Source of the DNA: Gossypium raimondii
Taxonomy: Eukaryota > Streptophyta > Magnoliopsida > Malvales > Malvaceae
Assembly: GCF_025698545.1 (NCBI RefSeq)
Contig: NC_068569.1
Span: 12,462,001-12,526,000 of the forward strand
Reading direction: 5' to 3'
Length of the DNA: 64,000 nucleotides
Within the stretch, counting starts at the first letter, position 1; each line of letters opens with the position of its first letter. This document shows, in pieces, positions 1-64,000 of this stretch. Under the pieces are notes generated by a model. The model searched no databases and was not told the DNA's origin. It saw nothing but the letters and a program-made list of their open reading frames with translations. A program made the position numbers and the translations under genes.

Positions 1-1565
1 ATGCTTGAATGCGAGCCTGTTCAACCTTGATTGACGTGATGAATTATACAGCCTGTATAATATATATGTATACACACTCAAAGCAATCGCCTCCATGTAT
101 ATAATTTGAAATATGTTCATACCTTCAAATAGCCTGTACGATATTCAGAAGGATTGAATTAAGAATACTGGGTTTGAATAAAAAATGACAAATAAAAATT
201 TAGGATCCTTTTAGGTATACATTTAGGATTGCTGGTGCAATAATCATTTTAAGTGTAACATATATTCATTACACATAATTATGTCTAATGTGTTAATAAT
301 TTCATTATTTTCAATTTACCCTATAAATTCAGATAGTAGAAAATGAAACTAATTGTAGCGCTTACGGCAGTTGCAAATGGCAATATTACTCATCATCACG
401 AAAACAGATTACAATTATTGTATAAATATTTATGTTTTGAATTGTAGTGTATGTATATATGGAGTTTTGATTTTGATTTAATTGTATATATTTATTTATT
501 TTTATATTGGATTAAAATAATTATTTGTGTATCAACGTAAAATTGTGACAATTTGATTATGTCTCTAATGATTTCTGAAAATTGAATCGAATGAAAGTAT
601 ATATAAAATTGCACAAAATCAAAATTTATGTATAACATTGCACATTGGATAAAAATTCATGCATGGTTTTGGTATTTATTTAAAAATGAAATCCGATTCG
701 TTAAATGAAAGGAATAGTTGTTCAAGATGCTTGATGGTATGAAAGTGAATTTTTTCTTTTCAAAAATTTTGTTTAATTTTGAAAATTTGAGTTTAGAATA
801 AATGCGTTTATTAAATATATATTTTAAAGGTGTTCATTAAATATTAGATTAACTAAAACAGTTTTGGAATAATTATTGATTGTTTTGGCATAATTATTGT
901 ATTCATTTCTTAATTTTTTATATTCCACACACATGCATGGTGTTTAAATGAGCTTTTGATTTTGATTTTAGCCTTTCTTTATGATCCTTTTGAATTGTTA
1001 ACTCTTGGTTTAAGTTGTAATACAGATTTTACAAAAGACTTGAAATTTTGGAGACATTTACTACTTTAGATTTTAATTTAATATGATGTAGCTCGAACTT
1101 TTGTGATCTTTTTGCGCCCAATTGAATTCTTGAATTAATAAAATTGTCTTTAACTAACATTGACCATTACAATGCTAACGTGACCGTTAATGAGCTGATG
1201 TGGTGCTCCATATCAACAACAGTTGTTGACGTAGGTAACAAATAAAAATTAAAAGGAATGTTTATTTTTTTTACGGGAATGTACTATTCATTTTAATTTT
1301 TTATTTTTAAAAAAATATATTTTTTTAATTTTTTGTTGACATGGCACTGCCACATTAGTAAATTATTGCTGATGTAGAGCGCTGTATCAGTATTGTATCG
1401 ATAAGCATTAATCAAAAAGTCTATTCGACTAGTTTTGTTACTTCAAGGACTTAATTGGATTAAAAAAACACAAAAACTTAATTGATTTTTTGAAAACATC
1501 GGAGGCAAGCCGATATACATTGTTTTGTTTAAGGAATTTCAAATCCTTGAATTTGGAGTGTGATA
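1..1565. other. AT-rich intergenic DNA, no gene seen
   Basis: No coding or RNA gene is recognised. The stretch is strongly AT-rich with only short spurious frames. Around 1140-1400 there is a patch of repeated 'accgttaatga/tgatgtggtg' type sequence resembling the repeat-derived segment at about 27.9-28.1 kb, so part of it is probably old repeat DNA. Confidence 0.5.
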
Positions 1566-1573
1566 ATTTCAAT

Positions 1574-2737
1574 TAAGGGTGAGCATTCGATCGAATCGAA
1601 TCGAATCGAATAAAAAATTTTCGAGTTAATCAAGTTTTCGAATCTCATTTTATCATCCTAACTTTATTTGAAGTTTTCTCGAATCGAGTCAAGTGAGATG
1701 GAATTCGAATCGAATCGAATATATTTGTTCGAGTTAAATTTTAAAAAATAATTTTGGGTCATTGTACCCATCATAATAAAATTTGTCCACCTTAATCAAA
1801 ATTTTTATTAACTTTCATCACCTCATAATTTATTTATTAATTTTTATATATTGGTTAACTTCTTTGCTTACTTAGTTGTTTCAATTATCTTGATTCTTGT
1901 CACTATGTATTTTGGAATTAAAAATATATTAAATGTAAAAATATGATTTTTTAATAAAAGTTATTTTGAAAATAAAATGTGAAATTGATACCAATATAAA
2001 ATTTTAACACGAATATTTTATGGCATAATTAATAATTCAATTTTAATATAAATATTCAATATGACTAAACAATTCAATAATATAAATAATATAAAATGTG
2101 AAATTTAATTTAATAATATAAATAGTAGATATAAATAAAATTATTACTATTTATGTTTAGTGATTTTTTTTTTGGATAATTTTGATTTTTTATTTGAGAG
2201 TAAAGGGTGAGAAGTAAAAGTTTAGGGGGAAAATAAAAAGTTTTGGGAAATAAAAGTTTGAGGGAAAGTAAATAGGGGGAGTAAAATTTTGGAGGGAAAA
2301 TATTTAAAAAAAATTGGATGGGGGGAGGGTTTGGGGTAGATGAGAGGTGGGATGGGAAAGGAAAAAAAGTTTTAGGGGAAAAGTGGGAGGGAGTAAAAAT
2401 TTTGAGGGAAAATAAAGGTTTTGAGAGTTTTTGGGAGTAAAATTTTGAGAAAAAGTAAATGAGAGAGTAAAATTTTGGTGGGAAATAGATTTTGAGTAGA
2501 TTGGGGGGTTGGGAGGGGAGGAGAGTAAAAGTTTTGAGGGGGAAAGTGGGAAGGAGTAAAAGTTTTGAGGGAATATTATAGTTTGATATTCGAATTATTC
2601 GAATTCGAAAACTTAAGTCGATTCGAACTCGAAATTTAAAAAAAAATTCGAGTTGATTCGAATAACTCGAATAACTCAATTCGTTTAACTCGAAATTCGA
2701 ATTTTTTTCGAGTCGAATCGAGTTTTGCTCACCCCTA
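1574..2737. mobile_element. Non-autonomous hAT-type element (1.16 kb)
   Basis: The ends are inverted: the left begins TAAGGGTGAGCATTCGATCG and the right ends GTTTTGCTCACCCCTA, both running inward into TCGAATCGA-rich sequence. An identical 8-bp direct repeat, ATTTCAAT, flanks it at 1566-1573 and 2738-2745. An 8-bp duplication with TA-GGG termini is the mark of hAT transposons. There is no transposase. The interior at about 2160-2580 is a purine-rich run of GGGAGTAAAA-like words that gives a meaningless 189-codon frame on the minus strand. A 431-bp relative with the same ends lies at 31.5 kb. Confidence 0.85.
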
Positions 2738-2918
2738 ATTTCAATGGTTTTTTTCTTAAATCTTTATTGGAGAATATATTTTAAAAGAAAGAGAGAGGAG
2801 AAAAGGCATGGGATATATATGAATTTTATTTAAGGAATAATATACTTTTTATCCATGGCTTCATATTTACACATTTCGAGGTAACTTTCACCTTTTACGA
2901 TTCCACTCATATCGAATT

Positions 2919-3066
2919 GTATATACGCATACAAATAAGTAAACATTTTAATTGTGGAAGCAAAGCAAAATTTATCATGCAAGAGTTGGGGCGATAAGGA
3001 ATAATCTAATCTAACGGAAAAGTTAGTTCGAACTTGGGATATGCTTGCAGCATTAATTAATAAATA
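2919..3066 (+). promoter_or_regulatory. Putative PHR1-responsive promoter of MIR399 unit 1
   Basis: Two matches to the PHR1 site GNATATNC are present: GTATATAC at 2919-2926 and GGATATGC at 3037-3044. A weak TATA-like AATAAATA follows at about 3058-3065. A start near 3090 would place the hairpin just inside the transcript, matching the geometry of the other four units. The TATA box is the weakest of the five. Confidence 0.5.
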
Positions 3067-3109
3067 AGAAGCCTCATGCAGGGAGTTCATTTGTCTTCAA
3101 GTTTCAGCT

Positions 3110-3226
3110 GCGGTTGCATTACAGGGCAAAATCTCCTCTGGCAGCCAGCCATTGCCACTTCACCTATGAATTCTAGCTAGTGTGCTCTCTGCCAATGGAG
3201 ATTTGCCCCGCAATTCCACTGCAACA
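3110..3226 (+). ncRNA. MIR399: MIR399 precursor 1 (divergent mature sequence)
   Basis: Hairpin whose 5' arm (3122-3143) and 3' arm (3190-3210) are complementary miR399-type sequences; the stem extends outward through GTTGCA/TGCAAC. On the plus strand the mature product would be the 3'-arm 21-mer starting TGCCAATGGAGATTTGCCCC, which differs from miR399d at position 7 (A to T). The plus strand is chosen because the PHR1-type sites lie upstream on that side, and because the arm flanks ('ATTACAGGGCAA' before the star, 'GCAATTCCACT' after the mature) match the other four precursors in their deduced orientation. miR399 directs cleavage of PHO2/UBC24 mRNA during phosphate starvation. The position-7 change lies in the seed, so this copy may be weak, decaying or altered in target range. 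Confidence 0.72.
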
Positions 3227-4480
3227 TTCACTGTTTTAACCTAAAGCTATACTTCCTTTCGGACCCAGCAGGATATTTTGTGTTTCCAGTTTCATGAGGT
3301 AGGAGTCAACTAAAGTTGTCATAAAATATTAGGAATTATTATTGCTGCATTTAGTATTACAACCCAGCTTTTCTTAAACAACTTTTTGGTGTTTTAAAAA
3401 TATAAAAGAGCATAATTTTATAAATCTTTAGTTTATAATAATCTTGGTTTCATTTGGGCTTATCATCATGGTAACTATCTTGGAATTAAAAGAAAAACAA
3501 TAGTTTCATTGTAAGGTTTTTTCTTTTGTAATTTATTTATTATCTTTTAAGTTCATTCCATCGATATTATATCTTTAATTCAAATTTAAATCCTTTTAAT
3601 AAATTTTATCTACTAACTAAACTAGGTACTACGATTTGTTGACACTAATAAACCCCTCGTCACAATCCCAATTAGTTACTTGGTTTATACTTTTTGTTAT
3701 CTACTATAGATTTTAATGGTTGCAATTTATCTAGAGCTATCCATGTTTTCTAAATACTTTGGTGTATGTATTATATGAGATTTGTCAATGTAATTGTGTC
3801 GCTCAATCTATTAAGAATCATTCTCGAAGGGTTTTATTGTGATAGATTATAGCGATGATGATAGATCCGAGATATGAGGAGAGAGATAAGTCATCTGAAA
3901 CTTGGCCTTTTGTGCATCACTAATGCAATGGGTCTTTTGAGACTTTTAACAGTTATTTTTTGGTTGATTAAGGTTCACCATCAAGTTGATTTGATGATAG
4001 CGAGGCAAATTTCAACGATTTGATTAAGTTGCTGCCTCTCTTATTTGTTTTTCAATTATTCCAGTGTTGTAGATATTGTCAATTTATCTTTCTCTTTTTC
4101 TAGATTATTTTGCAAACATAGCATTTGAGCATTAATTTATAGTAATTTATTTGTCATTTATATTATGTACCATATCTTTATATTATTATTATTATTGTTA
4201 TTCATAGTTTCTATTAATAATAGTATTATATATATTTTAATTGACAATTAAAAATTAAAAAAATCATAACAAGACATTAATTTATTGATTTTATCATAAC
4301 ATTAAACCAACAATAATTAATAATTAAATAAATTCATCTTCCAATTTTATAGCACTTCAAGAACTCTTATTGCACTTAATTAATAATTCTTAATTTAATT
4401 AAGTAATATTCAAATGAAATTGTCATCAAAGAAACATTAAAGAATAGTTTAAGTGATGATAAGATGATTTTATGATATTT
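3227..4480. other. Intergenic, nothing recognised
   Basis: AT-rich DNA without a supported gene, tRNA or clear repeat boundary. Confidence 0.4.
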
Positions 4481-4484
4481 ACAG

Positions 4485-5905
4485 CGCGTTTCGTTGGCAT
4501 GAATGACTATTCCATTCATACACTATTCCACTGTTTGGTTTAACTGAATGAGTGAAATGGTCGGGTAGATTATTGCCTCATTTCGACCTCTCACGGAATA
4601 CTCATTCCGTGTTACAACCAAAGAATAGTCATTCCAACCTTTCACCGAATAGCCACCAATTTTTTTCCCCAAAAATACCTCAAACCAAAAACATCATATT
4701 AACCACAATTTCAATTTATGAATTATAGTTATGGAAGAAAAATCAAGAAGAAACAAAAATTGAAACCCAAATGTTACGATTAAATGCTTTCTCAACTTCA
4801 ATTTCATCTAACAATGTTGTTTTCACAGCATCAAAACAAGGTCTTCTCTACTCTGACATGTTCCAAACCCAGTAATGAAATTTAGAAAACAAAACAAAAC
4901 AACCCAAATCAAAAAAAAAAATTGTGATGGACAATAAGAGATTAACAGAGGGGAGATTTGCATGTATAGATCTATAGGTTTTGGTAGGTGGAGATAAAGC
5001 TTTGGAGAGGAAGATACTTGAGAAAAAGAGAGGATCAAAGGAAAAAAAGAAGAAGAGAGAACTAGATAGAACTCTAGAGAAAAGAAAGAGATAAAGTCTG
5101 TAGAAAGCTGTAATGGTTTTAAGTTCAGTTGGATTGTGAATATGAGGACAATTAGGGTCCCTGGTTTTATTTATTATTGCTTTTGTTTTTCTTTATTATA
5201 ATCTTTATTATTTTTATTTTCGATAAGGTTGTTCTTTTGCTGTTATGTTTTGTTTGGCTGTATTTTTTCCCACTTTATATTAAATAAATTGAGTTGGTTA
5301 TATTCAAAAGAAAAATATAAAATAAAATAATTTTAAATATGATTTTTAGATTTATTTTAAATTTACAAAATTAAATTTATTTTTAAATAATGTTTTATTA
5401 TTAAATATAAAATGCTAAATTATTTATTTTCAAATATTATTTTTGACATAATATTTATAAATTTATTAAAAATAAATCATATTTTTATAAATCATATATT
5501 AATTATACTATTAGATATATTTATAATATATGTTACTAATTATTAGCATTTAATTATAATATTAAAATTTCTAGATAATATTTTTCTTATTTTTATAAAT
5601 TATATTAATTAAATTAAATTTATATGAACATTTAACAATAATTGAATAATCAAAATACTATTATTAAATCATATTTAATCATTATTATATTAAAATATTA
5701 TTAAATTATATTTAATAATAATCATCTACTTAAAAAATTATTAAGGGTACTCCGGTCATTTCAACTTTTTCTCTAATACTATTACAACATCTATTCCATT
5801 CAACCAAATATAAGAACACTATTACAACTCTATTCCATTCCGTTCAACTAAACAATTGAATTACTGATTATAGCTCTATTCTATTACAACCAACCAAACG
5901 TTTTA
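4485..5905. mobile_element. Probable TIR transposon, non-autonomous, unclassified
   Basis: The left end (GCGTTTCGTTGGCATGAATG...) and the right end read in reverse (ACGTTTGGTTGGTTGTAATA...) are imperfect inverted repeats. Both continue inward with further related words such as CTATTCCATTC and GTTTGGTT/GTTTAGTT. Ends beginning GCGTTTGGTTGG are common in plant PIF/Harbinger- and hAT-type MITEs. I could not define a convincing target duplication, so the limits are approximate. Small frames inside (for example 4823-5038) are not genes. Confidence 0.5.
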
Positions 5906-7384
5906 TTTTTATTCAAATTATTTTTTACATTTTATGGAGCCAAAATTAAGTTATGATATTTAGTGATGTTGTGATAAAATTCAAATATCATAAACAATTT
6001 TACGAATAAGAATCAACGTTGGTGGAAGATTATAATGAGAATGATAAATAAAAGAAAAGGAAAAATCAAAATCAAAGATGATGGTAAGAAATAGATGCTA
6101 GAGAAAGAGACGAAGATAAAAATATTTAAATATTAATGTAATGGTGTATGTTTTACTAATTTTATATGTGATTTTTAAATAAAACAGGTAAAAATAAAAT
6201 AATTACAAATTAAAGTTGAGCTTAAAAAACTTTACCACTCTATTAAACAAATTATTTTATAAATATTAATTTTTCTAATGATTTGATAAATAAACCCAGG
6301 CGTACATTTAAAAATAAAAACTAGTCAAAAAGGTTGCTGCTTTCTCTTCTCTTTCTTCATGTCATTAAATCATGGTGGATATAATTTCTTTTAATATTTA
6401 AAATATTAGTAGGAAAATAATGTGTCGGGGTTGAAAAATGGTATCTTAAAGGGAGCATATGCATGTGTACGGCGAATGAAGAAGCATAAAATCATTTAAA
6501 AAATATGCCATCGAGTTTTCGCATAGTGACAAGAAATGTATCCATATATTATGAAATACAGAGTCCATTTCGCAGCCCTTGGCGATCTTGAAAGCCAAAA
6601 TTAATAAATGAATAGACCAACATAATGACAACATATATGCTTTGGTATCTTCCATTAAAGAAAAAAGGCTCTTTGTCTTTGCATGTTATCATCATGTTTT
6701 CCGTTGATCCGCAACATCACCTTTAAATTGATTCTCCCTTCTACTTACACTTGAGCTGGCATGAGAAAGTGCAAGATCAAATATATGGAAAAGATAAAAT
6801 TGTAGGATGCTATCACCGTTCATTTTTTCTTTTTACCTTTAATTAGGATTCTAATTTTATCCAGAAAGTTAGATATAAATCATATTCTACACGTTATATT
6901 ATATAACTAGTTAGCTGTAATAAAAACCTAAAATTATAACCTGACCCTCTCAAAGATTTATAATAAAATTTTGGTCCTAAAAAAATTCTGGTTTAGTCCC
7001 TGCTATGAGGCTATATGCATGCATGCATGCATGCATCTATATTCTTATCAGGTCGATTTTTTGTTTCCGTTGCACTTGTCAGCCAGTTTCTTAGAAAGAT
7101 GGGGTATTTTGTACACTAAAAAATTTGGGAAAAAATACATAGATCTCAGCATTCAACAGATTAGAAGGATTCAGAACTAAAGCATTGGTGATAATGGATA
7201 GCTTCATAAGCCTCGGAGGAGAAAGATATACGACAACTTCATTGAAGAATAAAGTTTAAAACATACTTTTACAATGGTTGGTGGTTTGACATCTGCAAAC
7301 AAGCAAGCAAATCGATTGAACAAGTAAGAAAAATCAAGTAATGTTAGCATCAATGTCAAGAAAGAAAGTTGGACATATATATGA
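5906..7384. other. Intergenic, includes a (GCAT)n run
   Basis: No gene recognised. A short GCAT tandem run lies at about 7017-7036. An isolated GCATATGC (PHR1-type site) occurs at 6455-6462 with no recognisable MIR399 hairpin beside it. Confidence 0.4.
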
Positions 7385-7512
7385 TAGAGTAGTTGAATAG
7401 CAGGGCAATTCTCCTTTGGCGGATGATTGCACTACATTTTTTTCTATTGCAAAGTGTGCAATGTGCACTATTTCATCTGCCAAAGGAGAATTGCACCGTT
7501 ATTCTTCTCTAC
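7385..7512 (-). ncRNA. MIR399: MIR399 precursor 2
   Basis: Hairpin with arms at 7401-7421 and 7478-7498. Read on the minus strand, the star begins GTGCAATTCTCCTTTGGCAG, a form seen in known miR399-5p species. The mature 3'-arm 21-mer begins CGCCAAAGGAGAATTGCCCT, differing from canonical miR399 only at its first base. The minus orientation is supported by a TATA box (7575-7581) and a GNATATNC site (7608-7615) on the high-coordinate side, and by conserved arm flanks. Expected role: phosphate-starvation-induced silencing of PHO2/UBC24. The plus strand would also fold, but its 3'-arm product has two changes near the 3' end. Confidence 0.85.
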
Positions 7513-7574
7513 CCTTAGGACGTCCTTGATGGTCACAGCTGTGCTTGCGTTTTGCTTGGTCGAGTCGAATTTCG

Positions 7575-7615
7575 ATTTATATTTCTGCATTATTCGCATT
7601 TCGATATGGATATGC
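7575..7615 (-). promoter_or_regulatory. Promoter of MIR399 unit 2: TATA box and PHR1 site
   Basis: On the minus strand TATAAAT lies at 7581-7575, with the PHR1-type site GCATATCC (GGATATGC on plus) 26 bp further upstream at 7608-7615. The block resembles unit 5's promoter (both carry ATTCGCA and ATGGATATGC at the same spacing), which indicates duplication of promoter and hairpin together. Predicted start is about 7545. Confidence 0.7.
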
Positions 7616-8169
7616 GATGGAACTGAACTGGTATATGCTGAGGTCCATTCCTATACAAAAGCTTGCTTCTCGCTATTGCCATCATGGTCCCCTTCATCAG
7701 TCTCCTTTCAACAGCCTTTTTCTTTTTCCAGAACTTGATTGTGCTCTACAAATTAATTTTATATCTGTAAGCATTGTTCTGAATATATTTACATTGTGAA
7801 ACAATCAAAATTAAGTCAGACAGTTTAGAAATTGATATACTCTTGCTCGTGGTTTTAGTAGGCTAAACAACTGTTAGTTTTCCAATGCAAAAGAAACTGA
7901 ATATAATTGTACATCCTTAATGGATGCTTTTCCTTGACTTGTTCTTTCAATGAAATATACAGCCTTTGTAAAAGCAAAGGCCACATGTATTGTTGGACCA
8001 CATCTAAGGAATGCTTTAGGGTCATATCTAGCTAGATCTCTGTATCCCTCTGTGATGTTATAAGAATGACAAGATCATTACAAGAGATGTTGTTTGTAGA
8101 TATTGCTAGATTCTTTAGATGATGCTTCCCTTCTAAGCCAGTTTCTATCTTTCTGTTCCTTGCATGTAA

Positions 8170-8262
8170 ATGAAATATATAACGGAAGGGTGCATTAAGG
8201 CATAAGACCATAGTTGTCGATGGATTAGGCATCTGCTAGAGGAGATTCTCGCCGTTACAACT
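8170..8262 (-). pseudogene. Decayed MIR399 copy
   Basis: The plus-strand segment at 8230-8257 (starts CATCTGCTAGAGGAGATTCT, ends CGCCGTTA) matches the corresponding arm of precursor 2 (7475-7502) at about 22 of 28 positions. A degraded partner arm may be the AGGGTGCATTAAGGCATA stretch near 8185-8202. The mature portion is too altered to yield miR399, and no PHR1-type site with a good TATA box is seen next to it. I read this as the relic of a sixth unit. Confidence 0.5.
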
Positions 8263-8849
8263 GTAACTCTTTTGTTTATTCCGTGCTCTTATGCAGTCTT
8301 TACTGATATTTTTATCATTTGCACTCTGTCCCTTCGCAACTTGTCAAAGGGCGGCTTTTTCTTTTTCAAGAGCCTAAGAGGAGGGATTTGAAGTCTTCAA
8401 TGTGAACATAAATTCAAGCAGATTTCTTATATTACACGAAAATGGAACTTAGTACAATTATATCTGACATTGCATTTTCTGCTGAATCCATGACAGGAGA
8501 AACGCTTCTTCTAAGCATAGGATTAAATTCAGAAATTTGTTTAGCCTAGATGAAAAAGGCAATTATTATAGCACTCTGGTAGATTAAGAATTCCCAAGTA
8601 TTGCCTACTTGCATCTCTATATTAATAACATTAATTGCTTAGCTGCAGGCACATTAACTAAAGCAGTGAAACAAGCAAGAAAACAAAGCCTTCCATGTCG
8701 TTTTGATCAATAATATTGTCAGTATTGGTTTAGTGAAATAAATCTACCTTAATCCTAATAGAACTAAAACTGCATTCATATTCTTGTTTTAGTGCAAACA
8801 AGCTATGATGAAACGATAGTACTGATTTAGGACAAGGAAATCATTGTAA

Positions 8850-8962
8850 TCATTGTGTGAGTGAATGGCAGGGCAAATCTCCTTTGGCAAAATCGAATTA
8901 TGCAAAGAAAAGCACATCCATTTTTGCTTAAGGAGAGTTGCCCTGTAATTCCTCAACTCCAC
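8850..8962 (-). ncRNA. MIR399: MIR399 precursor 3 (identical to Arabidopsis miR399a)
   Basis: Hairpin with arms at 8869-8889 and 8925-8945 and a loop of only about 35 nt. On the minus strand the 3'-arm product begins TGCCAAAGGAGATTTGCCCT and ends in G, which is the Arabidopsis miR399a sequence as I know it. The star arm (GGGCAACTCTCCTTAAGCAA) carries mismatches, as expected for a star. The 5' flank GAATTACAGGGCAA matches precursors 1 and 4. The upstream side (higher coordinates) carries a TATA box and two PHR1-type sites. The plus strand would give a product with two changes near the seed, so minus is preferred. Confidence 0.9.
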
Positions 8963-9029
8963 ATCTATCTTGCTTCCAGCATCTGATATAAGTTGTTTGG
9001 CTGACTGTAAAGAGAGATTCAAGATCATT

Positions 9030-9127
9030 ATTTATAGTGCTCAAACCCATCTGCTTTCTTTAAGGAAATAGACGATACTTGTCGAGTAAAATATTTTGGA
9101 TATGCCAAAGAAAGAAATGGCATATGC
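9030..9127 (-). promoter_or_regulatory. Promoter of MIR399 unit 3: TATA box and two PHR1 sites
   Basis: On the minus strand TATAAAT is at 9036-9030. GNATATNC matches are at 9098-9105 (GGATATGC) and 9120-9127 (GCATATGC). Predicted start is about 9000, shortly before the hairpin. Two PHR1-type sites 22 bp apart suggest the strongest phosphate response in the cluster, which is an inference. Confidence 0.7.
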
Positions 9128-10118
9128 CAAGTCAAAGTTTTAAAGGTTCCCCATTTCAATCATGGGATAGTGGTCCAAAATCTTGTGTATCTGCTTTCTC
9201 TTGAAAAAGTGATGCCCTTCCCCCAAAGTATTTGTAGCAATTTTCACAATTAACAAAGCAGTTGATCACTTTGCTTCTTTAAAGATTTAATGAAAAAGGA
9301 GGTAGCCATAGCTATCTGTCAAAGACAAGTACACGACAAACATGGGTATATCAAATAAAACAATTACAAATATTTAAATGTCAAACAGGCTAGTCAATGC
9401 CTTGCATTAAGAAAACTTCTATCCATTAAAATTGTTTATTCATCTTCCAACACTTTTAGGGTTCCAAATTTATTTATTTATTATCAGTTATATCAGTTGT
9501 CTGCGAACATGAGAACGGTTATATATTAAGGAATATTGTATGAGCATATCAGAGGTGGATGCTTATATGCCAATGGAAAAAAAAAAGGTCGACATATGCG
9601 TAACATGCATGAGCACACGTAAAAACATGCAAACATCAAAAGAAAATGTTGCTTTACTCTCTCCTAAACACACGAAACACTATAGATCACATAGGCAGGA
9701 GGACATGCCACTGGATCTTCCTTCTCCATGCTTGACGATATTTCCTTTTCTCCTGTAACTTTTTTTCTGAATGGTACCTAAACATTATTGAGACAAAAAG
9801 GAAGCACCGATATTCGATACTTTCCTTTACCGTAAATCTGATTTCCTACAACTTGTTTTGACCCTTAGAGGAGTGAAGGGGCCTTAAACTGAAGGACAAC
9901 ATATATTAGCCAGGAATGTTGTTGACGTACGTAACACTCTTGTAACGTTTTGTACCATTTTGATAGCCTTTAATATGAAGTCATAAAGAACCTTGTTACA
10001 ATATCTTCCTTTCAGTGTCCCTTTAGTCTTATAGGGTTCAAAGGATTTATTATTTCTTAAAGCATTGCCTAATGGGTACAGCTATCCTACAAAAGAAGGG
10101 GTCAAGTGTATAAGCTAA

Positions 10119-10172
10119 GAATATGCTATTGCAAGGACAGGGAAATGCCAGACTTTTCACTGGCCTATAAAT
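10119..10172 (+). promoter_or_regulatory. Promoter of MIR399 unit 4: PHR1 site and TATA box
   Basis: GAATATGC (GNATATNC) is at 10119-10126 and TATAAAT at 10166-10172, both upstream of hairpin 4 on the plus strand. Predicted start is about 10197, some 40 nt before the stem. Confidence 0.7.
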
Positions 10173-10229
10173 GAAGATTGAGTTTTTGGAAGTGTTCATC
10201 AGCTCAAAATTGTACTTTCAGGTACCGGG

Positions 10230-10366
10230 TACAGATGCATTACTGGGCAACTCAGCTTTGGCAGTATGTTACTCAAGGCTGCTCATAGGTCGTCGGCTTA
10301 TGAGACGGTAATCAGTGGTAATCTTATTGCCAAAGGAGATTTGCCCAGCGCTTCAGCTGTACATTC
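10230..10366 (+). ncRNA. MIR399: MIR399 precursor 4
   Basis: Hairpin with arms at 10243-10263 and 10328-10348. The plus-strand 3' arm begins TGCCAAAGGAGATTTGCCCA, an intact miR399 core that differs from miR399a only at position 20. The star is GGGCAACTCAGCTTTGGCAG, which has central mismatches. The flank GCATTACTGGGCAA before the star matches precursor 1. The longer loop contains a secondary stem. TATA and PHR1-type elements lie on the plus-strand upstream side. Expected role as for the other units: PHO2/UBC24 silencing under phosphate limitation. Confidence 0.88.
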
Positions 10367-10424
10367 TTCAGTCTACTTAATGTGCATAAATTCATGTTAC
10401 TACATCCTAAACTCAGAAAGAATG

Positions 10425-10480
10425 ATATCTAGCATTATACTATAATCCTTTTATATCTAGCATTATACTATAATCCTTTT
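10425..10480. repeat. 28-bp tandem duplication
   Basis: The unit ATATCTAGCATTATACTATA plus AATCCTTT occurs twice in direct succession with period 28 (10425 and 10453), just downstream of MIR399 precursor 4. The two copies are identical, so the duplication is recent. Confidence 0.85.
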
Positions 10481-10843
10481 ACTCCATTCTATATCTCAGT
10501 ATGCATTGACATGTTCAACAAGGTTCCTATTTCTGAAAAAGGTTACTATTACTACTTTTTGACTAGTTTGCAAGTATTAATTAATGTTCTGAGAGAAAGA
10601 TTTATATCTAAAGGGGGGAAAGAGAAAGTAAGCCAATTTATTTAATTAAACTAATGCCCAAATTACTAATGTTCAGTTATTCACATGCTGAACAGTGATG
10701 ATCCTGGTGATTATCTACATGGGATAGCGAAGAGTAATCCAGGAAATATGTAGGTGTCCGTGGGAAGTCAGGTTTTTCCATGTCTATGGTGAAGCCAATA
10801 GAGCAGCAGATTTCATGTCAAGATGGTTTTCTGAAGTAGAATT

Positions 10844-10990
10844 TGATCTACACATCTACGATAATCCATCTCAAGGAATTACTAGTGTTTTGCTAAGTGA
10901 CTCCGCTGATATTACTTTTGGAAGGAATTGCTTGCTGTACTAGTCTGGAGTAGACATTGATCTACACATCTATGGTAATCCATCTCTCTA
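10844..10990. repeat. Spaced direct repeat (~30 bp, two copies)
   Basis: TGATCTACACATCTA followed by YG(A/G)TAATCCATCTC occurs at about 10846-10875 and again at 10959-10988, roughly 113 bp apart and nearly identical. It does not belong to a recognised element. Confidence 0.7.
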
Positions 10991-12149
10991 GGCTACTTTA
11001 TTTACCCCCAAAAAAAGAACTAATGCCCAAATTTTATGTTTCTTACGGGTTCTCAACACCAAAAATGAAGCCCAACGTTCAACTGCTAAACAATAACTTG
11101 ACATGCTTTCAAAGAGAATGTCAAATATCACAGGGAAAATGTCTGTAACACATTAACTTATCTGGAATCTTCATAGTACATATATGGTTAAATGTAGACA
11201 AATATCATATTGGTTTCAAGTGGTTTAAAACCTAAATTCATTGGCCTATTTTCACCACTAGGTCCTAGCTAGCTCCTGGAAGACAGTCAACTGACCATGA
11301 AGAAAACATAAGACAGAAATCAATCATTGCTTGGCATGGTTATCAACTCTTGTCCAATTAATGAACTTTAATTACATTATACCTGCATCTGATAAAAAGA
11401 TAGAGTTTGTTCAAAAAAATAAAAAGATAGCGTAAAGGAAAAGCTTGTGGCAGAAGGGGAAAACTATTGAGCAGTTTCTTCTCTTTTTATTTCCTTTGGT
11501 CGATAAACAGAACCAGTTCCCTGTTCAGCTGATACAGTGAACTGATTGCCAACTGCCAAGCACAAATAACATACATAGTCTTTCCCTATCTTAAAACAGA
11601 CTTAAAACTGGAGAAATTGGCATTGATTCACCTATGGAGGGATTCTTGATGCAGCTGGCATCTCTAAGATGGAAAGGGTAATCCTAGGAACAATTAACTT
11701 AGTGTTGAACAGTATATGGGTTGTGGAGGGTGATGAACACACCAAATGCTTGAGCTGTAACTAATCAGCGATGACTCTCCTGGATCAGAAGAATCTAGAG
11801 ATGATAGTCTGATGATGAAGCAACGTTAACATCATGCTGAGAGTTCCATTGAGCCTGATGATGTTTAGAGAAGTGGTGAAATGACAAGATTCATTCTCAT
11901 ACTTCCTTCGGCTTCTAACCATATCAGCATTCATATTTTGTTTAAACCCTCAGTTCCTTGCCTTGGAAATTTGTCAAACTGATAATAGCTGCTGCATGCA
12001 AACATTAGTTGAAAAACAGATTAAATTGTGACAAAGAGGAGAGGTATTAAGACTAACCAATATCCTAAGCTGCTCCTATAGTATTTGCCTACCATTTCAA
12101 GGAAAGGAGCAAGCAATAATGGAGAAGTGTAGCATATATAAATATGGTA

Positions 12150-12262
12150 ACTGCAGGAGTGAATGGCAGGGCAATTCTCCTTTGGCAAAGCCAGAAGTTT
12201 TAAGTAAGCCATGTTCTTCTCTGTGCCAAAGAAGGACTGCACTGTTATTTCACAACTGCACA
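12150..12262 (-). ncRNA. MIR399: MIR399 precursor 5
   Basis: Hairpin with arms at 12167-12187 and 12224-12244. On the minus strand the star begins GTGCAGTCCTTCTTTGGCAC, a known style of miR399-5p. The mature 3'-arm product begins TGCCAAAGGAGAATTGCCCT and ends in G, a canonical plant miR399. The downstream flank GCCATTCACTC is shared with precursor 3, and AATAACAGTGCA with precursor 2. A TATA box and PHR1-type site lie upstream at 12306-12346. The plus strand would give a poor miR399, so minus is preferred. Confidence 0.9.
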
Positions 12263-12305
12263 TACGTGTTAGCTGGTCATCTAAGCAGAGCAATTGAAGA
12301 GACCT

Positions 12306-12346
12306 CTTTATACCACATAATTATTCGCACCTGAACATGGATATGC
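12306..12346 (-). promoter_or_regulatory. Promoter of MIR399 unit 5: TATA box and PHR1 site
   Basis: On the minus strand TATAAAG is at 12312-12306 and the PHR1-type site GCATATCC (GGATATGC on plus) at 12346-12339, 26 bp upstream of the TATA box. Spacing and flanking words equal those of unit 2. Predicted start is about 12275. Confidence 0.7.
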
Positions 12347-13106
12347 TGTAAGAATTCATATTTTGGGGTTCCTTTTATGTTAATGGAGTTATGGTCCCCG
12401 TTATCTTTTAACAATTGATTTTAGAATTGGGCTAGCATTCACCCCCATCAAATAAGAGCATTACATGGCATTTTCGGGGCCAAAACATTTGCTACAACAA
12501 AGCCAGGAAATGAATGTTTGCATTTGTAACCATAGTAGGTACAAGTTTGTTGTTTCTTCGCCTTCAGTTTCCTTCTAGGATCACTTGTATAGATAGAACC
12601 ATATATTAAGCACAATTTGCGTCACTGCTTTTAACTTATGGAGTTCTATAAAGATTTCCAAAATCCTGAAAACATATATTTTATGATGAGTTTGAATACG
12701 ACACGAAAATAAAACATATTTAATAAACACGAAATTAAAATGATAAATCTAGTATGATTGTTTAGACACAATATTGACGCCACACCTATAAAAACACATT
12801 TTAAAATTATAAATTACTAAAGATATTAATTTTAAATGAATCGATTTTTCAATAAGTATTAAATTTAAATTATAAAATTTGTTTGTTATACTTTTAAAAT
12901 TAAGTACAAGATTTTTATAAATTTAATTTTAAAATTTTAAAAGTAAAACATTTAAAAGATAGTGTTAAAAGAAATAAAATACAAAAAATTGAAATTAGTT
13001 AATAACATGAGCAAAAATCTTATTTCAATATCTTAATAATAGAATAAAATAATTTCATTTAAATTTAATCATAAAAATAAACAAAATATTAATATAAAAC
13101 AATTTT

Positions 13107-13636
13107 GGGTAAGCTACACTTATAATCACCCAACTATTGCTAAGTTTGCTTTTTAGTCACTCAATAATGAAAAGTTACAAAATAGTCATCCAACTATTTG
13201 ATTGTCTTTTTTGGTAGCTGTTAAATGACTAATGGAAGATGACGTGACAGCTTTTGAAATTGCCATAACAACAACTTTAACCTTCAATATTTATACATTT
13301 TGTAATTTGGTCTCTTTTTTTTCTTTTTCTTTTTTAGTTTTGCTTTTCTTTTTCATCTTCTCATTCTTTAAAATTGACCTACAATGTCACAATGAAAAAG
13401 AAGATTGTAAAAAAGACCAAATTACACAATGTGTAAATGTTGAGGATTAATTTTTTTAGAATCAAGATTAAATTGACACAATGTATGAATCTTGAAGGTT
13501 AAAATTGCTCAAGTAGTTATCTTTCGGTAGGTGAGCAGAAAAAGAGAATAGTTAGACAACTATTTTGTAACTTTTCATAATTGAATGAGTAAAAAAATTA
13601 CTAACATTTGAGTGGCTACCATCCTGAATTTGGAGG
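13107..13636. mobile_element. Mutator-type MITE (530 bp)
   Basis: The left end GGGTAAGCTACACTTATAAT... and the reverse complement of the right end share a long imperfect inverted repeat, including ATGAAAAGTTACAAAATAGT on both sides (about 100 bp in all). A 9-bp direct repeat, AACAATTTT, flanks it at 13098-13106 and 13637-13645, the length expected of Mutator-like elements. No transposase. The 13232-13450 frame inside is T-rich noise. Confidence 0.8.
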
Positions 13637-13645
13637 AACAATTTT

Positions 13646-14205
13646 CTTTTTACTATTTCAACCTCATGCAAATTTAAAATTTAAAGATGGTATCAATACT
13701 TATAAATTTGTGTTTGAAAATTGGTGTGTATTGTTCGTTGACTCGTGTGTCTTTGATTTGAGAGCTTAAGCACATGGCTTAATAAATTTCGGTACAATTT
13801 CACCACTTAAAAATGATATACGTACAAAAAAAGAGATTAAATAATTATAGCTAGAAATTTTGAAAAACTTACTAACATCTTGGATCTATCCTCTTAATCC
13901 TTATATACAAACTTAATTGTAATTGACTTATTTTACAATTTTTCTATTTGATGGAATTATTGCATTTTCTTCAAATTCATTTATTTATTTAAGAACTAAG
14001 AATTAAAATCCTAATCAAACTTTAACTCTTCAATAAATCTATCTATCCATGTATATTTATCTTAAGCAAAGTTAATCCATATATATAATTAGCTAATAAA
14101 ATTCACCTTCTTGCTTAATAATCGAAAATTAAAAGCACGATGAGAATAATAAAATATGTCTCATGCGTATACAACTATGGGGTTTAATTTATTGAGAGGT
14201 TGCTC
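13646..14205. other. Intergenic, nothing recognised
   Basis: AT-rich spacer between the MITE and the F-box relic. No supported feature. Confidence 0.4.
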
Positions 14206-14257
14206 TTTGTTCTCCAATGTTAGGCCTGGTTGAAGTCATCCACAAGCCAGATGATGG

Positions 14258-14605
14258 TACATTGGGACCAACTTCCCATTAACATATTAAGTTTAATCTT
14301 GGAGCAGATCGTATCCAATTCAACCTTGTTTGCAAGCGATGGAGAATATATAAATACATAGACCCCCAGTTGGTATGGCTGATGCTCCCTTACGATCCAA
14401 ACTGCCCATATTTGAGATTCTATGATATGCGTGAGGGAAAAGTTCGTAAGCTGAATCTCCCCAGATATGCACAAGGAGGTTGGATTTCTGCGTTTTCTAA
14501 CGGTGGCTTTTCTTCGCTATAGGCACCAATGTTGATGATCTGCAACTATTCCTGTATGATCCCATCTCAAGGGCTCAACTTCCGCTTACAAGTACGTGCA
14601 TTTTC
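14258..14605 (+). pseudogene. Broken F-box/DUF295 protein gene fragment
   Basis: Three consecutive plus-strand reading frames resemble a plant F-box/DUF295 (KIB-type) protein. HWDQLPINILSLILEQI (from about 14260) is an F-box helix. FNLVCKRWR (about 14323) is the classic F-box end, followed by LVWLMLPYDPNCPYLRFYD and EGKVRKLNLPRYAQGGW, the start of DUF295. A third frame, NVDDLQLFLYDPISRAQLPL (about 14530-14590), continues it. There is a frame change after the F-box helix, a stop plus frame change near 14520, and no C-terminal half. These genes form large families in which dead copies are common. The 84-codon minus-strand frame over it is only its shadow. Confidence 0.65.
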
Positions 14606-17330
14606 ATACATACATACTCTAATTATAACGCCAATCGATTGAGAAAGAAGAAAGTAATAAACCCAATTGAATTTGGGAGCAGCTAAACAAATTGACCGCA
14701 GCTAGAGCAAGAGATGAACGTTTCACATGGCAGCAGCAAGGCAACTTTCAACAGTCAGTAGTGTTGACCCCACTCCTGGTTGGTGGGAGGAGGAGGGGAG
14801 TCAACCTATGAAGCTTTTAATTATTAAATGAATGAAACACATTTTTATTTGCAGCGGCATCAATAATTCTCACTTTTCATGACCACATTGATTTAAAAAA
14901 GAAAAAGAGAACAATAACATCCTTCTTTTTCAGAAAAGGAAGGAGAGTGGTCCCTCCCAGTATATTAAATTAGCACACTCGTTTCAAGAAACTATTAGCA
15001 AAGAAAAGGATGGGAATTGCAGTAAGCACGTGGGAATCCGTTCACATTTCACACCAACCCTAATTTTATTAAAAACATAATTTTCACATTGAAGGATCAG
15101 ATTAGAAAAGCCCTTTGAAATTGGGAATGAGTTCTTGTTTGTTTTCTTTTAGGCTGCATTCTGAGTCCCCAATTCCTGCATATCACGCGTCTGCTGCCAC
15201 TTTATAATTTTCATGACCTAACTCTAGGAATATTATACTAATTATATGAGTTTATATCCCCAAAGCCAAAAGATATTAAATTGGGAAAATAAATGCTGAC
15301 AATTGTGCATGTAGAATCTAAAACATTAATTGTTCACTGTAGGTAGACAATGCTAAATATTTTAAAACTCTTATCACTGCTCATCTTTTCCATTTAAAGC
15401 TAGAATCGAACAGTACATTCTTTTTATTATATAAAAGCTAAACATGGGAACATGTTTTTGATAGAAGATACAAAATGTTGGACAATATATATATTTATAA
15501 AGTGTATGCTAGAACTAGAAAAGGACGGATAGAAACAAATTAAATTATTCATACATAGCTTTTATAAAAGATAAAAGTTGAATTTATATGATTCCTATCA
15601 CAAAAGAAAGATGATATTGATACAAAATAAGCAACAAATAAATTGGGATAACAAAAGAGTATATCAATTTTGTTTATAGCTTCTTCTTTTTAGTTTATAT
15701 TTATAGACGTAATAAATATATATGATATAAAATTTTACTTCTAACAAACATTAAAGTCCTAATGTATACCAAACTTGTATTGATCTTAATGGACATTCAT
15801 TTAATGATCTAATTTTCATAACACTCTCCATTGGATGTCTATTGGTAAATAATGTGCCTCGTTAATACCTTATAAGATAAAACCTTGAGAGGAAAAAAAA
15901 ACTCCTAATGAAAGAAAAATGTTACACATATTTATAATATGCGTAACATGCTACCTTATTAAAAACTTTACCAAAAAATCTCAATGAAATAAAACTTCGG
16001 TTAAGAGACAAATAGTACAACGCGTATTTAATTTTCTCGTGACAACGTCACATGATATCACAAATTTTATGTGTTCAATCTTGAATGTTACATTTTCAAA
16101 TGATCACTTGAACGTTTTTACTAAACATTTATATAATCATTCTTTTGAAAGTCACGAGTGAGAAAAATTTTGGAGAAATATATTTTTATCTTTTTAGAAG
16201 TTTCAAGAATAATCATAATGACTTTGATCATGATCCTTTTATAAAAATAAAATGTTCAAATCAAATCAATCCATATATTGAACAATTTCTGAAAATTTTA
16301 TATACTTCTAGCATTCTAAATCTTTAAGAATTTTAATATAAACTTTCACATGTCAAATTTTTCATGAACCGCCGAGTATTAAGATATCTATAAGTTATTG
16401 CATTCATCACAAAAGAATGCTATATATTTTGTAATTAATGTCAAGATTTAGTAAAAACTTCATTTTCTTATTTCATTTTTAAAACTTACTCATTTGTACT
16501 CCACTGATTTTATACATTTAGATGTTTGAATTGTTGGTCCAAAAACTTGACTTAATTTAATTTTACTTAAACAAAGTGTCTTTCCATTTATGACCAATCT
16601 AATCTATGTCAATATTTCTCAACATATTTATTCAAGATCATTATTGTTATTATCATTTCAATTATAATAATGTATGTAAAATTGTCGTCGACAATTTTCT
16701 ACTTTTTACTGATTTCATATTTTCTCATATTGACATGACTTATTAAAATCTGTTTACTAATCATGGTTGAATGGTGGTGGGAAATTTTTTGAGAATCGAA
16801 GGCATAAGGTCAAATCCTTCCTATATATTTTTTCTTCTATCCAAATACGATTGATATTTATATGTTTCCCCATATAAAATAAATAAAGATTTTTGTAATC
16901 AACCCCAAAAATATATTTAGATACATAAAAATTAAAATCATATTAAAAGCAACAATAGTATCTATAACAAATTAGATTTAAGACAAGTCATGATCGCCAG
17001 CAAGATTGATGGAACAGTATTTATGTTGGGTTCTAATATTATGTTTTCAAACGCGATAACTCCCATCTTTTTCTTGTTGCTTCCTATTAAAGCCACGTCA
17101 TATCCGCACGATACAAATCACTTTGGCTTCCAGGAAAAAGCAACTCGCTCCAACATAGAAGTAAAACATGGTTAAATACTTGGTAATATTTTATTATTAT
17201 TACTATAATACCCCATGTAAAACGTGTGTTCCTTTTTTGGGTTGAATTGTTTGTGTCATTTTTGAACGGCGTTAAGGGTTTTTTGGTCACACGCTGGTCT
17301 TGTAATATTTATTAAGGATTAAGTTGTGAA
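14606..17330. other. Intergenic; includes old repeat at ~15.77-16.1 kb
   Basis: No gene recognised. The segment at about 15770-16030 (words like CACTCTCCATTGGATGTC, GTGCCTCGTTAATACCTT, TTATTAAAAACTTTACC) resembles a sequence repeated in many plant genomes that I associate with LTR-retroelement remains. It is fragmentary, and neither its limits nor its family can be fixed here. Confidence 0.3.
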
Positions 17331-17396
17331 TTAAACCACAACCTCACAAGTTTTATTTTCTTGAAATATTCTCTTTTGTTTACTGAGTTGCTTTTA

Positions 17397-18140
17397 ATGG
17401 AGTCGGATGGAATTATCAGCCTCTTTGATTCGTGTTGGTTTGAGATGGAAATATTCAAAAAACAGACAACTCCATCAACATCTACGGTTTCGGAACCAAA
17501 CCAAGATCTCCGAGCTGAAGAAACATCATCAAAACCAGAGTTTACACGCACCCCATCTCTCCATACAAGGTCCATGAGCGACCAGTTGAGCTTAAACAGC
17601 ACAAGCTTCATAGGTTCAGCTTCGTTGTCGCCCGACTCGGTTCTCCACTCACCAAAGCTGCATAAAATCATCTCGGGCAAAGAAATGACGGAAGAAGAGT
17701 TGCAAGATAACGGGAGTAGAATCCAAGAAGAACCCAAAAAGAAGGAGACAGCAGCAAGCAACAGGAGAAGTAGTAGAAGGAAAAAGGGTACAAGCAAGAG
17801 CTTGTCAGACTTGGAATTTGAGGAGCTAAAAGGGTTTATGGATCTGGGGTTTGTATTCTCAGAGGAAGATAACAAGGATTCAAGGTTGGTTGAAATAATC
17901 CCTGGCTTGCAAAGATTGGGAAGGAAAGATGGTGAAGAAGAGAATAAAGAAGCTGCAGGTGCTGAAGATGATGATAGGGATGAAGTTTCAAGGCCTTACC
18001 TATCAGAAGCATGGCATGTTTCAGAAAGAAGAAAGGAAAACCCTTTGATGAATTGGAGAGTCCCTGCTTTGGGTAACGAGGTTGACGTCAAAGACAGCCT
18101 TAGATGGTGGGCTCATACTGTTGCCTCTACTGTTAAATGA
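17397..18140 (+). CDS. DUF1685 family protein
   Basis: Intronless frame of 247 residues if read from the ATG at 17397 (MESDGIISLFDSCWFEMEIF). An in-frame ATG at 17361 would add 12 residues; the later one is preferred because DUF1685 proteins usually start close to this acidic leader. Diagnostic blocks are SLSDLEFEELKGFMDLGF (about residues 135-152), IIPGLQRLG, RPYLSEAW (about 199-206), NWRVPA and the C-terminal DVKDSLRWWAHTVASTV. A basic stretch RRSSRRKKG precedes the first block and may be a nuclear signal. No signal peptide or membrane segment. The family is plant-specific and has no established biochemical role. The long minus-strand frame over it (17312-17875) is a shadow. Confidence 0.85.
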   Translation: MESDGIISLFDSCWFEMEIFKKQTTPSTSTVSEPNQDLRAEETSSKPEFTRTPSLHTRSMSDQLSLNSTSFIGSASLSPDSVLHSPKLHKIISGKEMTEEELQDNGSRIQEEPKKKETAASNRRSSRRKKGTSKSLSDLEFEELKGFMDLGFVFSEEDNKDSRLVEIIPGLQRLGRKDGEEENKEAAGAEDDDRDEVSRPYLSEAWHVSERRKENPLMNWRVPALGNEVDVKDSLRWWAHTVASTVK

Positions 18141-19480
18141 TTCCATGAGAGTTGAGCTTTGAGAATTCCCACCTCATACATAGTTTTGGGGTTTTTTCAT
18201 TGGGGGATTTTCCCAAATATCTCTCCGGTTTTCTTTTTGACGGTTTCAATTACTCGGTTGTCTTTGTTTTTTTCTTGTAAATAGAAATTATTTTTTGTCG
18301 ATGAAATTACTGAATCTTTACTTGAAAGTTTTTTTATGCGTTTGTACTTTATTAATTTCAACACTTTTAATCGTTTTAATTTTAGAAGTTTTCATTACCA
18401 ATTGAACCATGAAAAAATCTCTGTTTTGTTGGAACTAAGGTATTGATGCAATCGCCTATCAAACTGGAAAAAGTGGAGGAATCGAAATATAAAAGTCAAA
18501 TTTCTGGAAAAATCAGGTGAAGAAGTTGTTTGGGAGGAAGTTTCCGCAGAAAAATCAGATTCATGAATACAACATCTGAAATTGGCTCACGCCCTTGTCT
18601 GATAGTTAAGTGTAAACCCAAAGTAAACTTCGTCTTCAACTTTCAGTTCAGGCAACTCGTATTGAATCTTATCTTTTCTTAGTAGTAGTTGATAATAGTC
18701 ACGTTGTGAAAAGAAGATGTTTTATAACCCACAAAAATATTAATGAAGTTAAATGTTGGAATGTAAACTCACTACCGATTACCTAACAGATGCGGTTATT
18801 GCTGCTGCTTCCTTTTGTTTTTAATTGAAGGCAATGGTGTTCTACTTGGTTAATGCAAGGTTTTAATATTGATCTATGGGCCGATCGTGAGATTGTCATC
18901 GCCTTAAATATCTAAATACATTAGATACGGGCATTTTAAGGCCCATGAAAGTAATGGATTAGATCTATAAGATTACATCTGTAATTTCGATGTTAAGTGC
19001 CCAACAAAAAGCTACACAAAAGAGGGCATCTGATATCGGAAGGGTTTCAACTCTCAGTTGTTTTAGGGAAAAGGAAAGTCTGCCTGGGTGGTTGGGTTCT
19101 TAGCTTTTATGTGATGTTTCATTAATTGTTTTGTCGGGTGTGTTTTGTTCCTGTTTAGTTTGGGCTTCGGTATGTTTTATGTTTTGTTTGGGCTCTGTTC
19201 ATTAATAAAATCCAACCATTCATACTTCAAAATAAAAAATAAAAAATATGCAATACGTATTGTTTATGGTTGCAGAGTGGCAGACTTATCGGCAGGGGTC
19301 GGGTTAGTTAAAAGATGTGCCTCGCCCAACAGAAATGAATTATTGCTTCCTTAAACTTCCCGCAAATTTTCAAAAAAGATCTTTTCTTCTTACACCCCAA
19401 ACAATAATGCAGACATTGCTTCTTACATGTCTCTCACTTTGTTTTCTCTGCAAAATACATGACACCAACAACCCACCCGC
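18141..19480. other. Intergenic, nothing recognised
   Basis: 3' flank of the DUF1685 gene and distal upstream region of CESA8. No additional gene or clear repeat seen. Confidence 0.4.
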
Positions 19481-19489
19481 CCTTCTCTT

Positions 19490-19596
19490 ACCAAACTTCT
19501 CTTCACCATTACAAAATTGCCATCTTCACCCTCTGCCAAAAGCCCAACCTAGCCTAGCTTCTAGTATGTTTTTTTTTTCACATATAAGAACCAAAC
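19490..19596 (+). promoter_or_regulatory. Candidate secondary-wall MYB elements upstream of CESA8
   Basis: Two ACCAAAC words (19490-19496 and 19590-19596) fit the secondary-wall MYB-responsive element ACC(A/T)A(A/C)(T/C) bound by MYB46/MYB83-class factors. They lie 206 and 106 bp before the CESA8 start codon. Such short matches are frequent by chance; location and gene function are the only support. No clear TATA box is seen. Confidence 0.35.
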
Positions 19597-19695
19597 AAGA
19601 ACGGTGGAGAACAAGTAGAGGGACCTTTTGGCTAGGTTACCGTACCATTGGGTTTCTCTGGGAAAAAAAGGAAGTAGAATTTTTTTTTTTTTGAG

Positions 19696-22600
19696 ATGAT
19701 GGAATCTGGGGTTCCTGTTTGCCACACCTGTGGTGAGCATGTTGGTTTGAATGGTAATGGAGAACCCTTCGTGGCTTGCCATGATTGCAATTTCCCCATT
19801 TGCAAAACTTGTTTCGACTATGAACTTAAGGAAGGTCGAAAAGCTTGTTTGCGTTGCGGTAATCCATACGATGGTATGTTTCTATTTGCTCCTTTGTAAA
19901 TCTTTAGATTCTTGAGTTGGAATCAGTCATATCCCAAAATATACATATTAACTTCATTTGTTTTTTCCAATGCTTGTTTAATTTCCCTGGATTCTTTGCC
20001 ATTTACATAACTGAATTAATATTTTAAATTGATGGCTCAACTCCTCAGAGAACCTGCTGGATGATGCGGAAAAGGCATCTGGTGATCGATCCACAATAGC
20101 CGCACACATGGACAAGTCTCAGGTATTTCCTATATTCCAGGTCCAACCTCATTTTTAAGTTAGTATAATTTGTAACGTTTTACATTTCCTAGGTACTTCA
20201 GTGTTACGATACTGAGAGCTCATTCATCTTGGTTTATTACAGGATGCTGGAATTCATGCAAGACATATCAGCAGTGTGTCTACGCTTGATAGTGGTATGT
20301 AACATTATTAGTTTCTTTCATAATCTTAAAAGAAAAGTCCAATTCTAGTTGTCTTGTCTCATCCTATGTTTTAATGAAGAAATGACCGAAGACAATGGGA
20401 ACCCAATTTGGAAGAACAGGGTGGAAAGTTGGAAAGAAAAGAAGAATAAGAAAAAAAAGACTTCGATCAAGGTGGAAATAGAGGCTCAAGTTCCGCCTGA
20501 GCAACTCATGGAAGATAAACCGTAAGTTTCAATTACAAAGCCTTCCCTGAACTCTGTTGTTTATAATACAAAGCAAATTAATGAGAAGAAGTCATTAATG
20601 TTTTTGTTTATAACATTTTGACCAACCACTAATCGCTTTATTGAGCATGCTTTAACCATATATATCAGATTACCAATTTGATTTGCTTAGAATTTAATGG
20701 AAGTAATGTTCAATTATGACTGATATGTAATATTTGCTTTTGCAGAGCAGCTGATGCTTTTCAACCCCTCTCGACCGTAATTCCAATTCCGAAAAGCAGA
20801 CTTGCACCATATAGAACTGTGATCATTATGCGGTTGATCATTTTGGGTCTTTTCTTCCATTACCGAGTAACGAATCCAGTTGACAGTGCTTTTGCTCTGT
20901 GGCTGACTTCAGTCATATGCGAAATCTGGTTTGCTTTTTCCTGGGTGTTGGATCAGTTCCCTAAGTGGTATCCTATTAACAGGGATACATACATTGACAG
21001 GCTATCTGCAAGGTACAAATCCATGAATCAAAACTTTCACTCATGCCACTAAATGCGATAATAGCATAAACATAAGCTATTCATGCCAGTATTTGAGTTA
21101 ATTCAGTATCTGTATAATCCAATTTTTAAGCAGTTCATTCCTAAGCTTCACTGTGTTCCTACAAATACAATGAATGGAACTCTTTTATCTGTGAATACAA
21201 TGGCAGATATGAAAGAGAAGGTGAGCCTTCTGAACTTGCTGCTGTTGACTTCTTTGTGAGTACGGTGGATCCATTGAAAGAACCTCCATTGATCACTGCG
21301 AATACTGTGCTTTCCATCCTTGCCCTGGACTACCCTGTGGATAAGGTCTCCTGCTATGTATCAGATGATGGTGCTGCAATGCTGTCATTTGAATCTCTTG
21401 TAGAAACAGCTGACTTTGCAAGAAAGTGGGTTCCATTTTGCAAAAAGTTCTCTATTGAACCCAGGGCACCCGAGTTTTACTTCTCACAGAAGATTGATTA
21501 CTTGAAGGATAAAGTGCAGTCCTCATTTGTGAAAGAACGTAGAGCAATGAAAGTAAGCACTTCAAGCTTTCTTTAGCTAACATTTTCTTGAATATTCATA
21601 CACTACTTTGATAGCAGAAGTTATGGGCTATCTCTCATCTATGATTTCTAATTCCATTTCAATTGGTTGCAGAGAGACTATGAAGAGTTCAAAATTAGAA
21701 TTAATGCTTTAGTTGCAAAGGCTCAGAAAACACCTGAAGAAGGGTGGACAATGCAAGATGGAACTCCTTGGCCAGGAAATAACACACGCGATCACCCTGG
21801 CATGATCCAGGTTTTCCTTGGATATAGTGGTGCCTGTGACATTGATGGAAATGAACTTCCTAGACTGGTTTATGTCTCCAGAGAGAAGAGACCTGGCTAC
21901 CAACACCACAAAAAAGCTGGTGCTGAAAATGCTTTGGTAGGCAATACGTATCACAAAACCAGCTTTGTATGAATAGTTCAAATCTTCTCTTGCAACTAAC
22001 AGTGAATGGTTTCTTATAGGTTAGGGTGTCTGCAGTTCTAACAAATGCTCCCTTCATCCTCAATCTTGATTGTGACCACTACGTTAACAATAGCAAGGCA
22101 GTTAGGGAAGCTATGTGCTTCCTGATGGACCCTGAAGTTGGTCGAGATGTATGCTATGTGCAGTTTCCTCAAAGATTTGATGGCATAGATAGGAGTGATC
22201 GATATGCCAATCGCAACACAGTTTTCTTTGATGTAAGATTAAAGCTAAAACATTTTTCTGCTCAATTTAAGTGCTTGTGTCAAGTGTTTTATGTTGTGAT
22301 TGCATTATGATAGAAGCAGCTTCAGTATTGAAACTTTTCCAAATTTCAACTACAGGTTAACATGAAAGGTCTTGATGGAATTCAAGGACCAGTTTATGTG
22401 GGAACAGGTTGTGTTTTCAATAGGCAAGCACTTTATGGTTATGGACCACCTTCAATGCCCAGGTTGTCCAAGTCGTCTTCCTCATCATGCTCCTGGTGTG
22501 GCTGCTGCTCATGTTGCTGCCCGGGAAAGAAGGCTCCTAAAGATCCATCAGAGCTTTACCGTGATGCAAAACGGGAAGAACTTGATGCTGCCATCTTCAA

Positions 22601-24080
22601 TCTTAGGGAGATTGACAGTAAGTCTAAATATTTGAGGCAACTTATCCTAGACTAGTACTTTGTGAAGCTCTGACATATCTCTGCTCTTGTTTCTGCAGAT
22701 TATGATGATTATGAAAGATCAATGCTGATCTCTCAGAGGAGCTTTGAGAAAACTTTTGGCTTATCTTCTGTCTTCATTGAATCTACAATAATGGAGAATG
22801 GAGGAGTGGCTGAATCTGCCAACCCTTCCACCCTAATCAAGGAGGCAATTCATGTCATCAGCTGTGGCTATGAAGAGAAGACTGAATGGGGCAAAGAGGT
22901 TGGAATCTCAATTCTTGTTTATTATACAAGACTTCAACCGCTTTAGCTTAATATATAGTTTGGTCCTACTCGCTTTCCAGCATGTCTGACATGTCCAAGC
23001 CAAACCTGATTCATTCATCCTTGTATTGACAAAGTTAACATTTGCTAATTGTGTGGTCTCAGATTGGATGGATTTACGGTTCAGTCACTGAGGATATCTT
23101 AACTGGTTTCAAGATGCATTGCCGAGGATGGAGATCGATTTACTGCATGCCCTTAAGGCCTGCATTCAAAGGATCTGCACCCATCAACCTGTCTGATCGG
23201 TTGCACCAGGTTCTTCGATGGGCTCTTGGATCTGTGGAAATTTTCCTGAGCAGGCACTGCCCCCTATGGTATGGCTTCGGGGGTGGTCGTCTAAAATGGC
23301 TCCAAAGGATGGCATATATCAACACTATTGTCTATCCATTTACATCTCTCCCACTCATTGCTTACTGTACATTGCCAGCAATTTGTCTTCTCACAGGAAA
23401 ATTTATCATACCAACGGTAACTATCTATTCTATTGTTTTTTACTTAATGCCGGTAATTCCACTTATATTGTTTGCTTCACATCGATGACCAGCTCTCAAA
23501 CCTGGCAAGCGTTTTGTTTCTCGGCCTTTTCCTTTCCATTATTGTGACGGCCGTGCTTGAGCTCCGATGGAGTGGTGTGAGCATCGAGGACTTGTGGCGC
23601 AACGAGCAGTTTTGGGTGATCGGAGGGGTTTCAGCTCATCTGTTTGCGGTCTTCCAAGGATTTCTGAAGATGCTGGCGGGGATAGACACCAACTTCACGG
23701 TCACAGCCAAAGCAGCTGAGGACGCAGAGTTCGGAGAGCTGTACATAGTGAAATGGACGACGCTATTGATCCCCCCAACAACACTTCTCATCATCAACAT
23801 GGTGGGTGTGGTTGCCGGATTCTCGGATGCACTGAACAAAGGTTATGAAGCTTGGGGACCACTGTTTGGGAAAGTCTTTTTTTCCTTCTGGGTCATCCTC
23901 CATCTCTATCCTTTCCTCAAAGGTCTAATGGGTCGCCAAAACAGAACCCCAACCATTGTCGTTCTATGGTCAGTGTTGCTGGCCTCTGTTTTCTCTCTTG
24001 TCTGGGTCCGAATCAACCCATTCATTAACACCGTAGATAGCACAACCGTGGTCCAGACCTGCACTTCCATTGATTGCTAA
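19696..24080 (+). CDS. CESA8: Cellulose synthase A catalytic subunit 8 (secondary wall)
   Basis: UDP-glucose-dependent beta-1,4-glucan synthase of the plasma-membrane rosette that makes secondary-wall cellulose together with CESA4 and CESA7. Twelve exons: 19696-19873, 20049-20122, 20243-20294, 20380-20521, 20746-21012, 21207-21552, 21673-21936, 22020-22232, 22356-22617, 22699-22898, 23063-23416, 23493-24080. All introns are GT-AG, and the 2940 nt joined give 979 residues. Visible features: N-terminal RING-type zinc finger with eight Cys (9, 12, 28, 31, 36, 39, 51, 54); two TM helices near 160-220; catalytic DDG (291-293), DCD (458-460), TED (675-677) and QVLRW (715-719); about six C-terminal TM helices; end SIDC. 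It is close to cotton GhCesA1 and Arabidopsis IRX1 as I recall them, so it belongs to the CESA8 clade. Oddities: an enlarged Cys-rich patch at 557-567 and GACDIDGNE where relatives have GARDI. Confidence 0.95.
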
Positions 24081-24685
24081 GTTTTGAACACCGCAAATTC
24101 ACTACAAAGATGGGTATTATTTCCCAACAGGTGTGGAAGCCAAGCCATAGAAAGAAAATGGATGTAACGTTTGTCTCCTTGATTGGTAGAACTATCATAA
24201 TCTCATGGCTCATAGTATTCAATTTTATATTGTTTTGAAAAGGATTTATTGCCTTAGAGTATGACTGTTGGCAGGTTAAGACGTCTATGTTTCACATCAT
24301 TTGATCTGGAAAAAAGAATTTGGCCACCCGTAGGATTCGGCCCCTTTGTACCATACCATGTTACATGAACAAATAACAGACAAAAAGAATTTGAAGAAAA
24401 TAAAAAGGAAAATCATCCGTATCTATATAGTTTGATTAATTGGAAATTAGCTGTCATTTGCTGACCGAAAACGGTTTAGACTTTAGAGAGTTGGAAACAG
24501 GAGCTTAATAATGGGAAATGACAACCTTTAATGTGAACTAGGTTAGAACTTGTTGATTTTTGTCTATATTTTTCGTGTTATGAGAAATTCTGATAATTAG
24601 AGGCCAACCAATCATTGACTCATGTTTACAGGTTTTTTAGAAATTTAAATAATATGAAAAACATATCATGGAACCCCAGTCACCA
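24081..24685. other. Spacer: CESA8 3' flank and RLP upstream region
   Basis: Contains the presumed CESA8 3' UTR and an AT-rich upstream region of the next gene. No other gene seen. Confidence 0.5.
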
Positions 24686-24687
24686 AT

Positions 24688-24695
24688 TATATATA
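24688..24695 (+). promoter_or_regulatory. TATA box of the LRR receptor-like protein gene
   Basis: TATATATA at 24688-24695, about 130 bp before the ATG, implies a start near 24720 and a ~100-nt leader. Confidence 0.5.
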
Positions 24696-24821
24696 GTATA
24701 TAATTATGGAACATAATTACTTACTGTTGAGACATCTCGAGATTGAGACCAAAGTGTCTTAACTTCAACATCTCATCACTTCTCAATTCTAACCACCCAA
24801 ACTCATCTTCTCTCCTCCACC

Positions 24822-26111
24822 ATGAAACAACCTCCGCCATTGTTCTTCCTCCTCATTCTTCTCTCCGCCACCATCGCCTCCGCCGCTACAACGCCCACGG
24901 TCTCCCCTACTCCTTCCCCCACATCCTCCCCGACCCCACCCACCACCAAAGCACCATCATCTTCCTCATCTCCTCTAGACCCTGAACAAATGAAAACACT
25001 TCGGTCCCTCCACATCCCTACCACAAGAGACCCTTGCATTCAACCTTCCCCTCGCAACGCCACCATCTGCGACAACTCTAAGCCCTTGCGCCACCTCATT
25101 TCCCTCCACCTCTCCAACTGTTCATCCGACCTTTTCCTCTCCTCCGCAGCTCTCAAGTCCCTCTCTTCCCTCCGTTCTCTCTCCTTCACCGACTGCCAGG
25201 TATCCCCTGTCCGCTTCCCTTCCCAGCTCTCTCTTTCCCTCACTTCCTTCTCCTGCATTCGATCCCTCCGGCGTCTCTCTGGGGTCTGGCTCTCGCGTTT
25301 CGTTAACCTCACTGATCTCACAGTTTCCTACACTCCGGTTAAGGCCAGCGGTCTTTATGTAATCCTTGGCCACATGCATCAGCTGAAGACACTCACCATT
25401 TCTCATGCTAATCTTTCTGGTTCTCTTCCAAGGCACTTGAATCCGGATCTGACCCACGTTGATTTATCTGATAACAAGCTTAAAGGAAAGATACCAACTT
25501 CTCTTACGCTTCTTGAAGATCTTAAATTCTTGAATCTTTCTTCAAACGGGCTAGATGGGGAGATTCCCACTGAGCTTGGTAACTTGATATCCTTAAAGAA
25601 TCTGTCATTGGCTTCCAATTCGTTCTCTGGGTCGATCCCAAGTTCCTTTTCAGCTATTCCAGGCTTGATTCATGTCGATCTGAGCAACAACCAGTTAAAC
25701 GGAAGTGTTCCAAAGTTTTTGTCAGAGCTGAAAGGGTTGAAAGTGTTGAATCTGGAGAACAATCAGTTCAATGGGGTTTTACCTTTCAATGCTAGCTTCA
25801 TAAAGCGGTTGGCTGTTTTCAAGGTTGGTGGGAATAGCAATTTGTGTTACAATCGTTCTGTTTTGTCATCAAAACTGAAGCTTGGGGTTGCTCGTTGCGA
25901 TAAGAATGGATTTCCGATTGTAGCGCCGTCTCCGAAGGAGTCTTCTGCAGATAGTGAGAGTGATTATGGTGATGATGATGCAGTTGATACAAGTAATAAG
26001 AAGGAGAAGCATCACGGGCCAAGTAAGGTTGTACTTGGTTTTGCAATTGGTATTTCTTCAATCGTTTTCCTTATTATTTTCTTGGTTCTGATCGCAAAAT
26101 GCTGTCGTTGA
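24822..26111 (+). CDS. RLP51: LRR receptor-like protein, RLP51/RLP55 type
   Basis: Intronless, 429 residues. A signal peptide (about 1-21) is followed by a Thr/Ser/Pro-rich stretch (22-50), an LRR N-terminal region, and about nine extracellular leucine-rich repeats. The most regular are [39 protein letters not shown] and [19 protein letters not shown]. Next come an acidic juxtamembrane region (ESDYGDDD), one TM helix (about 403-425) and a tail of only a few residues (AKCCR). With no kinase domain it must signal through a partner kinase. In Arabidopsis RLP51 (SNC2, At4g18760) contributes to basal immunity and lies beside CESA8 as here; RLP55 is its duplicate. The RLP51 assignment rests on architecture and gene order. 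The start is the first ATG, directly giving a good signal peptide. Confidence 0.85.
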
Positions 26112-27010
26112 AGTGGGGGAAAAGACTTTTGGTTATGAGTTGGATCTATAGATGGGGGAAATTGGTTATTCGTTGCCATTTATTTATTATTCATATTTAA
26201 TACACTTGATTTGTGAAAATTTAGAGGGTAGCTATAGATGGAATTTTGTGAGTAAAAGGAGAGAGAAGCAAAGGAATCGTTTGAACTGGGTGTGTGGGTG
26301 TTCATTTTTTGGCTGCTCTTTTGGTCATTGAATGATTAAAAGATCAGTGGTTTTCATGTGTCTTGTATGATTTGTGGTCGATAGGGTCCTTCAGAGTGAA
26401 ATGTTTTTTCCTCAGTAATAATTACATTTTCTTCTTGATCTTCAAGCATTTGGTTTTTAACACCCGTTTGAAGTTAATTCATTGTGCTCATTGATTGAAT
26501 GAACTGCTGATGGAGATATTTCTCATCCTACAGCTGTCTTCAATTCCTCAACTAACCTAACTCTCTTCATATCTGTTTACTTTTAACCATGTTTGTAAAT
26601 TTTAAATTACTTATTAAATGATAATCAAAGAGAAAATGCATTCTTCATATTCAATTTATTAAAGCACAACTGCACATAAATAGGTACAGATGCAAGTAGC
26701 CACCCACCAACGATAAGAAGCTTAATGTAATTTCTCAATTGTTGGTCGGAAAAAAAACTTCATTTATTATTTAAGCAATCCAAATATTTACTTGGTTTTT
26801 CAACTTTTCTAACTCCCAGTGTACCTGAAATCTACCGTCTTTTGTGGAGTTTCCAATTTATACAATTTCAGTTTATTAGTATTGATAGCAAGATCATGAG
26901 AGTATCGAGATAGAATCTTTTCTATAGCTCTGCAAAATGAATGGTTTGTACTCTAATCACTAGGTTTCCTAATCAGACTCTGCTTTTAATATATTTAAAC
27001 AAAATAGAAA
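26112..27010. other. Intergenic, nothing recognised
   Basis: 3' flank of the RLP gene and AT-rich spacer. No feature supported. Confidence 0.4.
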
Positions 27011-27363
27011 GGGTTAATATGTAGTTTGTTTTGTCTTAAAAAGTATTTAGTTGGTACTTAAATTTGTATTTCCTCGCACTAATATTGTTAATGCTCACAT
27101 GTCGGCCTCTCAATATGATACTTGGTGAATATAAATTATTTTTTTTAGGCAAGTTCAGGTACTAATTAAGTTCTTTTTCGACAAGTTCAAGTCTCAACTA
27201 GATACTTTTGGATAAATTGAGGGGGCGAACTACATGACGGTGTTAACAAATTGGGACAATGTATGACGGAATACAAGTTTTGGTATTAACTAGATAAAAA
27301 TAAAGTTCAGATACCAACTAAACACTTTTAGACAAATTCAAAGAGTAAATTTGATATTAACAC
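27011..27363. mobile_element. Probable MITE with GGGTTAATAT ends
   Basis: The left end GGGTTAATATGTAGTTTG and the right end read in reverse (GTGTTAATATCAAATTTACT) are imperfect inverted repeats. The interior has the 'TATTTAGTTGGTAC ... TACCAACTAAACACTTTT' mirrored words typical of small plant MITEs. The target duplication is unclear, so class and exact ends are uncertain. Confidence 0.5.
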
Positions 27364-29400
27364 ATAAAAACAAATAGAGTGGAAGAGGATGCGTTTTGAA
27401 ATAGAAGTGCCATTTAGGCATATACCTGATGCCTGATCTTCCTCACGCATTGCTGTATCAATTGTTTTCGATGAATATTAAATCGTAGACATCAATTTTA
27501 AAAACTCCCGAAGTGTCTTTACTGTGAAATATTTCATTGCCTAACAACACATTATCTATAATATTTCTTCCTTGTATAAATGCATTCTGAAGAGAGCTGC
27601 CACAAACATTGTATGCCACATTTGCACACTAAGCGATACTACTCATTATGCCCATCTCTTTTTCTTCACACAAAAAGGAACTATTTTGATTAGCTCATCC
27701 AACTCTCCTTCATTCCCATTTTTCAATCTTGATTAAAGAGTTAGCTACTTAAATATATTCATTTTCTCATTTTTTTCTCATTTTAGTATTAATTTCTTTT
27801 ATTTTTTTTTATCTATTTTATAACCCCATTAAAAATATCTATTGTGGCCTATAGAAAAGTATAACGTGACAATTAGATTTATTTAAAATAAAAATATTAA
27901 ATTTAAATTAGAAAATAAACAACACTGTTGACTTTGATTGGTCATTAACCGATCATTGACCAGTGTTGATTAACCGTTAATCGACATTGACTGACATTGG
28001 TTAACTATTGATTGGTGTTGACTGAGCGTTAACCTACCATGTGACGCTATTAGAATATGTCATGTGTCCTTTTTAATTTTTTATATTATATATTTTATAT
28101 GGATTAAAATTTAAAAATAATATATATTATATGAAAAGGTTTAAAATTTTAATTTTTATAAATTTCTAAAATATATAATTTTAAATTTTAAAAGTCAAAA
28201 TAATATATAAAATGAAAATTGTTATAAAAATAAAAAAGTATTTAAATTTCAAGTAATGGAAAAAAACTTTGAAATTTAAATACATTTTTATAATTTTTAC
28301 AAAAAATATTTTAAAATTTTTAAAAGATACAATTTTTTATAGTTTTATAATTTTTCATTTTAAATAATATTATTAATTTTTTATAATCTTATTGTATTTT
28401 TGTAAACTTTATTTTTATAAACTATATTTTTTCTATATTTTCTATATTTTCATGATTTTTTATATATTTATTTCTAGATTTCTTTTTTTTATGTGTACAT
28501 ACATTTAATAAAAGAAATATTTGTTTTTACATAAAGCCACCACATGGTGCTTTGTGATTGGTTATCAAATATTTTTAACCTCTATAAAAAATGGGCTTAA
28601 AAATAAAACGGAGGCATACTTTTGATACTAAATTGAAAAATGATTAATACTTTAGGTACTGACTTGAGACAAAAATAAATAAATAACAAAATGAGAAAAT
28701 CAATATACTTTAAGAGCCAAATCATAAATGAAACTATTTATTACTCCGCTATCCCAAAGTTAAAAATTATTTTGATAATCAAAATATAGAAATATTATTC
28801 AAAATGTAAATTTAGTGCCAATTCTATTGAAAAGTTATCCTTTCTTATTTTTTGGAAATTTTGAACACCCTCGGTTCTTTTTATTCATGTCATAATGTGC
28901 TTATTATGTGGTACATTTCAAGTTGATTCTCTTGAAATTATGCGTATATGATGTGTTTTTAAATGTGTTTTCATATCAGATATAATTTAGCTTTATCATA
29001 TTTTTTAAATATTTCTTGATTTAATAAAATTTCAAATCGAAAAAATCGATTAATTTGAAAACAAGCAAAGGCTTTCTGTAAGACAAATCATGTGAAGCCC
29101 ATAATTTGGGGCCAACCTGCACGTGCAGTCTTTCTCCTCCTCTGATGAACAGTCTTGCAAGAGCCTGCCTGGTGGCCATTGAGGATATCTCTCAGGACAA
29201 TTGAGTAATCAAAATACTAAATTGAAAAGAAACAAAAAACTTTCTTCCGATTGTAAATATATTAATAAACTAAACCAACAAAAAGAAAAACTTAGGGTTC
29301 CACCCTAAAACATAAAATAAATTTGTTCAGGAAAATAATATCTGATAAATATAAACTAGCCAAAATCAGGTACTCAAAACTAAAAATAAACTCATACTGC
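27364..29400. other. Intergenic, AT-rich, with old repeat DNA
   Basis: At about 27920-28040 a patch of overlapping TTGACT/GGTTAAC/ACCGTTAATCG words looks like a decayed short-unit repeat, related in wording to the patch near 1.15-1.25 kb. No gene recognised. Confidence 0.4.
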
Positions 29401-29405
29401 TACTT

Positions 29406-30864
<1,459 letters not shown>

Positions 30865-30950
30865 GGCGAAGCGACGGAGGTTGAATAGAGCGGCGGCAGA
30901 GTGATGAAGGGGCGCCTGCGTGAATAGATGGGGAGTTTTAAAAGAAATGA

Positions 30951-31046
30951 GTTTAGGGCTAGGGTTTTATCCCTGTTTTAATTTACTACATTGCCCCTTT
31001 GATCCGATATAAACAGGGACACAGTGAGACCCAGCTGCAAAGCCCA
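30951..31046 (-). promoter_or_regulatory. Telo-box and site II element of the RPL11 promoter
   Basis: On the minus strand AAACCCTA (30967-30960) is followed by a second CCCTAAA (30958-30952), and TGGGCT (31046-31041) lies about 75 bp further upstream. Telo-box plus TGGGCC/T (TCP-bound site II) is the standard pair in plant ribosomal-protein promoters. Confidence 0.65.
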
Positions 31047-31488
31047 AACTAAAATTAACTAGCGAAAAATAATGGTTTAACAATTCTCTCAGTCCTTGTA
31101 TTTCACATACTGTTTGATTCTAAAAACTTAGTCCTAAGGTTATGCAACACTTAGAATAAAATTAAATTAAAAAAACTGTTAAAGTGGCAAATATGAAGAA
31201 CTTAGAAGGTTAAGTAATTTTGATTCTCAATTTGGAGTTACAAGATTCTTCAACACTAGTGAACTAATTCTTTATTTTAGAAACATCACATGTTTTTTTA
31301 TTAAATCAAAGAGTTAATACACATGGGCTTTTTACTCTTTACCTTGAGCTGGATGGGCAAATGCTCAAATCTAACCATTTGTTACTTGGCTCTCTTGCCT
31401 TCTCAAGGTCAATTCTTTCTGCATTTTTTTTATTGATATAAGAGAAAACCTTATAGAAGCTTGTTGGACAAAATGGAGTATTTGTGCT
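31047..31488. other. Intergenic, nothing recognised
   Basis: Spacer between the RPL11 promoter and the hAT MITE. No feature supported. Confidence 0.4.
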
Positions 31489-31496
31489 CTTGTGAG

Positions 31497-31927
31497 TAGG
31501 GGTGAGTATTTGACCGAGTCGAGTTAAAAAATTTCGAGTTGAGTTAACGAATCATATTATTTATACTCAATGTTGCGTTTACATGGACCAATTATTTAAC
31601 TAGTAGACGAAGTACAAGATTATTTAACTACATAAACAATATAATTGTTTTACCTTTTAACTTAATGAATAAATATTTATCAAAACAACGTACCTTTTAA
31701 CTTAATAGTTTTGACTTTTAACTTTAGAAAAGGTAAACATTTATCAAAATGGCATAGTTTTGCCTTTTCTTATTCGGATTTTCGGATAACTCGACTTGTG
31801 TAATTCATATTCGAGCTAAACCGAAAAATTTAATTCTTTATTCGAGTTGATCCAAATAACTTGATTAACTCAAAATTTGAATTTTTTATCGAGTTTTTGA
31901 AATCGAATCGGATTTTACTCACCCCTA
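31497..31927. mobile_element. hAT-type MITE (431 bp), relative of the 1.6-kb element
   Basis: Left end TAGGGGTGAGTATTTGACCG and right end GATTTTACTCACCCCTA are inverted repeats. The 8-bp duplication CTTGTGAG flanks it (31489-31496 and 31928-31935). Subterminal TCGAGTT/AACTCGA words are shared with the element at 1574-2737. No coding capacity. Confidence 0.85.
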
Positions 31928-31935
31928 CTTGTGAG

Positions 31936-32845
31936 GAGAGTCCTTTAAAGGTGCCTATGTCTATTCATTGTGTTCATTTGTGAGTTTTTATGTTAATTCG
32001 AGTTTGAGATTATGTTACAAAAGTGTAAGATATTAACAAATGAAACCTAATTTTTGTGTAAATAGTAGTTACACAAAACTTTATGAATGTTCCCTTCCAC
32101 TAAGCATTGATTAGCAGATTGCAAAAGTAGAGAATCAAAGACAACTCCTTTGCATGCTTTGAAATATGTTTTACAAGTAGTAGCTTCAGCAATAGTGATA
32201 GCAGTCTTTATTATTGTAAAAAGAGGTACAAATAGACAACTTATTGAAGATCTATATTGCCTCTAGAAATATGGACAAGAATTCAATTCCCTACACTGAA
32301 CTTGATAGGTTTAGGGAGTTTATATTCTTTTTCTAGGAACTTCTTTCTTTGAGCGATATATGATATTTACTTCGACTCCATATAAATAAAAACAAAGAAA
32401 GCAAAGAAAAAAAAAACAAACAAGAATCCATTGTTGTCTTTGTTTTATATTTGGTGAGAAGTAGCTGTTACTTGCATTACAAGGTAAACGTTTTAAAAAC
32501 GCAGCAAGACCTGGAGTTGAGTTTGCCGATCAATCTGTCTTGCATTTCACTCCTTTTACGTTTATAACTCACTATCACCCACTTCCTTAACGTTTATTTG
32601 AATTCTTCCATCTTCCCTGACGTTCTTATTTTATCAACTATGCACCATTTTCCTCCTTGCTTGTTCTTTTACCAACACCTCAATCTTATTTAGCTGAACT
32701 CATATTTGTCGATGAGTCCTTGTAAGAGAATGACAAGTACAAAAAAATAGTAAAATTGGCAGGTAATGGATTGGAAGAGTTCCTTGGTATTGTCATCTAA
32801 GCATTAATTTCCAACACCGAATTTCTTCAGGTTTTCAGTTTATCT
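31936..32845. other. Upstream region of the glycosyltransferase gene
   Basis: No separate gene recognised. Probably contains the promoter and leader of the gene starting at 32922, but no convincing TATA box was found. Confidence 0.4.
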
Positions 32846-32921
32846 TATGTTTCTTATTCATGTAAAAGCAAGGAATGAAACTCCGTTGAGAGAGAGAGAC
32901 AGTTGCATTGAAGTTTTCACA

Positions 32922-35900
32922 ATGGGAAAGCAAGGATCACCGAGATCTGCACGCCCCATCTTGCAGAATACTAACTCACTTTTCAGGACAAAAGATTATC
33001 ATATTAGAAGCTGTTCTGATTCTTTGGGGGCCAGTACTGATCCTTCTATCGGGAGGAGAATATTAGGGGGAGATAACTACTGGAATTCCAAAGTAGTATT
33101 GCTCCATGGTTTGAAAGATAATTCCGGAAAGTTTACTCCTTGCAAGGGTGTTTATGTTGGGAAAAAGCATACATGGTTTGGCCGGAATGTGAAGCCAATT
33201 GCTTTCATATTGGTGTTGATGGCTTCTCTGTTCTTGCTTGATTCTCTGATGGTGTCAGTTTTTGGTTCAATAAACCTTCAAGGCAGTTCACCTACAATAC
33301 CCTCCGATGCCCATGAGGTATGATTATTGTTTGCAATTTAATTTGAGTTCTTCTCATTTCCGTGTTGGACTCCAAATTTGGAAGTTAAACAGATTGATGA
33401 ATCAGTAACATCAGGTTGAGCAGTATTAGCTCTCAAATAATAAAAGTTTTGGTCTTATTACTTTCTAGGATCCGGGATGGTCATGGAGTGTTAAGGGAAA
33501 TAAAGGATCCGGGTAACATAGGCTAAAATGAATCCTTATCGTTATTAATCATTGTTTCAAATTTATGCAATGAATGCTGAATTGACACCAATTAGTTGGT
33601 ATGCACTTCCCTACATGTATGCTAAGGACGATAATGTTGTCTCTATTCATGAAGAAAGACCAACGGTTCAGATGTATGGCAGGCTTCTCAAATTGGCTTC
33701 CATGGTTCTTGCAGAGGTATGCTTCTTAATTTGTATAATAAGCGCTTTTAAGTTTTTTCGTATCACCTCAAAGAACTCAAGATGAGCTAAATTTTTCACT
33801 AAAATTTAAAACTTTTCCTTGAATCCAGAAGGAGTTTAAGCAAGACAGTTTGAACTTTTGGAACGAACCTTACCATCACGCATCCAAATGGAAGCCCTGT
33901 GCAGATAAAAAATATCGAACAACCCCAGGTAAATACCTTGCTTTGAACTTAATCAACTTATAGCCAAAGTATCTAGTGTTTGCTAGCTGATAATGACATT
34001 TTATAATCTTTGGCAAAACAGTGTGAGACTGCATAATAACAAGGTTTTATGATTAAGTCCTTTCACTTTTTGTTGTTGAGACAGGGAAGCCTGATAAAAG
34101 CAATGGCTATATAATGGTCAGTGCAAATGGTGGCCTTAATCAACAAAGAGTAGCTGTAAGTTTCAATTTGCATGGCGATATTCTTTTCATTGTTCATTAG
34201 GAAAGTTCAACAGTGATTTCGGTGAATAAATTCACCTGTGAGTTCTTGAAAGATAAAACTATGTGCCAATAAGTTTCATCCCGAGGAAATTGCCAATAGC
34301 TTTACTGTTGCTTTTTTACTTGCATTATAACATAGTTGTTATTGTTGTCTGCAGATTTGCAATGCAGTAGCCGTGGCATCTTTACTCAATGCAACTCTAG
34401 TTCTTCCTAAATTTCTTTACAGCAATGTATGGAAGGATCCTAGGTCAGAAATCCTGTCTCATACAGTAAAACTTATCTTTTGGTTCCCTGTTAATCACAT
34501 TTTGTTCTTGCCTTAAATTTCCATTCAATCAAAATAACAAGTGGTTTTCAATGGAAAACCAGCCAGTTCGGTGACATCTATCAAGAAGACTATTTTATGC
34601 GCATCTTGAAAGATGATATAGATATTGTAAAGGAACTTCCTCCACATTTGAAGCCCTTAGATATTGAAGCCATGGGTACCCTAGTATGTAGTCTTCTGTT
34701 TTCAAATACATTGCATTGAACGCTGCTCTTCATTTCACCGAAAATCTAAAACCTCTGATCTTGCTCTTTCTTATTTTGTTGAACTCAAAACAGATTACTG
34801 ACGCAGATATAGTGAAGGAAGCAAAGCCGGATGATTATATTACCAGTGTACTTCCCCTCCTTCTGCAGAATAGAGTGGTTCATTTCCTTGGATTCGGCAA
34901 TCGACTTGGCTTCGACCCATTGCCTCCTCACCTCCAGGTCTTTGACATCCCTTGCACGTTTATATCTCTTTTCTCCACTAATTATATATCATTTCTATGA
35001 GCCACCAAAGCATGACTTTGTATATCATTTCTCCACTAATCATCACCTGATGCGCTTTGCTACATTGCAGAGATTGAGGTGTAAATGTAACTTCCATGCA
35101 TTAAAATTTGTGCTGAAAATCCAAAAAGTTGGGTCACTATTAATCAAAAGGATAAAGAAATACTATGCTGCACCTCGTCAGTTGGATAAACAACTGCTAG
35201 GAGATTTCGCACCCGGAATTTCCCCCAAACAGCATAATATTGCAAGAGGCCCATCCAGATATCTTGCCTTACACTTGAGATTTGAAGAGGATATGGTTGC
35301 ATATTCCCTATGTGATTTTGGTGGTGGAGATTATGAGAAAAAGGAACTTGAAGCCTATAGAGATGTTCATTTTCCACTGCTCATTGAGCGCTTAAAGAAC
35401 TCAAAGTATGGCCCTACCTTCCCTTCGAGGCCTCTTCCATTGTGATTTTACCTAATGTTGTTTCCATGCACATATTTCAACTTACTTGATCTGTTCTTTC
35501 TACTGTTGATGCTTGTAGGCCTGTTTCTCCAGTGGAATTGAGGAAGCTGGGGAGATGTCCATTGACACCTGAAGAAGCAGCACTTGTTCTTGCTGCTCTC
35601 GGTTTCAAGCCTGAAACTTATATTTATCTTGCAGGGTCTCAAATATATGGGGGAAGTTCCAGGATGCAACCCTTTACCAGTTTGTACCCCAACCTAGTGA
35701 CAAAGGAAACACTGCTCACCTCCAGTGAACTTGCTCCCTTCAAAAACTTCTCTTCTCAGGTGTTTTAGATTAGACAGATTTTCTGTCAGATTTCTAACAT
35801 GTTTAACTTACAAATGCCAAAGCAAAGCCTCCTTTCATAAGCAATATTTTAGTTTGCTATTCAATAACATGGGAAAGTAAAATTTTGCCTTGGATGCAGC

Positions 35901-36205
35901 TAGCAGCATTGGACTTCATTGCTTGTGCAACTTCAGATGTCTTTGCTATGACAGACTCTGGAAGCCAACTATCATCTCTGGTATCCGGGTTCCGAACTTA
36001 CTATGGTGATGGGCATGCTCCAACCTTGAGGCCCAATAAGAAGAGGTTAGCAGCAATTTTGTCAGAGAATAGAACCATAGGATGGAATACTTTTGAAGAT
36101 AGAGTAAGAAAGATGATCGAGGAAGGTCAAAGAGTACAGTTGAGGGGATCTGGTCGAAGTATTTATCGACAGCCAAGGTGCCCAGAATGCATGTGCAGAT
36201 CTTAG
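32922..36205 (+). CDS. O-fucosyltransferase-like glycosyltransferase (GT106-type)
   Basis: Type II Golgi protein: a short cytosolic N-terminus, a TM helix at about residues 90-108 (IAFILVLMASLFLLDSLMV), then a luminal glycosyltransferase domain. Markers are NGYIMVSANGGLNQQR, SRYLALHLRFEEDMVA, ETYIYLAGSQIYGG and VFAMTDSGSQLSSLVSGF. Exons: 32922-33317, then an uncertain part, 33829-33928, 34085-34155, 34355-34443, 34563-34683, 34794-34937, 35071-35405, 35519-35759, 35900-36205. The uncertain part is either a 44-nt exon 33469-33512 plus 33596-33716 (655 residues) or one exon 33627-33716 (630 residues); both keep the frame. A non-ATG frame extends 25 codons upstream, but MGKQGSPRS is the natural start. 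Relatives act on cell-wall pectin or mannan, or in cell adhesion; the acceptor cannot be told from sequence. Confidence 0.85.
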
Positions 36206-36780
36206 TAGATGATTATCAGGAAATGCGAAGATCAAAGGCCAGACATGCCAGTTTATTGCAAAGTCACATTGGCATCACTTTCTCTCATTTTTTTCTTTCA
36301 TGATTACTTCATTCCTTTGATTTAAAGTGTTAATATTCAATAATTTTGTATATGATTATTCAAGATTTCTTCATCATGTAAGTTTACCGGATTGCTAATT
36401 AAAAATGCCTAGAGAAGAATTATGGTTGATTAGATATTGCCATCATACAACTAATGTTCAAAGCAGATCACTTTTGCAAAGTCACTTTTGCAAACAATGT
36501 TGAAAGCAGTAAGCCCTTTCTAACATTGAACCAAAAAATTCTTCAACTTAACAACTAATGCTTACTAAGTGCGACGAACAAAAAGAATTGGATTAAACCT
36601 GAATAACCCAAGCCAAATATACATATAACAGATCACGGGAGAGAGAGGTAGCTGCAGTTTCTCAGCAATGGAGAACACATGAAACTCTGTTTCATTCTTC
36701 AGGCTGTGATCATCAGTCATCACATATCTTCTTTCTGGAAAGAGGATGCTTTTCCTTGAAGCACTTTGAGGACGAATAGT
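36206..36780. other. Convergent 3' flanks, nothing else seen
   Basis: 575 bp between the stop codons of the plus-strand glycosyltransferase and the minus-strand transporter; presumably two 3' UTRs. Confidence 0.5.
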
Positions 36781-39700
36781 TTATGATGGTGGGAAGAAAC
36801 GGTTGAGGTTGAAAGGGAGTGTGTAAAACTCTTCATTCCGGCTATCTCCTTTAAATGTCCGGAATTTAACCCACCATGGCATTCCTCTATCTCTGGCACT
36901 GTCTTTGTAGTCTAGTGTGTTGTCTAGGAACACAGCAACAAGTAATGCGACAGTTGGAGATGAAAAGAATATGGTATTAAGGAAATCATTGAACTGCATG
37001 CAAAAGAAAAAGATGTCAAATGTTACTGTTATGTTGATTAATTAGTAGAGGAGGTGAATAACTAGAGACTCACCCAGCCGCCTCTCGTATGAGCAGGACC
37101 ATGAAGAGCCTTGGCAGTGTATTCTCTGAAGTACTCAGGAACAGATAAACCTAAGAACAAGGCAACGCCCACTATAAAGAGATTCCTCATGGAGTTCATG
37201 TTCGTAAATTGCAAGAACGACAGCCCTACAGATGCTGAAAGAAATTGGAACTATAGTTAGAAATAAAGCAACAGCAAATAATGGTATTACAAAAGGGATA
37301 TCGGTTAGACAAGGATGAATATTATTGTGATACTCACCAACAAGACCAAACAAAACACAATACACAGCAGCAAATATGGTAAAAGGTATTGATGCAAACA
37401 GAGCTCCGAATTTTCCTGCACAAGTTACAGAAGTTGATATAAGAAGCTATGACAGACAGATTCCAGAGATTGCCGGCCTAAGTAAATTGTCACTCACCTA
37501 ATATTGAAAAAAATATCATAAAGCCAGCTGAGATTTGAATGACCCTCCGGCTTCCAACACGAGTGCTTCCAAGGAGCCCCACGTTTTCTCTGTTGTTTTT
37601 TGTGGAATTAGTATAGTTGCATAAGATAATTTTCATAGATAGAAAACAAAAATACTTACACAGAGACTGTTGACCCACTCAGTGTTCCAAATAGCCCATT
37701 CAAAAGGATCCCAATGCCCTGCCAACCAATACCACGACTAAGAACATGAGCTGGAGGGGGTGTCGCACTTGCTAGACGTGAGGCGGCCTTGTAAGCTCCG
37801 GTTGACTGCCAAAGCAAACATTATTAGTTCTCAGTAAATACAAAATAATAATGTATTCTATTTATTTTCTAGTTGAAATGAGCAATACCTCAATCAATGA
37901 GACTAAAACTGCAGCCATCATTCCAAAGGCATGTCCAGCATCAAAAGTAGGAGCACCCCATTGAAGAGGATAAGGTATCTTTATCCTGGTTGAACAAATT
38001 TCAGACATTTCAGTCAGAAAAGATAACACAAAGAATCTTATTATTCAAGTTCTATTCAACCCTCTCTTTCTCTTAATTTTTAATTATTTTACGTCCTTCA
38101 GTCAGTGTGCATAAGATAGTCAACTAACGAGGAACAGCTTTAGTACCAACCATGGAGCAGAAGAAATGAGGTTGGCCTTGTCAGTTCTGCAATTTAATTG
38201 GGTTAATTCCGGACGATGTTTGTAAGCACCACTTGCTGTCAAGAGATGAGCATATGCCCATATCACTGTGATTGATATAAGGAGAGCAAACCGCTCCAGT
38301 ATTGGTAGTTGTTTTGTCAGAAAATTCTTCAAGTACTGTTTTTGACACAAAACATGATCAGATATATGGTACATTCGTGCACAAAACCATATGCATTTTG
38401 AAACAGATTATGAATACTTTTCAGATGAATTTGGCCCCAAATTGGTAAGCAAGTTAAAAGACTAAATCATTTGGCATATGGCACTGTACAAGCACTTCAT
38501 CTGGCAAGTGCCTTTTGCATTTCCATTTAACATAACTCCGTTTTTTTTTTTAAATTAAAAAAGAATCATTATGTACCTGGGAGAAGGCTATAAATAGAAT
38601 AAGCATTGGAATGCCGATTTCCACACAGCGACCAACCTAATACGAGAGTTAATTACAAGTTATAATTACATGAGTGATAAGACAAAAGTAAATTTTCATT
38701 GAAGAATTCAAAATAGCATCATAGTTTCTAATTATACCACAGGGAATCCTCTGTCAAACAAGCCAAAGCCCACTAGTGCAATGACTGGAACCATTCCAAG
38801 GGGGCTGAAGAACCTGAAAAAGAAAAAGGTAACTCATGTCGAAAGTTGTTTAAATTTTATTTCCTGAAATTTGAGACAAAATCTTCATTTAAGATTAAAA
38901 TTGAACCTGGAGCAAATGGCCCACATCTGACTGTATCCCAGGATAATTTGTATGCTTGATGCTACTATTAATGCACCTTGGACAGCTCTCATAGTGTTTA
39001 GAAATCTCTGCATAATGCATACACATAAAAAGACCATCTAATGAACCACCACCTCATATTGTTTGATTTGAAATACTAGGTGCCACCTTAGGGAAACTAA
39101 TGAACTGCCCTGATGTTTTAGTAACAAAATATATGCCTCGAACCAAAGTTTTGTTTTGTTTTGCTTTGGCCACATAAGAGAGAGAGGCTTTGGTGCACCA
39201 CTGTACCTTGCTTATAGTTTCTTGTACTAATTATAGTCATCAATAGTCAATACAGCCAAACAGTGTAAGCAAGAAATGGATGACAATTCACTGACGTGAC
39301 TCATTTGAAGACAACGGTGCAAGCAAGCGTTACAAACAAAATCAAAAACACTAAGGTTTGGTTAGTTAATGAAAAAGAAACACCGACTGAGCAAGTGGAC
39401 CACACAAATATTGACCGTAGTCCTTTTGCACAGGAAGACTGAACTTGAGGGAAAAAAAGGAACTGTTACAAAGTAGAAGATTGAAAAAATTGCACTAACC
39501 ACGTGATTGTCCTCGATACTCATCAAGGAAGTATCGTGAATTATTGATATGATGGGAACCATGAAGGCATAAGACCCTCCAATCACGGTAGGCAACCGAG
39601 TTCCGAACAGTGTTTGTAGAAGTGTATTAATCCCTTCAACAAATAGTAGTGTCTGCACCACTCTTACTTTATCACCCTAAACCATCAAATGGGGGAAATA

Positions 39701-40126
39701 GATCATGTTAAATACAGTAACAAACAATTAAAATTCATGTTAAACATTTATCTTTTTGCTTTGTGGGTGTATGAATGGGGAAAAAAAAAGGAAATGCAAA
39801 AGAATATCCCAAGTTCAGAAAGAAGAGAATCATCACAATTCGAAGTGACATACATCAGTTCCACCCATCAAAGGAACAAGAAACGAAGGGATCATCACAG
39901 CAGTTCCTAAGGCCAAAATGTAATGTTGAAACCCCAAAGCGATGGCCTCCCCTGCTCCCACAAGCAAAAGTGAGCGTTACAACCCACAAAATAAAGGTGA
40001 AAAAAAAATCTTTGTTTTAAAGAAAAAGGACACACCCCAAGAAGGATTTGAGTCAATGCAGTACTCCAGGCCTTGAAGTTGGTCCATTGGTGGGAAGCTA
40101 ATTTCTTCAGGTTTTGGAGCAGCCAT
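36781..40126 (-). CDS. Nucleobase-ascorbate transporter (NAT/NCS2 family)
   Basis: Multi-pass plasma-membrane carrier of the NAT/NCS2 family, whose members move purines, uracil or ascorbate. Thirteen minus-strand exons: 40126-40036, 39951-39854, 39676-39500, 39007-38907, 38813-38738, 38636-38577, 38335-38151, 37985-37889, 37805-37660, 37589-37498, 37415-37338, 37234-37074, 36993-36781. They join to 1575 nt and 524 residues, the usual plant NAT length, all GT-AG. The NAT signature is intact as ENVGLLGSTR (residues 345-354). Also seen: QTLLFVEGINTLLQTLFGTR near the N-terminus, SRGIGWQGIGI before the signature, and the C-terminal EEFYTLPFNLNRFFP. Start MAAPKPEEISFPPMDQLQGL is the only suitable ATG. 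Closest in wording to the Arabidopsis NAT1-NAT4 subgroup; substrate not predictable. Confidence 0.92.
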
Positions 40127-40401
40127 AGCTTAACCACTTACTTTCTTGCCTCAAAAACTCAAAAGGGTAGTCACCAAATGAAAGAATCAACAGGTAAACT
40201 CAAAACTGAAGCCAAGAACAAAACGAAAGAGAAAGAAACAGGGAATGGAGTGGGAAAAAGATTGTATAGAGACTAGAAATGTAGAAGTGAGAAAGCAACG
40301 AAAAAAGAGGCAGTTTGCCGCCCACTAAAAAGCTTTTTATTTTCCTGTTCTCCCACAGGCTTCACTATCTTTTTGCTTGCTCTTCCTTTTTGATTTTTAT
40401 A

Positions 40402-40409
40402 TTTATATA
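40402..40409 (-). promoter_or_regulatory. TATA box of the NAT gene
   Basis: TATATAAA on the minus strand, about 280 bp upstream of the ATG, implies a leader of about 250 nt that includes the CT-rich tract at 40430-40445 or starts just after it. Confidence 0.5.
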
Positions 40410-40479
40410 GACAAGGTGCCGTTAACTTTTCTTTTCTTTTCTTTTTTATTCCGAAATTACCCCTTAAGCAACCTGCCAA

Positions 40480-41545
40480 ACTTCATATTACCGTTGGTCC
40501 TATAAATTAATTTTTACAACTCAGCTTCTTAAATAAATAAACAGTTTTCATTTGGTCATTATAATCATAAAAATTAACATCAAACTCAAACCTCTCAATT
40601 TGAGATTTTTAAGTAATTAATTTGCAAAATATTTTAGAGAAATATTAATCCAGTAATACATTTAACCCTTTTCTTGAAAGGAGAGAAAGGAAAAGAAAAG
40701 TGGGGACATTTTATAATTATATTTGGTCAAAAAGAAAAGAAATAGTGGATGATGTATGGACTTTTTATCAAATAGAAGTGAATATCCATCTTAATTCTTA
40801 ACCCATGGTGGCTACTTTCCTACCATTTTGGTACCATGTCTTTGTTTTATTTTACTGAATCTATGGTTAAGATGACATAATTATTTTTTAATGTGGTAAT
40901 TTCATCTTAAACTTGCTTTTCGTTTCATGATGCATCACAAAAGCATTAAAGCTTCTCTCTCTTAATACTACTAAAGCCTAGTACAGTGAATAAAGAGAAG
41001 GGCCAATAAAAGAAAGAGGGAAGTCTGACTAGGCCCCAACGTGTGCAACAGCAGCTGCCCTCCAACGTCTCTAATCTTTGATGCCAACACAACTACCACA
41101 GATCCTTGAGCCCATCCCCATCAATTTTTTTTTTACATCTTACAAATCCATTTCCTTACCTTTTTTTCTGATTGAAAGGAAAAAATATTAAAACAACAAC
41201 ATTTTGAATTGTTATTAATAATGAGCGGATTGAAAGAATCAAAATGTCAAATAGAGATGCAGCAGTAATTCAAATAGAGACAATTACATCGAACCAAAAA
41301 AAAAAAAAAACAGAGACAATTACTCTGCTTTCCGACATTATATATTTAATATTGCAATTTTCATGTGAGTCGTCAATCTCTGGGGGAGAACTGGACAAGG
41401 ACAGGACAGCACACCAGGCTTTATGTAATAATAACTAGTCAGTGTTGATATTAAGCCACCTTCCTCTACCCTAAACTTTTAACATTTCATCGCTGTTTAA
41501 ATACGACATGCACTTATATGTATATTTACTGTTCACATATGATAT
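40480..41545. other. Intergenic, nothing recognised
   Basis: AT-rich upstream region of the NAT gene. No gene or defined repeat seen. Confidence 0.4.
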
Positions 41546-41549
41546 CTAC

Positions 41550-41632
41550 GTTGAAATGGTCGAGTTCGTTTAAGGAGCTAGATTAAGCTTTTGGTCCGAA
41601 AGGGGGTGGGTTGAAATCCCACTTTGCTCTGA
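41550..41632 (+). pseudogene. tRNA-Leu(AAG)-like relic
   Basis: The segment TGGTCGAGTTCGTTTAAGG ... CTAGATTAAGCTTTTGG ... GTGGGTTGAAATCCCAC follows the plan of a plant tRNA-Leu: D-arm A-box, an anticodon loop TTAAGCT with anticodon AAG, a long variable arm GTCCGAAAGGG, and a T-arm B-box. The T-stem still pairs, but the loop has lost the invariant TTCG (TTGA instead), and the acceptor arms (GTTGAAA / TTTGCTC) do not pair. It is a dead tRNA gene or the head of a tRNA-derived SINE; no SINE tail is clear. Confidence 0.55.
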
Positions 41633-41699
41633 GCAATTAAATTATGTAACATTTTTAACTTCAACCATGGTTTTGCACTAAGGGTGTTGTATTGTCATT

Positions 41700-42195
41700 T
41701 GTTGAAGCCTTAAAAGGCTACGCCCAAGAATGCTGTCATTCACTTTTTAACAAGTTGGGGCCTTGAAAGTTCATCACATTGGGGCCTTAAAAGGCCTCGC
41801 CTAACGAGGCACTAAAACCTTATGAGGCTTCAACAGAAACGGTATTGAGACCCTCAAAAGACCATTGTCGTTTGAGAGTTGCTTCATTGGTAGTCACACA
41901 TTAGCAAGTTGTTGTCTTAAGAGACCTCTCCTGATAGGACATGGAAGCCTTAAAGGCTTCGCCAGAAACACCGAGGTCCTTGGAAAGCCATTGTTATTGG
42001 AAAGTTGCTTTGCCAATAATCGCATATTAACGAGTGGGGGTCTTAACAAACCTCACCTAATGGGACACTAAAACCTTAAGAGGCTACGCTAAGAAAATAT
42101 TAAGGCCCTTAAAAGGCCTATATCGAAAACGGAACTGGAGCGTAAGATTTCTCATCTAATGTAGCACTGAAGCCTTAAAAGGCATGTCTAAGCTT
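41700..42195. repeat. Degenerate minisatellite, unit about 125 bp
   Basis: About four diverged tandem units, each reading roughly: (A)GCCTTAAAAGGCT(T/A)CGCC, AGAAAC, CCTTGGAAAGCCATTGT, GAGTTGCTT, CACATTAGC(A)AG, GGTCTTAA, CCTCACCTAATGGGACACT. Two neighbouring units (about 41810-41940 and 41940-42065) align along their length. AAGGCCT/AGGCTTC palindromes recur in every unit. The 41865-42071 frame is an accident of this repeat. Confidence 0.75.
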
Positions 42196-43735
42196 TCACT
42201 TTATACAAATGGTTAAATCATTATTTAGGGTTTTAATTTAGTAACTTTTTTCATATTGAGGCCTAAACTTTTTTTTATTCAAGTTAGACCTTAAATTTGG
42301 CAACCAAGGTTCTCAGGGGCCCCGACCCTCTAGAATGGAAAATTTTCCATTTAGGCCCTTTAAAATTTTTTAAGTTTTAAATTAGTAAAGGTAAAATTGT
42401 ACTTTGGCCCTCCTAAAAATATAAAAAAATTGATTTAATCCTTTAAAAATTATAAAGATATAGGCTATTAAAATGGTGAAATTATATTTTTGCTATCGTA
42501 AAAAGGAAATTTTAATTTCGCCCCCCCTAAAAAAATTTCTTGGTTTCGCCCCTATTGGCAACTATTTCCACATTGAGGCTTGAACTAAGCAATTGTTCCC
42601 ACCTTAGGGTTTGAAATTTTTTCTATTCAAGTTGATCCCTAAATTTGGTAATTTTTCCCGCATTGGGGCTTTCAATTCAAGACCTAACTTGAACAAAAAG
42701 AAATTTAAACCTCAATGAGAAAAAAATCACTAAGCTCAAACCCTAAAAAGTGATTTAACCCTTATACTAATTTAGAATTTGATCTTTGAACCACTATTAA
42801 GAAAAATAAAGATAAACTGTGATCTAATGTCAAGACGAATCGTACAATGATGATTGGAATTTATGATACCATGTAATCATTATGTTTTCCCTGCATCTAG
42901 AAGGAGTATAGGACAAAGATAAATTTGTCAACAGAAGGCAAACAAATGGAAATAACTTGAGTACCCTTAGAATAAAATGGAACGAACATACATGAAAGAA
43001 GTGCCTCATATTATTATGGTAATTGAAAAGTATAATAAACCAAGAATATGCTTTTCACGAAGCATACAACGTGGATCCCATTTAAATTATTGCTTTCCTT
43101 TCGGTTTAGACTTACTCGAAGGGAAAGGGATCCCATCTGGTTCTAACCATATCATGCAAAAGGGTTGCTTTCTAAATCTAATGACCAAATCTTGTTAACA
43201 ATGCATGGCAATGGAATTTTTAGTTTTTACTTTATGAAGATGATAGGTCAAGTTTACTGCGTGAAAGCTGAAGAGCAATAGGTTTATACATACAACTACA
43301 CAACACTTTTCGCCTACACCTTACATTACAACTTAAAAAGCTTATAGTCAAGAGATGAATAATGAATCTACTGATCCAATCCTTCACAGCTGTTTTCTTC
43401 ATAAAATTGGCCACAGTTTTCACGTCAATCAAACATTATTATCCTATTTCACAACACACCCATGAAATCAATATATTATAAAATTAGTATTAAATTAAAT
43501 AACGTATAAGTGATTTTCGATAAAATGAGGAGAGGAGAGGGTATAAAAATGATAATAATAATAAAAAGTTAACTGATGTTAAAAAAATTTTGAATTAAGA
43601 AGTGTGTTGGAATATGTTAATTTAAAGCAAGGATATTAAACCATAAAATATGTGAAAAGTTTATGGCCCCAGTATAAACACTCAAAAACCCAAGGGTCAA
43701 AGTGTAAAATGAAAAAGTTAAACAATCAAGAGTGA
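42196..43735. other. Intergenic with repeat-like mirrored words
   Basis: At about 42215-42750, phrases such as CATTGAGGCCTAAAC, TCAAGTTAGACC and their mirror images near 42670-42730 indicate a degraded inverted-repeat element. No gene is supported; the 73-codon frame at 42977-43198 is unrecognised. Confidence 0.4.
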
Positions 43736-43740
43736 AAATA

Positions 43741-43827
43741 ACCCAATTTATCCTTGGCCTCGTTGAGGTGCTCCCCAAACTCATAGAGCTTCTCAATGTG
43801 CTCGGCTTCCTCGAAAACGTCAGTCAT
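43741..43827 (-). pseudogene. Fragment of an API5-like gene (first exon)
   Basis: Minus-strand reading from ATG 43827 gives MTDVFEEAEH then EHIEKLYEFGEHLNEAKDK. This matches the conserved start of plant API5 (apoptosis inhibitor 5-like) proteins as I know them (IEKLYEFGERLNEAKDK). It runs only about 29 codons and then enters unrelated DNA with no splice donor and no further API5 sequence. It is therefore an isolated captured or retained fragment, not a working gene. Confidence 0.6.
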
Positions 43828-43990
43828 TTGGTGGATTTAATTAGGATGGATATAACTCAGAAACTGGAAATGTAAGAAAACTAACAAGTTTGTGGAAGAA
43901 TGCAAATTTTGATTGTATATTTTAATTACATATGCCATTTAAAAATCTAATGGAGGGCCTAATGCATGGCATCATTAGAAACATATTGTA

Positions 43991-44545
43991 TGTTGGAAGC
44001 CAATCCAACTTCTGGATAAAATCCAAACTTATCCAGATATTTTTTTTAGACGATTTTAGAATATAAAATAAAGAAAAAGGATATTATCTAGAAGATTAGA
44101 TATTCTAGATAAACATTCTAGTAATTAAATATTTGTAAAAGCAATGACGATAATGTTGACATGTATCAACAATCCAAGGGTGGGAGCTTTCGTTCTTGTG
44201 ATGATGTAAGAGAGAGCTATGAGCAAGAGAGTGTGAGAGGTAGAGAATAGAAGAGTAGTGAGGTAAGTGTGTGTCACAGTATAATTATATTGTGTATTAA
44301 TAAAAGTGTTCACTTTTCTTGTAATTGTAAGTCTCAGTTAAGCTTTAGGTTTCTAAGCACTTAGAGCACTTGTGTTGGCTTTAATGTATGGTCGATTTTG
44401 CTGCTTGAATGATATATAGTCGGCTCTACCGCCTAAGAAGTTAAAAAATAAAAGGTTAACCGACTTCAAAGAGTTGGTGTAACACTAATTGTAGGTATTA
44501 TAGGTCCTCTATAGTGGGTGTGTTAGGCTCATTGAGCTTCCAACA
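43991..44545. mobile_element. Solo LTR (555 bp), probably Ty1/copia
   Basis: Begins TGTTGGAAGC and ends GAGCTTCCAACA, the TG...CA inverted tips of a long terminal repeat. An identical 5-bp target duplication TTGTA flanks it (43986-43990 and 44546-44550). No internal retrotransposon region is attached, so it is a solo LTR left by recombination of a full copy. Copia is favoured by the end sequence. The matching duplications suggest moderate age. Confidence 0.75.
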
Positions 44546-44987
44546 TTGTACATGCAACTACCTATCAATTTAGAATCACATACCTAGTCAGTATTCTGGT
44601 AAGGTAAGTTTGTTTTTCTGTTGGTTTTCTTTTCAATTTCTTTAAAGAAACTAATTATAAAATTACTATATATACATTTAGAATCGCATCCTAGTAAAAT
44701 GTTCTCTTGGTTACGAAATCTATTTCTCAAGATTATGCAATATAAGGTGGGGAGAGTATTCTGGCGATCGAGAGACGTCGAAGAGGTCAAGGCGACGATG
44801 AAAGAGGAAGAGGAGGAGGAGAAAACCCAACTTTAATAATAACATTTTTCCATCCCTCCTAAGTTCTTTTTCTATCCTTTTCTTTCCTCTTTGGGGCCTC
44901 TTATTGATGTTGCTAGTTGTATCACTCCACAAGAATCTGCATCTTGGATTAGTTGGTGGCAGGAAGTGTTGGTATTGCAATTGTCGA

Positions 44988-45290
44988 TGTAACACCCCTA
45001 TACCAGGTCCGATCGTATGGACCCGATATAATACTATTACATTTGGTACCAAAATGGTTTTGGCTAGATACGATTTAATTTAACATGTTAACAGCATCTT
45101 ACACAAGACACTTACCTATAAATACTTACATGAACAATGAAGAAGGGATCAACTCTTCAAGAATACTAAGATTGCACTCTACCAATACTCTTTCCTCCAA
45201 CCTTTATGTTCTCTTCACCTCCACTTTTCATAACCTCGACTCCAGCCTGACTGGGTGAACCGATCTTCATAGCATCCATCTTTCCTCCTT
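44988..45290. mobile_element. Possible Gypsy LTR fragment
   Basis: Opens with TGTAACACCCCTATACC, a beginning typical of Gypsy-type LTRs in cotton relatives, and continues as moderately GC-rich sequence unlike its neighbours. The other end and a target duplication could not be defined. A truncated fossil at most. Confidence 0.3.
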
Positions 45291-46284
45291 AGTATCAACA
45301 ATTTTAATAATTTAAAAACTCAATTAAAATTATTTTAAACTCTAAACTATAATTTGAGACATCTAATACAATTGATCCTAAAATTTTATTGCTTGTTCTT
45401 TGGGACGGTTTCTAAACTACCTCATCATGGTTGTATCCGTACCATTCAGCTTAACCCTTTACCATATTAGAAAATCATCAACAAAATTCACAATTATTCT
45501 TAAAATTTTGAATACAATAATATGAGATATTATGACATCATAAGTTTAATATTATGGGATAAATGGTAAAATCAAAGCTGCAGCATCTGTATAGATTCTA
45601 CTTAATTTCCAAATCAGTTGTATATATAATTTTGTGGCATAAAAGCCTTTTTTACTTTGCCTCAAATAGCTGGAGTCCCACATAATCTCTAAGTTTTTTA
45701 TTGTACTACTACTACTTAGATTTAACAAAACATTACTTTCGTGTTATTACTTATTAGTACAACTTTTAACAGCAATCTAATAATAATCCACATGAACATT
45801 ATGAACCATAAAACAACAACAAATTCTTGATTTTATTTTCACACGTACCAATATGCCAAAATATATGGATCGTTAATGATTAGATTATTGCAGGTTTCAA
45901 CAATACATTATTAGGTTGTTTTATTTTAGTCACACACAAAAAAAATCTTTTTTTAAGTATTGAATGAGGTAAAAAAAAAAGGGATTAAAGTGAAAAGCGG
46001 TAGAAATTAAAATAATACATTAAAAATTGTCAAATTGTATTTATTTATCACATTGCTGAAAATTAAATTTCTTTTTTTTCAATATTGAAATTTTAAATTT
46101 CAAAAATAAAATTAACTAAATAAATTGTTGAAAAATTTTATCCCATTATAATGTTAATCGACTATAATATTGAAATTAATTAAATTAATCTCATTCAGAA
46201 TTTTAAAATTTTATTTATATTTCCATATTATTTTAATGAAATCAATTTGATAACTCATATTTAATAATTGACTGCAAAACTTAA
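45291..46284. other. Intergenic, nothing recognised
   Basis: Highly AT-rich. No supported feature. Confidence 0.4.
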
Positions 46285-46490
46285 AATTCTTTTGATTATA
46301 TAATCTTAAATCTTTCATACTAAGCTAAAAGCAAATTAATTGTTTGTTCTTCATTTCGGTAAAGAAGTGATGAAGAATTCTAGGTTTTGTTTGGCATGAA
46401 AGAAAAAATTAATTGATTTAGTTAATTGTAAGGACTTTTCTTTGCTTTTAGCTTAGTATAGAAAACTCGATATCATATAATCATAAGAAA
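46285..46490. repeat. Long imperfect inverted repeat (hairpin)
   Basis: TACTAAGCTAAAAGCAAA (46318-46335) is repeated exactly in reverse complement at 46441-46458, with a 105-nt spacer. Similarity continues outward to about 46285 and 46490 through TGATTATATAATC-like words. It is probably the core of an unclassified foldback MITE or a hairpin-RNA source. No target duplication identified. Confidence 0.6.
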
Positions 46491-48220
46491 ATTGAGTTTC
46501 ATGTACAAATAGTAAATATGATTTATTTGAATTGATTTTAAGATTTAAAAGGAAACTAAATTAATTAATTTTAATGTTATAGTAACAAATCGGTTGACAT
46601 TATCAATAGATAATTTTTAATTAACTTATTTAATTGATTTTGATGTAATATTAAAAAGTTAGAACTTATAATTTGATAATTTTAAAGCATTATTTTAATT
46701 TGTATAAATTTTTGCTTTAATCCTTAATGCTTTTTACCCGATCAAGATTAAAAGAAAATATTTTTGGATAACTAAAATGAAAGCAAATAAAAGTGTGAAC
46801 ATGATGTAAGTGTGTATAAGTTAATTGTTGCTAAAGATTGAATGGTTGAATGACTAAAATAAAAATGCTGTAAAAATTGAATGAAAAATTTATAAAAATT
46901 TTATTTTGATGAATATCTAATTGCCTTAATTTTTATATATACCCAAATATCTCGTAAAGGTAGTTGCTTTTTTGGCTTACAGGTAAACTAGGATCGCAAT
47001 TTCACAACTTGCTCGAGAAAGAAAGAAAAGTCAAAGATACCTTATTGGTCACGCCTCTTGAATCATCAAGTTGACTGTCCTTGGCAAATCTCTTATCACC
47101 CTTTTGTACACAACATTGTCTATAGCCCTAGATCAGACAAAAATCTGAGATATTTGAAATCTAACGGTGTGATAGAAGCTGAGTTTATTTGGGTGGAGCA
47201 GCGGAGAGCGGAACACGTTGTGACCGCCTCAAAAAAGGGCGATCGGACATCGCCATGTGTTGAGCTGTCACGGGAAAAACGTCACGGCGTGCCTCTCCTT
47301 AATTCCTACGCAACTCTCTTTTCCCTGATCATTCATAAAAAAGGTTATAAAACCAATTATGGTATTGATAAAATTGTTTTAAGAAGAGTATTTTTACTTA
47401 TTTTAATTTTACGGGAGTGAACATTTTGATAATGAAGATATTTTATTAAGTAAAATAAAGAGAAATAACGCTAATCGTTCCACACAGTTCCAATTTCCAA
47501 AATGGTGAGTGATTTTATTACTTCAAACTCTAGGATCCTTTTAGAACCATAGGAAACATTTCATATTTTCGAATTTATTACTTGAAAACAAGTATCAGAT
47601 TTGTTTAGAACATCCGTGAAAACAACCTTCTAAAATTTTAAAATATGAATATAAATATGAATTGGAGCAAAAAAGTGGTATACTTGTATTGGTTTTGAAT
47701 TCTACCTTCACAAATTAATGAGTAAATAATTTCTTTAAATTAATAAAATAATATGCCAAAGAAACAAATAGCAAATGAATTTTAATTTTTGCATTATGTA
47801 TTCTCATATTATCAATTAAGTTATCCTATTATTGAAACTATTAATTTAACCATTAAACAATACAAAATTTTGTAACATAATTTAAAATAAAAACTTTAAA
47901 GAAAGGTAAAATGTTGTCGTTTAACCTTTAAAATTAAAAAAAAAGAGAGCGATGACTTTTGTACAAGTTTCAAAAACATCAAAACCAAGATTTTTACAAT
48001 ATTTATTTTCTTAAATTTTCATTTTGAACTATGTTACATAAGATTTAACGTCTAATTAAAGATTTTAGTAATAGAAGAATTTTATTAATATGACATATAT
48101 TAACTTAGAATAAAAATATACCTTAAATATATTTATATCTTAAGAATACATTAAATATACCAAAAAGAAAAGGGAAAAACAAAAAACGAAACAAACAGAG
48201 AGTATGATATTCAGTTATTA
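46491..48220. other. Intergenic with an unexplained GC-richer patch
   Basis: The stretch 47058-47420 has a 120-codon frame and higher GC than its surroundings but no recognisable protein. The rest is AT-rich upstream DNA of the kinase gene. Confidence 0.35.
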
Positions 48221-48226
48221 ACTTCC

Positions 48227-48234
48227 TATATAAA
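48227..48234 (+). promoter_or_regulatory. TATA box of the CIPK gene
   Basis: TATATAAA 167 bp before the ATG. A start near 48260 gives a leader of about 140 nt ending in a T/A-rich run. Confidence 0.6.
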
Positions 48235-48400
48235 AGCATCTATTTTCTCACCAACGCCATAAACGTAACAGATTCAAATCATTTTAGAGGCCACTCAACA
48301 AAAGGAAAAGAGAAGCCATTAAAGTTGCCCATCATTAACCACTCAATTTTCGTTTTTTTTTTTTTTGAAAAAAAAACCCCAAACCCTAACATTGAAGACA

Positions 48401-49837
48401 ATGGATTTTTCCTCCAAGGTCGCAAAGAAAGAAACCAGCGCTGGCTCAGGTCTTCTCTTAGGACGTTACGAGGTCGGGAAACTCCTCGGACACGGCACTT
48501 TCGCTAAAGTTTATTACGCGCGCAACGTCAAAACCGATGAAAGCGTGGCCATCAAAGTGTTGGACAAGGAAAAAATCCTCAAGGGTGGCTTAATCGCTCA
48601 CATTAAGCGCGAAATTGCCATCCTCCGCCGCGTGCGCCACCCCAACATCGTACAACTCTTCGAAGTTATGGCCACCAAAACTAAGATCTACTTCGTCATG
48701 GAATACGTACATGGCGGTCAGCTCTTCAGCAAAGTCGCCAAAGGCAGATTAAAAGAAGACGTCGCTAGGAAATACTTCCAGCAATTAATCTCAGCTGTTA
48801 ATTTCTGTCACGCCCGCGGGGTTTACCACCGCGACTTGAAGCCCGAGAATCTACTACTAGACGAAAAAGGGGATTTGAAAGTCTCCGATTTCGGGTTGAG
48901 CGCGGTTTCGGATCAGATCCGACAAGACGGTTTGTTTCATACGTTTTGCGGGACCCCTGCTTACGTAGCACCGGAAGTTTTGGGGAGAAAAGGTTACGAT
49001 GCTGCCAAAGTAGATATCTGGTCTTGCGGGGTGATTTTGTTTGTTTTAATGGCGGGGTATTTACCTTTTCACGATCATAACATTATGGCGATGTATAAGA
49101 AGATTTACAAGGGAGAGTTCAGGTGCCCCAAATGGTTTTCACCTGATTTACTTCGGCTACTTACCAAGCTTCTGGATACGAACCCGGACAAGAGAATAAC
49201 CATCTCGGAAATCATGGAGAACCGTTGGTTTAAAAAGGGATTTAAACATATTAAATTTTACATTGAAGACGATAAAGTTTGCAGCGTTGAGGACGGGGAT
49301 GATAACCTGGGATCATGTTCGGACCATTCAACACACTCTGAATCGGACGCCGAGCTTGAAACAAGGAGGAAAGTTACTACTTCATTGCCGAGGCCAGCTA
49401 GTTTGAATGCCTTTGATATTATATCCTTTTCGCCGGGTTTTAATTTATCTGGATTATTTGAAGAAGGGGAGGAAGGGGCAAGGTTTGTGTCAGGGGCACC
49501 TGTTACGAAAATTATTTCAAAATTGGAAGAGATAGCCAAGCTGGTTAGTTTTACAGTGAGGAAAAAGGATTGTAGAGTTAACTTGGAGGGTTCTAGAGAA
49601 GGAGCTAAAGGGCCATTAGCGATTGCTGCCGAGATATTCGAGTTGACGCCTTCTTTGGTTGTTGTGGAAGTGAAGAAGAGAGGAGGGGACCGAGGAGAGT
49701 ACGAGGAGTTCTGTAACAAGGAATTGAAACCTGGGATAGAGAATTTGACGCGAGACCAATCAACATCTGATGCACCTGTACCTGCACCCACACCTGCCCC
49801 TGCCCCTGCTGCATATTTACCTTCGGATACGGAATAG
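48401..49837 (+). CDS. CIPK12: CBL-interacting protein kinase, CIPK12/19 type
   Basis: Intronless Ser/Thr kinase of 478 residues that would be activated by calcium-loaded CBL sensors and act on membrane transporters. The kinase domain spans about 22-277: glycine loop GHGTFAKV (30-37), AIKV lysine 52, HRD 143-145, DFG 163-165, activation loop to APE (190-192) with TFCGTPAYV. The CBL-binding NAF motif is intact in [11 protein letters not shown] (334-344). The PP2C-interaction region follows ([17 protein letters not shown], 382-398). The C-terminus is Pro/Ala-rich and ends YLPSDTE, as in Arabidopsis CIPK12. An upstream non-ATG extension of 12 codons is ignored in favour of MDFSSK. Intronless status fits the intron-poor CIPK clade, and the position next to DOG1-like and MRH1-like genes fits At4g18700. 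The 228-codon antisense frame is a shadow. Confidence 0.93.
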
Positions 49838-49959
49838 ATTTTAAAGAGTGAGGAAGAGGAGAAAAGGGTAATTAAAGCTCTTTCCTTTCTCTCTCTCTCA
49901 TGCTTTTTGTTGTCCCCTTCCTTCGTCTTAGGCTCTTGTATCATTAAAAAAAAAAGTTG

Positions 49960-51765
49960 TTTTTTGTCCTTTCTTTATGTTGTGATACTTGGGTTGAGCT
50001 TGGGATGGCTTTGATATATATTTGTATGATCTATTCTTGCGTCCAGAATGGCAGATTAGATCACAGAGGCTTGAATACAAAGTCATACAAATCTCGGCAT
50101 TTGCATGTCTGGTTGTATATTATCATCAACATAATTGATCATATGAGTTAATGATACATTCTAATTTATATCCTCACTCTTTTGTAAGTTTGACTGGTTA
50201 GTGTGTGACAAGTTCAACGCTTAGCATTAGCTCTAGTCTCTGTTGCTCAACTTCTGTATGCTACTTTGGCCAGATCGCTTTTAAAGACAAATAGCACTTG
50301 CAAATATGACAAGTATGACCTGAAGCATGAGCTCTACTCCATTATTCAAAAGCCTTAGTTCTCACTAGTTGAGGGTTTGGAATAATCATCTTTGAGAAGA
50401 GAAGCAAATTTTCTTACTAGCAGTTGCCTTCTGGTAGTAATTTGTGCCATTGTTTGTTTGACGGTTGTAATCTGAATTCCGGCAGTTAGGGACAAAACCC
50501 AAATTTCAGGCAATGGATATAATCTCTTGCAAGAACTGCATTCCGTGCTTTGACACATTTGATGAAATGCAAGTTGCACAAGTAACATAGATAAGGACTG
50601 CCAAGAGAACTGAAACAAATCATTAACTTCTTTACACTAAATCTGTTAATAGATGTGGAATACAATCTGGATTGCTTTGCTACGAGGCAATTCTCCAATT
50701 GAGCCTAAAGGTATAATCGAGTCAAATCGAATTTGATTGGTGACAAGCTTGAGCTCGATTTGAAATTAAGAGTTTAAAACTCTATTCAAACTTAATTTAA
50801 ATATTAATTTTTAAACTGAACTTATTTGAATTACTTGAGTTTGAGTTCAAGCTCGATTAAACTCATTTCTTAATAATTATTCAACCTAGTGCTTCATAAA
50901 ACTCTATCTATATAGTATAGACAAAAATATATTAAAAATTAGAAACTCTTCTAATATAATCTAGATAGAATTTTCAAATTCAATAAATTATGCTGCACTT
51001 TATAATTATTGAATTAATTTCAAATTTTTTCAAGCTTGGACATTATTAAACGTGGCCATTTTGAAAATTGAAACCATACGTACAAATGCAAAATCATAAT
51101 TGAGTTCAACTTTTTCCTTTTTTTAAAAGCAAATGGTTGCGATCGGATTACATCATCCATGCTATATAAATAAGAATTAAGATTACAGGTTGATAATTGG
51201 ACCCTGACACTTGTAAACAGGCATAAATAAAAACAGTCTTGTGCTTTGAAGAATACTATAAAAAATCCTTAAACAACAAAATTCATAATTTGTTTGGGTT
51301 ATACTTTATTCTAGTTTCCTCTTTCTCGTTTCCACGCAATGCTTATCAAATATGACAATGGCAATGGCGGATGGCTTCCATTATATAACAACAGCTAGAG
51401 GGATTCCATGTGTCGGCGAAGACTGATTTCATGATAAGCCTAGTTTCTCAAACAATGTCGATAGCATGTGCAGGTTTCAACAAGGCAGGAGTTAGTTCAT
51501 GGTGTTCTTAAACACTAACGTACGTATGGTCTTGCTGCTCTTTTTGGTTCAAATTTTGGCTATAAAATTTTGATAAACCTAGAAGATTTCAAAGGAAACT
51601 GTAACAAAAAGCATACAATAAATACTATCTGTGTTGATTTTATAAGAATGGGTTAATTAGATATATGCACCCTATTAAAATAAACTTGAACAAGAAAACA
51701 TGAGAAATGAAGTGTATTGTCAGATGCTTATGCTATATATGCATCGTTACATACATACAGAATAG
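49960..51765. other. Intergenic; unrecognised minus frame at 50355-50618
   Basis: The minus-strand frame at 50355-50618 ends in a charged tail (RQLLVRKFASLLKDDYSKP) that looks protein-like but matches nothing I know; it may be a gene relic. At about 50700-50870 TCGAGTC/GAGCTCGA words suggest a decayed hAT-type MITE. The rest is AT-rich. Confidence 0.3.
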
Positions 51766-52491
51766 TTATCTCCTACCCTGCCTATTATCTCTTGTTTTTC
51801 CCCACTTATGCATGCAAAGGTGAAGCTTCTTACTCGCAACAAGAAAATCCACGCCTTGCAATGGTGTCAATATGGCAAGTAATTCCTTGAGGGTGCTTAG
51901 CCTCAGCTTGTCAGCCTCCTGCAGTATATTCGCCATAGAGCTCTCGAGTTCATCCAGTGCATGATCTACATTCCCACTAGATTCACCCACTCGGCTCATC
52001 CTTTTGGCAACCATGGCAATTGGTTGGTCTGCTATGTTCTCCTGTAAGCCGGCCAACTGACTCGAAAGCTTCTCTTCTTCCTCGATCGTCTTAATGTGCA
52101 AATTATTTATCATTCTAAGCTGCGTTGCCAAAATCTGGCCAAGGTTTCCCCAGGCTAAGCCCTGGATGATTTCACTGAGCTGGTACTCCACCTGTGACCC
52201 ACAGTGTGCATAAGTGAGTCGAATGTATGGGGAAGGTCTACAACCTGTTATCCAAAGCAAGGAGTTCTCCAAGGCGGTGTTCCATGACGGTGAAAACAAG
52301 CCTGAAACTCTCTTCTCAATATACTGTAGGAAACTGTCGAGGGACCTCTCAACCAGTTGGGCGCAGGTGTTGTCCGTTAAGTTGCCATCATTTTCGCTCT
52401 GGTTAAGGGCTTGAAGGCAGCAAAGGAGCCCAAGCTCAGGCCCCAACCGGTTTCAACTCAACGCAACAGAAGAGAAAGCAGGTTGACTCAT
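51766..52491 (-). pseudogene. DOG1-like gene with disrupted N-terminus
   Basis: The minus-strand frame 52446-51766 encodes about 226 residues of a DOG1 domain (DELAY OF GERMINATION 1 family, which controls seed dormancy by inhibiting AHG1-type phosphatases and binding haem). Blocks: FLQYIEKRVSGLFSPSWNTA, LENSLLWITGCRPSPYIRL, IQGLAWGNLGQILATQL, ADKLRLSTLKELLAILTPLQ, VDFLVASKKLHLCMHKWGK. The frame has no proper start: the nearest upstream in-frame ATG (52491) is followed twelve codons later by TGA (52455-52453), exactly where family members carry the conserved FFxxWLxxQ helix. Either this is a recently damaged gene, or the first exon lies further upstream beyond the MITE and uses an undetected acceptor. 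The position beside CIPK12 agrees with Arabidopsis DOG1/DOGL loci. Confidence 0.65.
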
Positions 52492-52555
52492 TAACTCAGC
52501 CCATCATTGTTAGTTAGCCCAGCAGAGTGGGTTTTTGGGTAATTGGTAAAATTTT

Positions 52556-52950
52556 GGGTTATATTACCATTTGGCACCTATATTTGGCTTCAATGTTCAA
52601 TTTGGTATCTGAGTTTTTTTGTGCCAATTTGGTACCTAATTTTGGTTTCAATATTCAATTTGGTACCTAAACTAAACAACATCATGTCCAATAAATACCT
52701 TACATGTGTGCTCTAGTAAAAAAGATAGGAACTTAGTTGGGACAAAAGAAAAACTAAGGTACCAAATTGAACATTGAAGCTAAACTCAGGTAGTTGTATG
52801 AGATAAAGAAAAGCTCAAGTATCAATTTGAAAAAGATCAAGTACCAAATTGAACATTAAAGCCTAACTCAGGTACCAAATTGGGACAAAAAACTTAGGCA
52901 TCAAATTGAACATTCAAGCCAAATATAGGAACCACATAGTATATTAACCC
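52556..52950. mobile_element. MITE with long inverted repeats, Mutator-like
   Basis: The left arm (GGGTTATATTACCATTTGGC, CCTATATTTGGCTTCAATG...) is mirrored over more than 100 bp by the right arm (reverse GGGTTAATATACTATGTGG, CCTATATTTGGCTTGAATG...). Flanking 9-bp words TAAAATTTT (52547-52555) and TATAATTTT (52951-52959) differ at one base and suit a Mutator-type target duplication. It lies 65 bp from the DOG1-like gene's upstream ATG. Confidence 0.7.
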
Positions 52951-52959
52951 TATAATTTT

Positions 52960-53885
52960 CATATTTTTTATTTTTTTATTATAATTGGTGATTTCACTAT
53001 GTTATGTTACATCAATAAATAATGGGCGTAATATAAGATATATTACATTCTTAAGAACGAATACAAGTTTAAATTTTAGAAACAAAATTATTGGAAGAGG
53101 AATCAAGAATCTCGAACATGGACCATACAAGAGACATTAAATTAATGAGGTTAGTAGATTTTTATATTTTTTAGGTGATTAGTCGGTAATGCAGAGTCTA
53201 AATGTAATTTGTATGCTAAAATTGGGGTTAATTTGTCTTTGATTCTATTTATTAAAAAACTGATTTGGTTTAGAAAAAAAATTCTATTATGCTTATCAAT
53301 CATTTGTCTTGTGAATGCATTATCTCTCTTTAGTTTATATTAATCAAATCAAACGATACGATAGAAGACGCTTAGAAGAACCAAAATTCACTAATGGCAA
53401 ACAAATTGATTTAGGTAAAGTGATAAAGATTACAAATGCTTAAATTAGCAACAAAAAGAAGAGGAAACCAATATTCTATCATGAAACTAGTATAAAATTA
53501 ATCAAACGCCTTCGCGGAAGCCATAAAATTTAAAAATTCTCAACCATTTAACAATATTGAAGAGGGAAAACAAAAGTATGAATTGGTTTATTAGCATTAC
53601 ATTAGAAACTTTGTAATCACAAAATACATTATATCTACTACAATTGTAATACATACGATCCATGTTACCAAGTATAAACATGCACTTCTTTTGCATTAAT
53701 GAAGTTGTGGCAAAGATGAATGGGCGAAAATATTGAAGGATTGGACAAATTTGATGTGTATAAATGAAACAAAGTGACCAAAAAAGAAATGGAAACCAAG
53801 TACAAGGAACAAAGGCTTTTTTTTTTCTCTCGAGTGGGCGGGGGAGGATTTCTATTTTGAGACAAAGAAATTAGGTTGTCTCTCC
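52960..53885. other. Intergenic, nothing recognised
   Basis: AT-rich spacer between the MITE and the kinase relic. No feature supported. Confidence 0.4.
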
Positions 53886-53889
53886 ATTG

Positions 53890-54843
53890 ATAAAATCTCT
53901 AGTTCAGCCTACCATGTGGGGGAAAGCCTTGGGGTAGCTTGCTCAGGTGGGATGTTAATTCCTTGCCTCAATTTGGAAGTGATACGTACCTTTCATTGTT
54001 GGTCTTTGCCTTGCATCTATTTGGATGCATTCATTTATAACATCACAGATCACCTCAAGCTCGTCATCTTTGAGAGATTCAAGGGTTGGATCAATCATGT
54101 TGCTGATGCTCCCTTTTATCATTTAAACATTCATCGGCCTGCCAAGTTCATTATTACAAGTTTACCAAACACCCTAAACATACGGCCATTTCTCGATAGC
54201 ACCATGCTCTGCTGAGTAGGGAAGCTTTCCAGAAATGACTTCGATTAGTAATATTCCAAAACTGTGGACATTCACTTCCGGATCAACAATAGGTGGCAAC
54301 TCAGAATTTTGTGATTCACCATCACCGAGGATTTCAACTTAGAGATACCCTCTAGGCTAGCAATTTCTCCAACCTGTGTAAGTAAAAGAGGACGAAAGAG
54401 AATGGAGTGTTTTGTGATTAATTATAAGAACCTCATGAAGCCAATTTATAAAAAAATTTATATACCTTTGCAGCATAATCGTCTGTTAGAAAGATAGCTT
54501 TTGAACTTAAGTTTGAATGAGGTAAGGGAGGATTTAGATTGTGGTGGCAATAAGCTGCACCCATAATGACCTCACCCTTGCACTCCAACCAAGATGCTCC
54601 ATTTCTTTAACTGAAAACAAAAACAAATGTTTAAGCTCTCAAAGGATCAAGGTTGAGTAAAATGTTCACCGCGTGTAAATTATAATATTACCTTGCAGAT
54701 GTTCAAAAAGGGTTCCATTCGGAGCATGTTCAAAAACCATCATCCTGCTGAAAGGGTTCATTCTCCTCACACTAGCCAATAAGGTTGACAAAGTTCTTAT
54801 GGTTAAATCGTGACAGTGCATCGATCACGCTGCTTGCCATCGT

Positions 54844-54845
<2 letters not shown>
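53890..54845 (-). pseudogene. MRH1-type LRR receptor kinase pseudogene (kinase part)
   Basis: Minus-strand fragments in order of a kinase domain. SSVIDALSRFNHKNFVNLIG is followed by a stop where the family has Tyr, then CEENEPFSRMMVFEHAPNG, TLFEHLQ and an intron. Next come EMEHLGWSARV, a frame shift, NLNPPLPHSNL, SKAIFLTDDYAAK and an intron. Then EIASLEGISKLKSS, more shifts, VHSFGILLIEVISGKLPYS, AEHGAIEKWPYV, IDPTLESLKDDELEVICDVI, QIDARQRPTMK, and a tail INIPPEQATPRLSPTW then a stop. This order and wording fit the MRH1 (At4g18640)/At5g45840 atypical receptor kinases. The extracellular LRRs and the nucleotide-binding start are gone. At least five disruptions are visible, so it cannot encode a kinase. 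It occupies the syntenic place after DOG1-like. Confidence 0.8.

Positions 54846-54881
<36 letters not shown>
54845..54881. repeat. (CA)n(TA)n microsatellite
   Basis: A run of ACACACAC followed by about 14 TA units. Confidence 0.9.
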
Positions 54882-54884
<3 letters not shown>

Positions 54885-55307
54885 CAATATAAAATTAAAA
54901 AAACAATTTTTTGTGGGGGTCTTATGATCTATCATTCCTCACTATAGTATATTATTTTATCATGTATAATCGTTTATCATATTTTTAATAAAATTAAATA
55001 AAGATGAAATCTTTATTCATATATACTATCAAATTTGAAATAAAAAATTTCTTTAGTAATCGTACTCATAATTAAAAATAATAAATTATATTTTTGAATA
55101 AAATAATTTTGGCTTCAAAGTTCCAAGATTCCTTACTTCTTTTTCATTTTAAAAAATATTTTTATTAATTATATTTGACACCAATTAGAATAGAAATTAA
55201 ACCGTCTTATATAATAAAAATGTTAAATTATATTTGATATAAAAATTGATCACGAGGATAAAAAATTTCAGGTTATTAAAAATTTGCAAGTCTAAGAATT
55301 TAAATAT

Positions 55308-55455
55308 ATCTTTGATTGAGTTGTAGCTTAATTGGTATCGATATTGTTGTCAAGTATAGGAGAACGTAAGTTCGACCGCATTGAAACGCATTTATCCTCC
55401 TATTTAAGAGTTAAGGAGAAATTATGGGTAGTTCCAGACATTATATCAAAAAAAT
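55308..55455 (+). mobile_element. tRNA-derived SINE (148 bp)
   Basis: The head has a pol III A-box (GTAGCTTAATTGGTATCG) and a B-box-like GTTCGACCGC, and is followed by a short body with ATCCTCCTATTTAAGAG and an A-rich tail CAAAAAAAT. An identical 10-bp direct repeat AATTTAAATA flanks it (55298-55307 and 55456-55465). This is the structure of a plant SINE, in wording close to SINEs I associate with cotton relatives. The TSD is still intact although the promoter boxes have drifted. Confidence 0.75.
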
Positions 55456-55465
55456 AATTTAAATA

Positions 55466-57420
55466 AACATATGTATTATAACTATTAAAAATACCTAATT
55501 TAATGCGTGACAGAAAAAATTATAATTGGCAACATATAATGTAAAAAGCATAATTAGGTAATACATACCAAATTTAATTTTTATTTGATAATTAATTATA
55601 ATTAATACAAGATCTATAATTAATTGTAGTTTTATTTTTAGATTGTTAGATATCATCTTATATAAAGTTCTTAGTTGTTGTTGAGATAATAAAATAAAGA
55701 GTTGAGTTACTAAAATTCTGGGCGATATGTAGCACACTAATTCCTACTATTTTATTACTTTATTTTACAGTAGAAAATACACACAAGCAACAAGCAAAAA
55801 ATTGCATTACATTTCTTTTACAAATTTTCCTTTGCATCCAATACCACCATATTTTTTTTTACCTCTTAATAAGTTCTATTAGATTTTGGCTTGATTTTTG
55901 GGAAAAGAGAAGAGAGAACTTGATATTGATTGAAGACATTACTGGTCAAAGATGATGTTGTGCGAGATAGCTCACGGCAACAGTTGGTTTTTTTTTTTTT
56001 GGAAAATGAAGAGTTTTAGAGAATTTTGAGCACCGATGATCTTTTGTGAAGCTCCTCATTGTGTAAAAAACATACTACTGTTCCATGCTAAAGGTATTGT
56101 GATGTACTGAAACGCTTATTAATCTATGGAAGTTCCTTTATAGACTAAACCCCCCAAAAAAAAATGTAAACAAAACCTTAATTTCTCTCCGAGCTTCTTC
56201 TCTTGAGCTCTCTCTTCGACCTTTGCTTATTCACAATTAATTTAGTTTAAGCGCCCCTCCCCACAATTAATTGTTATATAATAATAATTTGGCATGGCAT
56301 CTATTAATGTGAACTTATGTTGGGTGTTAGATAAAACAAGCTGAAAAGTCATGTTGGTATTGACAAGAAGAGCAACCACCTCAACTGCCCCTGCAACTTT
56401 CTTACATTTCTGACAGAGATTCAACTACTTTCTGGTTATCCCTACAACTTAGCGCACGGATGATGGATTGTTTTCAGTGATTTGCATTGCCCATTGGATC
56501 TTTTTTGTCGCTCTCATAATTAATAAATAGGTGGGAATTGACTCACTGGTTCCAAGCTCTTGTTGGGTTAGTTTGCTTATTGGTAGGGCTTTTTTTGAAG
56601 CTGCAAAAACTCTGCAACTATTCTGTGAATTTTCAGAAGAAAAAAATGTTATTGATGGTGCATAATTGCTTGCATATGGAGCTTTACTCTCAACAGATAG
56701 CTTATTAAATATTTATACCCGAATTAGATTTACCTACATCAGTTGGCTGAAAGTAGAATCACTACAGGTTAAAACTTGTACGTACTAAAAAAAGGTATAG
56801 AATAGACAAAACTGAAGCTTATACCGATACTTTATAATTTCGAAGAATGCTGCTTTACTATTCTACTTCAATTTTCTTGAGCTGCCAAAATTTGAAATAT
56901 GAAATATTAATTCTCGACCACTATATTATATATATACTTAAATTTTTAAAAAGACTTTTAATTCTCCATTGACCTTTTTAGTTATACCATTTTATTTAAT
57001 CTACCCAAATGGTTGCATATGAGTCTGTCATTGTACTCCCGGAAACCTTGAACTTTGCAAGAAAAATATGGGAGGTTGTTTTAAGTAGTAATGTTTATCG
57101 TATTCATGAAAAGTTATAAACTTCATTTAAAGAAGAGAAATGGTTTTCCTATTTTCTTAAAGAAATATAACTTTTTTATCTGTGAAGTTTTACAGCAAAC
57201 CTTGTTAAAGATAGTGAAATGACAGATAGACATCCTTGTGCTCAATTCAACTCCTTACTCTAGGGAGACAGAGAGGCGCCACTGCTCTTATTTTGGGAGG
57301 ATCCCTTCGGAGAAGTCTGGAAGGTACCTTTTTGTTTTTTTTTTTTTGGTGTTGTTATTAAATAAGCCCTTTTTCTTTCTTCTCCTAAACCAAAAGGAGT
57401 TGATGAGTTGTCCGGTGTTT
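55466..57420. other. Intergenic, nothing recognised
   Basis: AT-rich DNA without a supported gene. Confidence 0.4.
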
Positions 57421-57424
57421 GTTA

Positions 57425-57720
57425 ATTAATAGGTGTCAAGTGGCATGGTTGGAATAGATTCAACCCCCTGAAGGTGGACAGCATAGAGAGGCCAGGCCAC
57501 GCCCCATCATTAGACAATAAGGGGAGGACCACTCCCATATTACCATTGGTCAGGTTTGGGTCAACAAATGAATAGCAAATTTCTCTCATAATTGGATTGA
57601 TTTTAGCTGTCGATTTTGTTGGCGATACAGGAGGAATTCCACTGTTCTTAATGGTGATGAATGTGGATAGAAGAACATGTTCGGAGGTGTTGGTCGAGAA
57701 TTTATTGCTAAACAACGCAT
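57425..57720. other. GC-richer segment open on both strands, origin unknown
   Basis: About 295 bp with clearly higher GC than its flanks. The minus strand is open for 97 codons (57715-57422; includes IKNSGIPPVSPTKSTAKINP). The plus strand is nearly open across the same bases in another frame (GWNRFNPLKV, SIERPGHAPSLDNKGRTTP, then LAVDFVGDTGGIPLFLM). I do not recognise either. An organelle-DNA insertion or a fragment of a transposon or host gene are the main options. Confidence 0.3.
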
Positions 57721-60700
57721 ACTATTCTATATTTTCATTACCAAAACTTTCTTATAGCTTTACTTTCCGGTTGGTATTCGTACATTATTTATTTATTTAT
57801 TTTTAAGTTGGGTGATCCCCACGAGCTGGAAACCCGATAGAGTGCTGGAGGTGAATTCGAATTCCTTATGAACCGTCCCACGTCGTATATAATGCAACCA
57901 TATATTAGGTTCCCACTTTTCACATCAGTTGATGTTAGATGCCTGAAATTATTTCCCAAATCAAAGCACCGGCCCTTTCGATAAGGCTGTAGCCAAACCA
58001 CATGATACACGCGTATGCTATAGGTTTTTACATTGAAAATCATGAGCGGTAATCATTGAAACCCGCCGATACCAATCTCTATTTTTACTTGATCGTACAA
58101 TGTGCAATAACAGTCGGAAAATAAAATTAATACCTGGCTACCACTGGCAGGAGTTGAAGATGATATAAGTTTCATGAAAAGAAATAAAGAATTTAGGTCC
58201 TTAAAACAGTGAAAAACGTTCAAGTATCATGTAGCTCAACCTACCAGTACTGTTGCTACTGTTTGTAGTAATAGACACTGGGCGAGTGAACGGCAGAATG
58301 GCAAGGCTCTGTCGTAATTTCAGAGTTTCTCTAAATGTGTAGTTACTTGACCTCTGCCCTCTGCTTTTGTGTACCAAATTCCGTGAATGTTTCTGAGCGA
58401 TCAACCAGGACAGGAGATTAGTTTTACATACAATGAATTAAGTTTTTGGCTGTCTCCCATGATCAATCAAGTAACTAATTTGAAAGTCAAAACGAACGCC
58501 AAGAATAGGTGTCAACTTGGAATACCATATACTCCTTTTTTTCTTGTTCCAAATATATTAATCTCCCTGGGCACATGATGAAATCAAATCAATTGTAATT
58601 TGTATATTACTAGTACGCTTTTCTACAAAAAGTGGAAATCTGGGATGATAATGAAGCAGCAAAAAGCGTAAGAAAAAGGAGATTCCACATATATATCCAG
58701 TGTAAAGTGTCAACGTGAAAAGGTCTCCCCATCTTATTGTATAGTAACTAAGCAGCATAAGAAGAGTTGTTTCCGATTCATGTCAGCAACTTTTTCACCG
58801 TAATTGATTTGAAAAAAAGGTTCCAATGATGGATACGTATTAATATAAAGTAATCAAAGTTGAATGTAGCTACCAATATTTCAATTCAATCATAAGATAT
58901 ATGTAGACAGAAATATTAATGTTTATCAGCCTGCAATGAGTAGTAGTCTATTTTCATTGGGCCCTAATATATAATTGAGAATAGATTTAGGTTAGATGTT
59001 AACCAACTTCCAATTCTACAAATTATAATTGCAAGTAAGACCACTGAAGCCTCCTACATCAACCGTTAATTACTTGTGTTATTTCTCGTCAAGGCTACAC
59101 TTCAACGGCTTGTTTTTGCATCAACATTTCCAAGGGACCTTCATATTTGACACGTACCTATATAATGAACGATGAGTAGTGTAAATTGAACCTAAAAAAG
59201 TTAAAATAAGGTGACGCAGTCTTTTCTAGGATAAATAAGGTTTGGCCTTATTTATTTATTTTTTTCGCATCAAAGGTTTATATATATAGTAATATGGTGA
59301 TACTGGTGAGGTTCATAAATGTGTAATTTAAAAAAGGTTAAACTATGTCCACCATAGAGTCTAACAGTAACTATTTAAGCTATTAAGTAGTAGATGGGAT
59401 AGTTCCTTTTAACTCAGAGCCACTCAAGTCTAAATTGTTGCAACTACTCATGTGAGTATATTACTCTTTTCTCATGAATGATTGTTTCCTAACTCTTCAC
59501 AAAGGACACAACTGCTTTGATTGTACGCACTTTATCGCCCAAAGAAAAACATGCAAAATGGTTCTCTTTTGATATATCTTAAATTCTGGGTTAATCAAAT
59601 TTATATTTTGGAGTCGGTTATAAGAAACAGAATAGAGTATTGGATACTGAAGTTGATTTATGGATTTTTCAGCATGAAATGGTCAAAGCAAAGACAAAAT
59701 AATTACTTCTTTGAAATTAAGATTCGCATGGATTTGAACAAATTAAAAAAAATGCATGTCAACTCCCCACAAGAAGCTCCAATGTCTGATAAACCCATTA
59801 TTTTAACGTTTAATTTTGGGAATAGTAAAGATGAACATGTCGCACATACTCAGCTACTTTTTGGATATGTCATTTCACTTTTTAAATTTACCCATAGACG
59901 ATGAAGACAAATTAGTCCAATTTATAAAGTAGTTCCCTTTGGGAAAAATAATAAATATACAGCTACTTTTGTTAATGCGCTTCAACTTTAACTAACACCT
60001 GTCTATTAATTTCAGTAAATATGGAATTTCTATAACATCAATTATATGATTATTTTGACCACTTAATTAGTGTGAATATATCACTATTTTCTAAAGTTAA
60101 TTGTATAAATTAAATCAACAAAACCACTTAATTATGTACATTTTGTGTCAGTGGTCAGTGGAGCAAACTGGTTATCTATATAATGTTTATTTATTTATCT
60201 ACCCAACCAAATATTTCTGTTTTTTTTTTTTTGGAGGATAAAATTAATGGGCCGGGATCTTTTTCTTTTTGCATTTTGGCATGTATGGGAAGTCTAAAGC
60301 TAAAATTAATTTATGACCAGACAATGCCCTAAGCCCTAACATATTATAAGAATTCTTAACACATTCATTTCACCCACTTTTTTCCCCTCTTTCCCAAGGA
60401 GGTGAAGAAGATTCAAGAGCTAAAGTACTCTTCATGACTCTGCTGCTTGCAAATCGAGAAAACTAAAATGTTTGGAAAATGATTGAGAGCAACTTGTTTG
60501 AATACAAGAGACGAGACCTACCAAAATTGACAAAGTCTTGCAGCACTTGCTCGCCATTTGCGACCCCACAATAATTCTAGTCCTGGAATGACTACCAGAA
60601 AAGTTTTTTTTTTTTTCCCTCCTATACGAAAAACCAATGAACTATATATTGTCAAAGTCCTAGAAGCATATATTTGCACTGAAAATTAAAGATGTGTGAG

Positions 60701-60770
60701 TGTGTGACTCTAACACAATACGAACATGGGAACAAGACAAAGGTGCTATTATGATCCAAGAAGAATTAAG
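57721..60770. other. Intergenic, nothing recognised
   Basis: No gene supported. The piece 57810-58060 is also GC-richer than average and may belong with the segment before it. Confidence 0.35.
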
Positions 60771-60775
60771 AAACC

Positions 60776-60776
60776 A

Positions 60777-60806
<30 letters not shown>
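60776..60806. repeat. (AAT)n microsatellite
   Basis: About ten AAT/ATA units in a row. Confidence 0.9.
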
Positions 60807-60807
<1 letters not shown>

Positions 60808-61395
60808 GTCTTGTTTAGGTAGGAAGAAATTGATGGGTTGCTGAAGAAATGGCCCCACACTTTCCTACAAAAGAAAAACCCATATTTTATTATCTCTAAT
60901 CATAATATTAGTAAGGAGGGCATACATCTTATTAACAAATGAAAGGTCAAACAATTAGTTTAATCACCAAAGAAAGAAAGTGTCATTAGGTTTTGTTTCT
61001 GCAGCAAGACACCTGTCAAAGAAGACTTCATTACTAATAGAAATAAGAAAAGAAAGAAAGGTGAAATAGTCACATGATATATGCAACAGTTCCATCTGTA
61101 TCCATAATGTGATGAAAGACTATGATTTTGCGTTATAAAGATAACATGTGATGGTTCAATAATTTCTTCTTCTTCTTCTTTTTTTATTAAAAAAAACAAT
61201 ATTGTTTGCTTTGGTCCAGACCATGAAGATGAAGATCTTATAGTAATATAATAATATATATAATTTATTGACTTAAATTTCACGGTTCAATAAACCTAGA
61301 TACATAAATCCTCAGACCAAGTTGAAAAACCTTTGCTCTGAAGCTTCTTTTTCTTCTTTCTCTCTCTTGATCATTTGTTTAAAAGACCACCAATT

Positions 61396-62714
61396 ATATA
61401 TATATATACATCGATTCTCTCAAGTTGAAGGGTTGTCTGAGGATCGACAACATGGAATGGAAGGAATATAGGCTTCATCGTCAATGGTTTGTATCCCTTG
61501 AGGGAAAAAAAAATGATTTCTTTATCTTAAATTGATTGTCTATTTTCTTCTTCTTTTGGTTCCTATTTTCTAGTTTTTCTTATGTTAATTCAAAATTTGA
61601 AAATCATTTCCGGATGATTTGCGCTATTCTTTTCTGCGTGTTTGGTTTGATGGTCTTTTTCTTCTCTTGTAAATTTTCAAAAAAAATGTTTTCCCCAATG
61701 ATGAAACATGTTTTAGTAGCATCCTAGTCTTAGAGATAAACTGTTTATATATTTCCAGTTCTTCACAACTCAATCATTTCTGATTGTTTTGTTTTGCTTT
61801 GATAATCTAGGAAGGGGAATGAAGTTGTTTGGGATTAAACTCAAGCTCTCATTCCTACAAGATAATGCTCTTACCCTTGGATGTTACCCTAAAGAAGAAA
61901 AAGAAGATTTTTGTAACTCTCTAAACATCCAATTTCACGGTTCAATGAAACCTAAATACAGAATGCTCTCTAAACTATTGATTGATTTGATTCTGTTCTC
62001 ACTGAGTCTTTCCCCAAATTTACATTAATAAAGACCTATAGTTCATCACGACTGAACCTGAAAAAGAATGTTTCTTTCTTTTTTTAAATATCGGACCAAT
62101 TTTATCAGGAACAGGTAAGTGCTAGTAAATTAAATAGCTACTGCTTTTCTTTGGATTCCATAAATTTATTTATTTTCATATAAGGTATGAGGTCAAAGTA
62201 CTCAAGTGCATCACTGTAAAGACATTAACGATCGTTGAAGACGACAAACTTCCCATTTTATATCTCTTCACCTTATGTCTTGTTGTCTAGATTTATAGAA
62301 AATATTAGATATAAATAAGTTCCTGATAAGAGGGTTTTTTTTTTTTTTTTGTGAATCATATTTCGAATATATATGATTGAACACATGCATTGAATATTGA
62401 GAAAAAAAAAGAAAATTGTAGATTGAATTTAGAATTTATTTTTCATGATTTACTTGTATTTGGCAAGTTAGGGCATATATCGGAAACCAAACTCCAGTCC
62501 TATTTTTCTTACACGAAGGCAGATTTATGGATTACACTCTTAACCTACTAAACATTGGCATCATGTTGATCAGTTTGTTGTCATATTATAGCTTCAATAT
62601 TATTATTGACTTGGCTACTCCATTTTTTTTTCCAGAAATTGGATGTTTAGGGAGTTACAAAAATCTTTAGGGTTGGCTTTCGCTGTGTCACTCGATCAAG
62701 CTTTAGATCAACAG
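61396..62714 (+). other. Possible unrecognised spliced transcript
   Basis: A long TATA run (61396-61409) is followed by a small first-exon-like piece, with an ATG at 61452 (MEWKEYRLHRQW) and a GT at 61491. At 62636-62714 a 79-nt segment is bounded by a strong polypyrimidine-AG and a GTAGAA donor, and is open in one frame (WMFRELQKSLGLAFAVSLD). The two pieces do not join into one reading frame directly. They may be leader exons of the transcription factor gene downstream, a non-coding RNA, or chance. Confidence 0.2.
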
Positions 62715-63550
62715 GTAGAATATTTCTTTCTTTCTTCATTAGCAATATTTATTTTTTATTTTATTTTTACAAATTAGAGGGAAACAGGTAGAATGTTTTA
62801 ACCTGTCTATATTTAATATAGTAAAAACCCGCATTCTTTAAAAGCCAGAACCCATTAATTTGGAACTACTTTCATTTACAAAGGTGGATGATGGTTTTCA
62901 CCCACCATCAATGTTTCTGACAGTTTAAAATGCTTAGCACTCGACAATAAGTGTGTGCAGTTAAACCTATCACCTAAAACAATTGGCCTCACACTACATG
63001 ACATTCATAGGATCCAACATGAGATGCAGCTCCAACCCTTCTTAAACAAATGTTTGAAATGCTAGCTTATTTCATTTCGGTTCTATATTGTGTTTTTCAT
63101 ATCTTTGTTAATAGGGTGTTCACCTTAAAAAATCTTCATACCATTTTGGAAAACATCGTGAACAGGGTCTCGTAAAAACTATCATATTAGATTCTTAGCA
63201 GTGCATTAATGTCGACAACATTGTCTTGATCATTTTCATTTATTTGAAGTTATTGCCCAAATAATGGCAAGGCAGGTTGGCAACCATGTAATGTAAGAAA
63301 TGGTCTTACAATTAGCACCAAATATATGCTTTTTAATTACTTATCACACCCAGTACTGTCTAAAAGGCTGGCAAGTAATCAAATCCAACACAATTCTACT
63401 TCAGCGCCATATGGGATGGGAATTCATAGTTGAGCTATCAATAATAATTTTCATTGGGGCCTAAAATGGTAGTATAAATTTTGTTTTCTTTCGGAAATAA
63501 GGGGAAGCTTTCATGGTAGTATCAACTGAACGTGAGCAACGGCAGAAGAC
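62715..63550. other. Upstream region of the GARP/MYB gene
   Basis: No independent feature recognised; probably promoter or leader of the gene starting at 63551. Confidence 0.4.
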
Positions 63551-64000
63551 ATGATGGAGATGCATGGAGAAGAAAAGAGGGTTAATAGAGAAGTATGTTC
63601 CCACAAGTGCACGAACTTTGACTTGAATGAAGAAGCTAGCTGCCAAGATAATGATTATGTTGGAAAGGAAGGTGAAGTTAGCGTTGAAGAGGAAGAGATT
63701 GAGAAGAGATCAACTGAAGAAGGGAGTAGTAGCAATAACAATGGAGGCGAGGGAGGTGGCATCAATGATAGAAGAAGAACAGTGAGGCAATACGTTAGGT
63801 CAAAGTTGCCTCGCCTTCGGTGGACTCCTGATCTTCATCTCTCCTTCGTGCATGCTGTCGAGAGGCTTGGTGGACAAGACAGTCAGTTCTTTCAAATATT
63901 GCATCCTTTCCTTTCTTTATTTCATCTTTGATATGAGAAATAAAAATGGAACTATAAATTCATTCTTTGTTGCAGGAGCAACTCCCAAGTTAGTTCTTCA
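63551..64000 (+). CDS. GARP/MYB-like transcription factor, 5' part
   Basis: Exon 1 is 63551-63881 and exon 2 starts at 63976 and runs off the window. The first 80 or so residues are acidic and Ser/Asn/Gly-rich (VEEEEIEKRS, GSSSNNNGGEGGG). Then comes the start of a GARP/G2-like DNA-binding domain: VRSKLPRLRWTPDLHLSFVH, AVERLGGQD. The junction GACA|GA completes the family sequence GGQDRATPKLVL, which confirms the GT-AG splice. The family consensus continues with the SHLQMYR helix outside the window. It belongs with the Arabidopsis At2g38300/At2g40260-type nuclear factors; exact member and function unknown. Start chosen at the first of two adjacent ATGs. Confidence 0.85.

What the first reader, a model, noticed from the sequence alone, without database searches (positions are those of the whole stretch)
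3110..12346. Five-member MIR399 cluster in mixed orientation, each unit with its own PHR1-type site
Seen: five hairpins with miR399-type arms at 3.15, 7.45, 8.9, 10.3 and 12.2 kb. With strands +,-,-,+,- every unit has one or two GNATATNC sites upstream, four have a TATAAA(T/G) box, and the predicted start falls 20-60 nt before the stem. The deduced strands also align the flanks (A-T-A-A-C-x-G-x-G-C-A before the star, GC(C/A)ATTC after the mature). Known: PHR1 activates miR399 through P1BS, and miR399 silences PHO2. Inference: this is a phosphate-starvation locus built by duplication and inversion of a compact promoter-plus-hairpin unit of about 300 bp. It makes at least four different mature sequences.
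Basis: partly seen in the sequence, partly recalled or inferred. Interest (0 to 1): 0.85.

Follow-up and report, generated by a model that had tools for sequence, protein, structure and literature searches.

The report
Cluster of six miR399 phosphate-starvation genes
This looks like a cluster of plant microRNA genes of the known miR399 family, which turn down a brake on phosphate uptake when phosphate is scarce; each gene appears to carry its own small phosphate-starvation promoter, and the arrangement is old rather than strange.

Summary
Five MIR399 hairpins lie at 3.1, 7.4, 8.9, 10.2 and 12.2 kb on strands +,-,-,+,-. Each has one or two P1BS (GNATATNC) sites 153-271 nt before its mature arm; four have a sense TATAAA box. 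In 1000 dinucleotide shuffles at most 3 of 5 units had such a site. Read on the opposite strands, 0 of 6 units have a P1BS and 1 of 6 a TATAAA. A sixth unit lies 1.4 kb left of the window.

Two more MIR399 clusters, on C6 and C10, lie on the same side of paralogues of a neighbouring LRR gene (dS 0.41-0.54), so the cluster seems older than a large-scale duplication. C5 and C10 share the mixed orientation; in C6 one hairpin type is flipped. Genome-wide, 16 of 17 units have an upstream P1BS, 1 of 17 a downstream one. Two PHO2-like genes with miR399 sites and IPS1-type decoy sites are present.

Best reading: an ordinary but well-expanded MIR399 locus of separately promoted genes that silence PHO2 under phosphate starvation. 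Clustered MIR399 genes are known in Arabidopsis, rice and barley. Expression could not be tested. Novelty: new member of a known kind.

The parts
3112..3220 (+). U1 MIR399 hairpin; mature 21-mer 3190-3210 TGCCAATGGAGATTTGCCCCG
   Evidence: Rfam 68.2 bits; fold z -4.4, 0 of 200 shuffles
2919..2926 (.). U1 distal P1BS GTATATAC
3037..3044 (.). U1 proximal P1BS GGATATGC
3058..3067 (+). U1 diverged TATA-like element TAATAAATAA (TATAAATAA in relative C10_a)
   Evidence: alignment; homology 3060-3228 to C10:2799130-2799321; letters checked
7391..7508 (-). U2 MIR399 hairpin; mature 7401-7421 CGCCAAAGGAGAATTGCCCTG; near-palindromic, also scores on +
   Evidence: Rfam 74.8 (-) and 71.0 (+) bits; fold z -9.1 (-) and -9.6 (+)
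7576..7581 (-). U2 TATAAA box
7608..7615 (.). U2 proximal P1BS
7631..7638 (.). U2 distal P1BS
8859..8955 (-). U3 MIR399 hairpin; mature 8869-8889 TGCCAAAGGAGATTTGCCCTG (same letters as ghr-miR399d printed in PMC11945813)
   Evidence: Rfam 55.0 bits, E 7e-11; fold z -8.5
9031..9036 (-). U3 TATAAA box
9098..9105 (.). U3 proximal P1BS; lies in 9085-9159, 84% identical to C6
9120..9127 (.). U3 distal P1BS, in the same conserved block
10233..10358 (+). U4 MIR399 hairpin; mature 10328-10348 TGCCAAAGGAGATTTGCCCAG
   Evidence: Rfam 52.5 bits, E 4e-10; fold z -5.1
10166..10171 (+). U4 TATAAA box
10119..10126 (.). U4 P1BS GAATATGC
12157..12255 (-). U5 MIR399 hairpin; mature 12167-12187 TGCCAAAGGAGAATTGCCCTG
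   Evidence: Rfam 52.0 bits, E 5e-10; fold z -4.1
12307..12312 (-). U5 TATAAA box
12339..12346 (.). U5 P1BS; 12307-12346 is 73% identical to U2's 7576-7615, TATA to P1BS in register
   Evidence: repeat D7

Best explanation
The region holds five genes of a six-gene MIR399 cluster. Each gene is a compact, separately promoted unit: a P1BS 67-185 nt before the hairpin and, in five of six units, a TATAAA box between the two. PHR1-type factors would switch the units on when phosphate is low; each short transcript is cut by the usual plant miRNA machinery into a 21-nt miR399 from the 3' arm, and these miRNAs silence PHO2-like genes while IPS1-type transcripts buffer them. The mixed orientation rules out one shared transcript for all units. 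The cluster grew by duplication of promoter-plus-hairpin units, at least partly before a large-scale duplication that left sister clusters on C6 and C10. Shown: hairpins, motifs, positions, sister clusters, complementary sites. Inferred: transcription, PHR1 binding, processing, silencing, and the history.
For: Rfam MIR399 matches at all six units; folding. Upstream P1BS in 5 of 5 window units, maximum 3 in 1000 shuffles. Mirror test: on the opposite strands 0 of 6 units have a P1BS and 1 of 6 a TATAAA in the same intervals, against 6 of 6 and 5 of 6 on the assigned strands. Genome-wide 16 of 17 units have an upstream P1BS, 1 of 17 a downstream one; sense TATAAA in 10 of 17, antisense TATAAA in the same interval in 0 of 17. 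U2 and U5 promoters alike over 40 nt with TATA and P1BS in register. The LRR neighbour at 24822-26111 has two close paralogues (684 and 654 bits; next best 96), on C10 about 24 kb and on C6 about 200 kb from the MIR399 units there, on the same side; the DUF1685 neighbour's best paralogue is on C6 about 82 kb away; dS 0.41-0.61 over four comparisons and two methods. Hairpins and a P1BS block conserved between clusters. Two PHO2-like genes carry three miR399-complementary sites each; U0, U3 and U4 score 0.5-2.5 at the best four sites. IPS1-type sites at four places with 0-1 mismatch.
Against: Three of five window hairpins fall short of Rfam's curated cut-off. U1 lacks a canonical TATAAA. Fold energy is lower on the unassigned strand for U0, U1, U2 and, by 0.7 kcal/mol, U5, and Rfam scores U3 slightly higher on + (55.6 against 55.0), so strand rests on promoters and mature-arm letters. 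U4's opposite strand also has a TATAAA. Units are related by descent, so shared P1BS sites are not independent events. U1 and U2 fit PHO2 sites less well (best score 3.5 each). The C6 paralogues are 82-200 kb from the C6 units, so that synteny is loose. No expression data.
Confidence: 0.92

Rival explanations
1. Some neighbouring units in the same orientation (U0-U1, or U2-U3) are processed from one long shared transcript, as in MIR395 clusters, and the internal P1BS/TATA sites are secondary.
For: U2 and U3 are both on - and about 1.35 kb apart; MIR395 clusters in rice are described as polycistronic (PMC2773440, passages).
Against: Strands +,+,-,-,+,- exclude one transcript for all six; each of the six keeps its own upstream P1BS, and five of six a TATAAA.
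Confidence: 0.1
2. The strands are wrong or both are used for some units, above all U2, so that sense and antisense precursors both yield miR399-like RNAs.
For: U2 passes the MIR399 gathering score on both strands; opposite-strand folds are more stable for U0, U1, U2 and slightly U5.
Against: On the opposite strands 0 of 6 units have a P1BS and 1 of 6 (U4) a TATAAA in the same intervals; the assigned 3' arms are closer to the canonical letters for U1, U3, U4 and U5 (U2 ties).
Confidence: 0.06
3. The hairpins are decayed inverted repeats or MITE-like elements giving 24-nt siRNA rather than working miRNA genes.
For: One related unit, C6_a, has no P1BS or TATAAA in the stretches tested; many AT-rich repeats lie nearby.
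Against: Canonical mature letters, upstream motifs, and hairpins conserved against sister clusters whose neighbouring genes differ by dS about 0.4-0.6.
Confidence: 0.02

Closest known systems
MIR399 family, PHR1-miR399-PHO2 pathway (Rfam RF00445)
   Same: Hairpin, 3'-arm mature letters, upstream GNATATNC sites, complementary sites in PHO2-like genes, IPS1-type decoy sites in the genome.
   Different: Nothing fundamental seen; six different 21-mers from one locus, one of them (U1) with a changed position 7.
Clustered MIR399 genes in Arabidopsis and rice (PMC2358906, passages) and barley (PMC3878733, passages)
   Same: Closely spaced paralogous MIR399 genes; barley pairs lie about 2000 nt apart.
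   Different: Six members here in mixed orientation with a promoter-like stretch each; the two barley clusters are pairs in the same orientation. PMC2358906 (2008) says it is unknown whether the closely spaced genes share a transcript.
MIR395 clusters (maize and rice, PMC2773440, passages)
   Same: A nutrient-stress miRNA family in local clusters.
   Different: In the table rows I saw, maize MIR395 genes are 48-107 nt apart and on one strand per cluster, and rice clusters are described as polycistronic; here the gaps are 1.3-4.5 kb and both strands are used.

Membership tests
MIR399 | Match to the Rfam MIR399 model | tested here: met
   U1 and U2 over the gathering score; U3, U4 and U5 2.0 to 5.0 bits under it on the assigned strand, at E 5.3e-10 or better; U0 over it at 58.9
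MIR399 | miR399 letters in the 3' arm, paired with a star arm in a stable stem | tested here: met
   18-19 of 21 mature bases paired in all six; 0 of 200 shuffles fold as well
MIR399 | P1BS (PHR1 site) in the promoter | tested here: met
   6 of 6 units of this cluster, 16 of 17 in the genome; binding itself not testable
MIR399 | Complementary sites upstream of a PHO2 coding region | tested here: met
   Three sites each in L007 and L011 at score 5 or less, upstream of PHO2-like reading frames; that they lie in the mRNA's 5' UTR is inferred
MIR399 | Precise 21-nt reads, induced by low phosphate | not testable with these tools
   No reads or expression data available
Polycistronic miRNA cluster (all units in one transcript) | All units on one strand | tested here: not met
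   Strands +,+,-,-,+,-

The most novel reading that the evidence does not exclude
The cluster is a set of separately promoted, unequal miR399 genes kept apart by selection: the six different 21-mers differ in how well they fit PHO2 sites, and the position-7 variant shared by U1 and its sister C10_a has been kept since the large-scale duplication, giving a graded or partly different silencing output.
Probability: 0.12. Interest if true: 0.5.

Novelty: new member of a known kind. Interest (0 to 1): 0.28.

Why it matters
It gives a clear map of a MIR399 locus in which orientation alone rules out a single shared transcript for all members, and sister clusters let promoter and hairpin evolution be compared after a large-scale duplication. 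It is useful for annotating phosphate-response genes, but it does not change how the pathway is understood.

Tried and rejected
A possible decayed unit at 8234-8252 (5 mismatches): its local alignment scores against the 17 units (11 to 16) were exceeded by the best of 100 shuffles in 17 of 17 cases, and nhmmer with four profiles over 84 kb did not list it at E up to 5; rejected. Below E 1 that nhmmer scan listed only the six units (on both strands); a few weak hits at E 1.1-2.8 were taken as chance.

A dedicated target of the U1 variant: of 14 places at up to one mismatch to TGCCAATGGAGATTTGYCC, the only exact one is U1 itself; no dedicated target seen at that sensitivity.

Fold z-scores used a poorly mixing shuffle of my own and were dropped in favour. 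The tree of 17 units is mostly unresolved (1 of 14 inner branches strongly supported), so the pairing of units between clusters rests on pairwise scores and flanks, and I do not claim which orientation is ancestral; no outgroup plant genome was on hand.

Literature: ten searches; of the papers listed I saw passages of eleven, none whole. Nothing I saw describes this locus; the library holds open-licence papers only, and Bari 2006 and a diploid-cotton miRNA paper (identifier recalled) were not held.

Full report
What is there. The window is C5:12462001-12526000 of a 751-Mb genome in 281 contigs. Rfam's MIR399 model matches at U1 3112-3220 (+), U2 7391-7508 (-), U3 8859-8955 (-), U4 10233-10358 (+) and U5 12157-12255 (-) (10 matches for 5 hairpins, because each matches on both strands). 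U1 and U2 pass the gathering score of 57; U3, U4 and U5 fall 2.0 to 5.0 bits short on the assigned strand, with E 5.3e-10 or better. A genome-wide search gave 28 matches at 16 places, including a sixth cluster member, U0, at C5:12460499-12460628 (+), 1.4 kb left of the window. An nhmmer scan of 84 kb around the cluster listed only these six below E 1.

Folding and strand. All six fold better than every one of 200 shuffles on both strands (z -3.5 to -9.6). Fold energy does not choose the strand: it is lower on the unassigned strand for U0, U1, U2 and, by 0.7 kcal/mol, U5. Strand rests on the mature-arm letters, which are closer to canonical on the assigned strand for U1, U3, U4 and U5 (U2 ties), and on the promoters.

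Promoters. All five window units have one or two GNATATNC sites 153-271 nt before the mature arm, 8 of the window's 17 sites; 1000 shuffles of 2601-13200 gave a mean of 0.28 units and at most 3. TATAAA is found in sense in U2, U3, U4, U5 and U0, 51-75 nt before the hairpin for the four in the window. Read on the opposite strands, 0 of 6 units have a P1BS and 1 of 6 (U4) a TATAAA in the same intervals. Across 17 units in the genome (16 places plus C6_a), 16 have a P1BS in the upstream stretch and 1 in an equal downstream stretch; sense TATAAA occurs in 10, antisense TATAAA in the same interval in none. With a looser downstream stretch 2 of 17 have a P1BS. The one unit without an upstream P1BS, C6_a, looks decayed. 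Units share ancestry, so the binomial p-values printed overstate the case. U2 and U5 match at 73% over 40 nt spanning TATA and P1BS in register, which supports duplication of promoter and hairpin together. U1's TATA is diverged (alignment).

Age and arrangement. The LRR gene at 24822-26111, about 12.6 kb from U5, has two close paralogues, at C10:2829302 (+), about 24 kb from the nearest MIR399 unit there, and C6:43951827 (-), about 200 kb from the nearest (684 and 654 bits, next best 96). The DUF1685 gene at 17397-18140 has its best paralogue at C6:44070551 (-), about 82 kb away; none was listed near the C10 cluster. dS is 0.41-0.54 for the three LRR pairs and 0.59-0.61 for DUF1685. Read in the LRR-gene direction, the unit orders are C5 + + - - + -, C10 + - +, C6 + + + +. 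By pairwise score U3 goes with C10_b, C6_a and C6_b; U0 with C6_c and C6_d; U1 with C10_a; U4 and C10_c pair weakly. So mixed orientation is shared by C5 and C10, and the U3 type is flipped in C6. The tree is mostly unresolved (1 of 14 inner branches strong). Hairpins and a 75-bp P1BS block are conserved across clusters.

Targets. Two PHO2-like genes are present: P0001 from L007 matches the UBE2O tandem-SH3 domain and is 72% identical to the L011 frame, which matches solved UBE2O chains. Each has three miR399-complementary sites upstream of its reading frame. At their best site U0, U3 and U4 score 0.5, U5 2.5, and U1 and U2 3.5. IPS1-type sites occur at three places exactly and one with a mismatch (three more places at 2 mismatches).

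Known background. GNATATNC as the PHR1 site and PHR1-dependent induction of the six Arabidopsis miR399 genes are stated in PMC4378627 (passages); PHO2 and IPS1 roles in PMC7941915 and PMC12011862 (passages). Closely spaced MIR399 genes in Arabidopsis and rice are stated in PMC2358906 (passages), and barley pairs in PMC3878733 (passages). U3's 21-mer equals ghr-miR399d and C10_c's equals ghr-miR399e as printed in PMC11945813 (passages).

Verdict. A well-formed MIR399 cluster with separately promoted units by sequence; ordinary in kind, old in origin, slightly larger than reported. Transcription, PHR binding and silencing are inferred.

Noticed in passing
C5:12460499-12460628 (L010 8499-8628), left of the window: A sixth MIR399 unit with its own P1BS and TATAAA belongs to the same cluster.
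   Followed up: yes
window 9581-9888: A block with no coding sign looked for, 73% identical to C10:2801488-2801815 and partly alike to C6:44172970-44173083 (76% over 114 bases), as well conserved as the hairpins; a genome search listed only C5 and C10. Function unknown; perhaps a distal element of the U3-type unit.
   Followed up: partly
window 7391-7508: U2 is a near-palindrome that passes the MIR399 cut-off on both strands.
   Followed up: partly
L001 and L002 (C3:5.95 and 6.06 Mb): Two copies, 91% identical over 508 bp, hold an exact miR399-like 19-mer beside what by eye looks like a small membrane-protein frame; not listed by the MIR399 model.
   Followed up: partly
window 3190-3210 and L029: U1 and C10_a share a changed base at position 7 of the mature arm; no exact dedicated target found.
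   Followed up: partly
window 17397-52452: Neighbouring genes by Pfam: DUF1685, cellulose synthase, LRR, a kinase with NAF domain, DOG1 domain; two of the seven window frames tested had no family.
   Followed up: partly
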